The notes beneath the pieces are model-generated. The model was not told the origin of the DNA, did not search any database, and saw only the letters and a list, made by a program, of their open reading frames with translations. The translations under genes were made by a program, and so were the position numbers. From a virus, in the IMG/VR virus record IMGVR_UViG_3300049855_000258, positions 1 to 37,061 of that record: a stretch of 37,061 bases of DNA. One strand, 5' to 3'. Positions 1-37,061 of this stretch are shown in pieces; position 1 is the first letter of the stretch; each line of letters opens with the position of its first letter.

Positions 1-127
1 CCCTTGAGTTAATTGAACCTCGGAAATACTAATGTTGTCGGTTGTCCCACCAGTGGCATCAGAGAAAAATACCACCATAAGGTTTTTAGCACTTGTTGGA
101 ACGGTAAAAACACAACTACTAGTAGTC
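1..127. repeat. 127-bp terminal direct repeat (left copy)
   Basis: Bases 1-127 are identical to 36935-37061. An exact overlap of 127 bases is what a de Bruijn assembler with k=127 leaves on a closed circle, so I read it as an assembly overlap proving circularity or circular permutation, not a physical terminal repeat. One copy should be removed, giving a 36,934-bp genome. The repeat lies inside a tail gene whose reading frame continues across the join. Confidence 0.93.
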
Positions 128-825
128 CAAGTTGTCGCAACTGTAGTCACATTCAAATAACTACCTGTTATTGTTCCATTTTGGCCCGTTGGCGAAGCAT
201 CTGGTGTGATAGCTGATAAGTTTGTACCCCAAGCTGGATCCACACCTGTGGTAGTAGACCACGCCCCAGTCAAAAAGGCTGGTGATACATCTACTGTTCC
301 TGAGGCTGTTAGGTAGAGGAGTCCTAATTTATAAGTTTGACCCGACCCAACTTTTTGGTTATGTTTTAAAGATAATCGGACTTTTTGCCCTCTTAAGTGA
401 GCCATTTCTGAACCAAGTATCCATTGTGACAACATCACTTTTTTACCAGCGGAAGAAGAAATGATTGACCCATAATATCGAGCCTGCAAACCTGTATCTT
501 GATTGCCGTTAGTATCTATTTGTGCCCAGTTTAAGTTTGACGCTACTGAAGTTGTTACTGACCAACAATCTGCCACTACTCCAGCTCTAGTAGTGGTTGA
601 GATACCAGTTATTGCGGTTGAGGCAGTGGCTACTTTTTGTTGTATGTTAAATCCTCCATTGGTAATTATATTACGGTCTTGCAGACCATCACTGTTTAAT
701 ACACTTATTACCCCGTTGTCGTCTATTTGAGAAACTCTTCTTGAAGTGGTATCAACATATATTGCAGATTTGTTTGTTGCTGGTGTTGAGGGTGCACTTC
801 CTTTTGTTATTACTAATCGTGACAT
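1..825 (-). CDS. tail/fibre protein, 5' part (continues at 36509-37061)
   Basis: The reading frame starts at ATG 825 (MSRLVITKGSAPSTP...) and runs leftward without a stop to base 1. Across the circular join it continues in the same frame into 36934-36509, giving one gene of 417 codons including the stop (416 aa). The N-terminal motif (residues about 1-40, 'SAIYVDTTSRRVSQIDDNG') is the short beta segment found at the start of many phage fibre proteins. The following region (about residues 60-250) resembles a carbohydrate-binding beta-sandwich with many Trp and Gly and a closing segment 'NISISEVQLTQG', as in phage tail proteins with lectin-like domains. It follows the 162-aa fibre gene and precedes the coiled-coil membrane protein at 36177. 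The ATG is preceded by an A/T-rich leader without a Shine-Dalgarno. Role in virion attachment is inference. Confidence 0.85.
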   Translation of the reverse strand, partial: MSRLVITKGSAPSTPATNKSAIYVDTTSRRVSQIDDNGVISVLNSDGLQDRNIITNGGFNIQQKVATASTAITGISTTTRAGVVADCWSVTTSVASNLNWAQIDTNGNQDTGLQARYYGSIISSSAGKKVMLSQWILGSEMAHLRGQKVRLSLKHNQKVGSGQTYKLGLLYLTASGTVDVSPAFLTGAWSTTTGVDPAWGTNLSAITPDASPTGQNGTITGSYLNVTTVATTWTTSSCVFTVPTSAKNLMVVFFSDATGGTTDNISISEVQLTQG

Positions 826-850
826 ATTATTTATTTATTAAACTTATAAA

Positions 851-1339
851 TTAACCTATTTCAAAAACCGCCCCATCCCCTATTTCTAAAAACTTTGTAT
901 CAGCTATTTCATAGTAATCAGATACATACGCCGAATACCCAGCGGTGATGGTTTCATCCACTGATGGAGCAAGTAAATTCAAAGCTATATCTGGAGCTGT
1001 TGCTGTGACCGTTGTGTAAGCACCTGTACCGTCAAGCCACTTAGAAGCAGTCTGGTCAGTTTTTAGAGTTACCCCATTAACGACTTGACCAGCGGGAAGC
1101 GTAACTACACCTGTGAAGGTTGGACTCGCTAAGTTAGCTTTGAGGTCAAGAGCTGTTTGAGTAGCTGTGCTGACGGGAAAACCAGCGGGGTCTCCTCCTA
1201 TTTTAACATTGGCAACCCCGTCATCAATATACAATTCTTTAGAATCTGTTGAATACCGCAATTCTCCTGCTTCTGTAGCCCCTGCTGGAAGACTCGCATT
1301 TACCCCTCTTCTTATTTTTATTTTATTGTCTTGTGCCAT
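851..1339 (-). CDS. tail fibre-like structural protein (162 aa)
   Basis: Residues 4-45 (IKIRRG...AGELRYSTDSKELYIDDG) match the N-terminal 'R-R-G ... GE-I ... D-t-k-e-l-yi-G-D-G' module that begins many phage fibre and tropism proteins and trimerises as a small beta structure. Residues 54-80 (STATQTALDLKANLASPTFT) are the classic fibre-repeat linker found upstream of 'GTV' beta repeats. The C-terminus is a short degenerate beta strand region ending in 'EIGDGAVFEIG'. The start ATG has the A/T-rich upstream sequence typical of this genome. It lies in the fibre cluster between a GIY-YIG endonuclease gene and the split tail gene, separated from the latter by 25 bases. Virion location is inferred from motif and position. 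Confidence 0.75.
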   Translation of the reverse strand: MAQDNKIKIRRGVNASLPAGATEAGELRYSTDSKELYIDDGVANVKIGGDPAGFPVSTATQTALDLKANLASPTFTGVVTLPAGQVVNGVTLKTDQTASKWLDGTGAYTTVTATAPDIALNLLAPSVDETITAGYSAYVSDYYEIADTKFLEIGDGAVFEIG

Positions 1340-1345
1340 AGATTG

Positions 1346-1942
1346 TTATTTATTTATTATTATTTTGTGAGCATCGACCATCATTTGATGGTACTGAGGG
1401 TTAGACCAGTTCCTCTTTTTAGCTTCACTCAGTTTCTTCCTGTGTTCTTCGGATAGTTTTATACCTCTGTAAGAAGTTGCATACCCTGTAACTCCTTTAT
1501 TCCATGGAGTGGAATCTTTTTTAAAGTGAGTTTTCCCAGTATTTGTTTGTATTTTTTTACCTTTACTCCAAGAAACACGCCCTTTAAGTTTATCTGAGAG
1601 CAATTTTTTTGTCGCTTCAGACACAACCCGACCTCTCATTTTTTTCTTAGCTTCTTCTGTGTGGGGGTGAGATCCGTTAGCTTTTGAAATATTGGCAAAA
1701 GGTTTTAAGGTGTCCATATGATATTGCTCTTTCTCCATAAGTAAACTATTATCTAAAACCTCCTCTAAGATGTGAAATACAAAATCGTTTTCATTTTTAT
1801 TCCACATTCTTTGAAGAATAAAATTCTTATGAACTTTTCGTTTTAATGTATCCTTATGTTGTCGGAATCTCCTCTGAATGTCCAAAGCACTCCCAACATA
1901 AGCACATTTTCCTTTATAAATTATTTGGTATATTCCTTTCAT
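1346..1942 (-). CDS. GIY-YIG homing endonuclease with NUMOD3 repeats
   Basis: A free-standing homing endonuclease of 198 aa. The N-terminal catalytic domain shows G3-I-Y, Y15-V-G, Arg24, His29 and a Glu at about 70-72 (LLMEKEQY), the residues of the GIY-YIG active site. From about residue 93 there are several short NUMOD3 DNA-binding motifs: 'HTEEAKKKMRGR', 'SEATKKLLSDKLKGR', 'KKIQTNTGKTHFKK' and 'SEEHRKKLSEAKKR'. It sits between two fibre genes, 2 bases from the 108-aa upstream gene's stop and 6 bases from the downstream gene's start, so it is inserted between genes rather than in an obvious intron. Such genes spread by cutting homologous sites in related phages. Domain assignment is firm; current activity is unknown. 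Confidence 0.9.
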   Translation of the reverse strand: MKGIYQIIYKGKCAYVGSALDIQRRFRQHKDTLKRKVHKNFILQRMWNKNENDFVFHILEEVLDNSLLMEKEQYHMDTLKPFANISKANGSHPHTEEAKKKMRGRVVSEATKKLLSDKLKGRVSWSKGKKIQTNTGKTHFKKDSTPWNKGVTGYATSYRGIKLSEEHRKKLSEAKKRNWSNPQYHQMMVDAHKIIINK

Positions 1943-1944
1943 AA

Positions 1945-2271
1945 TTAATATGTTCCACCGTCTATAGTTTTACTGTTGAGTGTAACACTAGCACTGTTTT
2001 TTGTAGCGTCACTCGTATTATCTACGTTACCTAAACCAACATCACCTTTGACTAATACTAGGTCTGTTTTAAGCGTAGCTACTGCGACATCTTCTGGTAC
2101 GCCTGTTCCAGCTGTAGTCCGACCTTTATAGGTTTTAGTCGCCATGTTAGCAAGCTTAGCGTTGGTGATAGAACCATCAGCTACTGTTGCTGAAGGTGTA
2201 TCCCAAGTAAAGTCATCTTTGAGAAATTCCCCTGTGGGTGTTTGTATTGGTACTGTTCTTGAAGTTGCCAT
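1945..2271 (-). CDS. short fibre-like protein, possibly truncated by the endonuclease insertion
   Basis: 108 aa. Residues 34-45 (SITNAKLANMAT) and 76-90 (GDVGLGNVDNTSDAT) are stock phrases of phage tail-fibre proteins. 'GLGNVDNTSDATK' normally leads directly into 'PVSTATQTALDLKANL', a phrase that in this genome occurs in the separate 162-aa gene on the other side of the GIY-YIG gene. The protein ends abruptly in 'SKTIDGGTY'. It may therefore be the N-terminal part of a once longer fibre whose C-terminal part was displaced by the homing gene, or a short adaptor fibre. The upstream leader has ACTAACTAA and an A/T run but no Shine-Dalgarno. Confidence 0.65.
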   Translation of the reverse strand: MATSRTVPIQTPTGEFLKDDFTWDTPSATVADGSITNAKLANMATKTYKGRTTAGTGVPEDVAVATLKTDLVLVKGDVGLGNVDNTSDATKNSASVTLNSKTIDGGTY

Positions 2272-2291
2272 ATTTAAAAATTAGTTAGTAA

Positions 2292-5117
2292 TTACTTACA
2301 TGATGTTTGCGACGAATAAATATCCCCATCGAGAGTATAAATGTACGTGTAGCCCCCACCATCAATGTCTTTCATCTCAATACATGAACCTTTAGTGGCG
2401 GAGTTGGAGTCTACGGAAAGGGTAGTAGTAGAGGTGGAGAATAGTTGGAGTAGTGAGGATGGTGAAGTGGTAGCTATACCAATATTACCTGTAGAAATAG
2501 TAGAACCTACTCCGTCTATAGCTGTACCAAAGATAATATTTCCTATGTTTAGCTGATTGGAAGCGGTAGCACTTGGCATATCTATATTTGAGCCTAAACC
2601 TAGGTTGTGAGAGCCTGTGGTGACGTTGTCTGCTACTTGATACCCCAAGTAAGTTGAAGACGCTCCTGTTGTATTTAAAGCTCCAGCATAATAGCCCATA
2701 AAGGTGTTGAAGTCAGAGTTAGATTGAACATTCTCGCCAGCTCGGTAACCAACATAGACTCCACCCTGATTAAAATAAGCACCAGTACCCTGTCCAGCTT
2801 CATTACCGACCGCAACTGTGGTGGTAGCAGATATATTTCGTTGAAGGGCATTTGAACCAATAGCGGTGTTCTCACTTCCTGTTATGTTACTAAACAATGA
2901 TGACACACCAATAGCAGTGTTTTCTGAAGTGTTTAAAGATGAATACATTGACGACTCACCAAGACAGAAGTTAGAAAAACCAAGTTCTAAACTATAGCAA
3001 GCCTCTGTTCCTAGGGCGACATTACCATCTCCACCATTTATAGAAAACAAAGAGCTTTCTCCAATAGCTGTGTTGTATGAGGAGTCACCAGCCACATTTC
3101 CATACATAGCGTTATAACCTAGGGCGACGTTTCTTCCACTGTTACCAAACAAGTTGTGACCAGCATCTGTACCGATTAAAGTGTTGTAATTTGACGCATT
3201 AGTCAAACCAGCTCTAGCACCTAAGAAAGTGTTACCCAAAGCATTAGCCTGCATACCTAATCCAGCTTGATAGCCAATACAAGTGTTGTCTTGACCTGTT
3301 AGTCCACCAATCAGACCACCCCAAGCGAAAGCACCTTTACAAGCCTGATAGCCAACACCAACTGAGTTTAGTGTGGTAGTGGCTAAGTTAAAAGCTTCGT
3401 AACCTATGGCTACACTGTTACTAGAAGTAGCGGTTGTAAACATTGCACTATCTCCAATAGCAACAGTTTTTTGGTGAGTTGCTCCAGCTGTTCTTCCTAG
3501 AGCTTGATAACCTAAACCGACATTACTGTTTGAGTCTGACATACCATAACCAGCAAATGTACCAGCTAAGAGGTTTTGAAAGCCTGTAGTGTTAGATTCT
3601 CCTGTCTGATATCCGATGAAGTTATTACTTATACCTGTCATTGTGTCGTTACCAGCGTTTCCTAAACAGATAGAGTAGGTAGTGATGTTATTTCCACACC
3701 AGCCGAGGGTGCGAGTTTCATTCATCATTAGACCTGTGGTACTAGCGATATTGACCATACCACCTGCCACGTTTAGAGCGGTATCAGCCGAGGATATGAG
3801 GTTAGTCGGACCAATAGCTACTCTTGTAATACCTAAAACTGGGTCGGGTTGATACGTGTCTCTACTGGCTTGATTAAACTCTACCCAACCACCGATACCA
3901 ACAAGAGCCGATGGGTCTATCCAGTCGTAGTTTCCACCACCAGCGGAGTTAGTTAAGACTTGGTTGATGAGTCCATAGTCGCCTGAGGTGTCAAGATAGC
4001 CATTTGGTTTGATACCTGCGTCAAAGTCATATTCTGTCGCATTATTAAAAGATAAAACAGATGTAGTAGTGGCGAATATTATTTTTGCATTACTCCCAAC
4101 GTCGTTAGAATAAAAAGATAGACAAGGATTAGTTGTTAGGCATAACCCATTTATATTGGTCTCTCCGATAATAGGCGAGCCATTTATCCATAAAAGATCC
4201 CCGAGTCCACCGGCGGCGACTGGTGATAAACGAGGAAGATAAAATATCCCTAGATTTAACAAATCTAAAATATCAGTGGTTAAAGATGCCCCATTACCTG
4301 TTACTGCAGTACTACCTACTACTTCTAAGTTAGCTTCCGTGGTAGTGGCAGTGTCTCCAATTAAGACTTTATCTCCCACGGTGGTAGTTCTGATTCCTAC
4401 TCCATTAAATTGCTCCCATAAAGAAGTTGGTATATCTGAAAGATAAGCAATAACACCAGAAGCATCTTGAAAGGTAGCGGTTTGGTTACCAGTTAAAGAG
4501 TTAGGGTCTAGGGTTAAAGTTTGAGCGTTTCCAGTACCGACATTCGCAAACAAAACATTACCTTGAGTACCAGCACCAGCAGGAGCTCCAAAGCCCAAAA
4601 TAACATTGCCAGCGTTACCGTTTCCGCCTTGGGCGTTACCGCCATAAATGCCAAAATCACCTCCATTACCATCGGTTAAGCCACCATCTCCAGCCTGGAG
4701 AGAAACTGCCCCACCGTTACCTGTGCCATCCCCTGTAGAGCCAAACCAAGTTACCGGAAAGCCATTACTATCGGTTGTTGTGGCGTCTTGAGTGTCTAGG
4801 TAAATAGAAGCAAAGCCTGGAGTAGAGTAATCTATCAACATACCTCCAAAGGCTCCGTTATTGTTAAATTGAATTTGAGAGTTAGAGCCACCAGGAGTGC
4901 TTGATCCACCACAAGTACCTAACTCAAAAGTAAAAGGGGTGTCGTCTAAAACTTTTATACAGTCACCCACATCGCCAACAGTTGCCGAGCCTATACCAGT
5001 ACCTCCTTGAGTTGGTCTTAGCACACTTAGTTGAGCCGAAGCTTGAGAAGCAAAAATAATACTCCCTATAAAGATTAAAACCAAAATTGCTGATGTTGTA
5101 TAAAAGAGTTTTTTCAT
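2292..5117 (-). CDS. large secreted/fibre protein with YadA-head-like repeats (941 aa)
   Basis: A signal peptide or membrane anchor covers residues 1-28 (MKKLFYTTSAILVLIFIGS... ending ASQASAQ). A Gly/Asn-rich N-terminal half follows, including 'SNSQIQFNNNGAFGG' near residue 80. From about residue 480 to 860 there are about 20 copies of a repeat of the form 'NTAIGxxAGxxNTTG', the left-handed beta-roll repeat of YadA-type trimeric adhesin heads. The C-terminus ends in 'IEMKDIDGGGYTYIYTLDGD' and a Cys pair. To my knowledge this ending and the repeat phrasing are characteristic of Patescibacteria/CPR surface proteins. It lies inside the fibre cluster, 3 bases from the collagen-like gene. A signal peptide is odd for a virion fibre: the product may be displayed on the host surface, or the fibre gene may have been captured from a host adhesin. 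Confidence 0.8.
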   Translation of the reverse strand: MKKLFYTTSAILVLIFIGSIIFASQASAQLSVLRPTQGGTGIGSATVGDVGDCIKVLDDTPFTFELGTCGGSSTPGGSNSQIQFNNNGAFGGMLIDYSTPGFASIYLDTQDATTTDSNGFPVTWFGSTGDGTGNGGAVSLQAGDGGLTDGNGGDFGIYGGNAQGGNGNAGNVILGFGAPAGAGTQGNVLFANVGTGNAQTLTLDPNSLTGNQTATFQDASGVIAYLSDIPTSLWEQFNGVGIRTTTVGDKVLIGDTATTTEANLEVVGSTAVTGNGASLTTDILDLLNLGIFYLPRLSPVAAGGLGDLLWINGSPIIGETNINGLCLTTNPCLSFYSNDVGSNAKIIFATTTSVLSFNNATEYDFDAGIKPNGYLDTSGDYGLINQVLTNSAGGGNYDWIDPSALVGIGGWVEFNQASRDTYQPDPVLGITRVAIGPTNLISSADTALNVAGGMVNIASTTGLMMNETRTLGWCGNNITTYSICLGNAGNDTMTGISNNFIGYQTGESNTTGFQNLLAGTFAGYGMSDSNSNVGLGYQALGRTAGATHQKTVAIGDSAMFTTATSSNSVAIGYEAFNLATTTLNSVGVGYQACKGAFAWGGLIGGLTGQDNTCIGYQAGLGMQANALGNTFLGARAGLTNASNYNTLIGTDAGHNLFGNSGRNVALGYNAMYGNVAGDSSYNTAIGESSLFSINGGDGNVALGTEACYSLELGFSNFCLGESSMYSSLNTSENTAIGVSSLFSNITGSENTAIGSNALQRNISATTTVAVGNEAGQGTGAYFNQGGVYVGYRAGENVQSNSDFNTFMGYYAGALNTTGASSTYLGYQVADNVTTGSHNLGLGSNIDMPSATASNQLNIGNIIFGTAIDGVGSTISTGNIGIATTSPSSLLQLFSTSTTTLSVDSNSATKGSCIEMKDIDGGGYTYIYTLDGDIYSSQTSCK

Positions 5118-5119
5118 GA

Positions 5120-5884
5120 TTAAGGTATATATACTATTTCAATACTTGTTCCACTTTCAGGTGTAAAACTAACAAAGGTTACTTGGTTGCCATTTACAGT
5201 GTAGTGAGTACTGTCTGCTAAAAATTGACCGTTATAGTGAACCCAAATTGCTTTTCCTTGAGCTGACACTGCTTGAGATAGGGTTACTGTGGTTGCAATA
5301 CCATCCATCGAAAAGGCTTGATGTATAGGTGAGTGGGAAATACCGCCGCCACCAGTTCCTACATAGACTACTTTCTTAAATTCACCTTTCACCCACTTCA
5401 TCCAATCCTCCCAACCCTTGATATGCTCCACCCATATTTTTAAATCTTCGTCATCTGTTGGAAGGTCGTTTATCTTATCTACTATTTCTTTTCCAGTATC
5501 AGGTGAGCCATTTTTACCAGCTTCACCAGGGTCTCCTTTAGGGCCAGGGACTATAGAATCTTCTCCTTTTTCTCCACTCTCCCCACGATCACCTCTTTCT
5601 CCTTTCTCACCCTTTTCCCCTTTGATAGGTTTTATATTATCCAGTCTGTTTTTTATCTCATTTACTAGGTTTTCGTGTTTAGAGGATAGTTTGCTTGAGA
5701 TAGATTCAAACTCGTCAAATAGGGACTGTTTTAGGGCTTCTGTGACCTCTGTAGAGGACGTTTCTATACTTTCTACACGCTCTCTAATCTCTACTAAAAA
5801 GGTATACAAAGCCAAGACACCGTCGTCTTCTATTTGGGCTACTTCTTGGAGTCTTTTTAGTTTTTCTTCTTTAGAGATTGACAT
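5120..5884 (-). CDS. collagen-like fibre protein with coiled coil
   Basis: 254 aa in three parts. Residues 1-90 are an acidic, heptad-rich coiled coil. Residues about 90-135 form a collagen-like G-X-Y tract (GEKGEKGERGDRGESGEKGE..., then GPKGDPGEAGKNG) rich in Lys-Glu/Asp pairs that stabilise triple helices without hydroxyproline. Residues 185-254 are a beta-rich C-terminal tip (AFSMDGIATTVTLSQAVS...). This coil, collagen, tip layout is typical of trimeric phage fibres, with the tip as the likely contact or trimerisation domain. It is tightly coupled to the downstream 941-aa gene (3-base gap). Upstream is an unusual 100-base spacer holding a possible opposite-strand mini-gene. Confidence 0.82.
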   Translation of the reverse strand: MSISKEEKLKRLQEVAQIEDDGVLALYTFLVEIRERVESIETSSTEVTEALKQSLFDEFESISSKLSSKHENLVNEIKNRLDNIKPIKGEKGEKGERGDRGESGEKGEDSIVPGPKGDPGEAGKNGSPDTGKEIVDKINDLPTDDEDLKIWVEHIKGWEDWMKWVKGEFKKVVYVGTGGGGISHSPIHQAFSMDGIATTVTLSQAVSAQGKAIWVHYNGQFLADSTHYTVNGNQVTFVSFTPESGTSIEIVYIP

Positions 5885-5889
5885 TTTAG

Positions 5890-5988
5890 ATGGATATGGT
5901 AAGGTTGTGGGATATGAATCTATTGGGAATTATAATTTTGATTTTAGTTATTGTTTTTGTTTTAGATACTATAGCTAAGGCTTACTAA
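5890..5988 (+). CDS. candidate 32-aa single-pass membrane miniprotein on the opposite strand
   Basis: An ATG-initiated plus-strand frame encodes a short polar start (MDMVRLWD), a hydrophobic stretch (LLGIIILILVIVFVL) and a charged end (DTIAKAY), the shape of a single-pass membrane miniprotein. An internal ATG at 5914 would give 24 aa. It occupies almost exactly the 100-base gap between two minus-strand genes, in a module where other gaps are only 2-6 bases. There is no clear Shine-Dalgarno, and no plus-strand promoter is evident. It would be the only plus-strand gene of the phage. The alternative is a chance hydrophobic frame in T-rich spacer DNA. Confidence 0.35.
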   Translation: MDMVRLWDMNLLGIIILILVIVFVLDTIAKAY

Positions 5989-7424
5989 TTTTTAGGCTTC
6001 ACAAAGCCTTTGCTTTTTAGATATTGCCCTAAGCTTTTAACTCCCTTGTCTCCTACAAACTCAATTTTGTTGCCTACTCGGTACAAAACTTGCCCCCCTA
6101 CAGTTCTAACTGGTACGGTTGCCATATCCCAAGCCGAAGTCCAAAAACTACCAAAGCCTCCTTTTGAGCCCTGCTCTGTGATTGCTTTAATCCCTATTTT
6201 TTCTAACTCTTTCAGGTTCCCCCAGTCAATATAGGCTTTCTTTATATTTTGGTCTTTTAGAGAATCATAAGTCTTTTTTCTTATAGCATTGGCCATATCA
6301 TTTTGGAGAGTCCTATACTCATTGGCTATAGATTTACCCCTAAACACTTTCTCAGGAGTAAACTCATCGAGCCCTTGTTTTACTTTTTGAGCTACTTCTA
6401 AGGTGTAATTATCTACGTCTTTATACTCATCTTTTATCGCATCGAAAGCATCTTCTAAAGCTTTTTTTCTGCCTGGTTCTACCGTACTATTTATTCTATC
6501 TATTATTGGATTAAATAATTCGTCTTTAGTTACGACATCCTTAGATACTTTCAAAGCTGGTGCTATGGTGTTGTTGTATAATTTTTGGTTAGCTCTACGT
6601 GATTGAACCCCAATTTGTGTCTGGGTACCAAACAAACCCTTCTCTAACCCGGTATCAGCTCTCGTTATCGGTGCTGAAACGATTTTTCCTGATTCGTCAT
6701 ATATAGGGCTTCCTGTTATTGCTGATTTTAAACGTTGGGTAAAAGGAGCTTTCGCTTTGTAAGTCAATATCTGCTCTGCCTCTTTGACGTTGGGAGTGAT
6801 AGCCGACTTAAAAATAGCAGACCCTGTTTTTGAAGTTGTCACACCTGATTTAGAAAGAACTTTTCCTCCAGTCTCAAGAGTTTGCCCAGCAACAGTGGCC
6901 CCAGCCTTTAAAACACCTTTACCAGCTATTTGGGTTCCTTTCATCGCTGGTATTAAAGATGTTATATTTAAAACAGCTTCCAAGTCCCCAGCAACCTCAG
7001 GATTTTTTTCTTTAAAAGCTGAATAACTTTCTAGCCCTGCCTGGATAGCTTCCAACCCTTTTTTACCTGCTGTGGTGTTCAGTATTGCAGTCCCCACTGG
7101 TTTTATAACGTTTTCAGTTACTCCTGTTATTTCACCTACAGATTTTAATGCCTCACCACCAACATCACCAACCATCCCAGCTACTTGTCCTGACGATTGC
7201 AAAAATCCTGAGGCAAGTGATTGTTTTCCTGTATCTACTTTTTGTCTAGCTTCAATAACATTTTGATTTCTATCTTGAAATGAAGACTTCACCCCTGAAA
7301 GAAACCCGCCCCCCATACTTGGTGGGTTTACAGAAGCTACCGAAGCTGAAGTTGTAGAGGTTAAACCTTTCTGTTCGTTTAACCTTGCTTTTAATTTTTC
7401 AAACTCTTGGGATGATAGTGCCAT
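5985..7424 (-). CDS. putative internal virion / DNA-ejection protein (479 aa)
   Basis: I do not recognise a named domain. Alternating Gly/Ala/Ser-rich amphipathic helices (residues 40-215, for example 'VAGMVGDVGGEALKSVGEITG' and 'LKAGATVAGQTLETGGKVLSK') are followed by a charged helical domain (residues 270-420) and a basic C-terminus. This composition, a large helical protein with membrane-active Gly/Ala helices, matches the ejection proteins of P22- and T7-like phages. The location fits: it directly follows another large helical protein and the nozzle-like gene, and precedes the fibres. The gap to the upstream gene is 5 bases. The stop is TAG at 5985. Role in genome delivery through the envelope is inference. 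Confidence 0.6.
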   Translation of the reverse strand: MALSSQEFEKLKARLNEQKGLTSTTSASVASVNPPSMGGGFLSGVKSSFQDRNQNVIEARQKVDTGKQSLASGFLQSSGQVAGMVGDVGGEALKSVGEITGVTENVIKPVGTAILNTTAGKKGLEAIQAGLESYSAFKEKNPEVAGDLEAVLNITSLIPAMKGTQIAGKGVLKAGATVAGQTLETGGKVLSKSGVTTSKTGSAIFKSAITPNVKEAEQILTYKAKAPFTQRLKSAITGSPIYDESGKIVSAPITRADTGLEKGLFGTQTQIGVQSRRANQKLYNNTIAPALKVSKDVVTKDELFNPIIDRINSTVEPGRKKALEDAFDAIKDEYKDVDNYTLEVAQKVKQGLDEFTPEKVFRGKSIANEYRTLQNDMANAIRKKTYDSLKDQNIKKAYIDWGNLKELEKIGIKAITEQGSKGGFGSFWTSAWDMATVPVRTVGGQVLYRVGNKIEFVGDKGVKSLGQYLKSKGFVKPKN

Positions 7425-7429
7425 AATAT

Positions 7430-8998
7430 TTATATTAAACCTTGGGCTTGTAATTCTTTTTGTTGTTCTGGTGATAATTGTTGCAACATATCATATGTTT
7501 CAAAGAGGTTTACTTTCTCTGGTACATAATCAATTCCCTCTGATTGTAAATTACTCTTTGCTTGGGTAAGCATAAAATTAACTAGATTGTTCAACTTTGT
7601 CCGAGCTAGTGCGTCAGTATCATTTGTTGTTGGAGTAAATCTACCCACTTGCTCGGTTTGAGCAGTAGTTAGGGCGGCACCAGAAGCCCATTGTTGAACT
7701 TTTAGGTTCACCGCTTCTATATACCCTGTATTTTCAGCTCCCTCTTTACTTCTAAGGGCGTTACGAAATGGGATACCAATATTTGTCCAAGGTATCTTTG
7801 CGTCTAATACTGCATTAACTGGTGACACTCCTTTAAATATTCCATCCTGTCTAGCTGTCGCAATATCACCAGATGCATTTATAACCCCTAAAATATTCGC
7901 TAATTGAGTTCTCGTGCCTTGACCTATTTTATTGCTTCCTAATAAATATGTAAGGACTGCATTATTTTTAGTTGTAGCAGGTAAAGCTGTGTCCCCCATT
8001 ATACTTGAAACATTTATCGACCCATTAGTACTCAACTCTTGATTTAGTTTAGACAACTGTGCCTGTTTCAAATTCCTATCTAAAGCCCCAACATATCTAC
8101 CAATAAGACCCATAGCTTCCTCGGCAGTCTTGGCTTTCATTGCTTGTTGCACCAAAGAAGTAGGAGCACCATTTTGTTGAGCGTCGATAGCTAGGTTGTA
8201 GACATTCTTTAGATTGTTTTCTTCACTATTGAGTTTACGCTCACGATCAGCTTGCATTGTCTCAAATTGACGCTGTTCGGACTTAGTAAAGAGTTCCTTA
8301 TTAAATTCATAGTTTAGTTGTAGGGCTTGGTTTTTCATTTGCTGGCGCTCTAAAGCCACTTTTACTGCTCTGTCAGCAATCTCTTTAGCACTATCATATC
8401 TGCCTTGAACACCCATTTGAATCACAGACAGGTCAGCTTGTCTTTTTAGACTCTCATCTTGGACTCTGCCTACTTCTTGTTCTACTGCCCCGCCGAATAA
8501 ACCAGATTTATTTTCTCTGATACTTTCGATTCGTCTTCGAAGACCGTGTTGTTCACTTAGTATTTGCTGGTTTATATCGTTAAGCTCCTTTCTAATATCA
8601 TCAGCCCCACCTTTTTGAGCATAAAGCTCAGTGGTTTGTTCGGTCTCACCTTTTGAGGAAGTTAGATTTTTAATATAGTCAGCCAAAGCTCCAGCTGTTG
8701 ATTTTTGATATGTGTCAGTCTGAGCAGTTAAATCTCTTGTGAATTGGTCTTGAGTAGAAGTTGCGTCAGCCTCCAAAGAAGCTTGCATACCAGTTCCTGC
8801 CGTCGGTGTAGCTGGTGGAGTATATTTAGCTGGTGTTGCTTGACCTGTTAAATCTGTTGGGGTTATCGGAGTAATAGGTTGCACAGTTTTTGGAGTAGAA
8901 GTCGCCAAAGAAGAATCTACCTGAGCGATTTGTTTTGCGACATCTGCGTCAGATCCTGATCTTATTTCTACTCCTTTGTAAGTTCCTGCAGTTGCCAT
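7430..8998 (-). CDS. putative internal virion protein with long coiled coil (522 aa)
   Basis: Residues 1-90 are Pro/Thr-rich and disordered (TPKTVQPITPITPTDLTG). Residues 95-300 form a long charged helical or coiled-coil region rich in Gln, Glu and Arg (for example 'LRRRIESIRENKSGLFGG', 'RQQMKNQALQLNYEFNKE'). The C-terminal third is mixed helical, with 'PWTNIGIPFRNALRSKEGAEN'. No enzymatic motif is visible. It is paired with the next gene (5-base gap) and the 676-aa nozzle-like gene upstream (2-base gap), the usual order of nozzle then internal core proteins in short-tailed phages. It is too short and lacks the repeat pattern of a siphovirus tape measure. Assignment is by position and composition only. 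Confidence 0.55.
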   Translation of the reverse strand: MATAGTYKGVEIRSGSDADVAKQIAQVDSSLATSTPKTVQPITPITPTDLTGQATPAKYTPPATPTAGTGMQASLEADATSTQDQFTRDLTAQTDTYQKSTAGALADYIKNLTSSKGETEQTTELYAQKGGADDIRKELNDINQQILSEQHGLRRRIESIRENKSGLFGGAVEQEVGRVQDESLKRQADLSVIQMGVQGRYDSAKEIADRAVKVALERQQMKNQALQLNYEFNKELFTKSEQRQFETMQADRERKLNSEENNLKNVYNLAIDAQQNGAPTSLVQQAMKAKTAEEAMGLIGRYVGALDRNLKQAQLSKLNQELSTNGSINVSSIMGDTALPATTKNNAVLTYLLGSNKIGQGTRTQLANILGVINASGDIATARQDGIFKGVSPVNAVLDAKIPWTNIGIPFRNALRSKEGAENTGYIEAVNLKVQQWASGAALTTAQTEQVGRFTPTTNDTDALARTKLNNLVNFMLTQAKSNLQSEGIDYVPEKVNLFETYDMLQQLSPEQQKELQAQGLI

Positions 8999-9000
8999 AG

Positions 9001-11031
9001 TTATTTTGAAGGTTGATTAGTTGTGTTGATAATTTGGATTTCTTCAATAGTAGTGTTATATCCTCTCAATTCTACCTTAATTTCCATCGCTTTGGAAATT
9101 TCACCTATTTGAAATTCATACACTCCGCTACTGTCTTGATTTTCATTGTTGATTTCTGATATTTGAGTCCAGTTGTCTACTATGAAATAAGATTTTAAAG
9201 TTGCTGAAGCCCCGATGACATCTTCATCTAAGACTAGAGAATAAATACCGCCTCCATAACTTATGGAAGTTATTTTTACCATTTGTCCAGCTCCTACCCC
9301 TGCAATAAATTCTATTTCTAAGTCTCCGCCATTATCTATAAAGGTTTTAGCTTCAGATAGGTCTGTAGAAGTGTAACCTTCATTAGGGCTAGTCCATATA
9401 AATTCATCACTAGAAGCTGAGTTAGGGGAGGAGGTGGGGAGACCTAAAACTTCTTTATTTTTTGTTTTGACTATAATTTTATCATTAACATCTAGTTGTT
9501 TATGTTTTATTATTACTTTTTGACTATTATTAGTAATATCATTCATATAGAGTTTAGGAAGTACAAAATATCCTCTGTTTTCTAAAAATGGGACATTAGA
9601 ACATAGGTATATATTCGAGTTTAAATCAGTTCCTAAATATCTTCCTCCAAATATACAGTCTTGATAAGCTCTTGTTGTTTCATCATATAAAGCAACCGCA
9701 CCTGTTTTTTGGGAATAACTTGTCCCATAATCTATCAAATCGTACAACCAGAAAGTTTGACTACTGTCAGCACTGATTATGTCTATTTTGACTCCAGTTT
9801 CTGCTAGTTCTTTATTTTCAGCTAGAGCAAAAGTGGTAGAAGACAGTTTAATAATATAATAAACAGTTCCAAATTTAAGACCTCCCACTACCCCGCTGGT
9901 CAAAGTTGCAACATTTCCTGTAGCTGGGATTGTTGATGAAGTCGTGAATATATTTGTTGTGGTATTTACGTTCGCTTGAGAAATAGTATGAGTATATGTT
10001 CTTGAGATAGAAGGAGACGCTCTATGGTATAAACCGATTTCTGGGTCATAGCACCAAATACCTGATGGATTGTTTTGTTGGAATGTTTCTGATTTTTTAC
10101 CGACACCTCCTAAATCAAATCCGAAGTTCATTAAGATAATGTCTCCATCCACAATCATGTTATTACCATAGGAGAGATGATTAAGAGTATCCCCCCAACG
10201 GTTATCTTCTGAGTAAAAAGGAAAAGTGGCTAAAGTTTGGAAACCTCCACCATTCCAATATTGGAGTCTTCCTAAACTATCTACCAAAACAAAAGATGCT
10301 TTATATGGGATAACACAAGCGATAGTATAGGCTCCCGTTCCGACTCCAGACCCCGCTTCTGATGTTGCCCCATTCCATACGAAGAAAAAACATTCAGAGT
10401 TTTGACCAGCAGTGTCATCCCCTAAACGAGTTATTATTCCTAAAGAATAATTATTGTATACCAAACCAATAACCTCATAATCAGACGGGATTGTTAGAGT
10501 GGTAGTTAAAGCGTGAGAAGTATCATAAAGTTTTACAGTATTACCATCACTTACAGCCAGAGATTGCTTGTTTTTAAACACTGCCATATAGTGACGCTTA
10601 CCACTTGTCAGACCTGTGATAGCATTAGATGTCCAAGTGCCACTACTATTATAATTTACAGCTGTACTTGTTGATTCGTAAAATCTATTTTGCCACCACA
10701 CCCCATGAGAATCAAAGGATAGGTTAGGATTACTCGCTCCAGCGTCTTCGGATATTGATTTAGTGGTGTTTGAGATGTCTACATTAAAAGGTTCGTCTGT
10801 AGTAGCTAGCCTAAAAGACCCATTTGAATATCTGCCGAAAGCTACTGGAAAGTTAAAATCAGTATCTCCTATGTTGGAAGTGTTTTCAGTATCGTCAAAT
10901 AAACTAACAGATCTTGGAGAGAGCTTAAGGTAACCCTCTTTATCAAGGTTTATATTTTTAGAATAAGAAATACTGCCTGTTTTATTATTCTTATTAGTCT
11001 GACTCCAATTTGGATTAGGTATCTTAATCAT
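9001..11031 (-). CDS. putative tail nozzle / beta-propeller protein (676 aa)
   Basis: The protein is almost entirely beta, with blade-like repeats: aromatic-rich strands such as 'FPVAFGRYSNGSFRLAT', 'HGVWWQNRFYES', 'VFKNKQSLAVSDGNTVKLYD' and 'FFFVWNGATSEAG'. The N-terminus (IPNPNWSQTNKNNKTGSISYSKNINL) and the C-terminal beta sandwich (SGVYEFQIGEISKAMEIKVELRGYN) flank the propeller-like core. Such architecture is seen in P22 gp10 and T7 gp12 type nozzle or tail-hub proteins. Its place downstream of the head-tail adaptor and upstream of ejection-type proteins fits that role. It overlaps the upstream 91-aa gene by 4 bases (ATGA), indicating translational coupling. Family membership is inferred from fold-like pattern, not from a recognised signature. 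Confidence 0.6.
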   Translation of the reverse strand: MIKIPNPNWSQTNKNNKTGSISYSKNINLDKEGYLKLSPRSVSLFDDTENTSNIGDTDFNFPVAFGRYSNGSFRLATTDEPFNVDISNTTKSISEDAGASNPNLSFDSHGVWWQNRFYESTSTAVNYNSSGTWTSNAITGLTSGKRHYMAVFKNKQSLAVSDGNTVKLYDTSHALTTTLTIPSDYEVIGLVYNNYSLGIITRLGDDTAGQNSECFFFVWNGATSEAGSGVGTGAYTIACVIPYKASFVLVDSLGRLQYWNGGGFQTLATFPFYSEDNRWGDTLNHLSYGNNMIVDGDIILMNFGFDLGGVGKKSETFQQNNPSGIWCYDPEIGLYHRASPSISRTYTHTISQANVNTTTNIFTTSSTIPATGNVATLTSGVVGGLKFGTVYYIIKLSSTTFALAENKELAETGVKIDIISADSSQTFWLYDLIDYGTSYSQKTGAVALYDETTRAYQDCIFGGRYLGTDLNSNIYLCSNVPFLENRGYFVLPKLYMNDITNNSQKVIIKHKQLDVNDKIIVKTKNKEVLGLPTSSPNSASSDEFIWTSPNEGYTSTDLSEAKTFIDNGGDLEIEFIAGVGAGQMVKITSISYGGGIYSLVLDEDVIGASATLKSYFIVDNWTQISEINNENQDSSGVYEFQIGEISKAMEIKVELRGYNTTIEEIQIINTTNQPSK

Positions 11032-11303
11032 GAAAAATATGGCAAATAATAAACTGTCCCATTAAGAGTTACCTGCAAAAATCCATCAGGGTCGTTCATA
11101 ACAGCATAACTTGCGACCCCGGCTTCGTTTACTGTTACATCTTCCGTGTTAACCCCCTTACTGCTAACTGATAGTGCTAGTAAGTCAGAAAGACGGACTC
11201 TAAAAGCTTGGTCAACATCATAGGGAATAGTCGTTGAAGACTTGAGATTTTGTATCTCCTGCTTTAACATTTCTATTTCTTTTTGTAGTTGTTCGTTAGA
11301 CAT
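11028..11303 (-). CDS. small coiled-coil structural protein (91 aa)
   Basis: Residues 1-22 are a strong coiled coil (QLQKEIEMLKQEIQNLK). The rest is a compact beta domain ending 'DPDGFLQVTLNGTVYYLPYFS', a phrase typical of small phage virion proteins carrying an N-terminal oligomerisation helix. The start shares one base with the upstream gene's stop, and the stop overlaps the downstream start (ATGA), so it is translationally coupled on both sides. Probably a minor tail or head-fibre trimer. The function is not known. Confidence 0.65.
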   Translation of the reverse strand: MSNEQLQKEIEMLKQEIQNLKSSTTIPYDVDQAFRVRLSDLLALSVSSKGVNTEDVTVNEAGVASYAVMNDPDGFLQVTLNGTVYYLPYFS

Positions 11304-12889
11304 TATGATTTATCAGTATTAACCCATGAAGGGGCTGAGCTTTTATCTACATTCGACCAATCTGGCACGGCGGTTGTTATAGTTGGTGCTTGGGTGGAAA
11401 CTGTAGTTGTTAGAACTGTTAAAGTTGGGACTACTGCACTACCAGTCACGGTGGGGGCTTGCACACTGCAAGTAGAAGACAGGACTGTTGGATGTATGTC
11501 TACACTGGTTTCTGGTTGTATGGTTATTATCGCTCCTACTGAGCGGTTAGCAAAAGTTGTGAGAGTGCAAGTTGAGTTTCCTGTTGCCGTAACCTCTGGG
11601 CGGATTGCGTAAGCTCCAGACATTAAACCATCTCCATCTCCTGCCCCAAAATAAGTGTCCCCAGTACCATAACTATCATAAGATTCAGTCCACGACGGGT
11701 TAGATGTAGTTATAGCGTAACTAGCTACAGAGCCAGAAGCGGCATTATCGTTGGCTGATAAAAGAAATAGTAACAAATTATAAGCTGATAGCGGAGTTAT
11801 AGTATTAGTAAAGGTCGGAGTAGAGTCTGCTGTGTCGTCTCCGTCTAAAGCAATATTTAAAGTTCCTCCCCAGTTAGATATTCGATAAATACTCCCCTGC
11901 ATCATTAACCCAGCTCCTGAGCTATTTGTAAAATTGTAAGAAGCCCCCTCGGAAGATGCTGTTTTATAAAATACCCACAAATCAGCCGAACCTGATGCCC
12001 CAGCACTAGTGCTTCCTAAGGTAGTCCAGCCTACAGGTGCAGTTATAGTATTACCCCCTGAACTATTATCTGCCCCAGCAAGATGGGCAACCAATAAATC
12101 TCCGTCGGTTGTATTAGTTGGTTTTGTTATGGTGATTGATTCACCATTATCCCTGCCTATCCAAGTGCCAGTCGATACTGATTGGATAATAGGAGCTGTA
12201 TTTATTCTCACTATTACACCTATAGAGTTTTGTTGAAAGTTCGTATATGTACAAGAAGAATCACCTGTGGCAGTCAATTCTGGTCGTGTAGCGTAAGCAC
12301 CCGAAGCTAACCCTCTATGGCCTGCTATATCCCCGACAGAGTCATAAGCTTCAGTCCAAGAGGGGCTTGAGGTAGTAACCGCATAAGAAGCCACCGATCC
12401 TGTTGTTTGGGCGGCATCTGCAACTGTGGTAAGAAATAATAAAACACTATTTGCAAAAGGTGGGGTTATTGTGTTGGCAAATGTTGGGGTAGTATCATCT
12501 GTTGCGACTGCTGCTGAAGCGGCAATAAAAGTCCCCACTGCATTTACCCCTGTTATTCTATAAAGGTTTCCTTGCACAGTTGTCCCTTGAGAACCGTTTT
12601 TTACAAAGGAAAAGTCGGAAGCTGCCACATCACTAGAATCTGCTACTTTATAAAAGGTATCTAACCTGGCAGAGCTATTAGAGTTAGCATTTTGATTTGT
12701 ACTTGTTAAAGCAGTCCATCCTGATGGTGTATCCCAACCGTCAGCATTATTAGACCCCCCCACAACATTAGACAAATGTGCCACCATTACATCCCCTGAA
12801 GTAAGACCAGTCGGTTTGGTGATAGTCAAAGAGTTACCCGAAGTAACTGTTTGCCAAGTACTTGATGATGTAGAGGCGACTGATGCCAT
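11303..12889 (-). CDS. virion protein with internal tandem duplication (528 aa)
   Basis: Two homologous domains of about 210 residues are arranged in tandem (about 1-232 and 236-450). Both contain 'ITKPT...(S/D)GD..VAHL', 'W..L.ST', 'FYK.A.S...A', 'YRI', 'D.TPTF.NTITP', 'LLLFL....D.A..GSVASYA.TTS.PSWTE.YDS.GD' and 'SGAYA.RPE.TATG.S.CT'. The C-terminal tail (residues 455-528) carries Thr/Val repeats and a closing 'WSNVDKSSAPSWVNTDKS' duplication. Repetitive beta domains like these occur in phage tail and head-decoration fibres. It lies between a conserved small structural gene and the coiled-coil gene, and is coupled to the latter by a one-base overlap. The exact role is unknown. Confidence 0.6.
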   Translation of the reverse strand: MASVASTSSSTWQTVTSGNSLTITKPTGLTSGDVMVAHLSNVVGGSNNADGWDTPSGWTALTSTNQNANSNSSARLDTFYKVADSSDVAASDFSFVKNGSQGTTVQGNLYRITGVNAVGTFIAASAAVATDDTTPTFANTITPPFANSVLLFLTTVADAAQTTGSVASYAVTTSSPSWTEAYDSVGDIAGHRGLASGAYATRPELTATGDSSCTYTNFQQNSIGVIVRINTAPIIQSVSTGTWIGRDNGESITITKPTNTTDGDLLVAHLAGADNSSGGNTITAPVGWTTLGSTSAGASGSADLWVFYKTASSEGASYNFTNSSGAGLMMQGSIYRISNWGGTLNIALDGDDTADSTPTFTNTITPLSAYNLLLFLLSANDNAASGSVASYAITTSNPSWTESYDSYGTGDTYFGAGDGDGLMSGAYAIRPEVTATGNSTCTLTTFANRSVGAIITIQPETSVDIHPTVLSSTCSVQAPTVTGSAVVPTLTVLTTTVSTQAPTITTAVPDWSNVDKSSAPSWVNTDKS

Positions 12890-12891
12890 TA

Positions 12892-13329
12892 TTAGTTTAG
12901 ATTAAGTATCCCTTCACTAGCAAACGTTATAGTAAAAGTACCAGCTGTTGAGGTGTAGTTTGAACCGAAGTCTATCAGACAAATAAGAGGGGATGTCGAA
13001 GAGACTCCTGTTGATTTGTATATCACTGCATAACGAGCTGTAATAGTCGCTGAAGTAAAAGATACATCTGTTGCATCAAATACTCCCTCATCATCAGTAT
13101 TATCTTGAGAGGTGGTGACCGTTAGAGTTGCTCCACCTGCTGAATAAGTACCTGAAGCTCCGACTTCATTAGCTGATACATCATCCCAGAAATCATGGGC
13201 ATCCGCATCTGGCGTATAAGATGAAGTTACTAAAGCTAGTTTTATAGTGTCTGTCTTTAGGTTAATAGGAGTTACCCCTGTGTCGCCTAGTTGTTGGTAT
13301 TTAAACCGATTGTATACGAGTGAGGCCAT
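12892..13329 (-). CDS. conserved small virion protein (145 aa), paralogue of the 22908 gene
   Basis: The pattern 'LKTDTIKLALVTSSYTPDAD.HDFWDDVSANEV...Y.AGG.TLTV' followed by 'ATITARYAVIYKSTG...PLICLIDFGS...TAGTFTI.F...GIL' is a widespread phage structural family usually placed among head-decoration or tail-associated proteins. The protein at 22908-23321 shares the same order of motifs (SDTLKVAL, TYKLVLAD, YDDTATNDELIG, YDYGS, GDTFTIDFDASAGAI), so the genome carries two paralogues, one beside the terminase and one beside the adaptor. The leader is A/T-rich without a Shine-Dalgarno, and the gaps to neighbours are 2 bases. Confidence 0.7.
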   Translation of the reverse strand: MASLVYNRFKYQQLGDTGVTPINLKTDTIKLALVTSSYTPDADAHDFWDDVSANEVGASGTYSAGGATLTVTTSQDNTDDEGVFDATDVSFTSATITARYAVIYKSTGVSSTSPLICLIDFGSNYTSTAGTFTITFASEGILNLN

Positions 13330-13331
13330 TT

Positions 13332-14072
13332 TTATTTATTGCTTTCGTTAGTTGTTGTTAATCTTCGACGCTCGTCACGAGTTCTCTCACTAAACCTTTC
13401 CTTTATCTTTTCCTCAAATCTCATTAACTCAATTTGTAGACTATCTCTAATCGCTAGATTTTTCCTTCGAGCATAGTCATAGGCTGGTTTGAGAACAAAA
13501 TAGCGGTGCAAATCTCCAGGTACACCAGGCTTTTTAGTCGTATCTGTGTAGGTGAAGTAGGAAGGCTCACGATTTATATACACTTTGAGACCATTGGTAG
13601 AGTTATAAGAAGGAATCACATCTAAGAATATGCCATTAGCTGTTTTATCATATCTTGTTGGGGTTCCTGTTGTATTTATCCCATCATAGAAGCTTTGCAT
13701 ACCTTCTTGGGATTGAGTATCTACTGGATCTACATCTTGATATATACCACTAGGGTCTTTTACAGCCACTTTGAAGATGTCTAAGATTAAATTTCCGCCT
13801 TCGTCTGTCGTGAAAGTGTAATCCCTTTGAGAAGCTACTAGGTTGGTATTGATTATTGGGTAGTCAGTATGATTTGAATCATCAAACTGCCAAGTCCCAT
13901 TAGACTTAAAAGCTAAAGCGATAAAGTCATCGAAGGCTAAGTTCACACCAGCGGTAAATTCCTTTAGTTTTATTGCGTTAGATGAAATGTCACCAGGATT
14001 AAAAGACAGCTCTCTTTCGATTTCTTGAATCACTCCTTTATAGTTTGTAGTGTCTGAAAAGGATAGTGACAT
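13332..14072 (-). CDS. head-to-tail adaptor (P22 gp4 / T7 gp11-like), putative
   Basis: 246 aa. The N-terminal half is helical (YKGVIQEIERELSF...AGVNLAFDDFIALAF). A beta region follows with the hallmark 'GTPTRYDKTANGIFLDVIPSY' then 'LKVYINREPSYF', a pattern I associate with short-tailed-phage adaptor or tail-tube A proteins. The C-terminus (residues 185-246) is a highly charged helix (RYFVLKPAYDYARRKNLAI...RFEEKIKERFSERTRDERRR) suited to contact the portal ring. It is the first gene after the anchored 140-aa protein and opens the tail cluster. The assignment rests on motif layout and synteny. Confidence 0.65.
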   Translation of the reverse strand: MSLSFSDTTNYKGVIQEIERELSFNPGDISSNAIKLKEFTAGVNLAFDDFIALAFKSNGTWQFDDSNHTDYPIINTNLVASQRDYTFTTDEGGNLILDIFKVAVKDPSGIYQDVDPVDTQSQEGMQSFYDGINTTGTPTRYDKTANGIFLDVIPSYNSTNGLKVYINREPSYFTYTDTTKKPGVPGDLHRYFVLKPAYDYARRKNLAIRDSLQIELMRFEEKIKERFSERTRDERRRLTTTNESNK

Positions 14073-14074
14073 GA

Positions 14075-14497
14075 TTAACGATAAGTTATGGTTGAAGTTG
14101 GGTAAGCCCCTAGAATCTCAATCAGAAGACCTTTTTGATAGATGACATCAAAAGTATAAGTTCCAGCAGCGGCAGAAGCTGGGATTGTGGCAATCGTGGT
14201 GGTCGGCCAACCTGTGTTAGTCACTGTTGATGTTGCGTCATAAATGTTAATTGTTCCAGCTCCAGCACCAGTTATTACTACTGAGCCCAAAGCACCAGGG
14301 CCAGTATTTAAGACTGAAAGATTAGGCATTGTAGCTCCAGCAAAGTTTTTGGTTGTGGAAGCATGATATTCATTCCCCATAGTTACACTACCAAAAGCGG
14401 TATCAGCTTTGAAGTTTGAAAACAAAGCGATTAGAACTACTGCAAAAATAGCTAACGCTCCGACTGAAAATACTATGTTTTGTGTAATTTTATTCAT
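14075..14497 (-). CDS. membrane-anchored or secreted Ser/Thr-rich small protein (140 aa)
   Basis: Residues 8-28 (IVFSVGALAIFAVVLIALFS) form one hydrophobic anchor or uncleaved signal. The rest is a small beta-rich, Thr/Ala/Gly-rich domain (NEYHASTTKNFAGATMPNLS ... GAGAGTINIYDATSTVT). The style is that of short pilin-like or surface proteins of Patescibacteria. It is unusual between the coat and adaptor genes, where virion proteins without signal sequences are expected. Together with the 175-aa gene upstream it forms a pair of anchored proteins separated by a terminator. The function is not known; membrane insertion during infection or entry is possible. Confidence 0.65.
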   Translation of the reverse strand: MNKITQNIVFSVGALAIFAVVLIALFSNFKADTAFGSVTMGNEYHASTTKNFAGATMPNLSVLNTGPGALGSVVITGAGAGTINIYDATSTVTNTGWPTTTIATIPASAAAGTYTFDVIYQKGLLIEILGAYPTSTITYR

Positions 14498-14553
14498 TTA
14501 TTATTTGGTTAGCTTTTACGAGTTTGGGTCAAAGTTCCATCTCAACTCTCACC

Positions 14554-14576
14554 AAAACCCGCAATAAGCGGGTTGA
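14554..14576 (-). terminator. intrinsic terminator between the two anchored-protein genes
   Basis: On the minus strand a 7-bp stem (AACCCGC/GCGGGTT at 14568-14574 and 14556-14562) with a 5-base loop is followed by TTTT. It starts 6 bases after the 175-aa gene's stop. The short U tract suggests partial termination, which would reduce read-through from the highly expressed coat region into the tail genes. Confidence 0.7.
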
Positions 14577-14580
14577 TAAA

Positions 14581-15108
14581 CTAGTCTACGTGCAATACTT
14601 CTGTGGTCTCGCAAGTCAAATCAGTATCGATTTGGCGGTAGCAAGTTAGTTGAGCATACTCTGTACCATCTATCACGTCATCGTTGGTGGTGTACCCGAT
14701 AAGGTCCATACCAGTTCCTGCGGCGATTGTCAGTGTTGTTGCGGCGGTTGTGGTCGCATTGTGAATCCACCAAGTTCTACTTTCACCAGGACGAGTGATT
14801 ATATTATCAATCGTTGAGGTAGCCGGAAGTGTCAAAGTGGTGTTGCCTGTGTTAGCAACATATTCAAACACTGAATAGCGTTGCAACTCAGAAGCGGTCA
14901 GTGTGCCTGCGGTAGCAGTAGTTGAGGAAGCAAGTACTTCACCTCCTTGACTAAACGGACCATAGACCCGCAAGTAAGTTAGAACTTCAGGGCTTGAGAC
15001 GGCTCCAAGACTTTGGATAGCTTGTTCACCTGGTTTAGTCATCAAGAATCCACCTGCAACAATCAGCCCTCCCACTAACACGGCAATAATTGTATCTTTT
15101 ATATTCAT
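14581..15108 (-). CDS. membrane-anchored or secreted Ser/Thr-rich protein (175 aa)
   Basis: Residues 5-22 (TIIAVLVGGLIVAGGFLM) are a hydrophobic anchor. The following domain is rich in Thr, Ala and Gly with short beta strands ('SSTTATAGTLTASELQRYSV', 'NTGNTTLTLPATSTID', 'ATTTAATTLTIAAG'). Two Cys near the C-terminus (LTCYR...LTCETTE) may form a disulphide, which would fit an exported domain. It is transcribed just after the coat gene and the 56-aa gene, and followed by a terminator. The start codon lies inside a 16-base A/T inverted repeat. I recognise the style (Patescibacteria-like exported proteins) but not a named family. Confidence 0.65.
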   Translation of the reverse strand: MNIKDTIIAVLVGGLIVAGGFLMTKPGEQAIQSLGAVSSPEVLTYLRVYGPFSQGGEVLASSTTATAGTLTASELQRYSVFEYVANTGNTTLTLPATSTIDNIITRPGESRTWWIHNATTTAATTLTIAAGTGMDLIGYTTNDDVIDGTEYAQLTCYRQIDTDLTCETTEVLHVD

Positions 15109-15120
15109 TTCAAAATGAAT
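15103..15120 (-). other. inverted repeat covering a start codon
   Basis: ATTCATTT and AAATGAAT are separated by CA, forming an 8-bp A/T stem that contains the ATG (15106-15108) of the 175-aa gene in one arm. In the transcript it could mask initiation, with opening by ribosomes from the 56-aa gene upstream. It is A/T-only apart from one G-C pair, so the hairpin would be weak. Confidence 0.35.
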
Positions 15121-15131
15121 TAGCTAATAAT

Positions 15132-15302
15132 TTACTTAAAAGAACCAGGGATTTTATCGAACTCGCCTCGGTCTTTTTTCAACTGATATTTAACTGGGCT
15201 TTCCGCTTTATATTTAGCAAGGAAACTTTCCCATCGAGCCTCCCTTTCTCCTTTTTGAGCTGGGGCTACTTCTACTTCGGCTGTTGCTTTTTCTTTAGCC
15301 AT
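15132..15302 (-). CDS. small charged protein following the coat gene (56 aa)
   Basis: A frame starting at ATG 15302 encodes a short Ala/Glu/Lys N-terminus (MAKEKATAEVEVAPAQKG), then 'REARWESFLAKYKAESPVKY' and 'KDRGEFDKIPGSFK'. The pattern resembles small conserved phage proteins with a helix carrying conserved Trp, Tyr and Pro. It fills the gap between the coat gene's downstream structured element and the 175-aa anchored protein. No Shine-Dalgarno is visible; the leader contains TTAACC. The function is unknown; a minor head or cement role is possible from the position. Confidence 0.65.
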   Translation of the reverse strand: MAKEKATAEVEVAPAQKGEREARWESFLAKYKAESPVKYQLKKDRGEFDKIPGSFK

Positions 15303-15318
15303 AACATGGATAGGTTAA

Positions 15319-15386
15319 TTTTGGGGCTTGTGCGAAGGGATGAGGACATTGGTGGTCACCCCCTCACAACAGCCCCAAAAGGGCTG
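15319..15386 (-). ncRNA. structured element immediately after the coat gene
   Basis: Two mutually exclusive foldings are possible in the minus-sense RNA. A local hairpin CAGCCC/GGGCTG (15370-15386) lies 6 bases after the coat stop. A long-range 10-bp stem pairs 15371-15380 (AGCCCCAAAA on plus) with 15319-15328 (TTTTGGGGCT on plus), extended by a TGTG/CACA helix and enclosing a GGTG/CACC hairpin. No long U tract follows either. It may be an attenuator or a 3' stabilising structure for the coat mRNA. Confidence 0.5.
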
Positions 15387-15392
15387 ATAAAA

Positions 15393-16256
15393 CTATGCTA
15401 GAGTGATGTCAACGACCAAGCCTGCCTTTTGGGTCCAAAGCTTGAAGCCAACCAAACCTGCAACTGAAACTTCTTTACCTGTCTTGCCTGATACGCCTTT
15501 CTCATCGTATTGGATACCACGAGGTGAGCAGTAAGTAGCGACATTTTTTACTCCGAATACTCGGTGACCACTGTTAGTAACAGAAGTTGAACCGATAGTT
15601 GCAGTAGCAAATGTTCCTGTGCGGACTACATAGATGTCTACACCCATGTAATTGCCCATAAAACCATTTTTCAAGGCTGCGTCTGCATAACTGAAACCAC
15701 TAGCGATTTGTGCTTGGACAAAGCCAACGACATCAGTGTTTTCAATTACAAGGAACATACCTTTATAAGAGTCTGCATAACCAGCTACGGCAGCAATCAA
15801 GTTTGACATGATTACTCCAATATTTGCAGCGGTTGTAAAACCACCTGCTGGGGTTGTGTAAGCACCTGTACCGTCTTCACAAAGGTTGTTTAGGACGAAG
15901 TAGTCAATACCATAAGCAACTGCGTAAGCCATTTCGTCGAAACGATTAGCCATCAAGTCGTAGTTGTTCATGATTCGCTCAAAATCAAAGATATGCTCAC
16001 CGTAGATAACTTCGTCAGTTACGGTTAGAGTATCATCAGTGATTGTCCAAGCAGATACTGAGTAAGTACCGGCTGTGGCTTGGATAGCGGCGGTTGGTTG
16101 AGTACTGTATGGGTTATAAATATATTTGTCGTCTGAGTTATCGACGTTACAAATCTTTTCACAAACCAATGCTTTTCGTAAAACCTGTTGAAGGTTCGAA
16201 GAAAAATACTTCGATCTCCAACTAGAACCTATAGTTCCTGTTCCGATTGTGTTCAT
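15393..16256 (-). CDS. major capsid (coat) protein, putative
   Basis: 287 aa, placed directly after a scaffold-like gene and before the tail module, the canonical coat position. The N-terminus 'SSWRSKYFSSNLQQVLRKALVCEKICNVD' and the central segment 'VTDEVIYGEHIFDFERIMNNYDLMANRFDEMAYAVAYGIDYFVLNNL' are typical of HK97-fold coat proteins in which an extended N-arm is followed by the spine helix. The C-terminal 'GVKNVATYCSPRGIQYDEKGVSGKTGKEVSVAGLVGFKLWTQKAGLVVDI' looks like the A-domain and P-domain closing strands. No protease or Lys-Asn crosslink evidence can be read. There is no Shine-Dalgarno; the leader ends in CCTTTAAAAA before ATG. The length is at the low end for this fold. Confidence 0.8.
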   Translation of the reverse strand: MNTIGTGTIGSSWRSKYFSSNLQQVLRKALVCEKICNVDNSDDKYIYNPYSTQPTAAIQATAGTYSVSAWTITDDTLTVTDEVIYGEHIFDFERIMNNYDLMANRFDEMAYAVAYGIDYFVLNNLCEDGTGAYTTPAGGFTTAANIGVIMSNLIAAVAGYADSYKGMFLVIENTDVVGFVQAQIASGFSYADAALKNGFMGNYMGVDIYVVRTGTFATATIGSTSVTNSGHRVFGVKNVATYCSPRGIQYDEKGVSGKTGKEVSVAGLVGFKLWTQKAGLVVDITLA

Positions 16257-16315
16257 TTTTTAAAGGGTTAATTAGTAACCCAATATCCATAACTGAACAC
16301 CACCTTTTGTCCTGT

Positions 16316-16852
16316 TTAGTTACCCAATTTCTTAGCCATTCGAGCTTCAGCTAGTTTAGATATGTCATTTGCGTCATCTGGTAACTGATTATTTCTGGCT
16401 CTCTCTATCAAAGCGTCGGAAGTTATTTTAGGTGAAGTTCTAGCACTTTTAGTTTGGGTAGCTTCAGCGGTCTGCCTTTGCTCCATTCTATCGGCTAAAA
16501 TTGTTCTAAGGGTAGGGGATTTTAATGCTTCCATTACAGAAACTTTCCTGTAGTTAGCAAAATCCACCACTTCATCAAAGTCATCTGCTGATATTTTAGC
16601 TTCCATTAAAGCTAGAGTATCTTTGGTAGATAAATCATTTGACTCCTTGGTAACTTCTTTTTTATCTTCTTTGTCAATTCCTTTCTCATTGGCTTTCTTT
16701 TTCCAGTGTTCCTTTTGAGCCTTTAGAGTAGCAATATCTTTTTTAAGAGCTTCTACATCTTCTTTCTCCTCGGTGTCATCTGATAAGTCTAAGTCAATTT
16801 CTTCTGTTTCATCGTTTTGTGAGTCGATTATCTCATTTTCATTTTCATTCAT
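16316..16852 (-). CDS. scaffolding-like protein (178 aa)
   Basis: A highly acidic N-terminus (NENENEIIDSQNDETEEIDLDLSDD) is followed by a Lys/Glu coiled coil (residues 30-75: KKDIATLKAQKEHWKKKANEKG), a helical middle and a basic C-terminal tail (ARMAKKLGN). This is the usual architecture of capsid scaffolds, where the basic tail contacts coat. It is the gene immediately upstream of coat and downstream of portal. A dedicated promoter with an extended -10 lies about 50 bases upstream, giving the coat/scaffold pair its own transcript. Confidence 0.75.
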   Translation of the reverse strand: MNENENEIIDSQNDETEEIDLDLSDDTEEKEDVEALKKDIATLKAQKEHWKKKANEKGIDKEDKKEVTKESNDLSTKDTLALMEAKISADDFDEVVDFANYRKVSVMEALKSPTLRTILADRMEQRQTAEATQTKSARTSPKITSDALIERARNNQLPDDANDISKLAEARMAKKLGN

Positions 16853-16899
16853 CTTTTGTGATGTTAGTCTTTTGTGTGGGTTTAGTCCCGATTTATAAT

Positions 16900-16910
16900 A
16901 TTATAGCACA
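16900..16910 (-). promoter_or_regulatory. extended -10 promoter for scaffold and coat
   Basis: On the minus strand TGTGCTATAAT gives a consensus -10 (TATAAT, 16905-16900) with a TG extension. No good -35 is present at 17 bases. The same 11-mer occurs at 19147-19157 before the portal gene, and both are followed by an A/T run ending in TATAAA. The predicted start is near 16893, about 40 bases before the scaffold ATG. Bases 16853-16931 are otherwise non-coding. Confidence 0.6.
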
Positions 16911-16931
16911 AATACAATTAAAAACCTACAA

Positions 16932-17267
16932 CTATTTCATTGAGTTTCTTTTCTCACGAGCAACACGTTCTTCAGGAGTTTCTGTCTTGATACCAGCTAG
17001 TGCATCTAGTTGCATCAGTTGTGTCTCTACATGCAACATCAACTCATTACGAGCCAAGATACGCACATAAGCCGCCTCTGGTGTCATATCCCGTACATCT
17101 AGGGTCATCCATAAGTCTACATTCTGTCCTAGTGGAGCATCTGGGTTGTACTCTGGTAAAAAAACCTTTCTAAGCAACCTCAGCAAAACTTCGTTACCAC
17201 CAAAAGTATCTTTAATGAGCTTTAGTTCAGGCTCAGTAAATCTCATTTGTTTGTTTCCTTTGTCCAT
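16932..17267 (-). CDS. conserved-type small protein of the head module (111 aa)
   Basis: Helical, acidic to neutral protein: 'MRFTEPELKLIKDTFGGNEVLLRLLRKVFLPEYNPDAPLGQNVDLWMTLDV...TPEAAYVRILARNELMLHVETQLMQLDALAG'. The 'E.EL.LIKDTF..NE.LL.LLRKVFLPE' opening is a pattern I associate with short proteins sitting between portal and scaffold genes in short-tailed phages, without a defined function. It is 24 bases downstream of the portal stop. The start at 17267 has an A/T leader with no Shine-Dalgarno; an internal Met at codon 8 (MRFTEPE) is an alternative start. Confidence 0.65.
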   Translation of the reverse strand: MDKGNKQMRFTEPELKLIKDTFGGNEVLLRLLRKVFLPEYNPDAPLGQNVDLWMTLDVRDMTPEAAYVRILARNELMLHVETQLMQLDALAGIKTETPEERVAREKRNSMK

Positions 17268-17290
17268 TTGTTATTTTATTAAACTAATAA

Positions 17291-19102
17291 TTAAGATTGG
17301 GGGGCTAGCGGCGGAGCGGGCGGTGGTGGAGCGACAGGAGAAAGTTCAATCGGAGATACTTGTCCACTGAAACTAAGTATCTTGTTAAACACCATTTTAG
17401 CATTTGGGTCTTGTAATGCAAGTGGATTGGTAGCGATTGTCTGCAAAACAGATGACAGTGTACCCAAAACAGCTTGTTTATCTTGTTGTTCGTTGGTGAC
17501 TTGAACATCAAGTTTCCATTCTAAATCTTTTACTACTTCTTTCCAAGTTATGTCGCCTGGAGAAAAGAAAGTTTGATTACCCATTTGAGCTAGACTTTCC
17601 TTCACACCTTGTTCGGCTTGGGGTTGGTTAAACTCAGTCGGCATTTCACCTTTCAACAAAGCTTCTTTAAATTCTTTGTTGTAGTTTTTAATCGCCATCC
17701 TAGGAACATACATGCCCTCTAGCTTTTTAATATCGTGGTCTTCTAAAATAGCAGTCACTTCATCTTTAGTGTCTATTTTGGTAAGTAGGTGGGGGATGAC
17801 AAAAGTTCTAAGCATATCCTCTATAGCTAGACCTTTGTTTTCAGTCATCACCTCGAACAAAGACAATGCTTGAGCACCTGTATAAGCTCCTAATGAGTAA
17901 GGAGTACCAGACGGTAGTGTATTGCCCCGTACAGCGTCAGGAGTTGATGTTATTTCTTGGGATAGTATTTTCCACTGGTTAGCGAAGGCTTGGAGGTTAG
18001 TTATGTCATGTCCAGTGTTAGGCATCATGGTTAAAGGCTTATTATCGCCATGTATCATAATGTCTCCAGTTTCAATATTTGTTAGAACGTTTTTACCCAC
18101 ATAATTAGTATCAGATGTTTGGAAAACAAGCTTAGAAGCCAAGTCCATCTGATCCTTCCACTGCTTCATCGTGTGATTAGTCATCCATTGTGCGTCAAAT
18201 AGATATTCAACTGCCCCAATAGATAGGGTTCTGCCTTCCTCTTCGATTAAGTGAGTCAGCATGTAAGGGTCTTTCTTTTCTTTCCCGCAGAACAGAGTGA
18301 AGTCTATGTTTTTACCATCTTTACCTGTACACCAAGATACAACGTGCATTTGTTGGAAAAATACTTCATTGTCTTTTTCTACTATATCATCCTGTCCTTT
18401 GCCTGTTTTGTATACCGCTTGAGATAGTTCGCCATGTACTTCGTAAAGCTCAATAAAATCACTTTGATTGTCCATCTGTTCACCTTGCAAGTTCTCCCTC
18501 GATTGCTGACTATCCAACAAAGAATTGACTATTTCAAAATCATAGCCAGCGTAGTCTTTATGACCTTTAGTCGCCATGTTCTTTAACTGAGCTGGTGTCT
18601 TATAGAATTTCTCTATTCGAGGTAGAGCTTCAAAGTCTATAGGGTCTACAATTAGTCTGTTCCAAGGGATTACTGTTGGGATAAGTTCACCATTCTTTTC
18701 TACAAACTTTACTACTGCTGAACCATATTGAGCCAACACTCTACCCCATTGGTTTAGAAAGACACCGAAGTTTGTTTTTTTCATCCAGTCCTGCAAAAGA
18801 ATAGTCGCCAAGAATGCACCAGCCACATTGCCTGCTTTGTCTGGTAAAACAACAATATCTTTTCTGTCTATGTCAGTGGCACGATACCAAATATTCACCG
18901 CCGCCGAAACAATGTTAAAGAAAGGTTTATCACGCCCTAAAGAATCAGTATCACCTGATATATGTTTAGAGTTTACATAAGCAAATACAGTTTCTATAGT
19001 GTCGTGTAGAGACCATGATACATGCTCGCCGATTTTAGTGTTGCCCTCTAGTAAGTTTTGTTCTGCTTGCCTTACTATCCCATGAATTGAATCTTGTTCC
19101 AT
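17291..19102 (-). CDS. portal protein
   Basis: 603 aa, within the size range of P22/T7-type portals. Segments typical of portals are the N-terminal helix-rich wing (residues 20-120, ending 'LATILLQDWMKKTNFGVFLNQWGRVLAQYGSAVVKFV'), the 'IPTVIPWNRLIVDPIDFEALPRIEKFY' strand-turn that appears in many podovirus portals, and a C-terminal crown and barrel region. The tail is Pro-rich (PVAPPPPAPPLAPQS). It lies between the terminase/glycosyltransferase genes and the scaffold gene, as expected. It has its own extended -10 promoter at 19147-19157. The leader AAACTAAC plus a T run and AAATG lacks a Shine-Dalgarno. Confidence 0.82.
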   Translation of the reverse strand: MEQDSIHGIVRQAEQNLLEGNTKIGEHVSWSLHDTIETVFAYVNSKHISGDTDSLGRDKPFFNIVSAAVNIWYRATDIDRKDIVVLPDKAGNVAGAFLATILLQDWMKKTNFGVFLNQWGRVLAQYGSAVVKFVEKNGELIPTVIPWNRLIVDPIDFEALPRIEKFYKTPAQLKNMATKGHKDYAGYDFEIVNSLLDSQQSRENLQGEQMDNQSDFIELYEVHGELSQAVYKTGKGQDDIVEKDNEVFFQQMHVVSWCTGKDGKNIDFTLFCGKEKKDPYMLTHLIEEEGRTLSIGAVEYLFDAQWMTNHTMKQWKDQMDLASKLVFQTSDTNYVGKNVLTNIETGDIMIHGDNKPLTMMPNTGHDITNLQAFANQWKILSQEITSTPDAVRGNTLPSGTPYSLGAYTGAQALSLFEVMTENKGLAIEDMLRTFVIPHLLTKIDTKDEVTAILEDHDIKKLEGMYVPRMAIKNYNKEFKEALLKGEMPTEFNQPQAEQGVKESLAQMGNQTFFSPGDITWKEVVKDLEWKLDVQVTNEQQDKQAVLGTLSSVLQTIATNPLALQDPNAKMVFNKILSFSGQVSPIELSPVAPPPPAPPLAPQS

Positions 19103-19146
19103 TTAAAAAAGTTAGTTTATAAGAGAAATAAGAGATATTTTTATAA

Positions 19147-19157
19147 ATTATAGCACA
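19147..19157 (-). promoter_or_regulatory. extended -10 promoter for the portal gene
   Basis: The minus-strand TGTGCTATAAT is identical to the element before the scaffold gene. The -10 is TATAAT (19152-19147) with a TG extension, again with no strong -35. The predicted start is near 19140, about 38 bases before the portal ATG at 19102. It lies between the glycosyltransferase stop and the portal start. Confidence 0.6.
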
Positions 19158-19160
19158 GAT

Positions 19161-19937
19161 TTACTTTAATTGCACAAGTTTTTCCTCTGTCCAGTCAGCT
19201 GGTAGATTAAATTTTCGTATCAAAGGGATTAAATCTTTATTTAAATACTTCTTTTTAAGCAAATCTATAGCTTCTTTACCAGGATTTTCACCTCTGTCAT
19301 AGGGAAAGTCTGTATCTGTGTGTCTAAAGACATGTCCATAGTAAGTTTCTTTTGTTGATAGACATCTCCCGCCATTTAAAAAGGCTTTTATCCCTAGCTC
19401 TGTAGCTTGTCCGCCCCAAGATGGCATAGAATCATCGCCTAGATTCCACTTCCAATAAGTCTCACGATCTACCATCCAACACGAACCTTGCAAACACATA
19501 GTCTCCTCCTCTCCGTTTTCCTCATCATACTGCATTACTAGGTTACTATCAAAACAATATCTAGTTGTCATTTTCTTGCCGTTTATTGTCCAACTGATAG
19601 GGTCTAAAACTCCCATTTGTGGGGCTAGGATAGTCTCGTCGTCCATCAATTTTAACATCTCTATATCAAACCCACCAGACATCGAACAATGAGCGTCTAA
19701 TTTCATTATAAATCTAGCGTCTGTGAGCCTCGCTAGGGCGTTTGTAGCTCCCCTTTGCCCCAAACTACTACTTATCACCCTAACTCGTGAATTTGGGGTA
19801 ATTTCAGGCGGATTAGACCAGTTATCAAGGGCTACTAAAACATCAGTATCACCTTTAGAGTTTTTAAGAACATCATCTATGGTTTTTTGTAGATGAGGCT
19901 CATTGCAAGCAGGGATTAAAACAGAGAGGCTAGGCAT
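19161..19937 (-). CDS. GT-A glycosyltransferase with polypeptide GalNAc-transferase-like motif
   Basis: 258 aa. A GT2-like nucleotide-binding start (SVLIPACNEPHLQKTIDDVLKN, residues 5-26) is followed by the metal-binding D81-A-H83 (KLDAHC). The second half carries W174-G-G, E180, G189-G and G201-H-V-F-R205, the same order as the WGGE-type 'Gal/GalNAc-T' motif and GHVFR ending of polypeptide GalNAc-transferases (GT27), whose DxH metal motif it also shares. The product would transfer a sugar from a nucleotide donor in the cytosol. It lies inside the packaging module between TerL (plus a 69-aa gene it overlaps by 8 bases) and portal. Ser/Thr-rich virion proteins are plausible acceptors, but the substrate is unknown. 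Confidence 0.8.
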   Translation of the reverse strand: MPSLSVLIPACNEPHLQKTIDDVLKNSKGDTDVLVALDNWSNPPEITPNSRVRVISSSLGQRGATNALARLTDARFIMKLDAHCSMSGGFDIEMLKLMDDETILAPQMGVLDPISWTINGKKMTTRYCFDSNLVMQYDEENGEEETMCLQGSCWMVDRETYWKWNLGDDSMPSWGGQATELGIKAFLNGGRCLSTKETYYGHVFRHTDTDFPYDRGENPGKEAIDLLKKKYLNKDLIPLIRKFNLPADWTEEKLVQLK

Positions 19938-20139
19938 TTATTGGTCTTCGTCCTATTTGCACACCTCCTGGTAGTGGTGGTTCGACAATATTAACTTGAG
20001 GTGTAACTGGTAGGGCTATTGGAGTTGTTGTTGTTTCGTCATCACCGATCAAGACTTCCAATATACCTCGGACATAATCTATTCTAGGTGTATCTTTGTT
20101 GAGTTCGTCTAAAGCTTTTTGTAGAGTTTTTTTATTCAT
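19930..20139 (-). CDS. small protein between terminase and glycosyltransferase (69 aa)
   Basis: I chose the ATG at 20139 (MNKKTLQKALDELNKDTPRIDYVRGILEVLIGDDE), 4 bases after the TerL stop. A longer frame from 20187 would overlap TerL by 44 bases and gives an unlike-looking N-terminus. Residues 1-35 are a charged helix. The C-terminal half is Pro/Thr/Val-rich and disordered (TTTTPIALPVTPQVNIVEPPLPGG). It overlaps the glycosyltransferase start by 8 bases. The 'LQKALDELNKDTPRIDYVRGILEVLI' pattern is common in small phage head-module proteins of unknown function. Confidence 0.6.
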   Translation of the reverse strand: MNKKTLQKALDELNKDTPRIDYVRGILEVLIGDDETTTTPIALPVTPQVNIVEPPLPGGVQIGRRPINA

Positions 20140-20143
20140 ATAT

Positions 20144-21532
20144 TTAACGTGAGCTATTAAGATTTTGCCTATTAGCGTTGATTTCAAACTGGTCTCTTAT
20201 TTTCATAGCTATCGCTGTGCGTTCCTCGCTGGTCTGTGGGTCTATCTTTTCTTTCAATTCAAAGTACATACGCATAATTAAAGTGTCTGTTATATCGGGA
20301 CTTCTTCCTGTTACTTCTTTTATGTCCTCTTTGGCTGTAGCCATCTTTTTACCATCACCAGCGGAGGTATCTTGATAGTGGGAAAGTTCCTCTATAATTG
20401 CTTCCTTTATTCTAGCATCTTCAGTTTTAACTGCCAATTTATGATTGTTTATCAAATCAGCTAAAGTAAAGACACATTGCGAACGGAGATTGCGATACTC
20501 ACTGTATCTTGGTGCATCTTTTGTGTAGTGAACATTAGGAAGTCTCACCATATCCCTGTCTATCTTAAAAGCCTGAAAAGATGACTTATATCCTACTATC
20601 CCGTCTAGTAAGGAAGAAGAAGCTACCCCAGCCCCAACACCAATAGCATCTACTGCGATTTGTGAATAAGGTATACGTTCGTCAGAAGCATACTCCCTTA
20701 TTTGGGTGATTATCCCCTCAGTATTTAACCTTTCAAACTTTTCAAACCTGTAAGCTTCTAAGCCTTGCCAGAAACTAAAGATAGTTTTATCCGACCCATC
20801 ATCAGCAATGTCCACAATCAAATACTTTTCGTTAGACTTAGTGATAGTGTTTGAAAACATATCTATCAAAGCGGTGTATTTAAACAAAGCACCAGCGTCT
20901 TCTACATATTCTGCGAGGATTTCTTGTTTGTATGAAGTCACATCAAGGTCATTTTTAGCCTTAATAAGTTCTAGTGGGTCAATATGGGGGTTATCCGCTG
21001 TAGTAAAGTGAAAGGAAGCAAAGTCCTCACCTTTATCCTCAAACTCTTTTTCTAGTCGTCTAAGGTTGGGGTTTTCTTTCTTGGGTGTGCCAATAAAGTC
21101 AGCAGTCCCTCTAGTATCTATGAGAGCTGGACGGAAGATTTCTTGCCAGCCTATAAAAAAGTCCTTCATAGTGTCTAGCTCGTCAAAGGTTATATGGTGG
21201 GCTTTCATACCTCGGAAGTTTTCTCTATTTTCCCAACCTGCAATGAATATAGTCGAGAACCCACCATCAGTAGTAGGGACTTTCATTTCAAGCCGAGACT
21301 CGTTAGCTAGACCAGCTTTACCTATCCTAGACTTTAAGGCTTCCCAGATAATAGACCTAGCTTGCTTTTGGGTTGGTGCAAGATAAAAGATATTTTGGTC
21401 TTTTGTGTTGACCGCCTTAAATAACATCACCTCTATTTCTACAGAACTTTTGCCCGATCTCCTGCCCGACCTAATTACTTTAAAACGAGCGGGGGACTTT
21501 ACTGTATCTCTTTGTTTTTCATGTAATATCAT
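20144..21532 (-). CDS. terL: terminase large subunit
   Basis: 462 aa packaging motor. The ATPase shows a Walker A (RSGRRSGKSS, residues 21-30, Lys28) and a Walker B (ITFDE, 114-118). The RNase H-like nuclease has acidic residues at D241/D244 (LIVDIADDGSDKT), D295 (AVDAIGVG) and D416 (PDITDT). The full two-domain length is present. It translocates genome DNA into the prohead through the portal and cuts concatemers. Its start overlaps the upstream lectin-like gene by 4 bases (ATGA). The small subunit lies about 2.4 kb upstream, separated by an HNH element and two structural genes, which is an unusually long separation. Confidence 0.95.
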   Translation of the reverse strand: MILHEKQRDTVKSPARFKVIRSGRRSGKSSVEIEVMLFKAVNTKDQNIFYLAPTQKQARSIIWEALKSRIGKAGLANESRLEMKVPTTDGGFSTIFIAGWENRENFRGMKAHHITFDELDTMKDFFIGWQEIFRPALIDTRGTADFIGTPKKENPNLRRLEKEFEDKGEDFASFHFTTADNPHIDPLELIKAKNDLDVTSYKQEILAEYVEDAGALFKYTALIDMFSNTITKSNEKYLIVDIADDGSDKTIFSFWQGLEAYRFEKFERLNTEGIITQIREYASDERIPYSQIAVDAIGVGAGVASSSLLDGIVGYKSSFQAFKIDRDMVRLPNVHYTKDAPRYSEYRNLRSQCVFTLADLINNHKLAVKTEDARIKEAIIEELSHYQDTSAGDGKKMATAKEDIKEVTGRSPDITDTLIMRMYFELKEKIDPQTSEERTAIAMKIRDQFEINANRQNLNSSR

Positions 21533-22887
21533 CTTGGTTTTTCACCTCTGTATTTATAGAACTTGGGTTGCTTATAAAAATTAACTGAACCATGAGTTGG
21601 GGGTACATATCTAGTGAAAGTTGCAGTAACAGGCAAATAAGTTAAAACAAAACTACCCACAGTGGTTGCTAAAGTGTATATTCTCCCTAAATTCACAGAC
21701 ACTCCAGTTAGTGTGAAAGCACCGACCACTGTCGCCATTTTAAGGGCTTTTGTAAGGATATTAGATACCCCTGTCAAAGTAAACGCACCCACTGCCACAC
21801 TAATACTGTAAGCTACAGCTGGAATATACGCCACCACCACGCCACACTCATATAAAGATACAGTAGTCAAAGAAGTGTCAGTTTGTATACCTATGTCAGT
21901 CCCCGTACCTGCTGGATAAGTAGTTGAACCTGCAAAGACTTTGTAATTAGTAATTGTAGTGGTGATCGCTTGAGCAGTACTAGCCCCATTTAAAATAATG
22001 TTTATCGTTTCAGCCACTAGAGACTTGGTAGACACCCACCCCATATAATCTATTATTTGCCCTGTATTGACAGTTAAATCCCCAGTAGAAGAACCCTCAA
22101 TATTATATTCCTCAGTCACCGCACTACCAGCCCCAACCATAGACCAGCCATTAGTGGTACTTAAAGCCCGTTCGTTGACTTGAGGTGAGTGGCCTGAACC
22201 ATAACCAGAACCACCAGCACCAATTTGTGTAGTGAACCCAGTAGTCGTTCCGTTAGCATTAGGGCGTTTAGCTGTCACCCATATGTTGCCAGTATCAGTT
22301 AGAGATGATGAGTCGTCTACATAAATATCAGAAAATCTAAAATCAGCAGTAGCGTCAGCACCAATAGTACCAAAACTATTTCTGACTGCCCCAATATTTG
22401 TCAAAGTTGCGTTTGTCACAGACATATCAGATACCCCATTAACAAACACCTCAAACCTATTAACAGACGTTGAGCTTATTGTGTAGGCTATTGAAATTCT
22501 ATACCAAACCCCTGTTGATAGAGTAGAGCCTACCGCTAACTGCACACTACTTGTCCTAGCTAATCTTAAAACTCCTGCTGAAGTAACACCTAATTGATGA
22601 CAAGTAACAGGAGCCGCTGTACTAAAAGAAGCAAAGTTACAGGTCGCTGTTGGAAGGGCGTTCATGTAAAAGTAAAAACTAACCCTAGTACCAGCGTCTG
22701 CTACTGTTCCGTCTGGTGTTCTAACACTGTTGTTGGTGTTTATTGCATTGGCAATAGACTTTATATGCCCCCCATGAACAAAGTCAGTATTGATTGTTGG
22801 TGACCCTGTGATATTAGCCCAAAAACCATTAGTGGTAGCTAAGGTGTAAGTGGTATCTCCCCCTGGTTCGAGAAATTTAACTGCCAA
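21529..22887 (-). CDS. LamG/concanavalin-like virion protein with C-terminal repeats (452 aa)
   Basis: The start is TTG at 22887; no ATG is suitably placed. Residues 15-200 look like a jelly-roll laminin-G/lectin domain ('VRTPDGTVADAGTRVSFYFYMNALPT', 'STGVWYRISIAYTISSTSVNRFEVFVNGVSD', 'DFRFSDIYVDDSS'), of the type used for carbohydrate binding or head decoration. Residues 205-345 are a second beta domain. At the C-terminus the phrase 'VGAFTLTGVS' occurs twice and 'VGSFVLTYLPVTATF' once (residues 366-425), a short repeat common in phage and plasmid proteins. It overlaps TerL by 4 bases. Placement of a surface or decoration protein between TerS and TerL is unusual. Confidence 0.65.
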   Translation of the reverse strand: MAVKFLEPGGDTTYTLATTNGFWANITGSPTINTDFVHGGHIKSIANAINTNNSVRTPDGTVADAGTRVSFYFYMNALPTATCNFASFSTAAPVTCHQLGVTSAGVLRLARTSSVQLAVGSTLSTGVWYRISIAYTISSTSVNRFEVFVNGVSDMSVTNATLTNIGAVRNSFGTIGADATADFRFSDIYVDDSSSLTDTGNIWVTAKRPNANGTTTGFTTQIGAGGSGYGSGHSPQVNERALSTTNGWSMVGAGSAVTEEYNIEGSSTGDLTVNTGQIIDYMGWVSTKSLVAETINIILNGASTAQAITTTITNYKVFAGSTTYPAGTGTDIGIQTDTSLTTVSLYECGVVVAYIPAVAYSISVAVGAFTLTGVSNILTKALKMATVVGAFTLTGVSVNLGRIYTLATTVGSFVLTYLPVTATFTRYVPPTHGSVNFYKQPKFYKYRGEKPR

Positions 22888-22907
22888 ATTGTTGTTTGAT
22901 TAAATTA

Positions 22908-23321
22908 CTAAGCTATTGTAATCGCCCCTGCACTAGCGTCAAAGTCGATTGTAAAAGTATCGCCACTAGCTAGAGTAACTGGTGAACCATAATCATAGTA
23001 GCCAATCAACTCATCATTGGTAGCGGTGTCATCGTAAATATAAATATATTGAAATGGTCCGACTGCCCCTGTAGCTGTAAGTATTAAGTCAGCTAGTACT
23101 AGTTTATAAGTTCCTGTAGTTTGTGCTGAAGAAGATATAGTCAAAGTCCGAGCCGAGCAGTTTGAATAGGAGATTTCTGTTAAATCAGATAGTTGTGACC
23201 AAGTAGTAGTGTGAGCGGTGTTTGTCAAAGCGACCTTTAAAGTATCAGAACCTAGATTAAAGGTTTTCTCTGCTAGTTTCTCTGTGAAAGAATATATTTT
23301 TGTAAATGATGCGATAAATAT
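22908..23321 (-). CDS. conserved virion protein whose ATG start is missing
   Basis: The frame is open from 23384 to the stop at 22908 and contains no ATG. Family-like sequence begins near 23312 ('IASFTKIYSFTEKLAEKTFNLGSDTLKVALTNTA') and continues through 'YDDTATNDELIGYYDYGSPVTLASGDTFTIDFDASAGAI', the same structural family as the 12892 gene. Relatives I know start with Met just before this 'FTKI' block, exactly where the HNH stump (stop at 23321) ends. The start codon was therefore probably lost or replaced when the endonuclease inserted. Translation might use a rare start (ATA/ATC near 23321-23313) or TTG at 23228, which would drop about 30 conserved residues. The start given here is approximate. 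Confidence 0.6.
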   Translation of the reverse strand: MFIASFTKIYSFTEKLAEKTFNLGSDTLKVALTNTAHTTTWSQLSDLTEISYSNCSARTLTISSSAQTTGTYKLVLADLILTATGAVGPFQYIYIYDDTATNDELIGYYDYGSPVTLASGDTFTIDFDASAGAITIA

Positions 23322-23467
23322 TACTTTGATACTGACACTAACTCCTGAAATATTGGGGCTAGCCGTTTCTCTTCCGCTCTCTTCCTAGGATGATGAGCGT
23401 GGCATAAGGTAATGCCATTATTAATTTGATAATGTAAATCTAGATAATCTTTCCAACCCAATAGCAA
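23321..23467 (-). pseudogene. C-terminal stump of a second HNH homing endonuclease
   Basis: Directly after the TGA stop of the intact HNH gene, and in the same frame, the sequence continues for 48 codons ending at TAA 23321. It reads 'WKDYLDLHYQINNG', 'ITLCHAHHPRKRAEEKRL' and 'FQELVSVSK', the C-terminal end of an HNH homing endonuclease (…NGITLCH.CH…). The intact gene has its own version of this end ('ITNGITLCEDCH'), so this is not its missing tail but a remnant of another copy. There is no start codon. It probably reflects replacement of an older homing gene by the present one at the same site. Confidence 0.7.
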
Positions 23468-23929
23468 TCACTCACGTCGTTTTCCTTTACCTTTATAGTT
23501 GTCGGTTAAACAATGGCAATCTTCGCATAGAGTTATTCCATTGGTAATATCCCAAAGCTCACTACACTTACGGGCATCTAAAATATCTTTTATATTATAC
23601 TCTTTTAATATCTTTGCAAACCCCTTTTTGTGGTGAACTGTTAGATATACCCCATTAATCCTGCAAGTTCGGCAAGTCCAATTATCTCTAACAAAACAAT
23701 CAGAACGCCACTGTTTATAATCTAAAGAATCCCTAATTATTTTATTCTGTGGGGTTATCCCACCTTTCCAATTAGAACTTTTAATACCAGTTTTACCTTT
23801 ATGAGACTTACTCAAATTTGCTTTATGTTCATCACTCATTTTTTTACCAAGCCAATACCCTTTACTTCCTTTTTTAGAATTAGAAATTTTTAATTTAGCA
23901 CTTTCTGTGTGAGGTTTATTGTGTCCCAT
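23468..23929 (-). CDS. HNH homing endonuclease with NUMOD3 motifs (153 aa)
   Basis: I chose ATG 23929 (MGHNKPHTESAKLKISNSKKG) because the N-terminal NUMOD3 motifs start there; an ATG at 23944 would add five residues. NUMOD3 helices occur at residues 6-20 and 31-47. The HNH core is 'WRSDCFVRDNWTCRTCRINGVYLTVHHKKGFAKI' with C-x-x-C, His-His and a final 'NGITLCEDCHCLTD'. It nicks or cuts DNA at a homing site in related phage genomes. It overlaps the TerS gene by 14 bases and is followed by the stump of another HNH gene, placing it in a recombination-prone interval between TerS and the next structural gene. Confidence 0.85.
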   Translation of the reverse strand: MGHNKPHTESAKLKISNSKKGSKGYWLGKKMSDEHKANLSKSHKGKTGIKSSNWKGGITPQNKIIRDSLDYKQWRSDCFVRDNWTCRTCRINGVYLTVHHKKGFAKILKEYNIKDILDARKCSELWDITNGITLCEDCHCLTDNYKGKGKRRE

Positions 23930-24173
23930 TGAATGAACGGTCAAAAGTAATAATAACTTCTCCCCTTACTTCACTGTCTACTGGTTGAATAGCTTTGCCC
24001 ATATGTTGCTCTAAGCAGAATCTAAGCATATTAGAGTCACCAGCAGTAGCCATCTCAATAGCTTTAGTTACTAGTTTCTTTACTTCTTCTTCAGTTATGT
24101 AATCAGAAAAACGAGGTTTCGATATAGAACCTTTTGGTCTGCCTGCTCCTGGTTGTTTACCTCCTTTAGCCAT
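23916..24173 (-). CDS. small terminase subunit-like protein (85 aa)
   Basis: The N-terminus 'KGGKQPGAGRPKGS' is the 'GGKQPGAGRPKG' phrase that opens many phage small terminase and related DNA-binding proteins. A helical segment follows (ITEEEVKKLVTKAIEMATAGDSNMLRFCLEQHMGKAIQPVDSEVRGEV), matching the short TerS-like family that ends in 'GKA.Q.v..e..g...i'. It would recognise packaging sites and feed DNA to TerL. It is the first gene of the packaging module. At 85 aa it is shorter than classical TerS proteins, and the HNH gene starts within its last codons, so slight C-terminal alteration by the insertion is possible. Confidence 0.65.
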   Translation of the reverse strand: MAKGGKQPGAGRPKGSISKPRFSDYITEEEVKKLVTKAIEMATAGDSNMLRFCLEQHMGKAIQPVDSEVRGEVIITFDRSFNGTQ

Positions 24174-24203
24174 AGATTACTTAAGATTTTAAATCATTGA
24201 CAA

Positions 24204-24272
24204 TTAGTACATTCCCTTTTTTAGTTTCTTGGGTTTCTTTTTCTCTTTACCTTGTTTGTTTGCTCCTTTCAT
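24204..24272 (-). CDS. 22-aa basic peptide
   Basis: An ATG frame encodes 22 residues, ten of them Lys (MKGANKQGKEKKKPKKLKK, then GMY). It fills the gap between the metalloprotease-like gene (4 bases away) and TerS (30 bases away). Codons are consistent with neighbouring genes. Very short Lys-rich phage peptides of this form recur in related genomes as far as I recall, often next to head genes. A nucleic-acid-neutralising role is a guess. Confidence 0.5.
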   Translation of the reverse strand: MKGANKQGKEKKKPKKLKKGMY

Positions 24273-24276
24273 ATGG

Positions 24277-24672
24277 TTATTTATTATATTTTCTGATTAA
24301 AGTTGATGCTTGATAATGTGAGATACTGAGGTTATAGATGGGGCTTGATAGGTGTTCTGCAAATTCATTTAAGGCTTCTTTGTAGGCTTTGGGGATTTCC
24401 TTTTTAATCCATTGGAGCTGTGTGTGGTAGGCTTCGAGTTCTTGATCGAGACGGAAGTTTTTATCGTAAAGATATTTCGTCCACCAGACTTGCGGGAATT
24501 GTCCTTGTTGTTTGGAGTGTACTTCTTCGTGGACTATTATATCTTTCGGTATTTCTTGCCCACTAGGATTAAATATAGTGTCTCCCCAACAAAAAATAGT
24601 TGTTCCTCTTGGCTTTAAACCTGAAGCTATTATCTCTTGATAGTTTGGTGGGTACTCTGTGGCTATTTTCAT
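24277..24672 (-). CDS. mini-metalloprotease-like protein with HExxH motif (131 aa)
   Basis: 'DIIVHEEVHSKQQG' at about residues 45-58 contains H-E-E-V-H, the zincin motif, and 'RLDQELEAYHTQ' about 25 residues later supplies a possible third ligand Glu, the gluzincin spacing. The surrounding 'WWTKYLYDKNFRLDQELEAY' is characteristic of a small phage/bacterial family of unknown substrate. No signal peptide is visible, so it would act in the cytosol. AAAGGAAG immediately before the ATG is one of the few convincing Shine-Dalgarno sequences here. A TATAAT lies 9 bases upstream of the ATG, so a very short leader is possible. Confidence 0.6.
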   Translation of the reverse strand: MKIATEYPPNYQEIIASGLKPRGTTIFCWGDTIFNPSGQEIPKDIIVHEEVHSKQQGQFPQVWWTKYLYDKNFRLDQELEAYHTQLQWIKKEIPKAYKEALNEFAEHLSSPIYNLSISHYQASTLIRKYNK

Positions 24673-24706
24673 CTTCCTTTATTATACTATATTCCCCTTT
24701 GTAAAG

Positions 24707-24940
24707 CTAGAAACGTATTAAATTATCCCCTAAAATAACTGAAACCTCTTCTATTTCAATTCCTTTATCTTTATATCCATCGTCGTACATAAACTCAATA
24801 CCATCGTGACTTCCTATACATTTTTTGTCCCTAGAACATACTATTTTCTTCTTTACACTAAATTCCCCTTTGTTTAGATAGGGAAAATATCTAAGTGCTT
24901 CTTCTTTGTTGTTGTAGCCCCAGAAGGTTTTTTCTGCCAT
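24707..24940 (-). CDS. unknown small protein (77 aa)
   Basis: An aromatic- and Lys-rich protein ('TFWGYNNKEEALRYFPYLNKGEFSVKKKIVCSRDKKCIGSHDGIEFMYDDGY') with two Cys at residues 36 and 42. It has no hydrophobic segment and no recognised domain. It belongs to the run of small genes between the ribbon-helix-helix gene and the metalloprotease-like gene. The leader contains AATAATAAG before ATG and no clear Shine-Dalgarno. The function is unknown. Confidence 0.6.
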   Translation of the reverse strand: MAEKTFWGYNNKEEALRYFPYLNKGEFSVKKKIVCSRDKKCIGSHDGIEFMYDDGYKDKGIEIEEVSVILGDNLIRF

Positions 24941-24949
24941 CTTATTATT

Positions 24950-25021
24950 TTAAGTAAGGATAATAACATTTTTAAAATCACTAACATAACTTTGTAGTAT
25001 AATTGATGGTTCAGTGGTCAT
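24950..25021 (-). CDS. possible 23-aa peptide
   Basis: A short ATG frame (MTTEPSIILQSYVSDFKNVI...) fills most of the 89-base gap between two small genes. The upstream AACTAAAGAATAAT resembles other leaders of this phage. The shortness leaves real doubt; otherwise this gap holds only A/T-rich DNA. Confidence 0.25.
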   Translation of the reverse strand: MTTEPSIILQSYVSDFKNVIILT

Positions 25022-25029
25022 ATTATTCT

Positions 25030-25248
25030 TTAGTTAGTATTGCTTATACCACGATGATAATTATTACATACTCTTAAATCCCACTCTAACTGTGCATAAG
25101 AAACCTTATTAAAGCCAAGCGGGTCAGTTTCTAAGTATGAGTCAAAACCCTCCACTAGATAATTTGCAAAAACAATAAAGATAGGGATTGATAGTAAGAC
25201 AATCGCAACACCCAATATCGCCCCTATAATTTTAAATGTATTTTTCAT
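25030..25248 (-). CDS. single-pass membrane protein (72 aa)
   Basis: Residues 7-29 (IIGAILGVAIVLLSIPIFIVFAN) form a strong transmembrane helix with a basic N-terminal flank (MKNTFK). The C-terminal 40 residues are polar and acidic and probably outside the membrane (VEGFDSYLETDPLGFNKVSYAQLEWDLRVCNNYHRG). The leader TTTAACTAAAGAATAAAAATATG is typical of this genome. It is one of several small membrane proteins in the middle region. A superinfection-exclusion or envelope-modifying role is possible but unsupported. Confidence 0.65.
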   Translation of the reverse strand: MKNTFKIIGAILGVAIVLLSIPIFIVFANYLVEGFDSYLETDPLGFNKVSYAQLEWDLRVCNNYHRGISNTN

Positions 25249-25287
25249 ATTTTTATTCTTTAGTTAAATCTTCCCCACCCTGTGACT

Positions 25288-25599
25288 CTAGGGTTGCTTA
25301 TAATAATCATTCGAATATTGATTTTGACGAGCCTTTTCAATATAACTCTCAACAGTGTGTTCATTTATTATTCTCTCGTCTGTATCAATAGGGCATTTTA
25401 TTACTAAATCAAATCCATAGAATGTGCCTTGTTTTACTTCTTTCTCATCTTTAGCTGTCATATACCCCTCTCTAAAACTACTCCCTTTCATCTTCTTCCC
25501 AGCTTCAAAGCCCTCTTTAAAACCCTTTTCATACCCTATAGCTAGAGTGCTTTCTACTAGGTCTTCCATAGCTTCGGTGGCGGATTTTTCTTTTTTCAT
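25288..25599 (-). CDS. unknown protein with Gly/Lys helical repeat (103 aa)
   Basis: The N-terminal half has a repeated 'GYEKGFKEGFEAGKK' pattern (residues 22-37), a spaced-Gly amphipathic helix, then 'SSFREGYMTAKDEKEVKQG'. The C-terminal half (FYGFDLVIKCPIDTDERIINEHTVESYIEKARQNQY) looks like a small folded domain. It follows the 48-aa zinc-ribbon gene by 2 bases; AGAGG upstream, within that gene's end, could serve as a ribosome-binding site. No domain is recognised. Confidence 0.6.
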   Translation of the reverse strand: MKKEKSATEAMEDLVESTLAIGYEKGFKEGFEAGKKMKGSSFREGYMTAKDEKEVKQGTFYGFDLVIKCPIDTDERIINEHTVESYIEKARQNQYSNDYYKQP

Positions 25600-25601
25600 A
25601 T

Positions 25602-25748
25602 CTATTTTACCTCTGTTAGTTTGACTTTGGTGACCTTTAGTTTTTTACCACACATATCACATTTTTCTTTAGGTGGAAATTTTACAAAGAAAACAGCGGG
25701 TTCACACCCACACTGATATAAATAAGATGGAGGGAGTTTTTTAGTCAT
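25602..25748 (-). CDS. zinc-ribbon miniprotein (48 aa)
   Basis: The frame starts at ATG 25748 and ends at TAG 25602. It contains C-G-C at residues 12-14 and C-x-x-C at 30-33 (YQCGCEPAVFFVKF..., EKCDMCGKKL), a four-Cys knuckle typical of small zinc ribbons. The last 15 residues are Lys/Val-rich. It lies between the membrane protein at 25760 and the 103-aa gene, with short gaps on both sides (2 and 11 bases). The leader is AACCAACTAAACTATG. Nucleic-acid or protein binding is likely. Confidence 0.6.
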   Translation of the reverse strand: MTKKLPPSYLYQCGCEPAVFFVKFPPKEKCDMCGKKLKVTKVKLTEVK

Positions 25749-25759
25749 AGTTTAGTTGG

Positions 25760-26134
25760 TTAAAAGTCGTCCGCTAAGACTTTTAATAACAACTTCACTT
25801 CTTCGCAAGTTATGTCATAAGTCCCGCTTTCTAGGTAGATTTTGTTGTTACTTTCCATAACACCCACCCCCGAATCTTTGCCTAAGAATAAATTGCAACT
25901 GCCCTTAATAAAATTCCACCCAGCATATTCTCCAATCATTAAATTGTTTTCCATCGGCGAGTACGAATCACTAGTACCTATTACCATATAATCTGGTGAG
26001 ATGACACCATGTTGGACTATTTCATATTCTTGAGGGTCTGTGTCATTGAAGAAATAACTAACAACGTCCAACACTAGAATCAAAACCGCAAAAGTGATTG
26101 CTAAACACAGAAGGATTTCTATTATTTTTTTCAT
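25760..26134 (-). CDS. anchored protein carrying a YadA-like repeat (124 aa)
   Basis: A hydrophobic anchor (residues 4-28, IIEILLCLAITFAVLILVLDVVSYF) is followed by a soluble domain. Its middle reads 'NNLMIGEYAGWNFIKGSCNLFLGKDSG', the same two-strand repeat ('N..IG..AG....G..N.FLG..AG') found about 20 times in the 941-aa fibre at 2292-5117. Two Cys residues may form a disulphide. It is in the early or middle region, far from the fibre genes, directly downstream of the ribbon-helix-helix gene (5-base gap). Display on the host envelope is a reasonable inference. Confidence 0.65.
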   Translation of the reverse strand: MKKIIEILLCLAITFAVLILVLDVVSYFFNDTDPQEYEIVQHGVISPDYMVIGTSDSYSPMENNLMIGEYAGWNFIKGSCNLFLGKDSGVGVMESNNKIYLESGTYDITCEEVKLLLKVLADDF

Positions 26135-26139
26135 ATACT

Positions 26140-26280
26140 TTAATTATCCCCCATTAGTTTGATACCTTTTAATAAAGCTTCTATCGCATCTCCCCTCGTG
26201 CGTAGTTTCTTCGACTTTTGGTATTTATCTAGCTTGGCACGCACCTCTTTGGTGACGTAGATTGTTGTGTATTCTGACAT
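26140..26280 (-). CDS. ribbon-helix-helix DNA-binding protein (46 aa), probably leaderless
   Basis: The frame reads 'SEYTTIYVTKEVRAKLDKYQ' then 'LRTRGDAIEALLKGIKLMGDN'. This is the Arc/MetJ ribbon-helix-helix layout: an N-terminal beta strand (TTIYVTKEV) followed by two helices joined by a Gly-containing turn. Such proteins are dimeric repressors or antitoxin-like regulators. A promoter with -35 TTTACT, a 17-base spacer and -10 TATAAT (26315-26287) would start transcription at or within a base of the ATG (26280). The mRNA is therefore probably leaderless. It may autoregulate the small-gene operon below it. Confidence 0.7.
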   Translation of the reverse strand: MSEYTTIYVTKEVRAKLDKYQKSKKLRTRGDAIEALLKGIKLMGDN

Positions 26281-26286
26281 AGCTAT

Positions 26287-26315
26287 ATTATATATTTTCT
26301 ATACATTAAAGTAAA
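26287..26315 (-). promoter_or_regulatory. promoter of the ribbon-helix-helix operon
   Basis: On the minus strand -35 TTTACT (26315-26310) and -10 TATAAT (26292-26287) are spaced by 17 bases. The expected start point 7 bases beyond the -10 coincides with the ATG of the 46-aa regulator. A near DnaA-box, TTATCCACT, lies just upstream. Confidence 0.6.
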
Positions 26316-26683
26316 GTGGATAAGTATTGCCAGATAGTCTCATACCAGCCGACATTTACCTTATTTATCTTATCCTTTTTCCGTTGTAGCCCCTCAAACC
26401 ATTCCAAACCTTTTATTTGGACAATACGGGAAGCATAGTAACTTTCATTTTGATGTAGGGCGAAGTGGCAAGAGTGACAGAGGTTTATCAGGTTTTCCAA
26501 GTCATAGCGGAGGATTGAGGATTTACTTTTATGAACGTGATGGTGGGCGACTTGAGTCGGGCGGTTACATAGCAGACACCTAGGAAAAAGTTTGATGATG
26601 ATAGGGGAGAGTAGAGCATCACACTTCTTTTGCCATTGTGAGGGGGTGAGACTCTTTACTTTCTTTGGAGTGGTCTTGGTCAT
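26306..26683 (-). CDS. HNH endonuclease, NinG/phage type (125 aa)
   Basis: The core reads 'LFPRCLLCNRPTQVAHHHVHKSKSSILRYDLENLINLCHSCHFALHQNES', with C-x-x-C, the His-His pair, Asn and C-x-x-C...H of a zinc-stabilised HNH nuclease. The 'CLLC...VAHHHV.KSKS..LRYDL.NLI.LC..CH...H' layout matches phage recombination-region or packaging-associated HNH proteins, not homing enzymes, as no NUMOD motif is present. It is the last gene of the region served by the early operon; an empty 340-base interval lies upstream. A role in recombination-intermediate or genome processing is inferred. Confidence 0.75.
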   Translation of the reverse strand: MTKTTPKKVKSLTPSQWQKKCDALLSPIIIKLFPRCLLCNRPTQVAHHHVHKSKSSILRYDLENLINLCHSCHFALHQNESYYASRIVQIKGLEWFEGLQRKKDKINKVNVGWYETIWQYLSTLL

Positions 26684-27021
26684 AAAAAACCCTTACTTTT
26701 TAAGATAGTAAGTTCCCGACTTTACCTTTCGATATTCTGCATTCATTTTAAATTAGATGGTTAGTTAAGCTGTGCGGTCACCTTTTACATTACCCTCCTT
26801 GATAGTGATACACGGACAATGTTTTATTTCATACCCACACTTCCCTTGAATAAATCCGATACTAATCAGACGGCTCGGTGACAAGTCGGACAGTCATTTT
26901 CCGAGCTTTCGCATCAGTACCTCATTTACCCTTATTTGTTTCCCAAAGTTTACTAGACTTGGTTAGTTTGGAGAGCTAGTTTTACTTGCAAGCCCACATA
27001 AGCAAGGTTTCATCTTAATTG
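26684..27021. other. 338-base interval without a convincing gene
   Basis: No ATG frame longer than about 20 codons is credible on either strand. It holds one imperfect hairpin (26873-26906) and a possible TTG-initiated minus frame at 26765-26884 (39 aa, with 'KCGYEIKHCPCITIKEG', three Cys). An AAGGAGGG sequence is followed by ATG and an immediate TAA, a start-stop pair without product. The upper end joins the terminator of the small RNA at 27022. It may be the untranslated upstream part of the HNH transcript or the debris of a lost gene. Confidence 0.5.
26873..26906 (-). other. imperfect hairpin
   Basis: GCTCGG and CCGAGC (26873-26878, 26901-26906) enclose TGAC/GTCA with a 10-base loop and a 4-base bulge, a 10-bp interrupted stem. 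It lies in the otherwise empty interval upstream of the HNH gene. No U tract follows, so it is not an obvious terminator. Confidence 0.45.
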
Positions 27022-27128
27022 TAAAAGAAAAACCCCTAGTTCGAAACAGAGATGACTGGGGCTTTATCATCCCCGCTCCGTGCCGAACTAGAAGCTCTTG
27101 CATAGCAGTACGATAAAGTATTTGTCAT
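27022..27128 (-). ncRNA. candidate small structured RNA with own promoter and terminator
   Basis: A promoter at 27135-27163 would start an RNA near 27128. The RNA ends in a structure closed by a perfect 8-bp stem (CTAGTTCG/CGAACTAG; 27084-27091 with 27036-27043) that encloses a GGGG/CCCC hairpin with a 9-base loop, followed by GGGGTTTTTCTTTT. The size is about 107 nt. A 30-codon ATG frame (MTNTLSYCYARASSS..., ending at 27037-27035) runs through it, so a peptide leader is an alternative reading. No gene follows for over 300 bases. A regulatory RNA is inferred. Confidence 0.6.
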
Positions 27129-27134
27129 ACCTAC

Positions 27135-27163
27135 ATTATAACAAATTACAAAACAAACAACAA
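27135..27163 (-). promoter_or_regulatory. promoter of the small RNA
   Basis: The -10 TATAAT (27140-27135) carries a TG extension (TGTTATAAT). TTGTTG is found 17 bases upstream (27163-27158) as a poor -35. It points into the structured RNA unit at 27022-27128 and lies just below the stop of the 77-aa gene. Confidence 0.55.
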
Positions 27164-27170
27164 ACTTTAG

Positions 27171-27179
27171 TTATCCACA
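27171..27179 (+). promoter_or_regulatory. DnaA box
   Basis: A perfect TTATCCACA in the short gap between the 77-aa gene stop and the small-RNA promoter. Being adjacent to a -35 region, it could also modulate that promoter. Confidence 0.5.
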
Positions 27180-27183
27180 AGCA

Positions 27184-27417
27184 CTAGAAAAAGCCAAAAT
27201 CATTCTTAAGCCTACGATAATCCCTTTTTAAATTGCTCGGGCAATAGTCCGAATTTCTCCTTTTATTTGTTTTGCAGTTTGAAAACCCCTTTAACAGTTT
27301 CATTTCGTTTACATACCTCTCCTCAGTCATATTTTTATTGTCAAAATTCTCTACAAACCACTGATACTTGCGATTATTAGTGCTGTCTTTAAGTATATCC
27401 CAATCAAATGTTTTCAT
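27184..27417 (-). CDS. unknown Lys/Asn-rich protein (77 aa)
   Basis: I take ATG 27417 (MKTFDWDILKDSTNNRKYQWFVENF), one base after the upstream gene's stop; an upstream ATG at 27438 would overlap by 20 bases. The protein is rich in Lys, Asn and Arg with two Cys (NCKTNKRRNSDYCPSNLKRDYRRLK) and a basic C-terminus suited to nucleic-acid contact. It is the last gene of the ERF/NinB operon, before the small RNA unit. No domain is recognised. Confidence 0.55.
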   Translation of the reverse strand: MKTFDWDILKDSTNNRKYQWFVENFDNKNMTEERYVNEMKLLKGFSNCKTNKRRNSDYCPSNLKRDYRRLKNDFGFF

Positions 27418-27418
27418 T

Positions 27419-27904
27419 TTAAAATCCTTTAACTTCACTATCCTCCGACATAGGGTAGTTATCCATTATCTCTTTGTGGTTATCTCTAGCTAGTTGTTCT
27501 CTTTCGGCGGAGCGGTCGGGGAAGGGGATATGTAGCTGGAATTTCTGCCCTAGTAAGCGATTAAGATGGTCGTATACTCTGGAGACTTCGTGCTTAGTTA
27601 GTTGGGTGGTACTGTCCTTATGGAGTAGAGCTTTTTGAATAGGCTTCCATAAATATCTCTTACAGTTTAGCATATCCCACTCTATAGGTACAGTTATAAC
27701 TTGCTTCATATCGAGGCCTGCTTGGTTGAGTTCGTCAGCTAGTTGGGTAAGGTATAAATGGATTGAATTGTTTTGAGTTATAGTCCGTTGTTTGCCCCCG
27801 TTCTCCTCACTTTCCAAGCGTTCAATTAGGAAAAGTAAGCGGTCTTGTAGACCCCAAGGTTGGTCTGTGATTAAAGCTCTTAGTTGTTCTGTAATTTCAG
27901 ACAT
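27419..27904 (-). CDS. NinB-like recombination protein (161 aa)
   Basis: The motif 'QRTITQNNSIHLYLTQLADELNQAGLDMKQVI' (residues 38-70), followed by 'EWDMLNCKRYLWKPIQKALL' and 'TTQLTKHEVSRVYDHLNRLLGQKFQLHIPFPDR', matches the NinB/Orf-type pattern (R-T..QN..lH..l..ia) found in phage recombination regions; such proteins bind ssDNA or SSB and assist strand annealing. It lies one gene downstream of several small genes following ERF, which supports the pathway link. The start overlaps the HNH stop (ATGA). The C-terminal 20 residues are acidic. Confidence 0.65.
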   Translation of the reverse strand: MSEITEQLRALITDQPWGLQDRLLFLIERLESEENGGKQRTITQNNSIHLYLTQLADELNQAGLDMKQVITVPIEWDMLNCKRYLWKPIQKALLHKDSTTQLTKHEVSRVYDHLNRLLGQKFQLHIPFPDRSAEREQLARDNHKEIMDNYPMSEDSEVKGF

Positions 27905-28179
27905 CAGCAGTATCTGTTAGCGTACTTAATAATTAGTTGTTTGGTTTTTGGATTGGATAAGTCAAATCTGCCAGCCTTCAAAGTATTACATTTGCGACAC
28001 ATCGCTTGAAAGTTATCCCAATCAAAACTTTCTTCAGGTGTCATTCCAAGTTGTTGCATTAGAAAAGATATAGGGATTATGTGGTCAAGAGTTAAATTGT
28101 ATCTACCACCACACCTAGAACAAACACTCTTTTCAAGGTAGTCCTTTATTTCTTTATCCTTTTTCTTTTCGTATTTCAT
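27904..28179 (-). CDS. HNH nuclease (91 aa)
   Basis: The compact HNH fold reads 'CSRCGGRYNLTLDHIIPISFLMQQLGMTPEESFDWDNFQAMCRKCNTLKAGRFD', with C20-x-x-C, D-H-I-I-P, N and C-x-x-C. No homing DNA-binding motif is present, and the size is that of free-standing phage HNH proteins of recombination operons. It is translationally coupled to the NinB-like gene (ATGA, TGA stop at 27904) and overlaps the upstream 54-aa gene by 26 bases. Together they suggest a recombination-intermediate processing unit. Confidence 0.8.
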   Translation of the reverse strand: MKYEKKKDKEIKDYLEKSVCSRCGGRYNLTLDHIIPISFLMQQLGMTPEESFDWDNFQAMCRKCNTLKAGRFDLSNPKTKQLIIKYANRYC

Positions 28180-28318
28180 TTTTGTAGTTTTTAAGCCACC
28201 TTTTTAAAGCCAACATATCTTCATACTTTTCCCCGCCGATAAATAAATTCCATCCGCAGTTACATTTCAAACGACACTTGCCTTCCTTTATTAAGTTAAA
28301 TATTCCTAGTTTTCTCAT
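28154..28318 (-). CDS. small Cys-rich protein (54 aa)
   Basis: The frame starts at ATG 28318 and encodes 'MRKLGIFNLIKEGKCRLKCN' with a Cys cluster (C-R-L-K-C-N-C), then 'GGEKYEDMLALKRWLKNYKNE' and a basic end. The three closely spaced Cys could bind zinc. The first 26 bases of the HNH gene overlap its end. It begins 2 bases after the upstream gene's stop. No named family is recognised. Confidence 0.55.
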   Translation of the reverse strand: MRKLGIFNLIKEGKCRLKCNCGWNLFIGGEKYEDMLALKRWLKNYKNEIRKEKG

Positions 28319-28319
28319 A

Positions 28320-28610
28320 TTATTGTTGTATTGCTACCATTATGCCATCTCTCATAGCTAGTTGATAAGTGGGGGCGACTGGTTCGTTTCCTATCCAGTA
28401 ATAACCAGCGATATAGTCAGTGTTTCTTTTCGACCTTTTATGAGTAGCTTCTATTTTACTGTCGGGCTGTGCCATAATTTCTCTCATCCTCCGTTCTGCC
28501 GAGCTGATTTTGAAACCCTCTTCGACTACAAAAGTACAGAAAGACCCATAGTCTACTGTCCCTTTTTCTTTCACAAGATTATACAGCTTAACTTTGAGAC
28601 TTTTTCTCAT
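28320..28610 (-). CDS. winged-helix-like small protein (96 aa)
   Basis: 'KVKLYNLVKEKGTVDYGSFCTFVVEEGFKISSAERRMREIMAQPDSKIEATHKRSKRNTDYIAGYYWIG' has the helix - helix - recognition helix - wing rhythm of a winged-helix domain: a Gly-ended helix pair, then 'SSAERRMREIM', then a basic strand pair. DNA binding is therefore plausible. It overlaps the preceding 53-aa gene by 23 bases. An operon regulator or replication accessory role is speculative. Confidence 0.6.
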   Translation of the reverse strand: MRKSLKVKLYNLVKEKGTVDYGSFCTFVVEEGFKISSAERRMREIMAQPDSKIEATHKRSKRNTDYIAGYYWIGNEPVAPTYQLAMRDGIMVAIQQ

Positions 28611-28749
28611 ATTCCTTTATCATTTCTATCGCCCCTTTTAATAAATAGTTTATAGCCCCAAACAGTGACTTATAGCCTTTTTGTCTTTGTACTTCTACTT
28701 GAGATATATTGCCGTCTATGTACTGGCGGATTAGTGGGTCTTTTTTCAT
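28588..28749 (-). CDS. small helical protein (53 aa)
   Basis: The frame begins at ATG 28749, which overlaps the preceding stop (TAATG), and reads 'KKDPLIRQYIDGNISQVEVQ', 'KGYKSLFGAINYLLKGAIEM' and 'KEYEKKSQS'. The pattern 'DPLI.QYI.GNIS..EV....GY.SL' suggests a helix-turn-helix-like fold. Overlaps on both sides indicate translational coupling in the early operon. The function is unknown. Confidence 0.6.
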   Translation of the reverse strand: MKKDPLIRQYIDGNISQVEVQRQKGYKSLFGAINYLLKGAIEMIKEYEKKSQS

Positions 28750-28991
28750 TAGATTTCTATGTTATCAGGATTGATTTCGACTTCTAAATCAATATCTTCT
28801 TCAAGGTGGTAGCCTTTGCGGTCTTTGTAGGGCTTTGATAATTGGCAAGATATATATTTACTTCCATTTTTCCCTTCACGTGTCCACGCCCCGCCAATCT
28901 CTATAAATTCCTCACCGACTTTCGCCCGAAGTTTATAATCAGGCTCTTTGTCGTTTTTCTTGTCGTTTTTAAAGATTAAAAATTGTTTCAT
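28749..28991 (-). CDS. DUF736-like protein (80 aa)
   Basis: I use ATG 28991 (MKQFLIFKNDKKNDKEPDYKLRAKVG), adjacent to the previous stop; an ATG at 29009 would overlap it. The segment 'GGAWTREGKNGSKYISCQL' is a DUF736-type phrase ('G.aW....k.G..Yis..l') seen in small phage and plasmid proteins with an OB-like beta fold. The C-terminus is acidic (EEDIDLEVEINPDNIEI). It is in the ERF operon, so ssDNA-related function is conceivable. The stop overlaps the next start (TAATG). Confidence 0.6.
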   Translation of the reverse strand: MKQFLIFKNDKKNDKEPDYKLRAKVGEEFIEIGGAWTREGKNGSKYISCQLSKPYKDRKGYHLEEDIDLEVEINPDNIEI

Positions 28992-28992
28992 T

Positions 28993-29199
28993 TTAAAATG
29001 GTTGTTCACCTTGTTTTATTAGTTGGTGAGCTTTTTGGTTAGCTAGGTCTTGTAATTCTTGGGTAAGTTCTCGCCCTTGTTTGGTGTAGCGGTTTATTAC
29101 TGGTGTAGTCCTCAGTTTTTCCTCTATAAAGTAAACTTGGTTTAGGTTTTCCGCCAGTTCAAGGGCTTTTATAACTTTTTGCTTATAGTCCAAGAGCAT
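28993..29199 (-). CDS. small helical protein after ERF (68 aa)
   Basis: ATG 29199 (MLLDYKQKVIKALELAENLNQVYFIEEKLRTTPVINRY) gives a 17-base overlap with ERF; an upstream ATG at 29217 is also possible. Entirely helical, with a probable coiled coil in residues 8-30 and a basic middle (RYTKQGRELTQELQDLANQKAHQLI). It is coupled to both neighbours. No domain is recognised. Confidence 0.55.
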   Translation of the reverse strand: MLLDYKQKVIKALELAENLNQVYFIEEKLRTTPVINRYTKQGRELTQELQDLANQKAHQLIKQGEQPF

Positions 29200-29611
29200 C
29201 AATTTCCTTTTTGCCACTGGTTGCGACCTTTGTTTGGATTACTTGCTCACCACTAGCGTCAGTGTCTTTGTCAGTTACCAGACCAAGCATAGCAGATAGA
29301 GCGTATCGTCGGAGATAGGTGATTGCTGAACCTAGGACTTGAAAATCGTTCATACCTTTTAGGGCAACTCCTTGCGGTATAGCAGTGGTGCTGGTGATAT
29401 TTTCTCCACTTTCGATATGAAAAACAGTGGTCACTAAATCTGTTCCGTTGATAAGTTGAGTAAATCCTATCCCGTGTTTTTCCATTAAAGGGTTGATGAC
29501 TTTAAAGATAGCTGGTAGGTCGGTGTAGTTGTAGCCATAACCTTGGGTATCTTTTAGTAGGACTGGCACTTCTTGCTGAAAATTTGCGATTGCTTTGTAG
29601 ATGTTTTTCAT
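29183..29611 (-). CDS. ERF-family single-strand annealing protein
   Basis: 142 aa. The family pattern is clear: 'GYGYNYTDLPAIFKVINPLMEKHGIGFTQLI', then 'VTTVFHIESGENITSTTAIP', then 'FQVLGSAITYLRRYALSAMLGLVTDKDTDAS', the hallmark 'GSaiTY.RRYal...lGi..D.D.Da' of ERF proteins. These form rings on ssDNA and promote annealing, used for genome circularisation and recombination. The length matches the conserved N-terminal core; the usual variable C-terminal region is reduced to about 20 residues. It overlaps the upstream 62-aa gene by 4 bases. Confidence 0.88.
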   Translation of the reverse strand: MKNIYKAIANFQQEVPVLLKDTQGYGYNYTDLPAIFKVINPLMEKHGIGFTQLINGTDLVTTVFHIESGENITSTTAIPQGVALKGMNDFQVLGSAITYLRRYALSAMLGLVTDKDTDASGEQVIQTKVATSGKKEIDALGL

Positions 29612-29796
29612 ATTTTAAGTCTGTTAATTTCTTGTAATAATCTCTCTCTGGCGTTACCGTCTGGAAAAGGGTTTTTTATCGCCCCCTTGAGCCAATTTAG
29701 TCTGGCTTCGTTTATCCAAAAAAGTAAATCGTACTTTGTTGGTGGGGCTTTCTGCCCACTCTCATACCAGTTGTCTAAAGTTTTTTGACTTATCAT
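29608..29796 (-). CDS. small protein upstream of ERF (62 aa)
   Basis: Trp- and Arg-rich helical protein ('TLDNWYESGQKAPPTKYDLLFWINEARLNWLKGAIKNPFPDGNARERLLQEINRL'). The 'W.NEA...WL.GA..NPFPDGNARERLLQEI' rhythm resembles small phage replication accessory proteins but I cannot name a family. It overlaps the preceding 51-aa gene and ERF by 4 bases each, making a tightly coupled trio. Confidence 0.6.
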   Translation of the reverse strand: MISQKTLDNWYESGQKAPPTKYDLLFWINEARLNWLKGAIKNPFPDGNARERLLQEINRLKI

Positions 29797-29948
29797 AGTT
29801 CTTTGATTAGTTCTAATATCTCATCACACTTTTCACTTATATCTTGAGCAATATTAGCTCGGTCTTCTAGTCGACCACTTTCATCTCCGTTCCAAGCTCC
29901 TCTTATTTCATCACAGATGGCTTTGACTTCGTTGATGTATTTTTCCAT
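29793..29948 (-). CDS. small acidic helical protein (51 aa)
   Basis: ATG 29948 follows a leader TTTAAACTAACT. The protein reads 'MEKYINEVKAICDEIRGAWN' and 'SGRLEDRANIAQDISEKCDE' and is net acidic, predicted fully helical. The stop overlaps the next start (ATGA). The size and helical pattern resemble small phage accessory proteins that precede single-strand annealing genes. The function is unknown. Confidence 0.6.
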   Translation of the reverse strand: MEKYINEVKAICDEIRGAWNGDESGRLEDRANIAQDISEKCDEILELIKEL

Positions 29949-29950
29949 AG

Positions 29951-30139
29951 TTAGTTTAAATTATTCTTTTCTAAATACTCATCATAACCACAAGTTTCTG
30001 GTAAGTGATTATCTTCTTTGGCTAGTTTTTCGTACTCCCTAGCTTCTCTCTCATCTGCACTTAATGTGGACGCTTTGACTAGGTGTATGAAGTCAAAATC
30101 TACTCCTCCCTTATATATATCTGGCTTATGCTTTACCAT
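29951..30139 (-). CDS. unknown small protein, first gene of the early operon (62 aa)
   Basis: 'MVKHKPDIYKGGVDFDFIHL...STLSADEREAREYEKLAKEDNHLPETCGYDEYLEKNNLN'. The C-terminal half is a highly acidic helix. It is the first gene downstream of the TTGACA promoter and the structured leader (30167-30268), with 28 bases between the leader hairpin and the ATG. It ends 3 bases before the next gene's start. No family is recognised. Confidence 0.55.
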   Translation of the reverse strand: MVKHKPDIYKGGVDFDFIHLVKASTLSADEREAREYEKLAKEDNHLPETCGYDEYLEKNNLN

Positions 30140-30166
30140 ATAAATTATTATTAAACTTTACTAATT

Positions 30167-30268
30167 AAGGTTCTCGACAACCTTATGGAGAGTCACTGGT
30201 GGGGAAATATGCTTTTTCTCAGTTGGGACAGATTTAGTGTTCTCTGTGGATAGCCAACCTATTCCCCC
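30167..30268 (-). ncRNA. structured leader or small RNA upstream of the early operon
   Basis: The minus-sense transcript can form three nested helices on one axis: GGGGGAA/TTTCCCC (30268-30262 with 30207-30201), GTTGG/CCAAC (30258-30254 with 30226-30222) and ACAGA/TCTGT (30247-30243 with 30232-30228). These are followed by a hairpin AAGGTT/AACCTT (30167-30184). Its own promoter lies at 30289-30317. No terminator follows, so it is probably a 5' leader able to control the first early gene, but a processed RNA is possible. The 218-base gap 30140-30357 contains no gene. Confidence 0.55.
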
Positions 30269-30288
30269 ATCAATGAACCTCTATCTAC

Positions 30289-30317
30289 ATCTTATACCTT
30301 AGTTTAGTTAATGTCAA
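30289..30317 (-). promoter_or_regulatory. early operon promoter
   Basis: A perfect -35 TTGACA (30317-30312) and a 17-base spacer to TAAGAT (30294-30289); TATAAG at 15 bases is an alternative -10. The spacer contains AACTAAACTAA. It lies just below the stop of the 67-aa gene and drives the structured leader and the ERF operon. Confidence 0.65.
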
Positions 30318-30357
30318 TGAATAGATTACGAAACTGTGGGAAACTCGATTATATGGC

Positions 30358-30561
30358 TTATTTTATAGCCCTTTTAAACACCCTAGCTAGCTTGCCTTTC
30401 TTTTGGTGGATTGTTATTTTTTCACATTTGTGAACTAAAAAATCTCCGTCTTCTATCTCTACGTTCGTAAAATCTTGGTCAGTCAATCTCCATTCTTGAC
30501 AACCACAATTAAAAACCTTGTCACTGTCTTTTCTTTCAAATCCATTAAGATACTCGTTCAT
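30358..30561 (-). CDS. small Cys-containing protein (67 aa)
   Basis: 'MNEYLNGFERKDSDKVFNCGCQEWRLTDQDFTNVEIEDGDFLVHKCEKITIHQKKGKLARVFKRAIK'. C-G-C at 19-21 and a later Cys (46) suggest metal binding. The C-terminus is strongly basic (KKGKLARVFKRAIK). It overlaps the upstream gene by 17 bases. It ends the replication-initiator transcript before the next promoter. The function is unknown. Confidence 0.55.
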   Translation of the reverse strand: MNEYLNGFERKDSDKVFNCGCQEWRLTDQDFTNVEIEDGDFLVHKCEKITIHQKKGKLARVFKRAIK

Positions 30562-30856
30562 AGTCGTCTAGGTTATCTGGTAGTTCACCCTCTAACATTT
30601 GCTTTATGACATTTGTAGATTTTTGGCGGTAGTAGTGATATTTAGGCTCGTTGGCTTTTTTAGTGTATTCGTCATCATAATCTGAACCCGCCACCTCTAG
30701 TTTGTTAAAAACTTTACCAGACCATTCTGTCTCTGTGTCCAATAGATAAGGTATTATCATTTTGTCACTTTCTAATATAGCTGACCACTTTTCAAGAGAT
30801 AAGTGTATTGGTGGCATTTCTTTACTTTTAAATATAATTTTTGCGTATTTTTTCAT
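30545..30856 (-). CDS. unknown protein downstream of the initiator (103 aa)
   Basis: A mixed alpha/beta acidic protein: 'KYAKIIFKSKEMPPIHLSLEKWSAILESDKMIIPYLLDTETEWSGKVFNKLEVAGSDYDDEYTKKANEPKYHYYRQKSTN'. The 'FN..EV..SD.D.EYTK.' and 'Y.YYR..ST' segments are aromatic-rich but I do not recognise them. It starts one base after the initiator's stop, so it is cotranscribed with the replication gene. A helicase-loader role is sometimes encoded in this position, but no ATPase motif is present. Confidence 0.55.
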   Translation of the reverse strand: MKKYAKIIFKSKEMPPIHLSLEKWSAILESDKMIIPYLLDTETEWSGKVFNKLEVAGSDYDDEYTKKANEPKYHYYRQKSTNVIKQMLEGELPDNLDDYERVS

Positions 30857-30857
30857 A

Positions 30858-31643
30858 TTAGAATTTTTGTGTTACTTGGTATTTGTTTTCTGTGACCTTT
30901 TTTTCGCTTTGTTTGTAAAAGATTATAAGTTTACCTAGATCCCGCTTAAGCTCGGAAGGTTTGGTTATTTTAGGGGCATATGGCTGGCTGGTTATTTCTG
31001 GCAACTTATCCAACATTCCCGACACCTTTTCAAAGCCAAATTTACCCACTAAATAATCTAGAGCTTTTCGTTCGGTGGTGTTTTTATAGAACTCCTCATA
31101 AGTTGGGTTTAGTGGTTTGAATTTATCTATAAGTTGATTCCATTCATTCCCACGCAAAGTTACTACTTTGCTGTTAGTATTGTTATTATGAGTATTGTTA
31201 ATAGTATTAGTATTGTTACTCGGAACTACAGTCTGGTGGCTTTTGGCGTCATTGTCTGGTGGCTTTGGACTGTGAGTCTGGTGGCTTTCTTTATTTCCAC
31301 TAGACTGTGAGTCTGGTGGCTTTTCTTTCCATTCCTTCTTAGCTAATAAGGTATAGACATTATTTTCCCGTCTTTTTGTCTTCTTATTATAAGACTCCTT
31401 TATATCTATAATCGACCACTTTTCTAGGGTTTTTATTGCCCTTGAAACAGACTTCTCACTGATACCATTTTCTTCAGCGATTGTTTCCATTGAAGGGAAG
31501 CAAGTTTGGGTTTTATTGTCGGCGTGTCTACAAAGTGAAATGTAAACCACTGTACATAAAGACCCTAAATGTTTGGCGTATCCATTTAGATATTGGTTAT
31601 CCAACCAAAACCATTCTTTGTTTCTAGCGTCTCGTATTTCCAT
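30858..31643 (-). CDS. replication initiator with N-terminal helix-turn-helix (lambda O-like organisation)
   Basis: I use ATG 31643 (MEIRDARNKEWFWLDNQYLNGYAKHLG); an ATG at 31667 lies in a hairpin and adds eight residues. Residues 25-105 form a winged helix-turn-helix of the HTH_36 type ('CFPSMETIAEENGISEKSVSRAIKTLEKWSIIDI'). Residues 110-170 are a low-complexity linker rich in Pro, Ser, His and Asn. Residues 170-261 are a helical C-terminal domain (YEEFYKNTTERKALDYLVGKFGFEKVSGML...LGKLIIFYKQSEKK). The DNA for the linker holds four iteron-like repeats and an AT-rich tract, as in lambda O. It would bind the origin through the HTH and recruit the host helicase through the C-terminal domain. No polymerase or helicase gene is encoded nearby. 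Confidence 0.75.
   Translation of the reverse strand: MEIRDARNKEWFWLDNQYLNGYAKHLGSLCTVVYISLCRHADNKTQTCFPSMETIAEENGISEKSVSRAIKTLEKWSIIDIKESYNKKTKRRENNVYTLLAKKEWKEKPPDSQSSGNKESHQTHSPKPPDNDAKSHQTVVPSNNTNTINNTHNNNTNSKVVTLRGNEWNQLIDKFKPLNPTYEEFYKNTTERKALDYLVGKFGFEKVSGMLDKLPEITSQPYAPKITKPSELKRDLGKLIIFYKQSEKKVTENKYQVTQKF
31173..31220. promoter_or_regulatory. AT-rich candidate DNA-unwinding element
   Basis: A 48-base stretch made mostly of A and T with repeated TATTGTTA-like units (AGTATTGTTA occurs in near-repeat form three times), encoding an Asn/Thr run in the initiator. It abuts the iteron array, the same relative arrangement as the AT-rich region next to the lambda O iterons. Confidence 0.6.
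31231..31323. repeat. four iteron-like direct repeats inside the initiator gene
   Basis: The 13-base core GTCTGGTGGCTTT occurs at 31231, 31254, 31276 and 31311, with centre spacings of 23, 22 and 35 bases. The last two copies share eight further upstream bases (GACTGTGA). The copies fall in two different reading frames of the gene (coding for PPD and for SHQT), which argues for selection on DNA rather than protein. They are probable initiator-binding sites forming the replication origin. Confidence 0.75.
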
Positions 31644-31661
31644 AATATTATTACAAGCAAA

Positions 31662-31712
31662 AGCCATCAGACTGCTGTAAAGGACCGCTAAGACCTAAAC
31701 AATCTGATGGCT
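31662..31712 (-). other. 10-bp inverted repeat at the initiator gene start
   Basis: AGCCATCAGA and TCTGATGGCT (31662-31671, 31703-31712) are perfect inverted repeats with a 31-base loop. In the minus-sense RNA the stem is followed by TTTTGC and lies about 19 bases before the initiator ATG. It could act as a weak attenuator, as a stem hiding the leader, or as a dyad binding site for autoregulation. Confidence 0.55.
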
Positions 31713-31796
31713 GTTGCCTACAATTATTAGTTTGTAATTTAGCGGATTTATACATATCATAATCATACCATTTTTGGGAAATAAAATCTCTGAAAC

Positions 31797-31817
31797 TGTG
31801 GACAAATATGTGGATAA
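31797..31817 (-). promoter_or_regulatory. two adjacent DnaA boxes
   Basis: On the minus strand TTATCCACA (31817-31809) and TTGTCCACA (31805-31797) are in the same orientation with 3 bases between. They lie upstream of the initiator gene and its embedded iterons, suggesting that host DnaA helps open the phage origin. Bases 31713-31900 otherwise contain only a weak TTG-initiated frame. Confidence 0.65.
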
Positions 31818-31902
31818 GTGGTAAACTTGTAGTGTCTTGGAACTCTGCCAAGTAAGCGTTTGCAGGTATCGCTTTGAAACCTTTTAAATTATATATAACC
31901 GC

Positions 31903-31934
31903 AAATCCCCCTTTCTTTCGATTGGGGGATTTTT
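31903..31934. other. G/C-rich hairpin downstream of the initiator promoter
   Basis: AAATCCCCC and GGGGGATTT form a 9-bp stem with a 12-base loop. On the plus strand it ends in TTTTT, a terminator shape; on the minus strand only TTT follows. It lies about 30 bases after the predicted start of the initiator transcript, so it could protect or attenuate that mRNA, or terminate stray plus-strand transcription. Confidence 0.5.
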
Positions 31935-31969
31935 GGTAGGATTAAAACTGCACACTGAAAGGTAAACAT

Positions 31970-31998
31970 AGTATATCAAAACAAAAACCCACTATCAA
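31970..31998 (-). promoter_or_regulatory. promoter for the initiator operon
   Basis: -35 TTGATA (31998-31993), a 17-base spacer and -10 TATACT (31975-31970): each hexamer differs from the sigma-70 consensus at one position, one of the best promoters in the genome. It overlaps the terminator stem of the preceding structured RNA. The predicted start is near 31963, giving a leader of about 320 bases to the initiator ATG that includes the hairpin and both DnaA boxes. Confidence 0.7.
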
Positions 31999-32018
31999 GT
32001 TTTACCAAGATAGCAGGT
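31981..32018 (-). terminator. intrinsic terminator of the 32-kb structured RNA
   Basis: On the minus strand CTATC/GATAG (32013-32009 with 31996-31992), flanked by ACC/GGT pairs, has a 12-base loop and is followed by GGGTTTTTGTTTT. It ends the structured RNA unit and overlaps the initiator promoter. Confidence 0.7.
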
Positions 32019-32171
32019 TAGAGTTCAACGATAGGGTTCGTAACTTGTTGTGAGCTTGTAAAGTCACCATACGGAAACCTCATCAATTTACAAGATTTAC
32101 ACCAACCCGTCGTTACAGCCCGCAAAATTCTTTTCCTTTAAAAAGATAAAGATGTTGAAAAGTTTGGGACT
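31981..32171 (-). ncRNA. candidate structured non-coding RNA (about 190 nt)
   Basis: A long-range helix closes the element: AACGA-C-GGGTT (32114-32104) pairs with AACCC-TA-TCGTT (32038-32027), ten pairs around a small internal loop. Inside it is a perfect 8-bp hairpin CTTGTAAA/TTTACAAG (32094-32087 with 32062-32055) with a 24-base loop. Downstream is the intrinsic terminator at 31981-32018. A -10 TATAAT occurs at 32183-32178, placing the start near 32171. No open frame of note is present in 32019-32170. The combination of closing stem, internal hairpin, terminator and absence of coding capacity supports an RNA gene; its function is unknown. Confidence 0.6.
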
Positions 32172-32177
32172 GGATAT

Positions 32178-32183
32178 ATTATA
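32178..32183 (-). promoter_or_regulatory. -10 element for the structured RNA
   Basis: TATAAT on the minus strand, placed 15-20 bases after the terminator of the lysis operon. No recognisable -35 is at the standard distance, so the assignment is weaker than for the other promoters. Confidence 0.35.
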
Positions 32184-32191
32184 AAATAGAT

Positions 32192-32231
32192 AACAAAAAT
32201 CCCCTAGAGTATCGACCCTCTAATTGGGGAT
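32192..32231 (-). terminator. intrinsic terminator after the lytic transglycosylase
   Basis: On the minus strand ATCCCC plus TAGAG pairs with CTCTA plus GGGGAT (32231-32226 and 32222-32218 with 32209-32199), with a small bulge and an 8-base loop, followed by TTTTTGTT. It ends the lysis operon about 45 bases after the stop at 32278. Confidence 0.8.
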
Positions 32232-32277
32232 AAGTGTTGTCGAAAGTAAAACTTGTGAGTTTGTACTTTATAATGTT

Positions 32278-32757
32278 TTAGGGGTCGATAGCCCCTTGAT
32301 ATTTATTGTAACAATTTTTCCAATGATTGAACCCTCCTTTCTTGTAAAGTTCAAATGCATAAGCGATATTGTTTTCTGGTATTTTTAACCAGTCTTCACT
32401 TGGTCGTGATTTAGCGTTAGCCCCGTAAAGATTGATCTGGAAGACACCGACACTGTGATCTTTGGTTTTAGGATTGTTGTTTACCACTGTGCTAGAGGCA
32501 TTACTTTCACAAATAGCAATCCCGACCATTATATCTTCATTTACCCCCTGTTTTTTCGCTTCTGTGCGTATCATTTGGGCAATAGTAGTCGTGGATAGGG
32601 TAGTGGTGGAAACTTGCGAAATTGAGGGTGTTTCAGCCACTTGGGGCGATGTTTGGGCGATAATCTGCCTACGCTCGGGAGGTTCTTCAGCTAAAACCGC
32701 ACTTTGGGGGGTGAAAAATAAAGACGATACCCCCAAAATTAAGGGTATGAGGTTCAT
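32278..32757 (-). CDS. secreted lytic transglycosylase (SLT/lysozyme-like)
   Basis: 159 aa. Residues 1-24 are a signal peptide (MNLIPLILGVSSLFFTPQSAVLAEE), followed by a Ser/Thr/Pro linker. The catalytic domain shows 'MVGIAICESNASST' with Glu84 in the E-S-N motif, then 'SVGVFQINLYG' and 'IPENNIAYAFELYKKGGFNHWKNCYN', the SLT goose-lysozyme-like layout 'ICESN...G.fQIN......NI..A..lY...G...W..C'. It cleaves peptidoglycan glycan strands. With an export signal it may act as a signal-arrest-type endolysin or an entry lysozyme. The holin gene is directly upstream (3-base gap) and a terminator follows. Confidence 0.82.
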   Translation of the reverse strand: MNLIPLILGVSSLFFTPQSAVLAEEPPERRQIIAQTSPQVAETPSISQVSTTTLSTTTIAQMIRTEAKKQGVNEDIMVGIAICESNASSTVVNNNPKTKDHSVGVFQINLYGANAKSRPSEDWLKIPENNIAYAFELYKKGGFNHWKNCYNKYQGAIDP

Positions 32758-32760
32758 AGA

Positions 32761-32949
32761 TTATAGACGCACGCCGATCTTGGTGATGTCTCCTTTTTGA
32801 TAGCGTTTGTACCAAATAAAGAGACCAGTTCCAATCGCAACGATTGTTTGGATTGTTGTTGTTAGACTATCAGAGCCAATTTGAATTCCTAGTAATGGGA
32901 GCAGGGTAGCGAGTAAGTTTAAAATTACCGCCACGATTGTGTTAGACAT
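32761..32949 (-). CDS. holin, putative (62 aa)
   Basis: Two hydrophobic segments (residues 5-22 IVAVILNLLATLLPLLG and 30-47 TTIQTIVAIGTGLFIWYKR) are followed by a charged C-terminus (YKRYQKGDITKIG), the class II holin layout. Placement directly upstream of the transglycosylase makes a classical holin-lysin pair. It would permeabilise the cytoplasmic membrane at lysis. The leader GCTAACTTAATTTAATATG lacks a Shine-Dalgarno. Confidence 0.75.
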   Translation of the reverse strand: MSNTIVAVILNLLATLLPLLGIQIGSDSLTTTIQTIVAIGTGLFIWYKRYQKGDITKIGVRL

Positions 32950-32993
32950 ATTAAATTAAGTTAGCTTGTAAATACGAGCCGACAGTAAACATT

Positions 32994-33230
32994 CTAGCAT
33001 TTTTGGGTACTATTTTCCAGCCTTTGTCTCTTTTTTATCCACACCAGAGTGTCGTGGCAATCCCATGAGCAGACATTTGGTTTTTTTGATGATGGTAGAA
33101 ACTTGTCACATATTTTACAGTAAAGATTTTTAGGTAGTGGGGGAGTTACTTTGCAGGTATGACCATCACCCCAAAAGTGGGCATGGGAGCAAGATTTGCA
33201 CTTGGTTAAAATTTTAGGTTCAGTTGTCAT
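32994..33230 (-). CDS. multi-Cys zinc-binding protein (78 aa)
   Basis: Cys pairs are arranged as C-x-x-C (CKSCSHAHFWGDGHTC), C-x-x-C (LYCKICDKFLPSSKK) and C-x-x-x-C (VCSWDCHDTL), with additional His residues. This suggests two treble-clef or zinc-ribbon knuckles, the second similar to 'C.iC.k.Lp....kk..CS..C'. It overlaps the upstream 62-aa gene by 11 bases. The gap to the holin gene is 44 bases. It may bind nucleic acid or RNA polymerase, as small phage zinc proteins often do. Confidence 0.65.
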   Translation of the reverse strand: MTTEPKILTKCKSCSHAHFWGDGHTCKVTPPLPKNLYCKICDKFLPSSKKPNVCSWDCHDTLVWIKKRQRLENSTQKC

Positions 33231-33408
33231 ATTCAGGATAATGTGTAAATCCTATCGCTGAAATCAATCTATTGGGATTGTCCTTTTTCCAATCCTCATC
33301 AACCCAAACATCGTCAGGTCTAATAGTCCGCTCTTTTTTAAGGGCTTCGTGAGCAGATGTCGCTATTATATATTTTTTGACTATAAATAGTTTTTGGGGA
33401 GTTTTCAT
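33220..33408 (-). CDS. unknown small protein (62 aa)
   Basis: 'KLFIVKKYIIATSAHEALKKERTIRPDDVWVDEDWKKDNPNRLISAIGF' is a beta-alpha-beta-like pattern common in small phage proteins of the 'kly.V.k.v.A.s..eAl..e' type. Its ATG follows directly on the hairpin at 33416-33442 with only TTTTATA between, so translation or transcription into it may be controlled by that stem. The function is unknown. Confidence 0.6.
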   Translation of the reverse strand: MKTPQKLFIVKKYIIATSAHEALKKERTIRPDDVWVDEDWKKDNPNRLISAIGFTHYPEYDN

Positions 33409-33410
33409 TA

Positions 33411-33442
33411 TAAAATCCCCTTTAAATATAGCCGAAAGGGGA
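33411..33442 (-). terminator. hairpin with short U tract before the 62-aa gene (attenuator-like)
   Basis: On the minus strand TCCCCTTT and AAAGGGGA (33442-33435 with 33423-33416) form a perfect 8-bp stem with an 11-base loop, followed by TTTTATA and the ATG of the next gene. It has the form of an intrinsic terminator inside the lysis operon, so it could lower expression of downstream genes or hold the ribosome site. Confidence 0.55.
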
Positions 33443-33454
33443 ACGGCTTAATAT

Positions 33455-33482
33455 GATTGCCACCTGTAGAGGTGGTTCAATC
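33455..33482 (-). other. hairpin at the end of the 57-aa gene
   Basis: CCACCT/AGGTGG (6 bp, 4-base loop, 33460-33475) is extended by GATTG/CAATC with a 2-base bulge, 11 bp in total. It overlaps the stop codon of the 57-aa gene and precedes the attenuator-like hairpin by about 12 bases. It is probably part of an intercistronic control or stability element. Confidence 0.5.
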
Positions 33483-33650
33483 GACAGCAGGGAGGGTTTG
33501 GGCTTGAGACTTGAGCCATTGTCGCCACCAGAGACGGCGGGCTTTACAGCTTTCGCACGAACAGTCCTTGATCGTGGGGCTTCTTTTGTGACGTTGGATT
33601 TTTTCTACACCAGTGTCAAGGTGTTTCGTGGACTGCTTTTTCTTGTTCAT
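33477..33650 (-). CDS. basic Cys-containing protein (57 aa)
   Basis: I use ATG 33650 (MNKKKQSTKHLDTGVEKIQRHKRS), which overlaps the stop of the upstream 36-aa membrane gene (ATGA) and has AAAAAGGA 10 bases upstream. An earlier in-frame ATG at 33710 would overlap that gene in another frame. The middle carries C-S-C-E-S-C, then 'KARRLWWRQWLKSQAQ', a basic aromatic helix. DNA or membrane contact is possible. No family is recognised. Confidence 0.6.
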   Translation of the reverse strand: MNKKKQSTKHLDTGVEKIQRHKRSPTIKDCSCESCKARRLWWRQWLKSQAQTLPAVD

Positions 33651-33757
33651 AGCGGTGTCCTTTTTCTGGTTAAGATGTAAGGTAGGCGGTATATGTAAAT
33701 GATTACACATACCAATAACGCAAGTGATAAAACTATATTGAGTTTTATTTTATCCAT
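33647..33757 (-). CDS. 36-aa single-pass membrane protein
   Basis: The frame reads 'MDKIKLNIVLSLALLVCVII' then 'YIYRLPYILTRKRTPL': a short basic start, one transmembrane helix (residues 6-24) and a strongly basic C-terminus. It starts at ATG 33757 within the upstream gene's TAATG overlap and ends at TGA overlapping the next ATG, so it is translationally coupled on both sides. Small basic single-pass proteins in lysis operons can be pinholins, antiholins or spanin-like, but no assignment is certain. Confidence 0.65.
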   Translation of the reverse strand: MDKIKLNIVLSLALLVCVIIYIYRLPYILTRKRTPL

Positions 33758-33912
33758 TACTTCTTCCCTCGCCAGTAGTCACGACGAGCAATTTTAGCGT
33801 CCCTAGCACGCTTCTGCATACAAGGGAGACAGACCTGTGATTTGGACGGATGTCCACAGAAAAGACAACGTGGAAACCAATAGTCTCGAAAACTTTGTAT
33901 TATTTTCTTCAT
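33757..33912 (-). CDS. zinc-finger miniprotein with strong ribosome-binding site (51 aa)
   Basis: The protein reads 'IIQSFRDYWFPRCLFCGHPS', 'QVCLPCMQKRARDAKIARRD' and 'YWRGKK'. Two C-x-x-C pairs (CLFC, CLPC), 13 residues apart, form a zinc knuckle, and the rest is basic. GGGAGGTG 5 bases before the ATG is the best Shine-Dalgarno in the genome. It is the first gene after the 340-base structured block, 27 bases from its end. It is coupled by TAATG to the membrane gene. A regulatory or nucleic-acid binding role is inferred. Confidence 0.68.
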   Translation of the reverse strand: MKKIIQSFRDYWFPRCLFCGHPSKSQVCLPCMQKRARDAKIARRDYWRGKK

Positions 33913-33938
33913 ATACACCTCCCATTTTTAAAGACCTA

Positions 33939-34037
33939 TATTGACCGCCCACCCTCGACCATAAAGGTGTAAGGGCCTCCCTCGGATTCTCAATCGCATA
34001 TCAAACTTGGTCTACGATTGAGGGTGGAGGGTCAATA
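33939..34037 (-). ncRNA. structured block, domain I (16-bp closing stem)
   Basis: TATTGACC plus CCACCCTC (33939-33946, 33949-33956) pair with GAGGGTGG plus GGTCAATA (34020-34027, 34030-34037) around a 2x2 internal loop. Inside, AATCG/CGATT can extend to CTCAATCG/CGATTGAG at the expense of part of the outer stem, and AGGG/CCCT forms a small hairpin. In the minus sense one internal-loop position becomes a U-G pair, weakly favouring minus transcription. No coding frame of interest runs through it. Confidence 0.6.
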
Positions 34038-34043
34038 GATTTA

Positions 34044-34125
34044 AGAACACTGCACGACGGCGGAGACCGTAAGCTCATAGAGTGATAGCTCTAATGTGTG
34101 GAAGCACATCGCCGTGCGGTGTTCT
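34044..34125. ncRNA. structured block, domain II (cloverleaf-like)
   Basis: AGAACAC (34044-34050) pairs with GTGTTCT (34119-34125), continuing through GCACG and GCG pairs to a stem of about 15 bp with a 3-base bulge. Inside are two hairpins, ATGTG/CACAT and TAGAG/CTCTA, each with a 6-base loop, and a weaker GAG/CTC arm, giving a four-way-junction shape. It is not a tRNA: the outer stem is far too long and no T-loop is seen. One mismatch is U-G if read on plus and C-A if read on minus, so the strand is uncertain. Confidence 0.6.
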
Positions 34126-34157
34126 CAAATCAAATAGAGAAATTCTTATTCTCTTTA

Positions 34158-34282
34158 GAAAACTGGAGCGAGATTTACCTGCGGTCGAGGACAGGTGGCT
34201 TTTTAGGCTCTTTATATGTGGAAAAATTGAAAAGTTAGTCGTCGGGCTACCGACGTGTTTCGCAACTTGTTCTCCAGTTTTC
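34158..34282. ncRNA. structured block, domain III (11-bp closing stem)
   Basis: GAAAACTGGAG (34158-34168) pairs perfectly with CTCCAGTTTTC (34272-34282). It encloses ACCTG/CAGGT (34177-34181, 34192-34196) and CGTCGG/CCGACG with a 4-base loop (34240-34255), a three-way junction. It abuts the terminator of the acidic mini-gene. Because all helices are perfect, the strand cannot be told from wobble pairs. Confidence 0.6.
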
Positions 34283-34311
34283 AAAAGAAAAGCCCACCAA
34301 TAAAGGTGAGC
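34283..34311 (-). terminator. intrinsic terminator of the acidic mini-gene
   Basis: On the minus strand GCTCACC/GGTGGGC (34311-34305 with 34298-34292), one U-G pair and a 6-base loop, is followed by TTTTCTTTT. It lies 6 bases after the stop of the 36-aa acidic gene and immediately before structured domain III. Confidence 0.75.
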
Positions 34312-34317
34312 AGTTCG

Positions 34318-34428
34318 TTATGCTTCTACTTCTTCAGAAACAGTTTCGTCCAAACTTTCTTCGGTCTCCACAATTTCTTCAGGGGTCTCTGTGGTTTCCT
34401 CAGCTACAACGTTTTCATCTTCATTCAT
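34318..34428 (-). CDS. 36-aa highly acidic protein
   Basis: The frame begins 'MNEDENVVAEETTETPEEIV' and has 16 Glu/Asp among 36 residues with no Lys or Arg. It has its own promoter (34461-34471) and terminator (34283-34311), an independent transcription unit. The N-terminus resembles the acidic start of the scaffold protein (MNENENEI). Similar tiny acidic phage proteins can mimic DNA or inhibit host enzymes, but no specific evidence exists here. The leader ATTTTGCAAA lacks a Shine-Dalgarno. Confidence 0.6.
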   Translation of the reverse strand: MNEDENVVAEETTETPEEIVETEESLDETVSEEVEA

Positions 34429-34460
34429 TTTGCAAAATGGTTAAATGAGTAATACCCAAC

Positions 34461-34471
34461 AGTATAACATT
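34461..34471 (-). promoter_or_regulatory. extended -10 promoter for the acidic mini-gene
   Basis: Minus-strand ATGTTATACT carries a TG extension and -10 TATACT (34466-34461). There is no convincing -35. The predicted start is about 25 bases upstream of the ATG at 34428. Confidence 0.5.
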
Positions 34472-34505
34472 TTTGACAAGTAAATACTATTACAACACAC
34501 CTACC

Positions 34506-34514
34506 TGTGGATAA
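34506..34514 (-). promoter_or_regulatory. DnaA box
   Basis: A perfect TTATCCACA on the minus strand between the zinc-ribbon gene stop and the mini-gene promoter. It is isolated, about 2.7 kb from the main origin candidate. Confidence 0.45.
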
Positions 34515-34518
34515 AGTG

Positions 34519-34632
34519 TTATTTGATTTTCTGACAAAATTTGCAAATCCATATCCCCATTTTTCTATCATAGATAAGTTGCGGGACTTGGTCGGGATAT
34601 GTTTTCTTGCAAACTTGGCATTGAGTAGACAT
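34519..34632 (-). CDS. 37-aa zinc ribbon
   Basis: The protein reads 'MSTQCQVCKKTYPDQVPQLI' then 'YDRKMGIWICKFCQKIK'. Two C-x-x-C pairs (CQVC, CKFC) spaced by 20 residues form a classic zinc ribbon. It starts 3 bases from the endolysin stop and is probably translated from the late transcript. It is one of at least four tiny zinc proteins in this genome. Confidence 0.65.
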   Translation of the reverse strand: MSTQCQVCKKTYPDQVPQLIYDRKMGIWICKFCQKIK

Positions 34633-34634
34633 TG

Positions 34635-35855
34635 TTATTTCAGCTTAAAATAATAAGTAGGAATCAGCCCATACTTTTGAAAGTAATTTTCCCATTTCTT
34701 AACTGTGAAGTGAGTGTCAAAATATCCCTTGTTGGAGTTGTTGGACATTATGTAGTTTGTACCATCGGGACTTGCTTTACGTCCTACTAAACCGATATGC
34801 CCGTTAGAAAGCGGACTTCCTTTAGGGATTTGGCCTGTTACGGAGACAATCACACAGTCAGGTTCTGGTTTATCTAGCTTCACCCAGTCTTTACTGCTTT
34901 TCATAAAGTCATACCACTGAGAAGTGTTAGCAAAACGAAGCGTTGGTTTTTCAGGGAAAGCTTTGTTGTAGACTGCCGACATACTTAAAGCACACCCTAA
35001 AACTTCCATACCGACTGCTAGGTTTTTCCCTATAAGACTTTTAGCTGTCTGATAAAGTTTGTCGGAGTTACTCATTACAGGTACAGGAGCTGGTGTAGGC
35101 ATAGGTAGTTGAAGTTTTAATTTTGCTAGTAATTCAAGTAGGAAGTCTAGTAAAGATTGCTTGCTTTTTATTGTAACGGACATTGCTTTACATCGGGATA
35201 TTTTATGAGTGTAGGGGATTGTTTTTATAGAGTGGTCGTAAGAGTCAAAGATTTTCCAACCTTTGCCTTTCTCTTCAGAAAAAAGGACACACCAGTGATT
35301 ATTGGGTTGTCCTTTGTCTACATATACTCCGTCCTTTAGGTGCCAAGCTGATACAGATACTCCCAAAGGAGAGACTTTTAGAGCTTCACGGATTAAAGTT
35401 GTTTGAGCTTCGGTTGTGTGTTCATAATAGAAAACCCACCAATGATTAAAGGTAAAAGGAAACTCACTGGCTTTTTGAAGTAGTTTATCAGTCATCGGCT
35501 TAGGGGTAGTGAACTCTTTATAGGTACTTGGGACGGGTAGTAGGTCATTGTCTATCAGACCTGTTTTACGGATACTTTCATATACGACGTGGGGATCGGC
35601 ACCACCTAGTTGGACATTCGCCACTATATAGTTAAATCTCTCAGAAAAATTATACTCATACCCATACAAGGCTTTTAAAAGTATTTCTAGTTGGTTTTGA
35701 GTTCCCCATACTGTACAACCAAATGTCTCAAAATTTTCTGCTTGAGGTTCATAGACTGGTAGATATTTAGACCAGTCAAGATTAAGTTCCTTGGCTTCGT
35801 TTCCAAACCATTGCCCTATGTCTATTATACTTTCAATTAAGCCGTAATTTTTCAT
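34635..35855 (-). CDS. two-domain cysteine peptidase, probable endolysin (406 aa)
   Basis: Domain 1 (residues 1-235) looks papain-like: Cys48 in 'FETFGCTVWGTQNQLE', His187 in 'PNNHWCVLF' and Asp204 in 'KIFDSYDHS', with 'GGADPHVVYESIRKTGLID' between, a layout seen in phage C1/C39-like peptidases. A Pro-rich linker (about 251-262) leads to domain 2 with Cys288 in 'EVLGCALSMSAVYN' and His353 in 'LSNGHIGLVG', an NlpC/P60 or CHAP-like Cys-His pair. Two peptidase domains in tandem suggest a peptidoglycan crosslink-cleaving endolysin or virion-associated hydrolase. It is coupled (ATGA) to the membrane protein upstream, which could be its holin. Confidence 0.72.
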   Translation of the reverse strand: MKNYGLIESIIDIGQWFGNEAKELNLDWSKYLPVYEPQAENFETFGCTVWGTQNQLEILLKALYGYEYNFSERFNYIVANVQLGGADPHVVYESIRKTGLIDNDLLPVPSTYKEFTTPKPMTDKLLQKASEFPFTFNHWWVFYYEHTTEAQTTLIREALKVSPLGVSVSAWHLKDGVYVDKGQPNNHWCVLFSEEKGKGWKIFDSYDHSIKTIPYTHKISRCKAMSVTIKSKQSLLDFLLELLAKLKLQLPMPTPAPVPVMSNSDKLYQTAKSLIGKNLAVGMEVLGCALSMSAVYNKAFPEKPTLRFANTSQWYDFMKSSKDWVKLDKPEPDCVIVSVTGQIPKGSPLSNGHIGLVGRKASPDGTNYIMSNNSNKGYFDTHFTVKKWENYFQKYGLIPTYYFKLK

Positions 35856-36175
35856 TGTATAAAGAATTTAAAGAAAGCTATTACACCTGCGACTATAGCA
35901 GTGATAGCAGTAGTAAAACCTGCGAAATAGATAGCTCCTGAGCGGACAGTTTTAAAAGCATGGACACCTTCGGAAACTGGTTTGAGTTCACAAAGTTTAT
36001 TTTCTACGTCTTTACGCCAAGCGATAGTTTCATCTTTGTATTGCATATCTTGTTCAATGTATCTGTCGATTTTAACAGACATCTCATCATTTTTAACTGA
36101 CAATCGGTCTATCTTGCCATTCACAGTTTCCCTTATTGTGTCTTTGATGACTTGTTTTATTCCATCTTCGTCCAT
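35852..36175 (-). CDS. coiled-coil protein with C-terminal membrane anchor (107 aa)
   Basis: Residues 1-75 are a charged helix or coiled coil ('IKDTIRETVNGKIDRLSVKNDEMSVKIDRYIEQDMQYKDETIAWRKDVENKL'). Residues 82-107 are a hydrophobic hairpin or helix (IYFAGFTTAITAIVAGVIAFFKFFIQ). This is the layout of hemolysin XhlA-like or holin-associated phage proteins. It precedes the endolysin with a 4-base overlap. Holin or lysis-accessory function is likely; the anchor is short for a two-pass holin. Confidence 0.65.
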   Translation of the reverse strand: MDEDGIKQVIKDTIRETVNGKIDRLSVKNDEMSVKIDRYIEQDMQYKDETIAWRKDVENKLCELKPVSEGVHAFKTVRSGAIYFAGFTTAITAIVAGVIAFFKFFIQ

Positions 36176-36176
36176 A

Positions 36177-36497
36177 TTATTCTACTCCTTTAGTTTTTAA
36201 GTCTGCGATTAAGTTGTCTATGGTTTCAATATCAGAGTCAATTTGAGTTATCATCTCTTGCTCCTTTTGGATTTTGATTTGTAATATTTGTTTGCGAGCT
36301 ACCAGTGATTCTCTTTCTTGATTTTTTTCGTCTACGTTTACTGTTTCAGTTACCGACAAAGTTACTTCGGCATTTTTATCGTCTATCTTGGTGATTCCTG
36401 CTTGAGCGAGGTTATCGTTTGTTAAGTACATACCACCACCTAACACAGTCGCTCCTATTACTGCACCTAGAAAGCCTGTTTTTATATTTGTTTCCAT
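36177..36497 (-). CDS. anchored coiled-coil protein (106 aa)
   Basis: I use ATG 36497 (METNIKTGFLGAVIGATVLGGGMYLTND), consistent with the leader TTTAACT; an upstream extension overlaps the tail gene in another frame and looks spurious. Residues 7-25 form a membrane anchor, and residues 55-106 a long coiled coil (ESLVARKQILQIKIQKEQEMITQIDSDIETIDNLIADLK). N-terminal anchor plus periplasm-spanning coil is an i-spanin-like layout, though a short tail-associated fibre is possible. It lies between the split tail gene and the XhlA-like gene. Confidence 0.65.
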   Translation of the reverse strand: METNIKTGFLGAVIGATVLGGGMYLTNDNLAQAGITKIDDKNAEVTLSVTETVNVDEKNQERESLVARKQILQIKIQKEQEMITQIDSDIETIDNLIADLKTKGVE

Positions 36498-36508
36498 AGT
36501 TAAATTGA

Positions 36509-37061
36509 TTAAGCTGTTATTTCTGCGTCTGCTACATAATGTACTCCCACAATATCCCCAACCGCCCCGTTGACGGTAGCCTCGTTGGTTGCTGTGACAC
36601 ACAAACCTCTATCTGTTAAACCACGTTGTGCTGTTGTGCCTTGAACAGCTGGAGTTGTCCCAGTTATTCTATAAACCACAGCTCCCGCTCCGATGGGTGT
36701 AAACAGGGTAACGGTTGGAGATTTCCACATTTGAACAGGGAATTGAACGTTTATCGCACTACCCAAAACGGTACCAGAACCAGATTTACCAAGTATTCCA
36801 TAGCAAGGAGTAGCACTAGCTTCAGCTATCGAAGCAGCAGGAACAGTTGTTAATGGAAAAGATTTACAATATCGTCGTTGACATCGAATAAGAGTTTCAG
36901 CTTGAGGTGGTTCGACATAGTCAATAATTTCTGTCCCTTGAGTTAATTGAACCTCGGAAATACTAATGTTGTCGGTTGTCCCACCAGTGGCATCAGAGAA
37001 AAATACCACCATAAGGTTTTTAGCACTTGTTGGAACGGTAAAAACACAACTACTAGTAGTC
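36509..37061 (-). CDS. tail/fibre protein, 3' part (continues from 1-825)
   Basis: This is the C-terminal portion of the 416-aa tail gene that starts at 825 and crosses the circular join. Bases 36935-37061 duplicate 1-127. The C-terminal domain (from 'PPQAETLIRCQRRYCKSFPLTTVPAASIAEASATPCYGILG' to 'VGVHYVADAEITA') has the pattern 'Q.E..LR.CQRYY' common near the C-terminus of phage receptor-binding and hyaluronidase-like tail proteins. The stop is TAA at 36509. The join is in frame (747 bases between ATG 825 and codon position 78). Confidence 0.85.
   Translation of the reverse strand, partial: TTSSCVFTVPTSAKNLMVVFFSDATGGTTDNISISEVQLTQGTEIIDYVEPPQAETLIRCQRRYCKSFPLTTVPAASIAEASATPCYGILGKSGSGTVLGSAINVQFPVQMWKSPTVTLFTPIGAGAVVYRITGTTPAVQGTTAQRGLTDRGLCVTATNEATVNGAVGDIVGVHYVADAEITA
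36935..37061. repeat. 127-bp terminal direct repeat (right copy)
   Basis: Identical to bases 1-127; see the left copy. One of the two copies is redundant after circularisation. Confidence 0.93.

Follow-up and report, generated by a model that had tools for sequence, protein, structure and literature searches.

The RNase III signals of phage T7 are the R sites, which lie between its early genes. Patescibacteria are tiny, abundant, and uncultured, and, to our knowledge, little is known of gene control in their phages. Among phage-borne noncoding RNAs, many GOLLD members are more than 800 nt long (PMC12286853). Stem-loop arrays of the TIGR-Tas type are known from phages and Patescibacteria (PMC12045711).

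Here, we analyze a 353-nt block of a phage genome from IMG/VR (record IMGVR_UViG_3300049855_000258; the whole stretch of 37,061 nt is referred to as the window). The block (33939–34291) consists of three RNA-like domains arranged end to end in a 350-base gap. Comparable but sequence-unrelated structures in related phages suggest that phages carry a previously undescribed group of RNA elements.

Results

Three domains with long closing stems

The three multibranched domains, D1, D2, and D3, measure 94–143 nt and abut almost completely, D2 and D3 being contiguous (Table 1). Each is closed by a stem of 17–21 bp containing one mismatch. The initial annotation of the sequence had described three adjacent domains, each with a long closing stem around at least two smaller hairpins, and this description holds; the 11-bp perfect stem that it recorded is part of the 18-bp closing stem of D1.

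The structure of the block is beyond chance. In particular, its top three stems together score 56, whereas 1000 dinucleotide shuffles do not exceed 33.5, and three separate domains with scores of at least 11 occur in 1 of 1000 dinucleotide shuffles of the block. For the whole block, the fold energies are −132.9 kcal/mol (minus strand; z = −5.8) and −134.7 kcal/mol (plus strand; z = −6.05), and on neither strand do any of 100 shuffles fold as well. Among the noncoding long stems of the window, those of the block are the best. The block contains no direct repeats.

No gene runs through the block, as the initial annotation had stated: the only ORFs over it, one of 69 aa (TTG start, minus strand) and one of 73 aa (GTG start, plus strand), are mechanical, and family searches gave nothing below E = 0.16. 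The annotation had recognized neither GOLLD nor ROOL and had proposed a search with Rfam covariance models. That search confirmed its non-recognition and returned no other family: Rfam 15 models give no match at the gathering score in the whole window and nothing relevant up to E = 5 in 33700–34500. Neither ARAGORN nor Rfam identifies a tRNA or tRNA-like gene in the window.

Table 1. Features of the block and its surroundings in the window
Feature	Coordinates	Strand	Description
Lysin-like gene	34635–35855	−	406 aa; upstream of block; sub-threshold CHAP match, E = 0.082
Putative extended −10 promoter element	34461–34469	−	TGTTATACT; TGnTA...T pattern; consensus match only
Acidic ORF	34318–34428	−	36 aa, very acidic (MNEDENVVAEETTETPEEIVETEESLDETVSEEVEA); translation; no family
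Intrinsic-terminator-like hairpin	34292–34311	−	GCTCACC-TTTATT-GGTGGGC, then TTTTCTTTT; real-looking
D1	34149–34291	−	18-bp closing stem (7 bp, 1×1 mismatch, 11-bp perfect stem); 4 hairpins enclosed
D2	34038–34131	−	21-bp closing stem, 1×1 mismatch after 13 bp; 3 hairpins
D3	33939–34037	−	17-bp closing stem, 1×1 mismatch after 8 bp; 3 hairpins
Shine-Dalgarno site	33917–33922	−	GGAGGT; 4 nt before ATG at 33912
Zinc-ribbon-like ORF	33757–33912	−	51 aa; first gene after block; weak DZR_2 match, E = 0.0069, below cut-off
SLT lysozyme gene	32278–32757	−	Further down same strand; PF18896 and PF01464 above cut-off
Further long-stem element	26847–26931	−	25 bp with three 2×2 internal loops

Operon context and strand

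The block was annotated as lying between an intrinsic terminator and the ribosome-binding site of the first gene of the lysis operon. The terminator-like hairpin and the Shine-Dalgarno site with its ATG are in place; the gene that follows, however, is the zinc-ribbon-like ORF, with the SLT lysozyme gene further down. In the predicted folds, the U-tract of the terminator (TTTTCTTTT) also forms the lower 5′ arm of D1. The TGTTATACT site, upstream of the acidic ORF, is the nearest candidate start for a transcript entering the block; between terminator and block, no site resembling a promoter was found. Homologues of the lysin-like gene (35–36%) occur in relatives G003 and G047. Elsewhere on the minus strand of the window, a 425-nt noncoding structured gap (31852–32277, z about −6) lies between the SLT lysozyme gene and a DnaD-like replication gene cluster, and a NUMOD3 and HNH gene of the homing endonuclease type (23468–23944) lies near the terminase genes.

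The block itself has no strand preference (−137.6 kcal/mol for the minus strand vs −138.6 kcal/mol for the plus strand): the plus strand gives the slightly or clearly better fold for D1 and D2, and the minus strand for D3, matching the mixed wobble evidence that had been annotated. The context favors the minus strand, because the neighboring genes all lie on it, the terminator precedes the block, a ribosome-binding site and ATG follow it, and the TGTTATACT site has the same orientation.

On the minus strand, the 3′ half of D1 and the 3′ arm of D3 can form a long-range helix. Because this helix competes strongly, D1 and D3 close with a probability of only about 25–50%; D2 closes with a probability of ~1.0, as it does on the plus strand. 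Competition between the three-domain fold and this helix would be part of a reading in which the block is a regulatory leader without processing, i.e., a long 5′ UTR whose alternative folds would time lysis-gene expression through attenuation, antitermination, or control of translation. The location between a terminator and the ribosome-binding site of the next operon is consistent with such a leader, as is a syntenic structure in G047 that directly leads a lysozyme-like ORF. We nevertheless consider this reading doubtful. Specifically, no classical attenuator or sequestrator is visible, because the predicted folds leave the ribosome-binding site unpaired and no U-tract follows the last domain; moreover, kin elements lead many unrelated small genes, and a gene-specific switch would therefore need frequent reinvention.

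Related phages and their likely host

Relatives were identified through the terminase: 44 in IMG/VR with 57–74% identity, and further ones by alignment. In genome collections, the terminase matched a 38-kb contig in the metagenome-assembled genome (MAG) Candidatus Parcubacteria SURF_53 (68%) and two contigs in groundwater MAGs; one of these three MAG-binned relatives was grouped with a Nitrosotalea MAG. The lysin, the replication gene, and the first downstream ORF yielded no relatives in IMG/VR. The tail fiber yielded three there, which were set aside as otherwise unrelated to the window phage. The terminase frame of one relative (L029 8882–10297, plus strand) has one in-frame stop near its C-terminus.

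A nucleotide search for homologues of the block, also proposed in the initial annotation, found none in 2.9 million viral contigs (IMG/VR, searched with a domain-2 pattern), INPHARED, or PLSDB, and none among 44 terminase-related or control records.

The host is likely a member of the Patescibacteria, because one relative occurs in a Parcubacteria MAG, Shine-Dalgarno sites are few (3–18% of long ORFs in most clade genomes; 72% in T7), and TATAAT is enriched before clade genes (95 vs 54 expected); the binning of a phage contig into a MAG is no proof of host. Bacteroidota-type promoters were dropped, with only 8 observed vs 3.3 expected while TATAAT stood at 95 vs 54. A Shine-Dalgarno loss special to the genes after the elements was rejected, since the entire clade is poor in such sites.

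Long-stem elements across the clade

Noncoding long stems are strongly enriched in the clade. A scan for noncoding inverted repeats around at least 35 nt covered 64 contigs of the clade (880 kb) and, as controls, 56 phage contigs (940 kb). At stem scores of at least 16, the clade has 12 elements vs 0.75 expected, and the controls have 0 vs 0.25; at scores of at least 18, the clade has 8 vs 0.15 expected, and the controls 0 vs 0. Longer structured gaps are likewise more frequent in the clade: among the gaps scanned, z falls below −4 in 20 of 124, compared with 8 of 114 in the controls.

We selected 26 elements by stem, partly by eye, so that their closing-stem length (13–54 bp, median 25) was itself a selection criterion; nearly all stems carry a 1×1 or 2×2 mismatch. 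The elements are mostly intergenic, with the next ATG about 4–45 nt past the 3′ arm. As judged by eye, long-stem elements repeatedly have a tiny ORF of acidic or charged composition next to them (the acidic ORF of the window and the clade loci L059, L070, and L161). Strong stems inside genes of relatives, such as one in a DNA methylase-like frame (L059 5780–5908, by eye), were dropped.

With the sense strand set by neighboring genes (a weak context in a few elements: G006, G021, and G030), 21 of the 26 elements fold better on the sense than on the antisense strand. The mean sense–antisense difference is −6.4 kcal/mol vs −2.2 kcal/mol (SD 0.6) for shuffled sequences, with 0 of 40 shuffle sets as low, and G-U pairs over the 26 elements number 109 on the sense strand vs 55 on the antisense strand. 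The further long-stem element of the window folds at −32.7 kcal/mol in sense vs −18.2 kcal/mol in antisense. Structure at the RNA level is well supported.

The heads show no sequence conservation across the clade. A motif apparently common to several elements, AGTATTC, was dropped, as its counts in the loci showed nothing specific. One known RNA occurs beside an element: in G015, a LOOT RNA (RF03000; L179 4149–4274, plus strand; 69.1 bits vs a cut-off of 46.4) lies 28 nt after a long-stem element. L059 (G005) contains a match to the tRNA model RF00005 at 6524–6604 on the minus strand (42.2 bits) that is absent from ARAGORN output, and a noncoding gap of L161 (G030; 4418–4776) contains iterated GTCTACA-type repeats that build long palindromes, resembling an operator or origin array and unlike the other elements.

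Paralogous elements and a possible DNA-level role

G020 carries two paralogous elements 560 bases apart, which have common flanks and an identical outer 14 bp. Their inner stems differ almost throughout: of 11 aligned inner pairs, 9 are changed on both sides and remain paired in both copies (by eye); such compensated pairing was found in this one paralogous pair only. A pattern search with the G020 flanks returned G020 itself and two unstructured chance matches. The head of one copy (L181 2136–2241, minus strand) resembles a tRNA and has a T-arm-like GTAGGTTTGAATCCTAC; a tRNA-like reading was rejected, the tRNA-Sec model scoring 22.9 bits against a cut-off of 47.

Common flanks and a common outer stem around a different interior are what cassette exchange could give, and the two strands of the block fold about equally; both observations would suit a DNA-level element whose palindromes, as extruded or single-stranded hairpins, would take part in recombination, replication, or cassette exchange. 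We regard a DNA-level role as very unlikely because of the strand bias in the kin elements: a DNA hairpin would not explain a sense strand favored beyond shuffles with twice the G-U pairs. The lack of direct repeats in the block also speaks against it.

The lysin locus and a large noncoding stretch

Lysin homologues were found in G003, G006, G021, G045, and G047. In G047 (lysin 36%), the gap between the lysin and the lysozyme-like ORF contains a TGGTATAAT promoter-like site and, after it, a tandem of two long-stem domains; in one of these, a 7+11 bp stem encloses 177 nt. In G021, an element of 203 nt whose 22-bp stem is perfect lies downstream of lysin and holin-like ORFs, although its strand is uncertain. 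At the lysin locus of G003, there are only a terminator and a small hairpin and no such block, and that of G006 has nothing of the kind. The long-stem feature is thus recurrent at the lysin locus but not universal, being present in G047 and absent from G003 and G006.

The Parcubacteria SURF_53 phage contig contains a candidate large RNA, a 602-nt noncoding stretch before a small acidic ORF (L190 7122–7723, minus strand). Its fold (−271 kcal/mol, z = −9.8; antisense strand −221 kcal/mol, z = −6.1) has one long outer stem around several branches, two of which are tandem 87-nt long-stem domains. This outer stem, and the long-range helix that would tie the domains of the block together, would be compatible with a single large ornate trans-acting RNA in the manner of GOLLD and ROOL, the domains being parts with tertiary or oligomeric structure. 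For the block, we judge this unlikely: it matches neither GOLLD, ROOL, OLE, nor any other Rfam family, the heads lack sequence conservation across the clade, and its 353 nt compare with more than 800 nt for many GOLLD members (PMC12286853).

Discussion

The initial annotation had left three options for the block: a large phage RNA of a new kind, a very long 5′ leader, or three processed RNAs in tandem. A structured minus-strand leader or processed RNA outside Rfam fits, because a ribosome-binding site and start codon follow the block, its kin mostly stand before start codons, and sense-strand folding is favored in the clade; a GOLLD or ROOL RNA does not. The reading that we tentatively prefer, at somewhat less than even confidence and by analogy, is that the block is a structured minus-strand leader of the small-ORF/lysozyme operon whose closing stems would serve as RNase III-type processing sites. 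RNase III signals comprise about two helical turns and are usually interrupted, and the closing stems (18, 21, and 17 bp, each with a 1×1 mismatch) have this form. An RNase III-type reading is suggested by this length and mismatch, together with the intercistronic position, the tandem arrangement, and the lack of sequence conservation. RNase III is encoded in the MAGs G045 and G047, which carry kin of the window phage, and not in the window.

In the preferred reading, the block would be transcribed on the minus strand with the downstream small ORF and lysozyme operon, by transcription that presumably passes the terminator. Each domain would form an independent RNA head on a double-stranded stem of about two helical turns and one mismatch. 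Cleavage within the closing stems by the RNase III of the host would yield the terminated message from upstream, as many as three small structured RNAs, and a lysis-operon mRNA whose new 5′ end would lie immediately ahead of its ribosome-binding site. The released heads might act as small RNAs or might be spacers only. Counting against a processed leader are the lack of homologues of the block in the collections searched, the terminator directly before it with no promoter-like site in between, the equal folding of the plus strand (which is the better one for D1), the competition affecting D1 and D3, and the absence of such a block from the lysin loci of G003 and G006.

It is also possible, although rather unlikely, that the elements form a fast-evolving class of small RNAs in Patescibacteria phages, having in common only a closing helix of ~20–28 bp that is interrupted by a mismatch close to its first turn. 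In that case, the heads would be exchangeable trans-acting cargo, with roles in, for instance, host takeover or counter-defense, and the block would be a three-unit array.

If confirmed, the elements would be an RNA feature of Patescibacteria phages that escapes sequence-based RNA searches because only the architecture is preserved, and they would show that architecture-level screens for long closing stems in gaps can find noncoding RNAs that covariance models miss. The elements also provide a defined set of sites for direct tests of processing.

Tandem palindromic units in a phage of Patescibacteria host range recall the guide-RNA arrays of TIGR-Tas, whose tandem palindromic RNA units occur in phages and Patescibacteria (PMC12045711). 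TIGR-type arrays are extremely improbable here and can in practice be excluded, since no Nop-domain protein (PF01798) is found in the window or in 20 relatives, control genomes being positive, and the block has no repeats; in addition, its three units are larger (94–143 nt) and multibranched.

Like the RNA predicted for the block, LOOT RNA (RF03000) is a structured RNA from metagenomes, and in G015 one LOOT copy adjoins a long-stem element; LOOT RNA is absent from the window and from 27 other relatives searched. With GOLLD and ROOL, the block shares a phage-borne, noncoding character and extensive secondary structure (PMC12286853). It differs from them in its smaller size, in having no covariance-model match and no core conserved in relatives, and in having no tRNA nearby in the window. 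The T7 R sites are likewise long, interrupted, intergenic stems spanning about two helical turns; a genome has several of them, and their sequences are little conserved. In contrast to the small loop of those sites, the stems described here enclose 40–180 nt with several hairpins, they occur in tandem, and their cleavage is a prediction.
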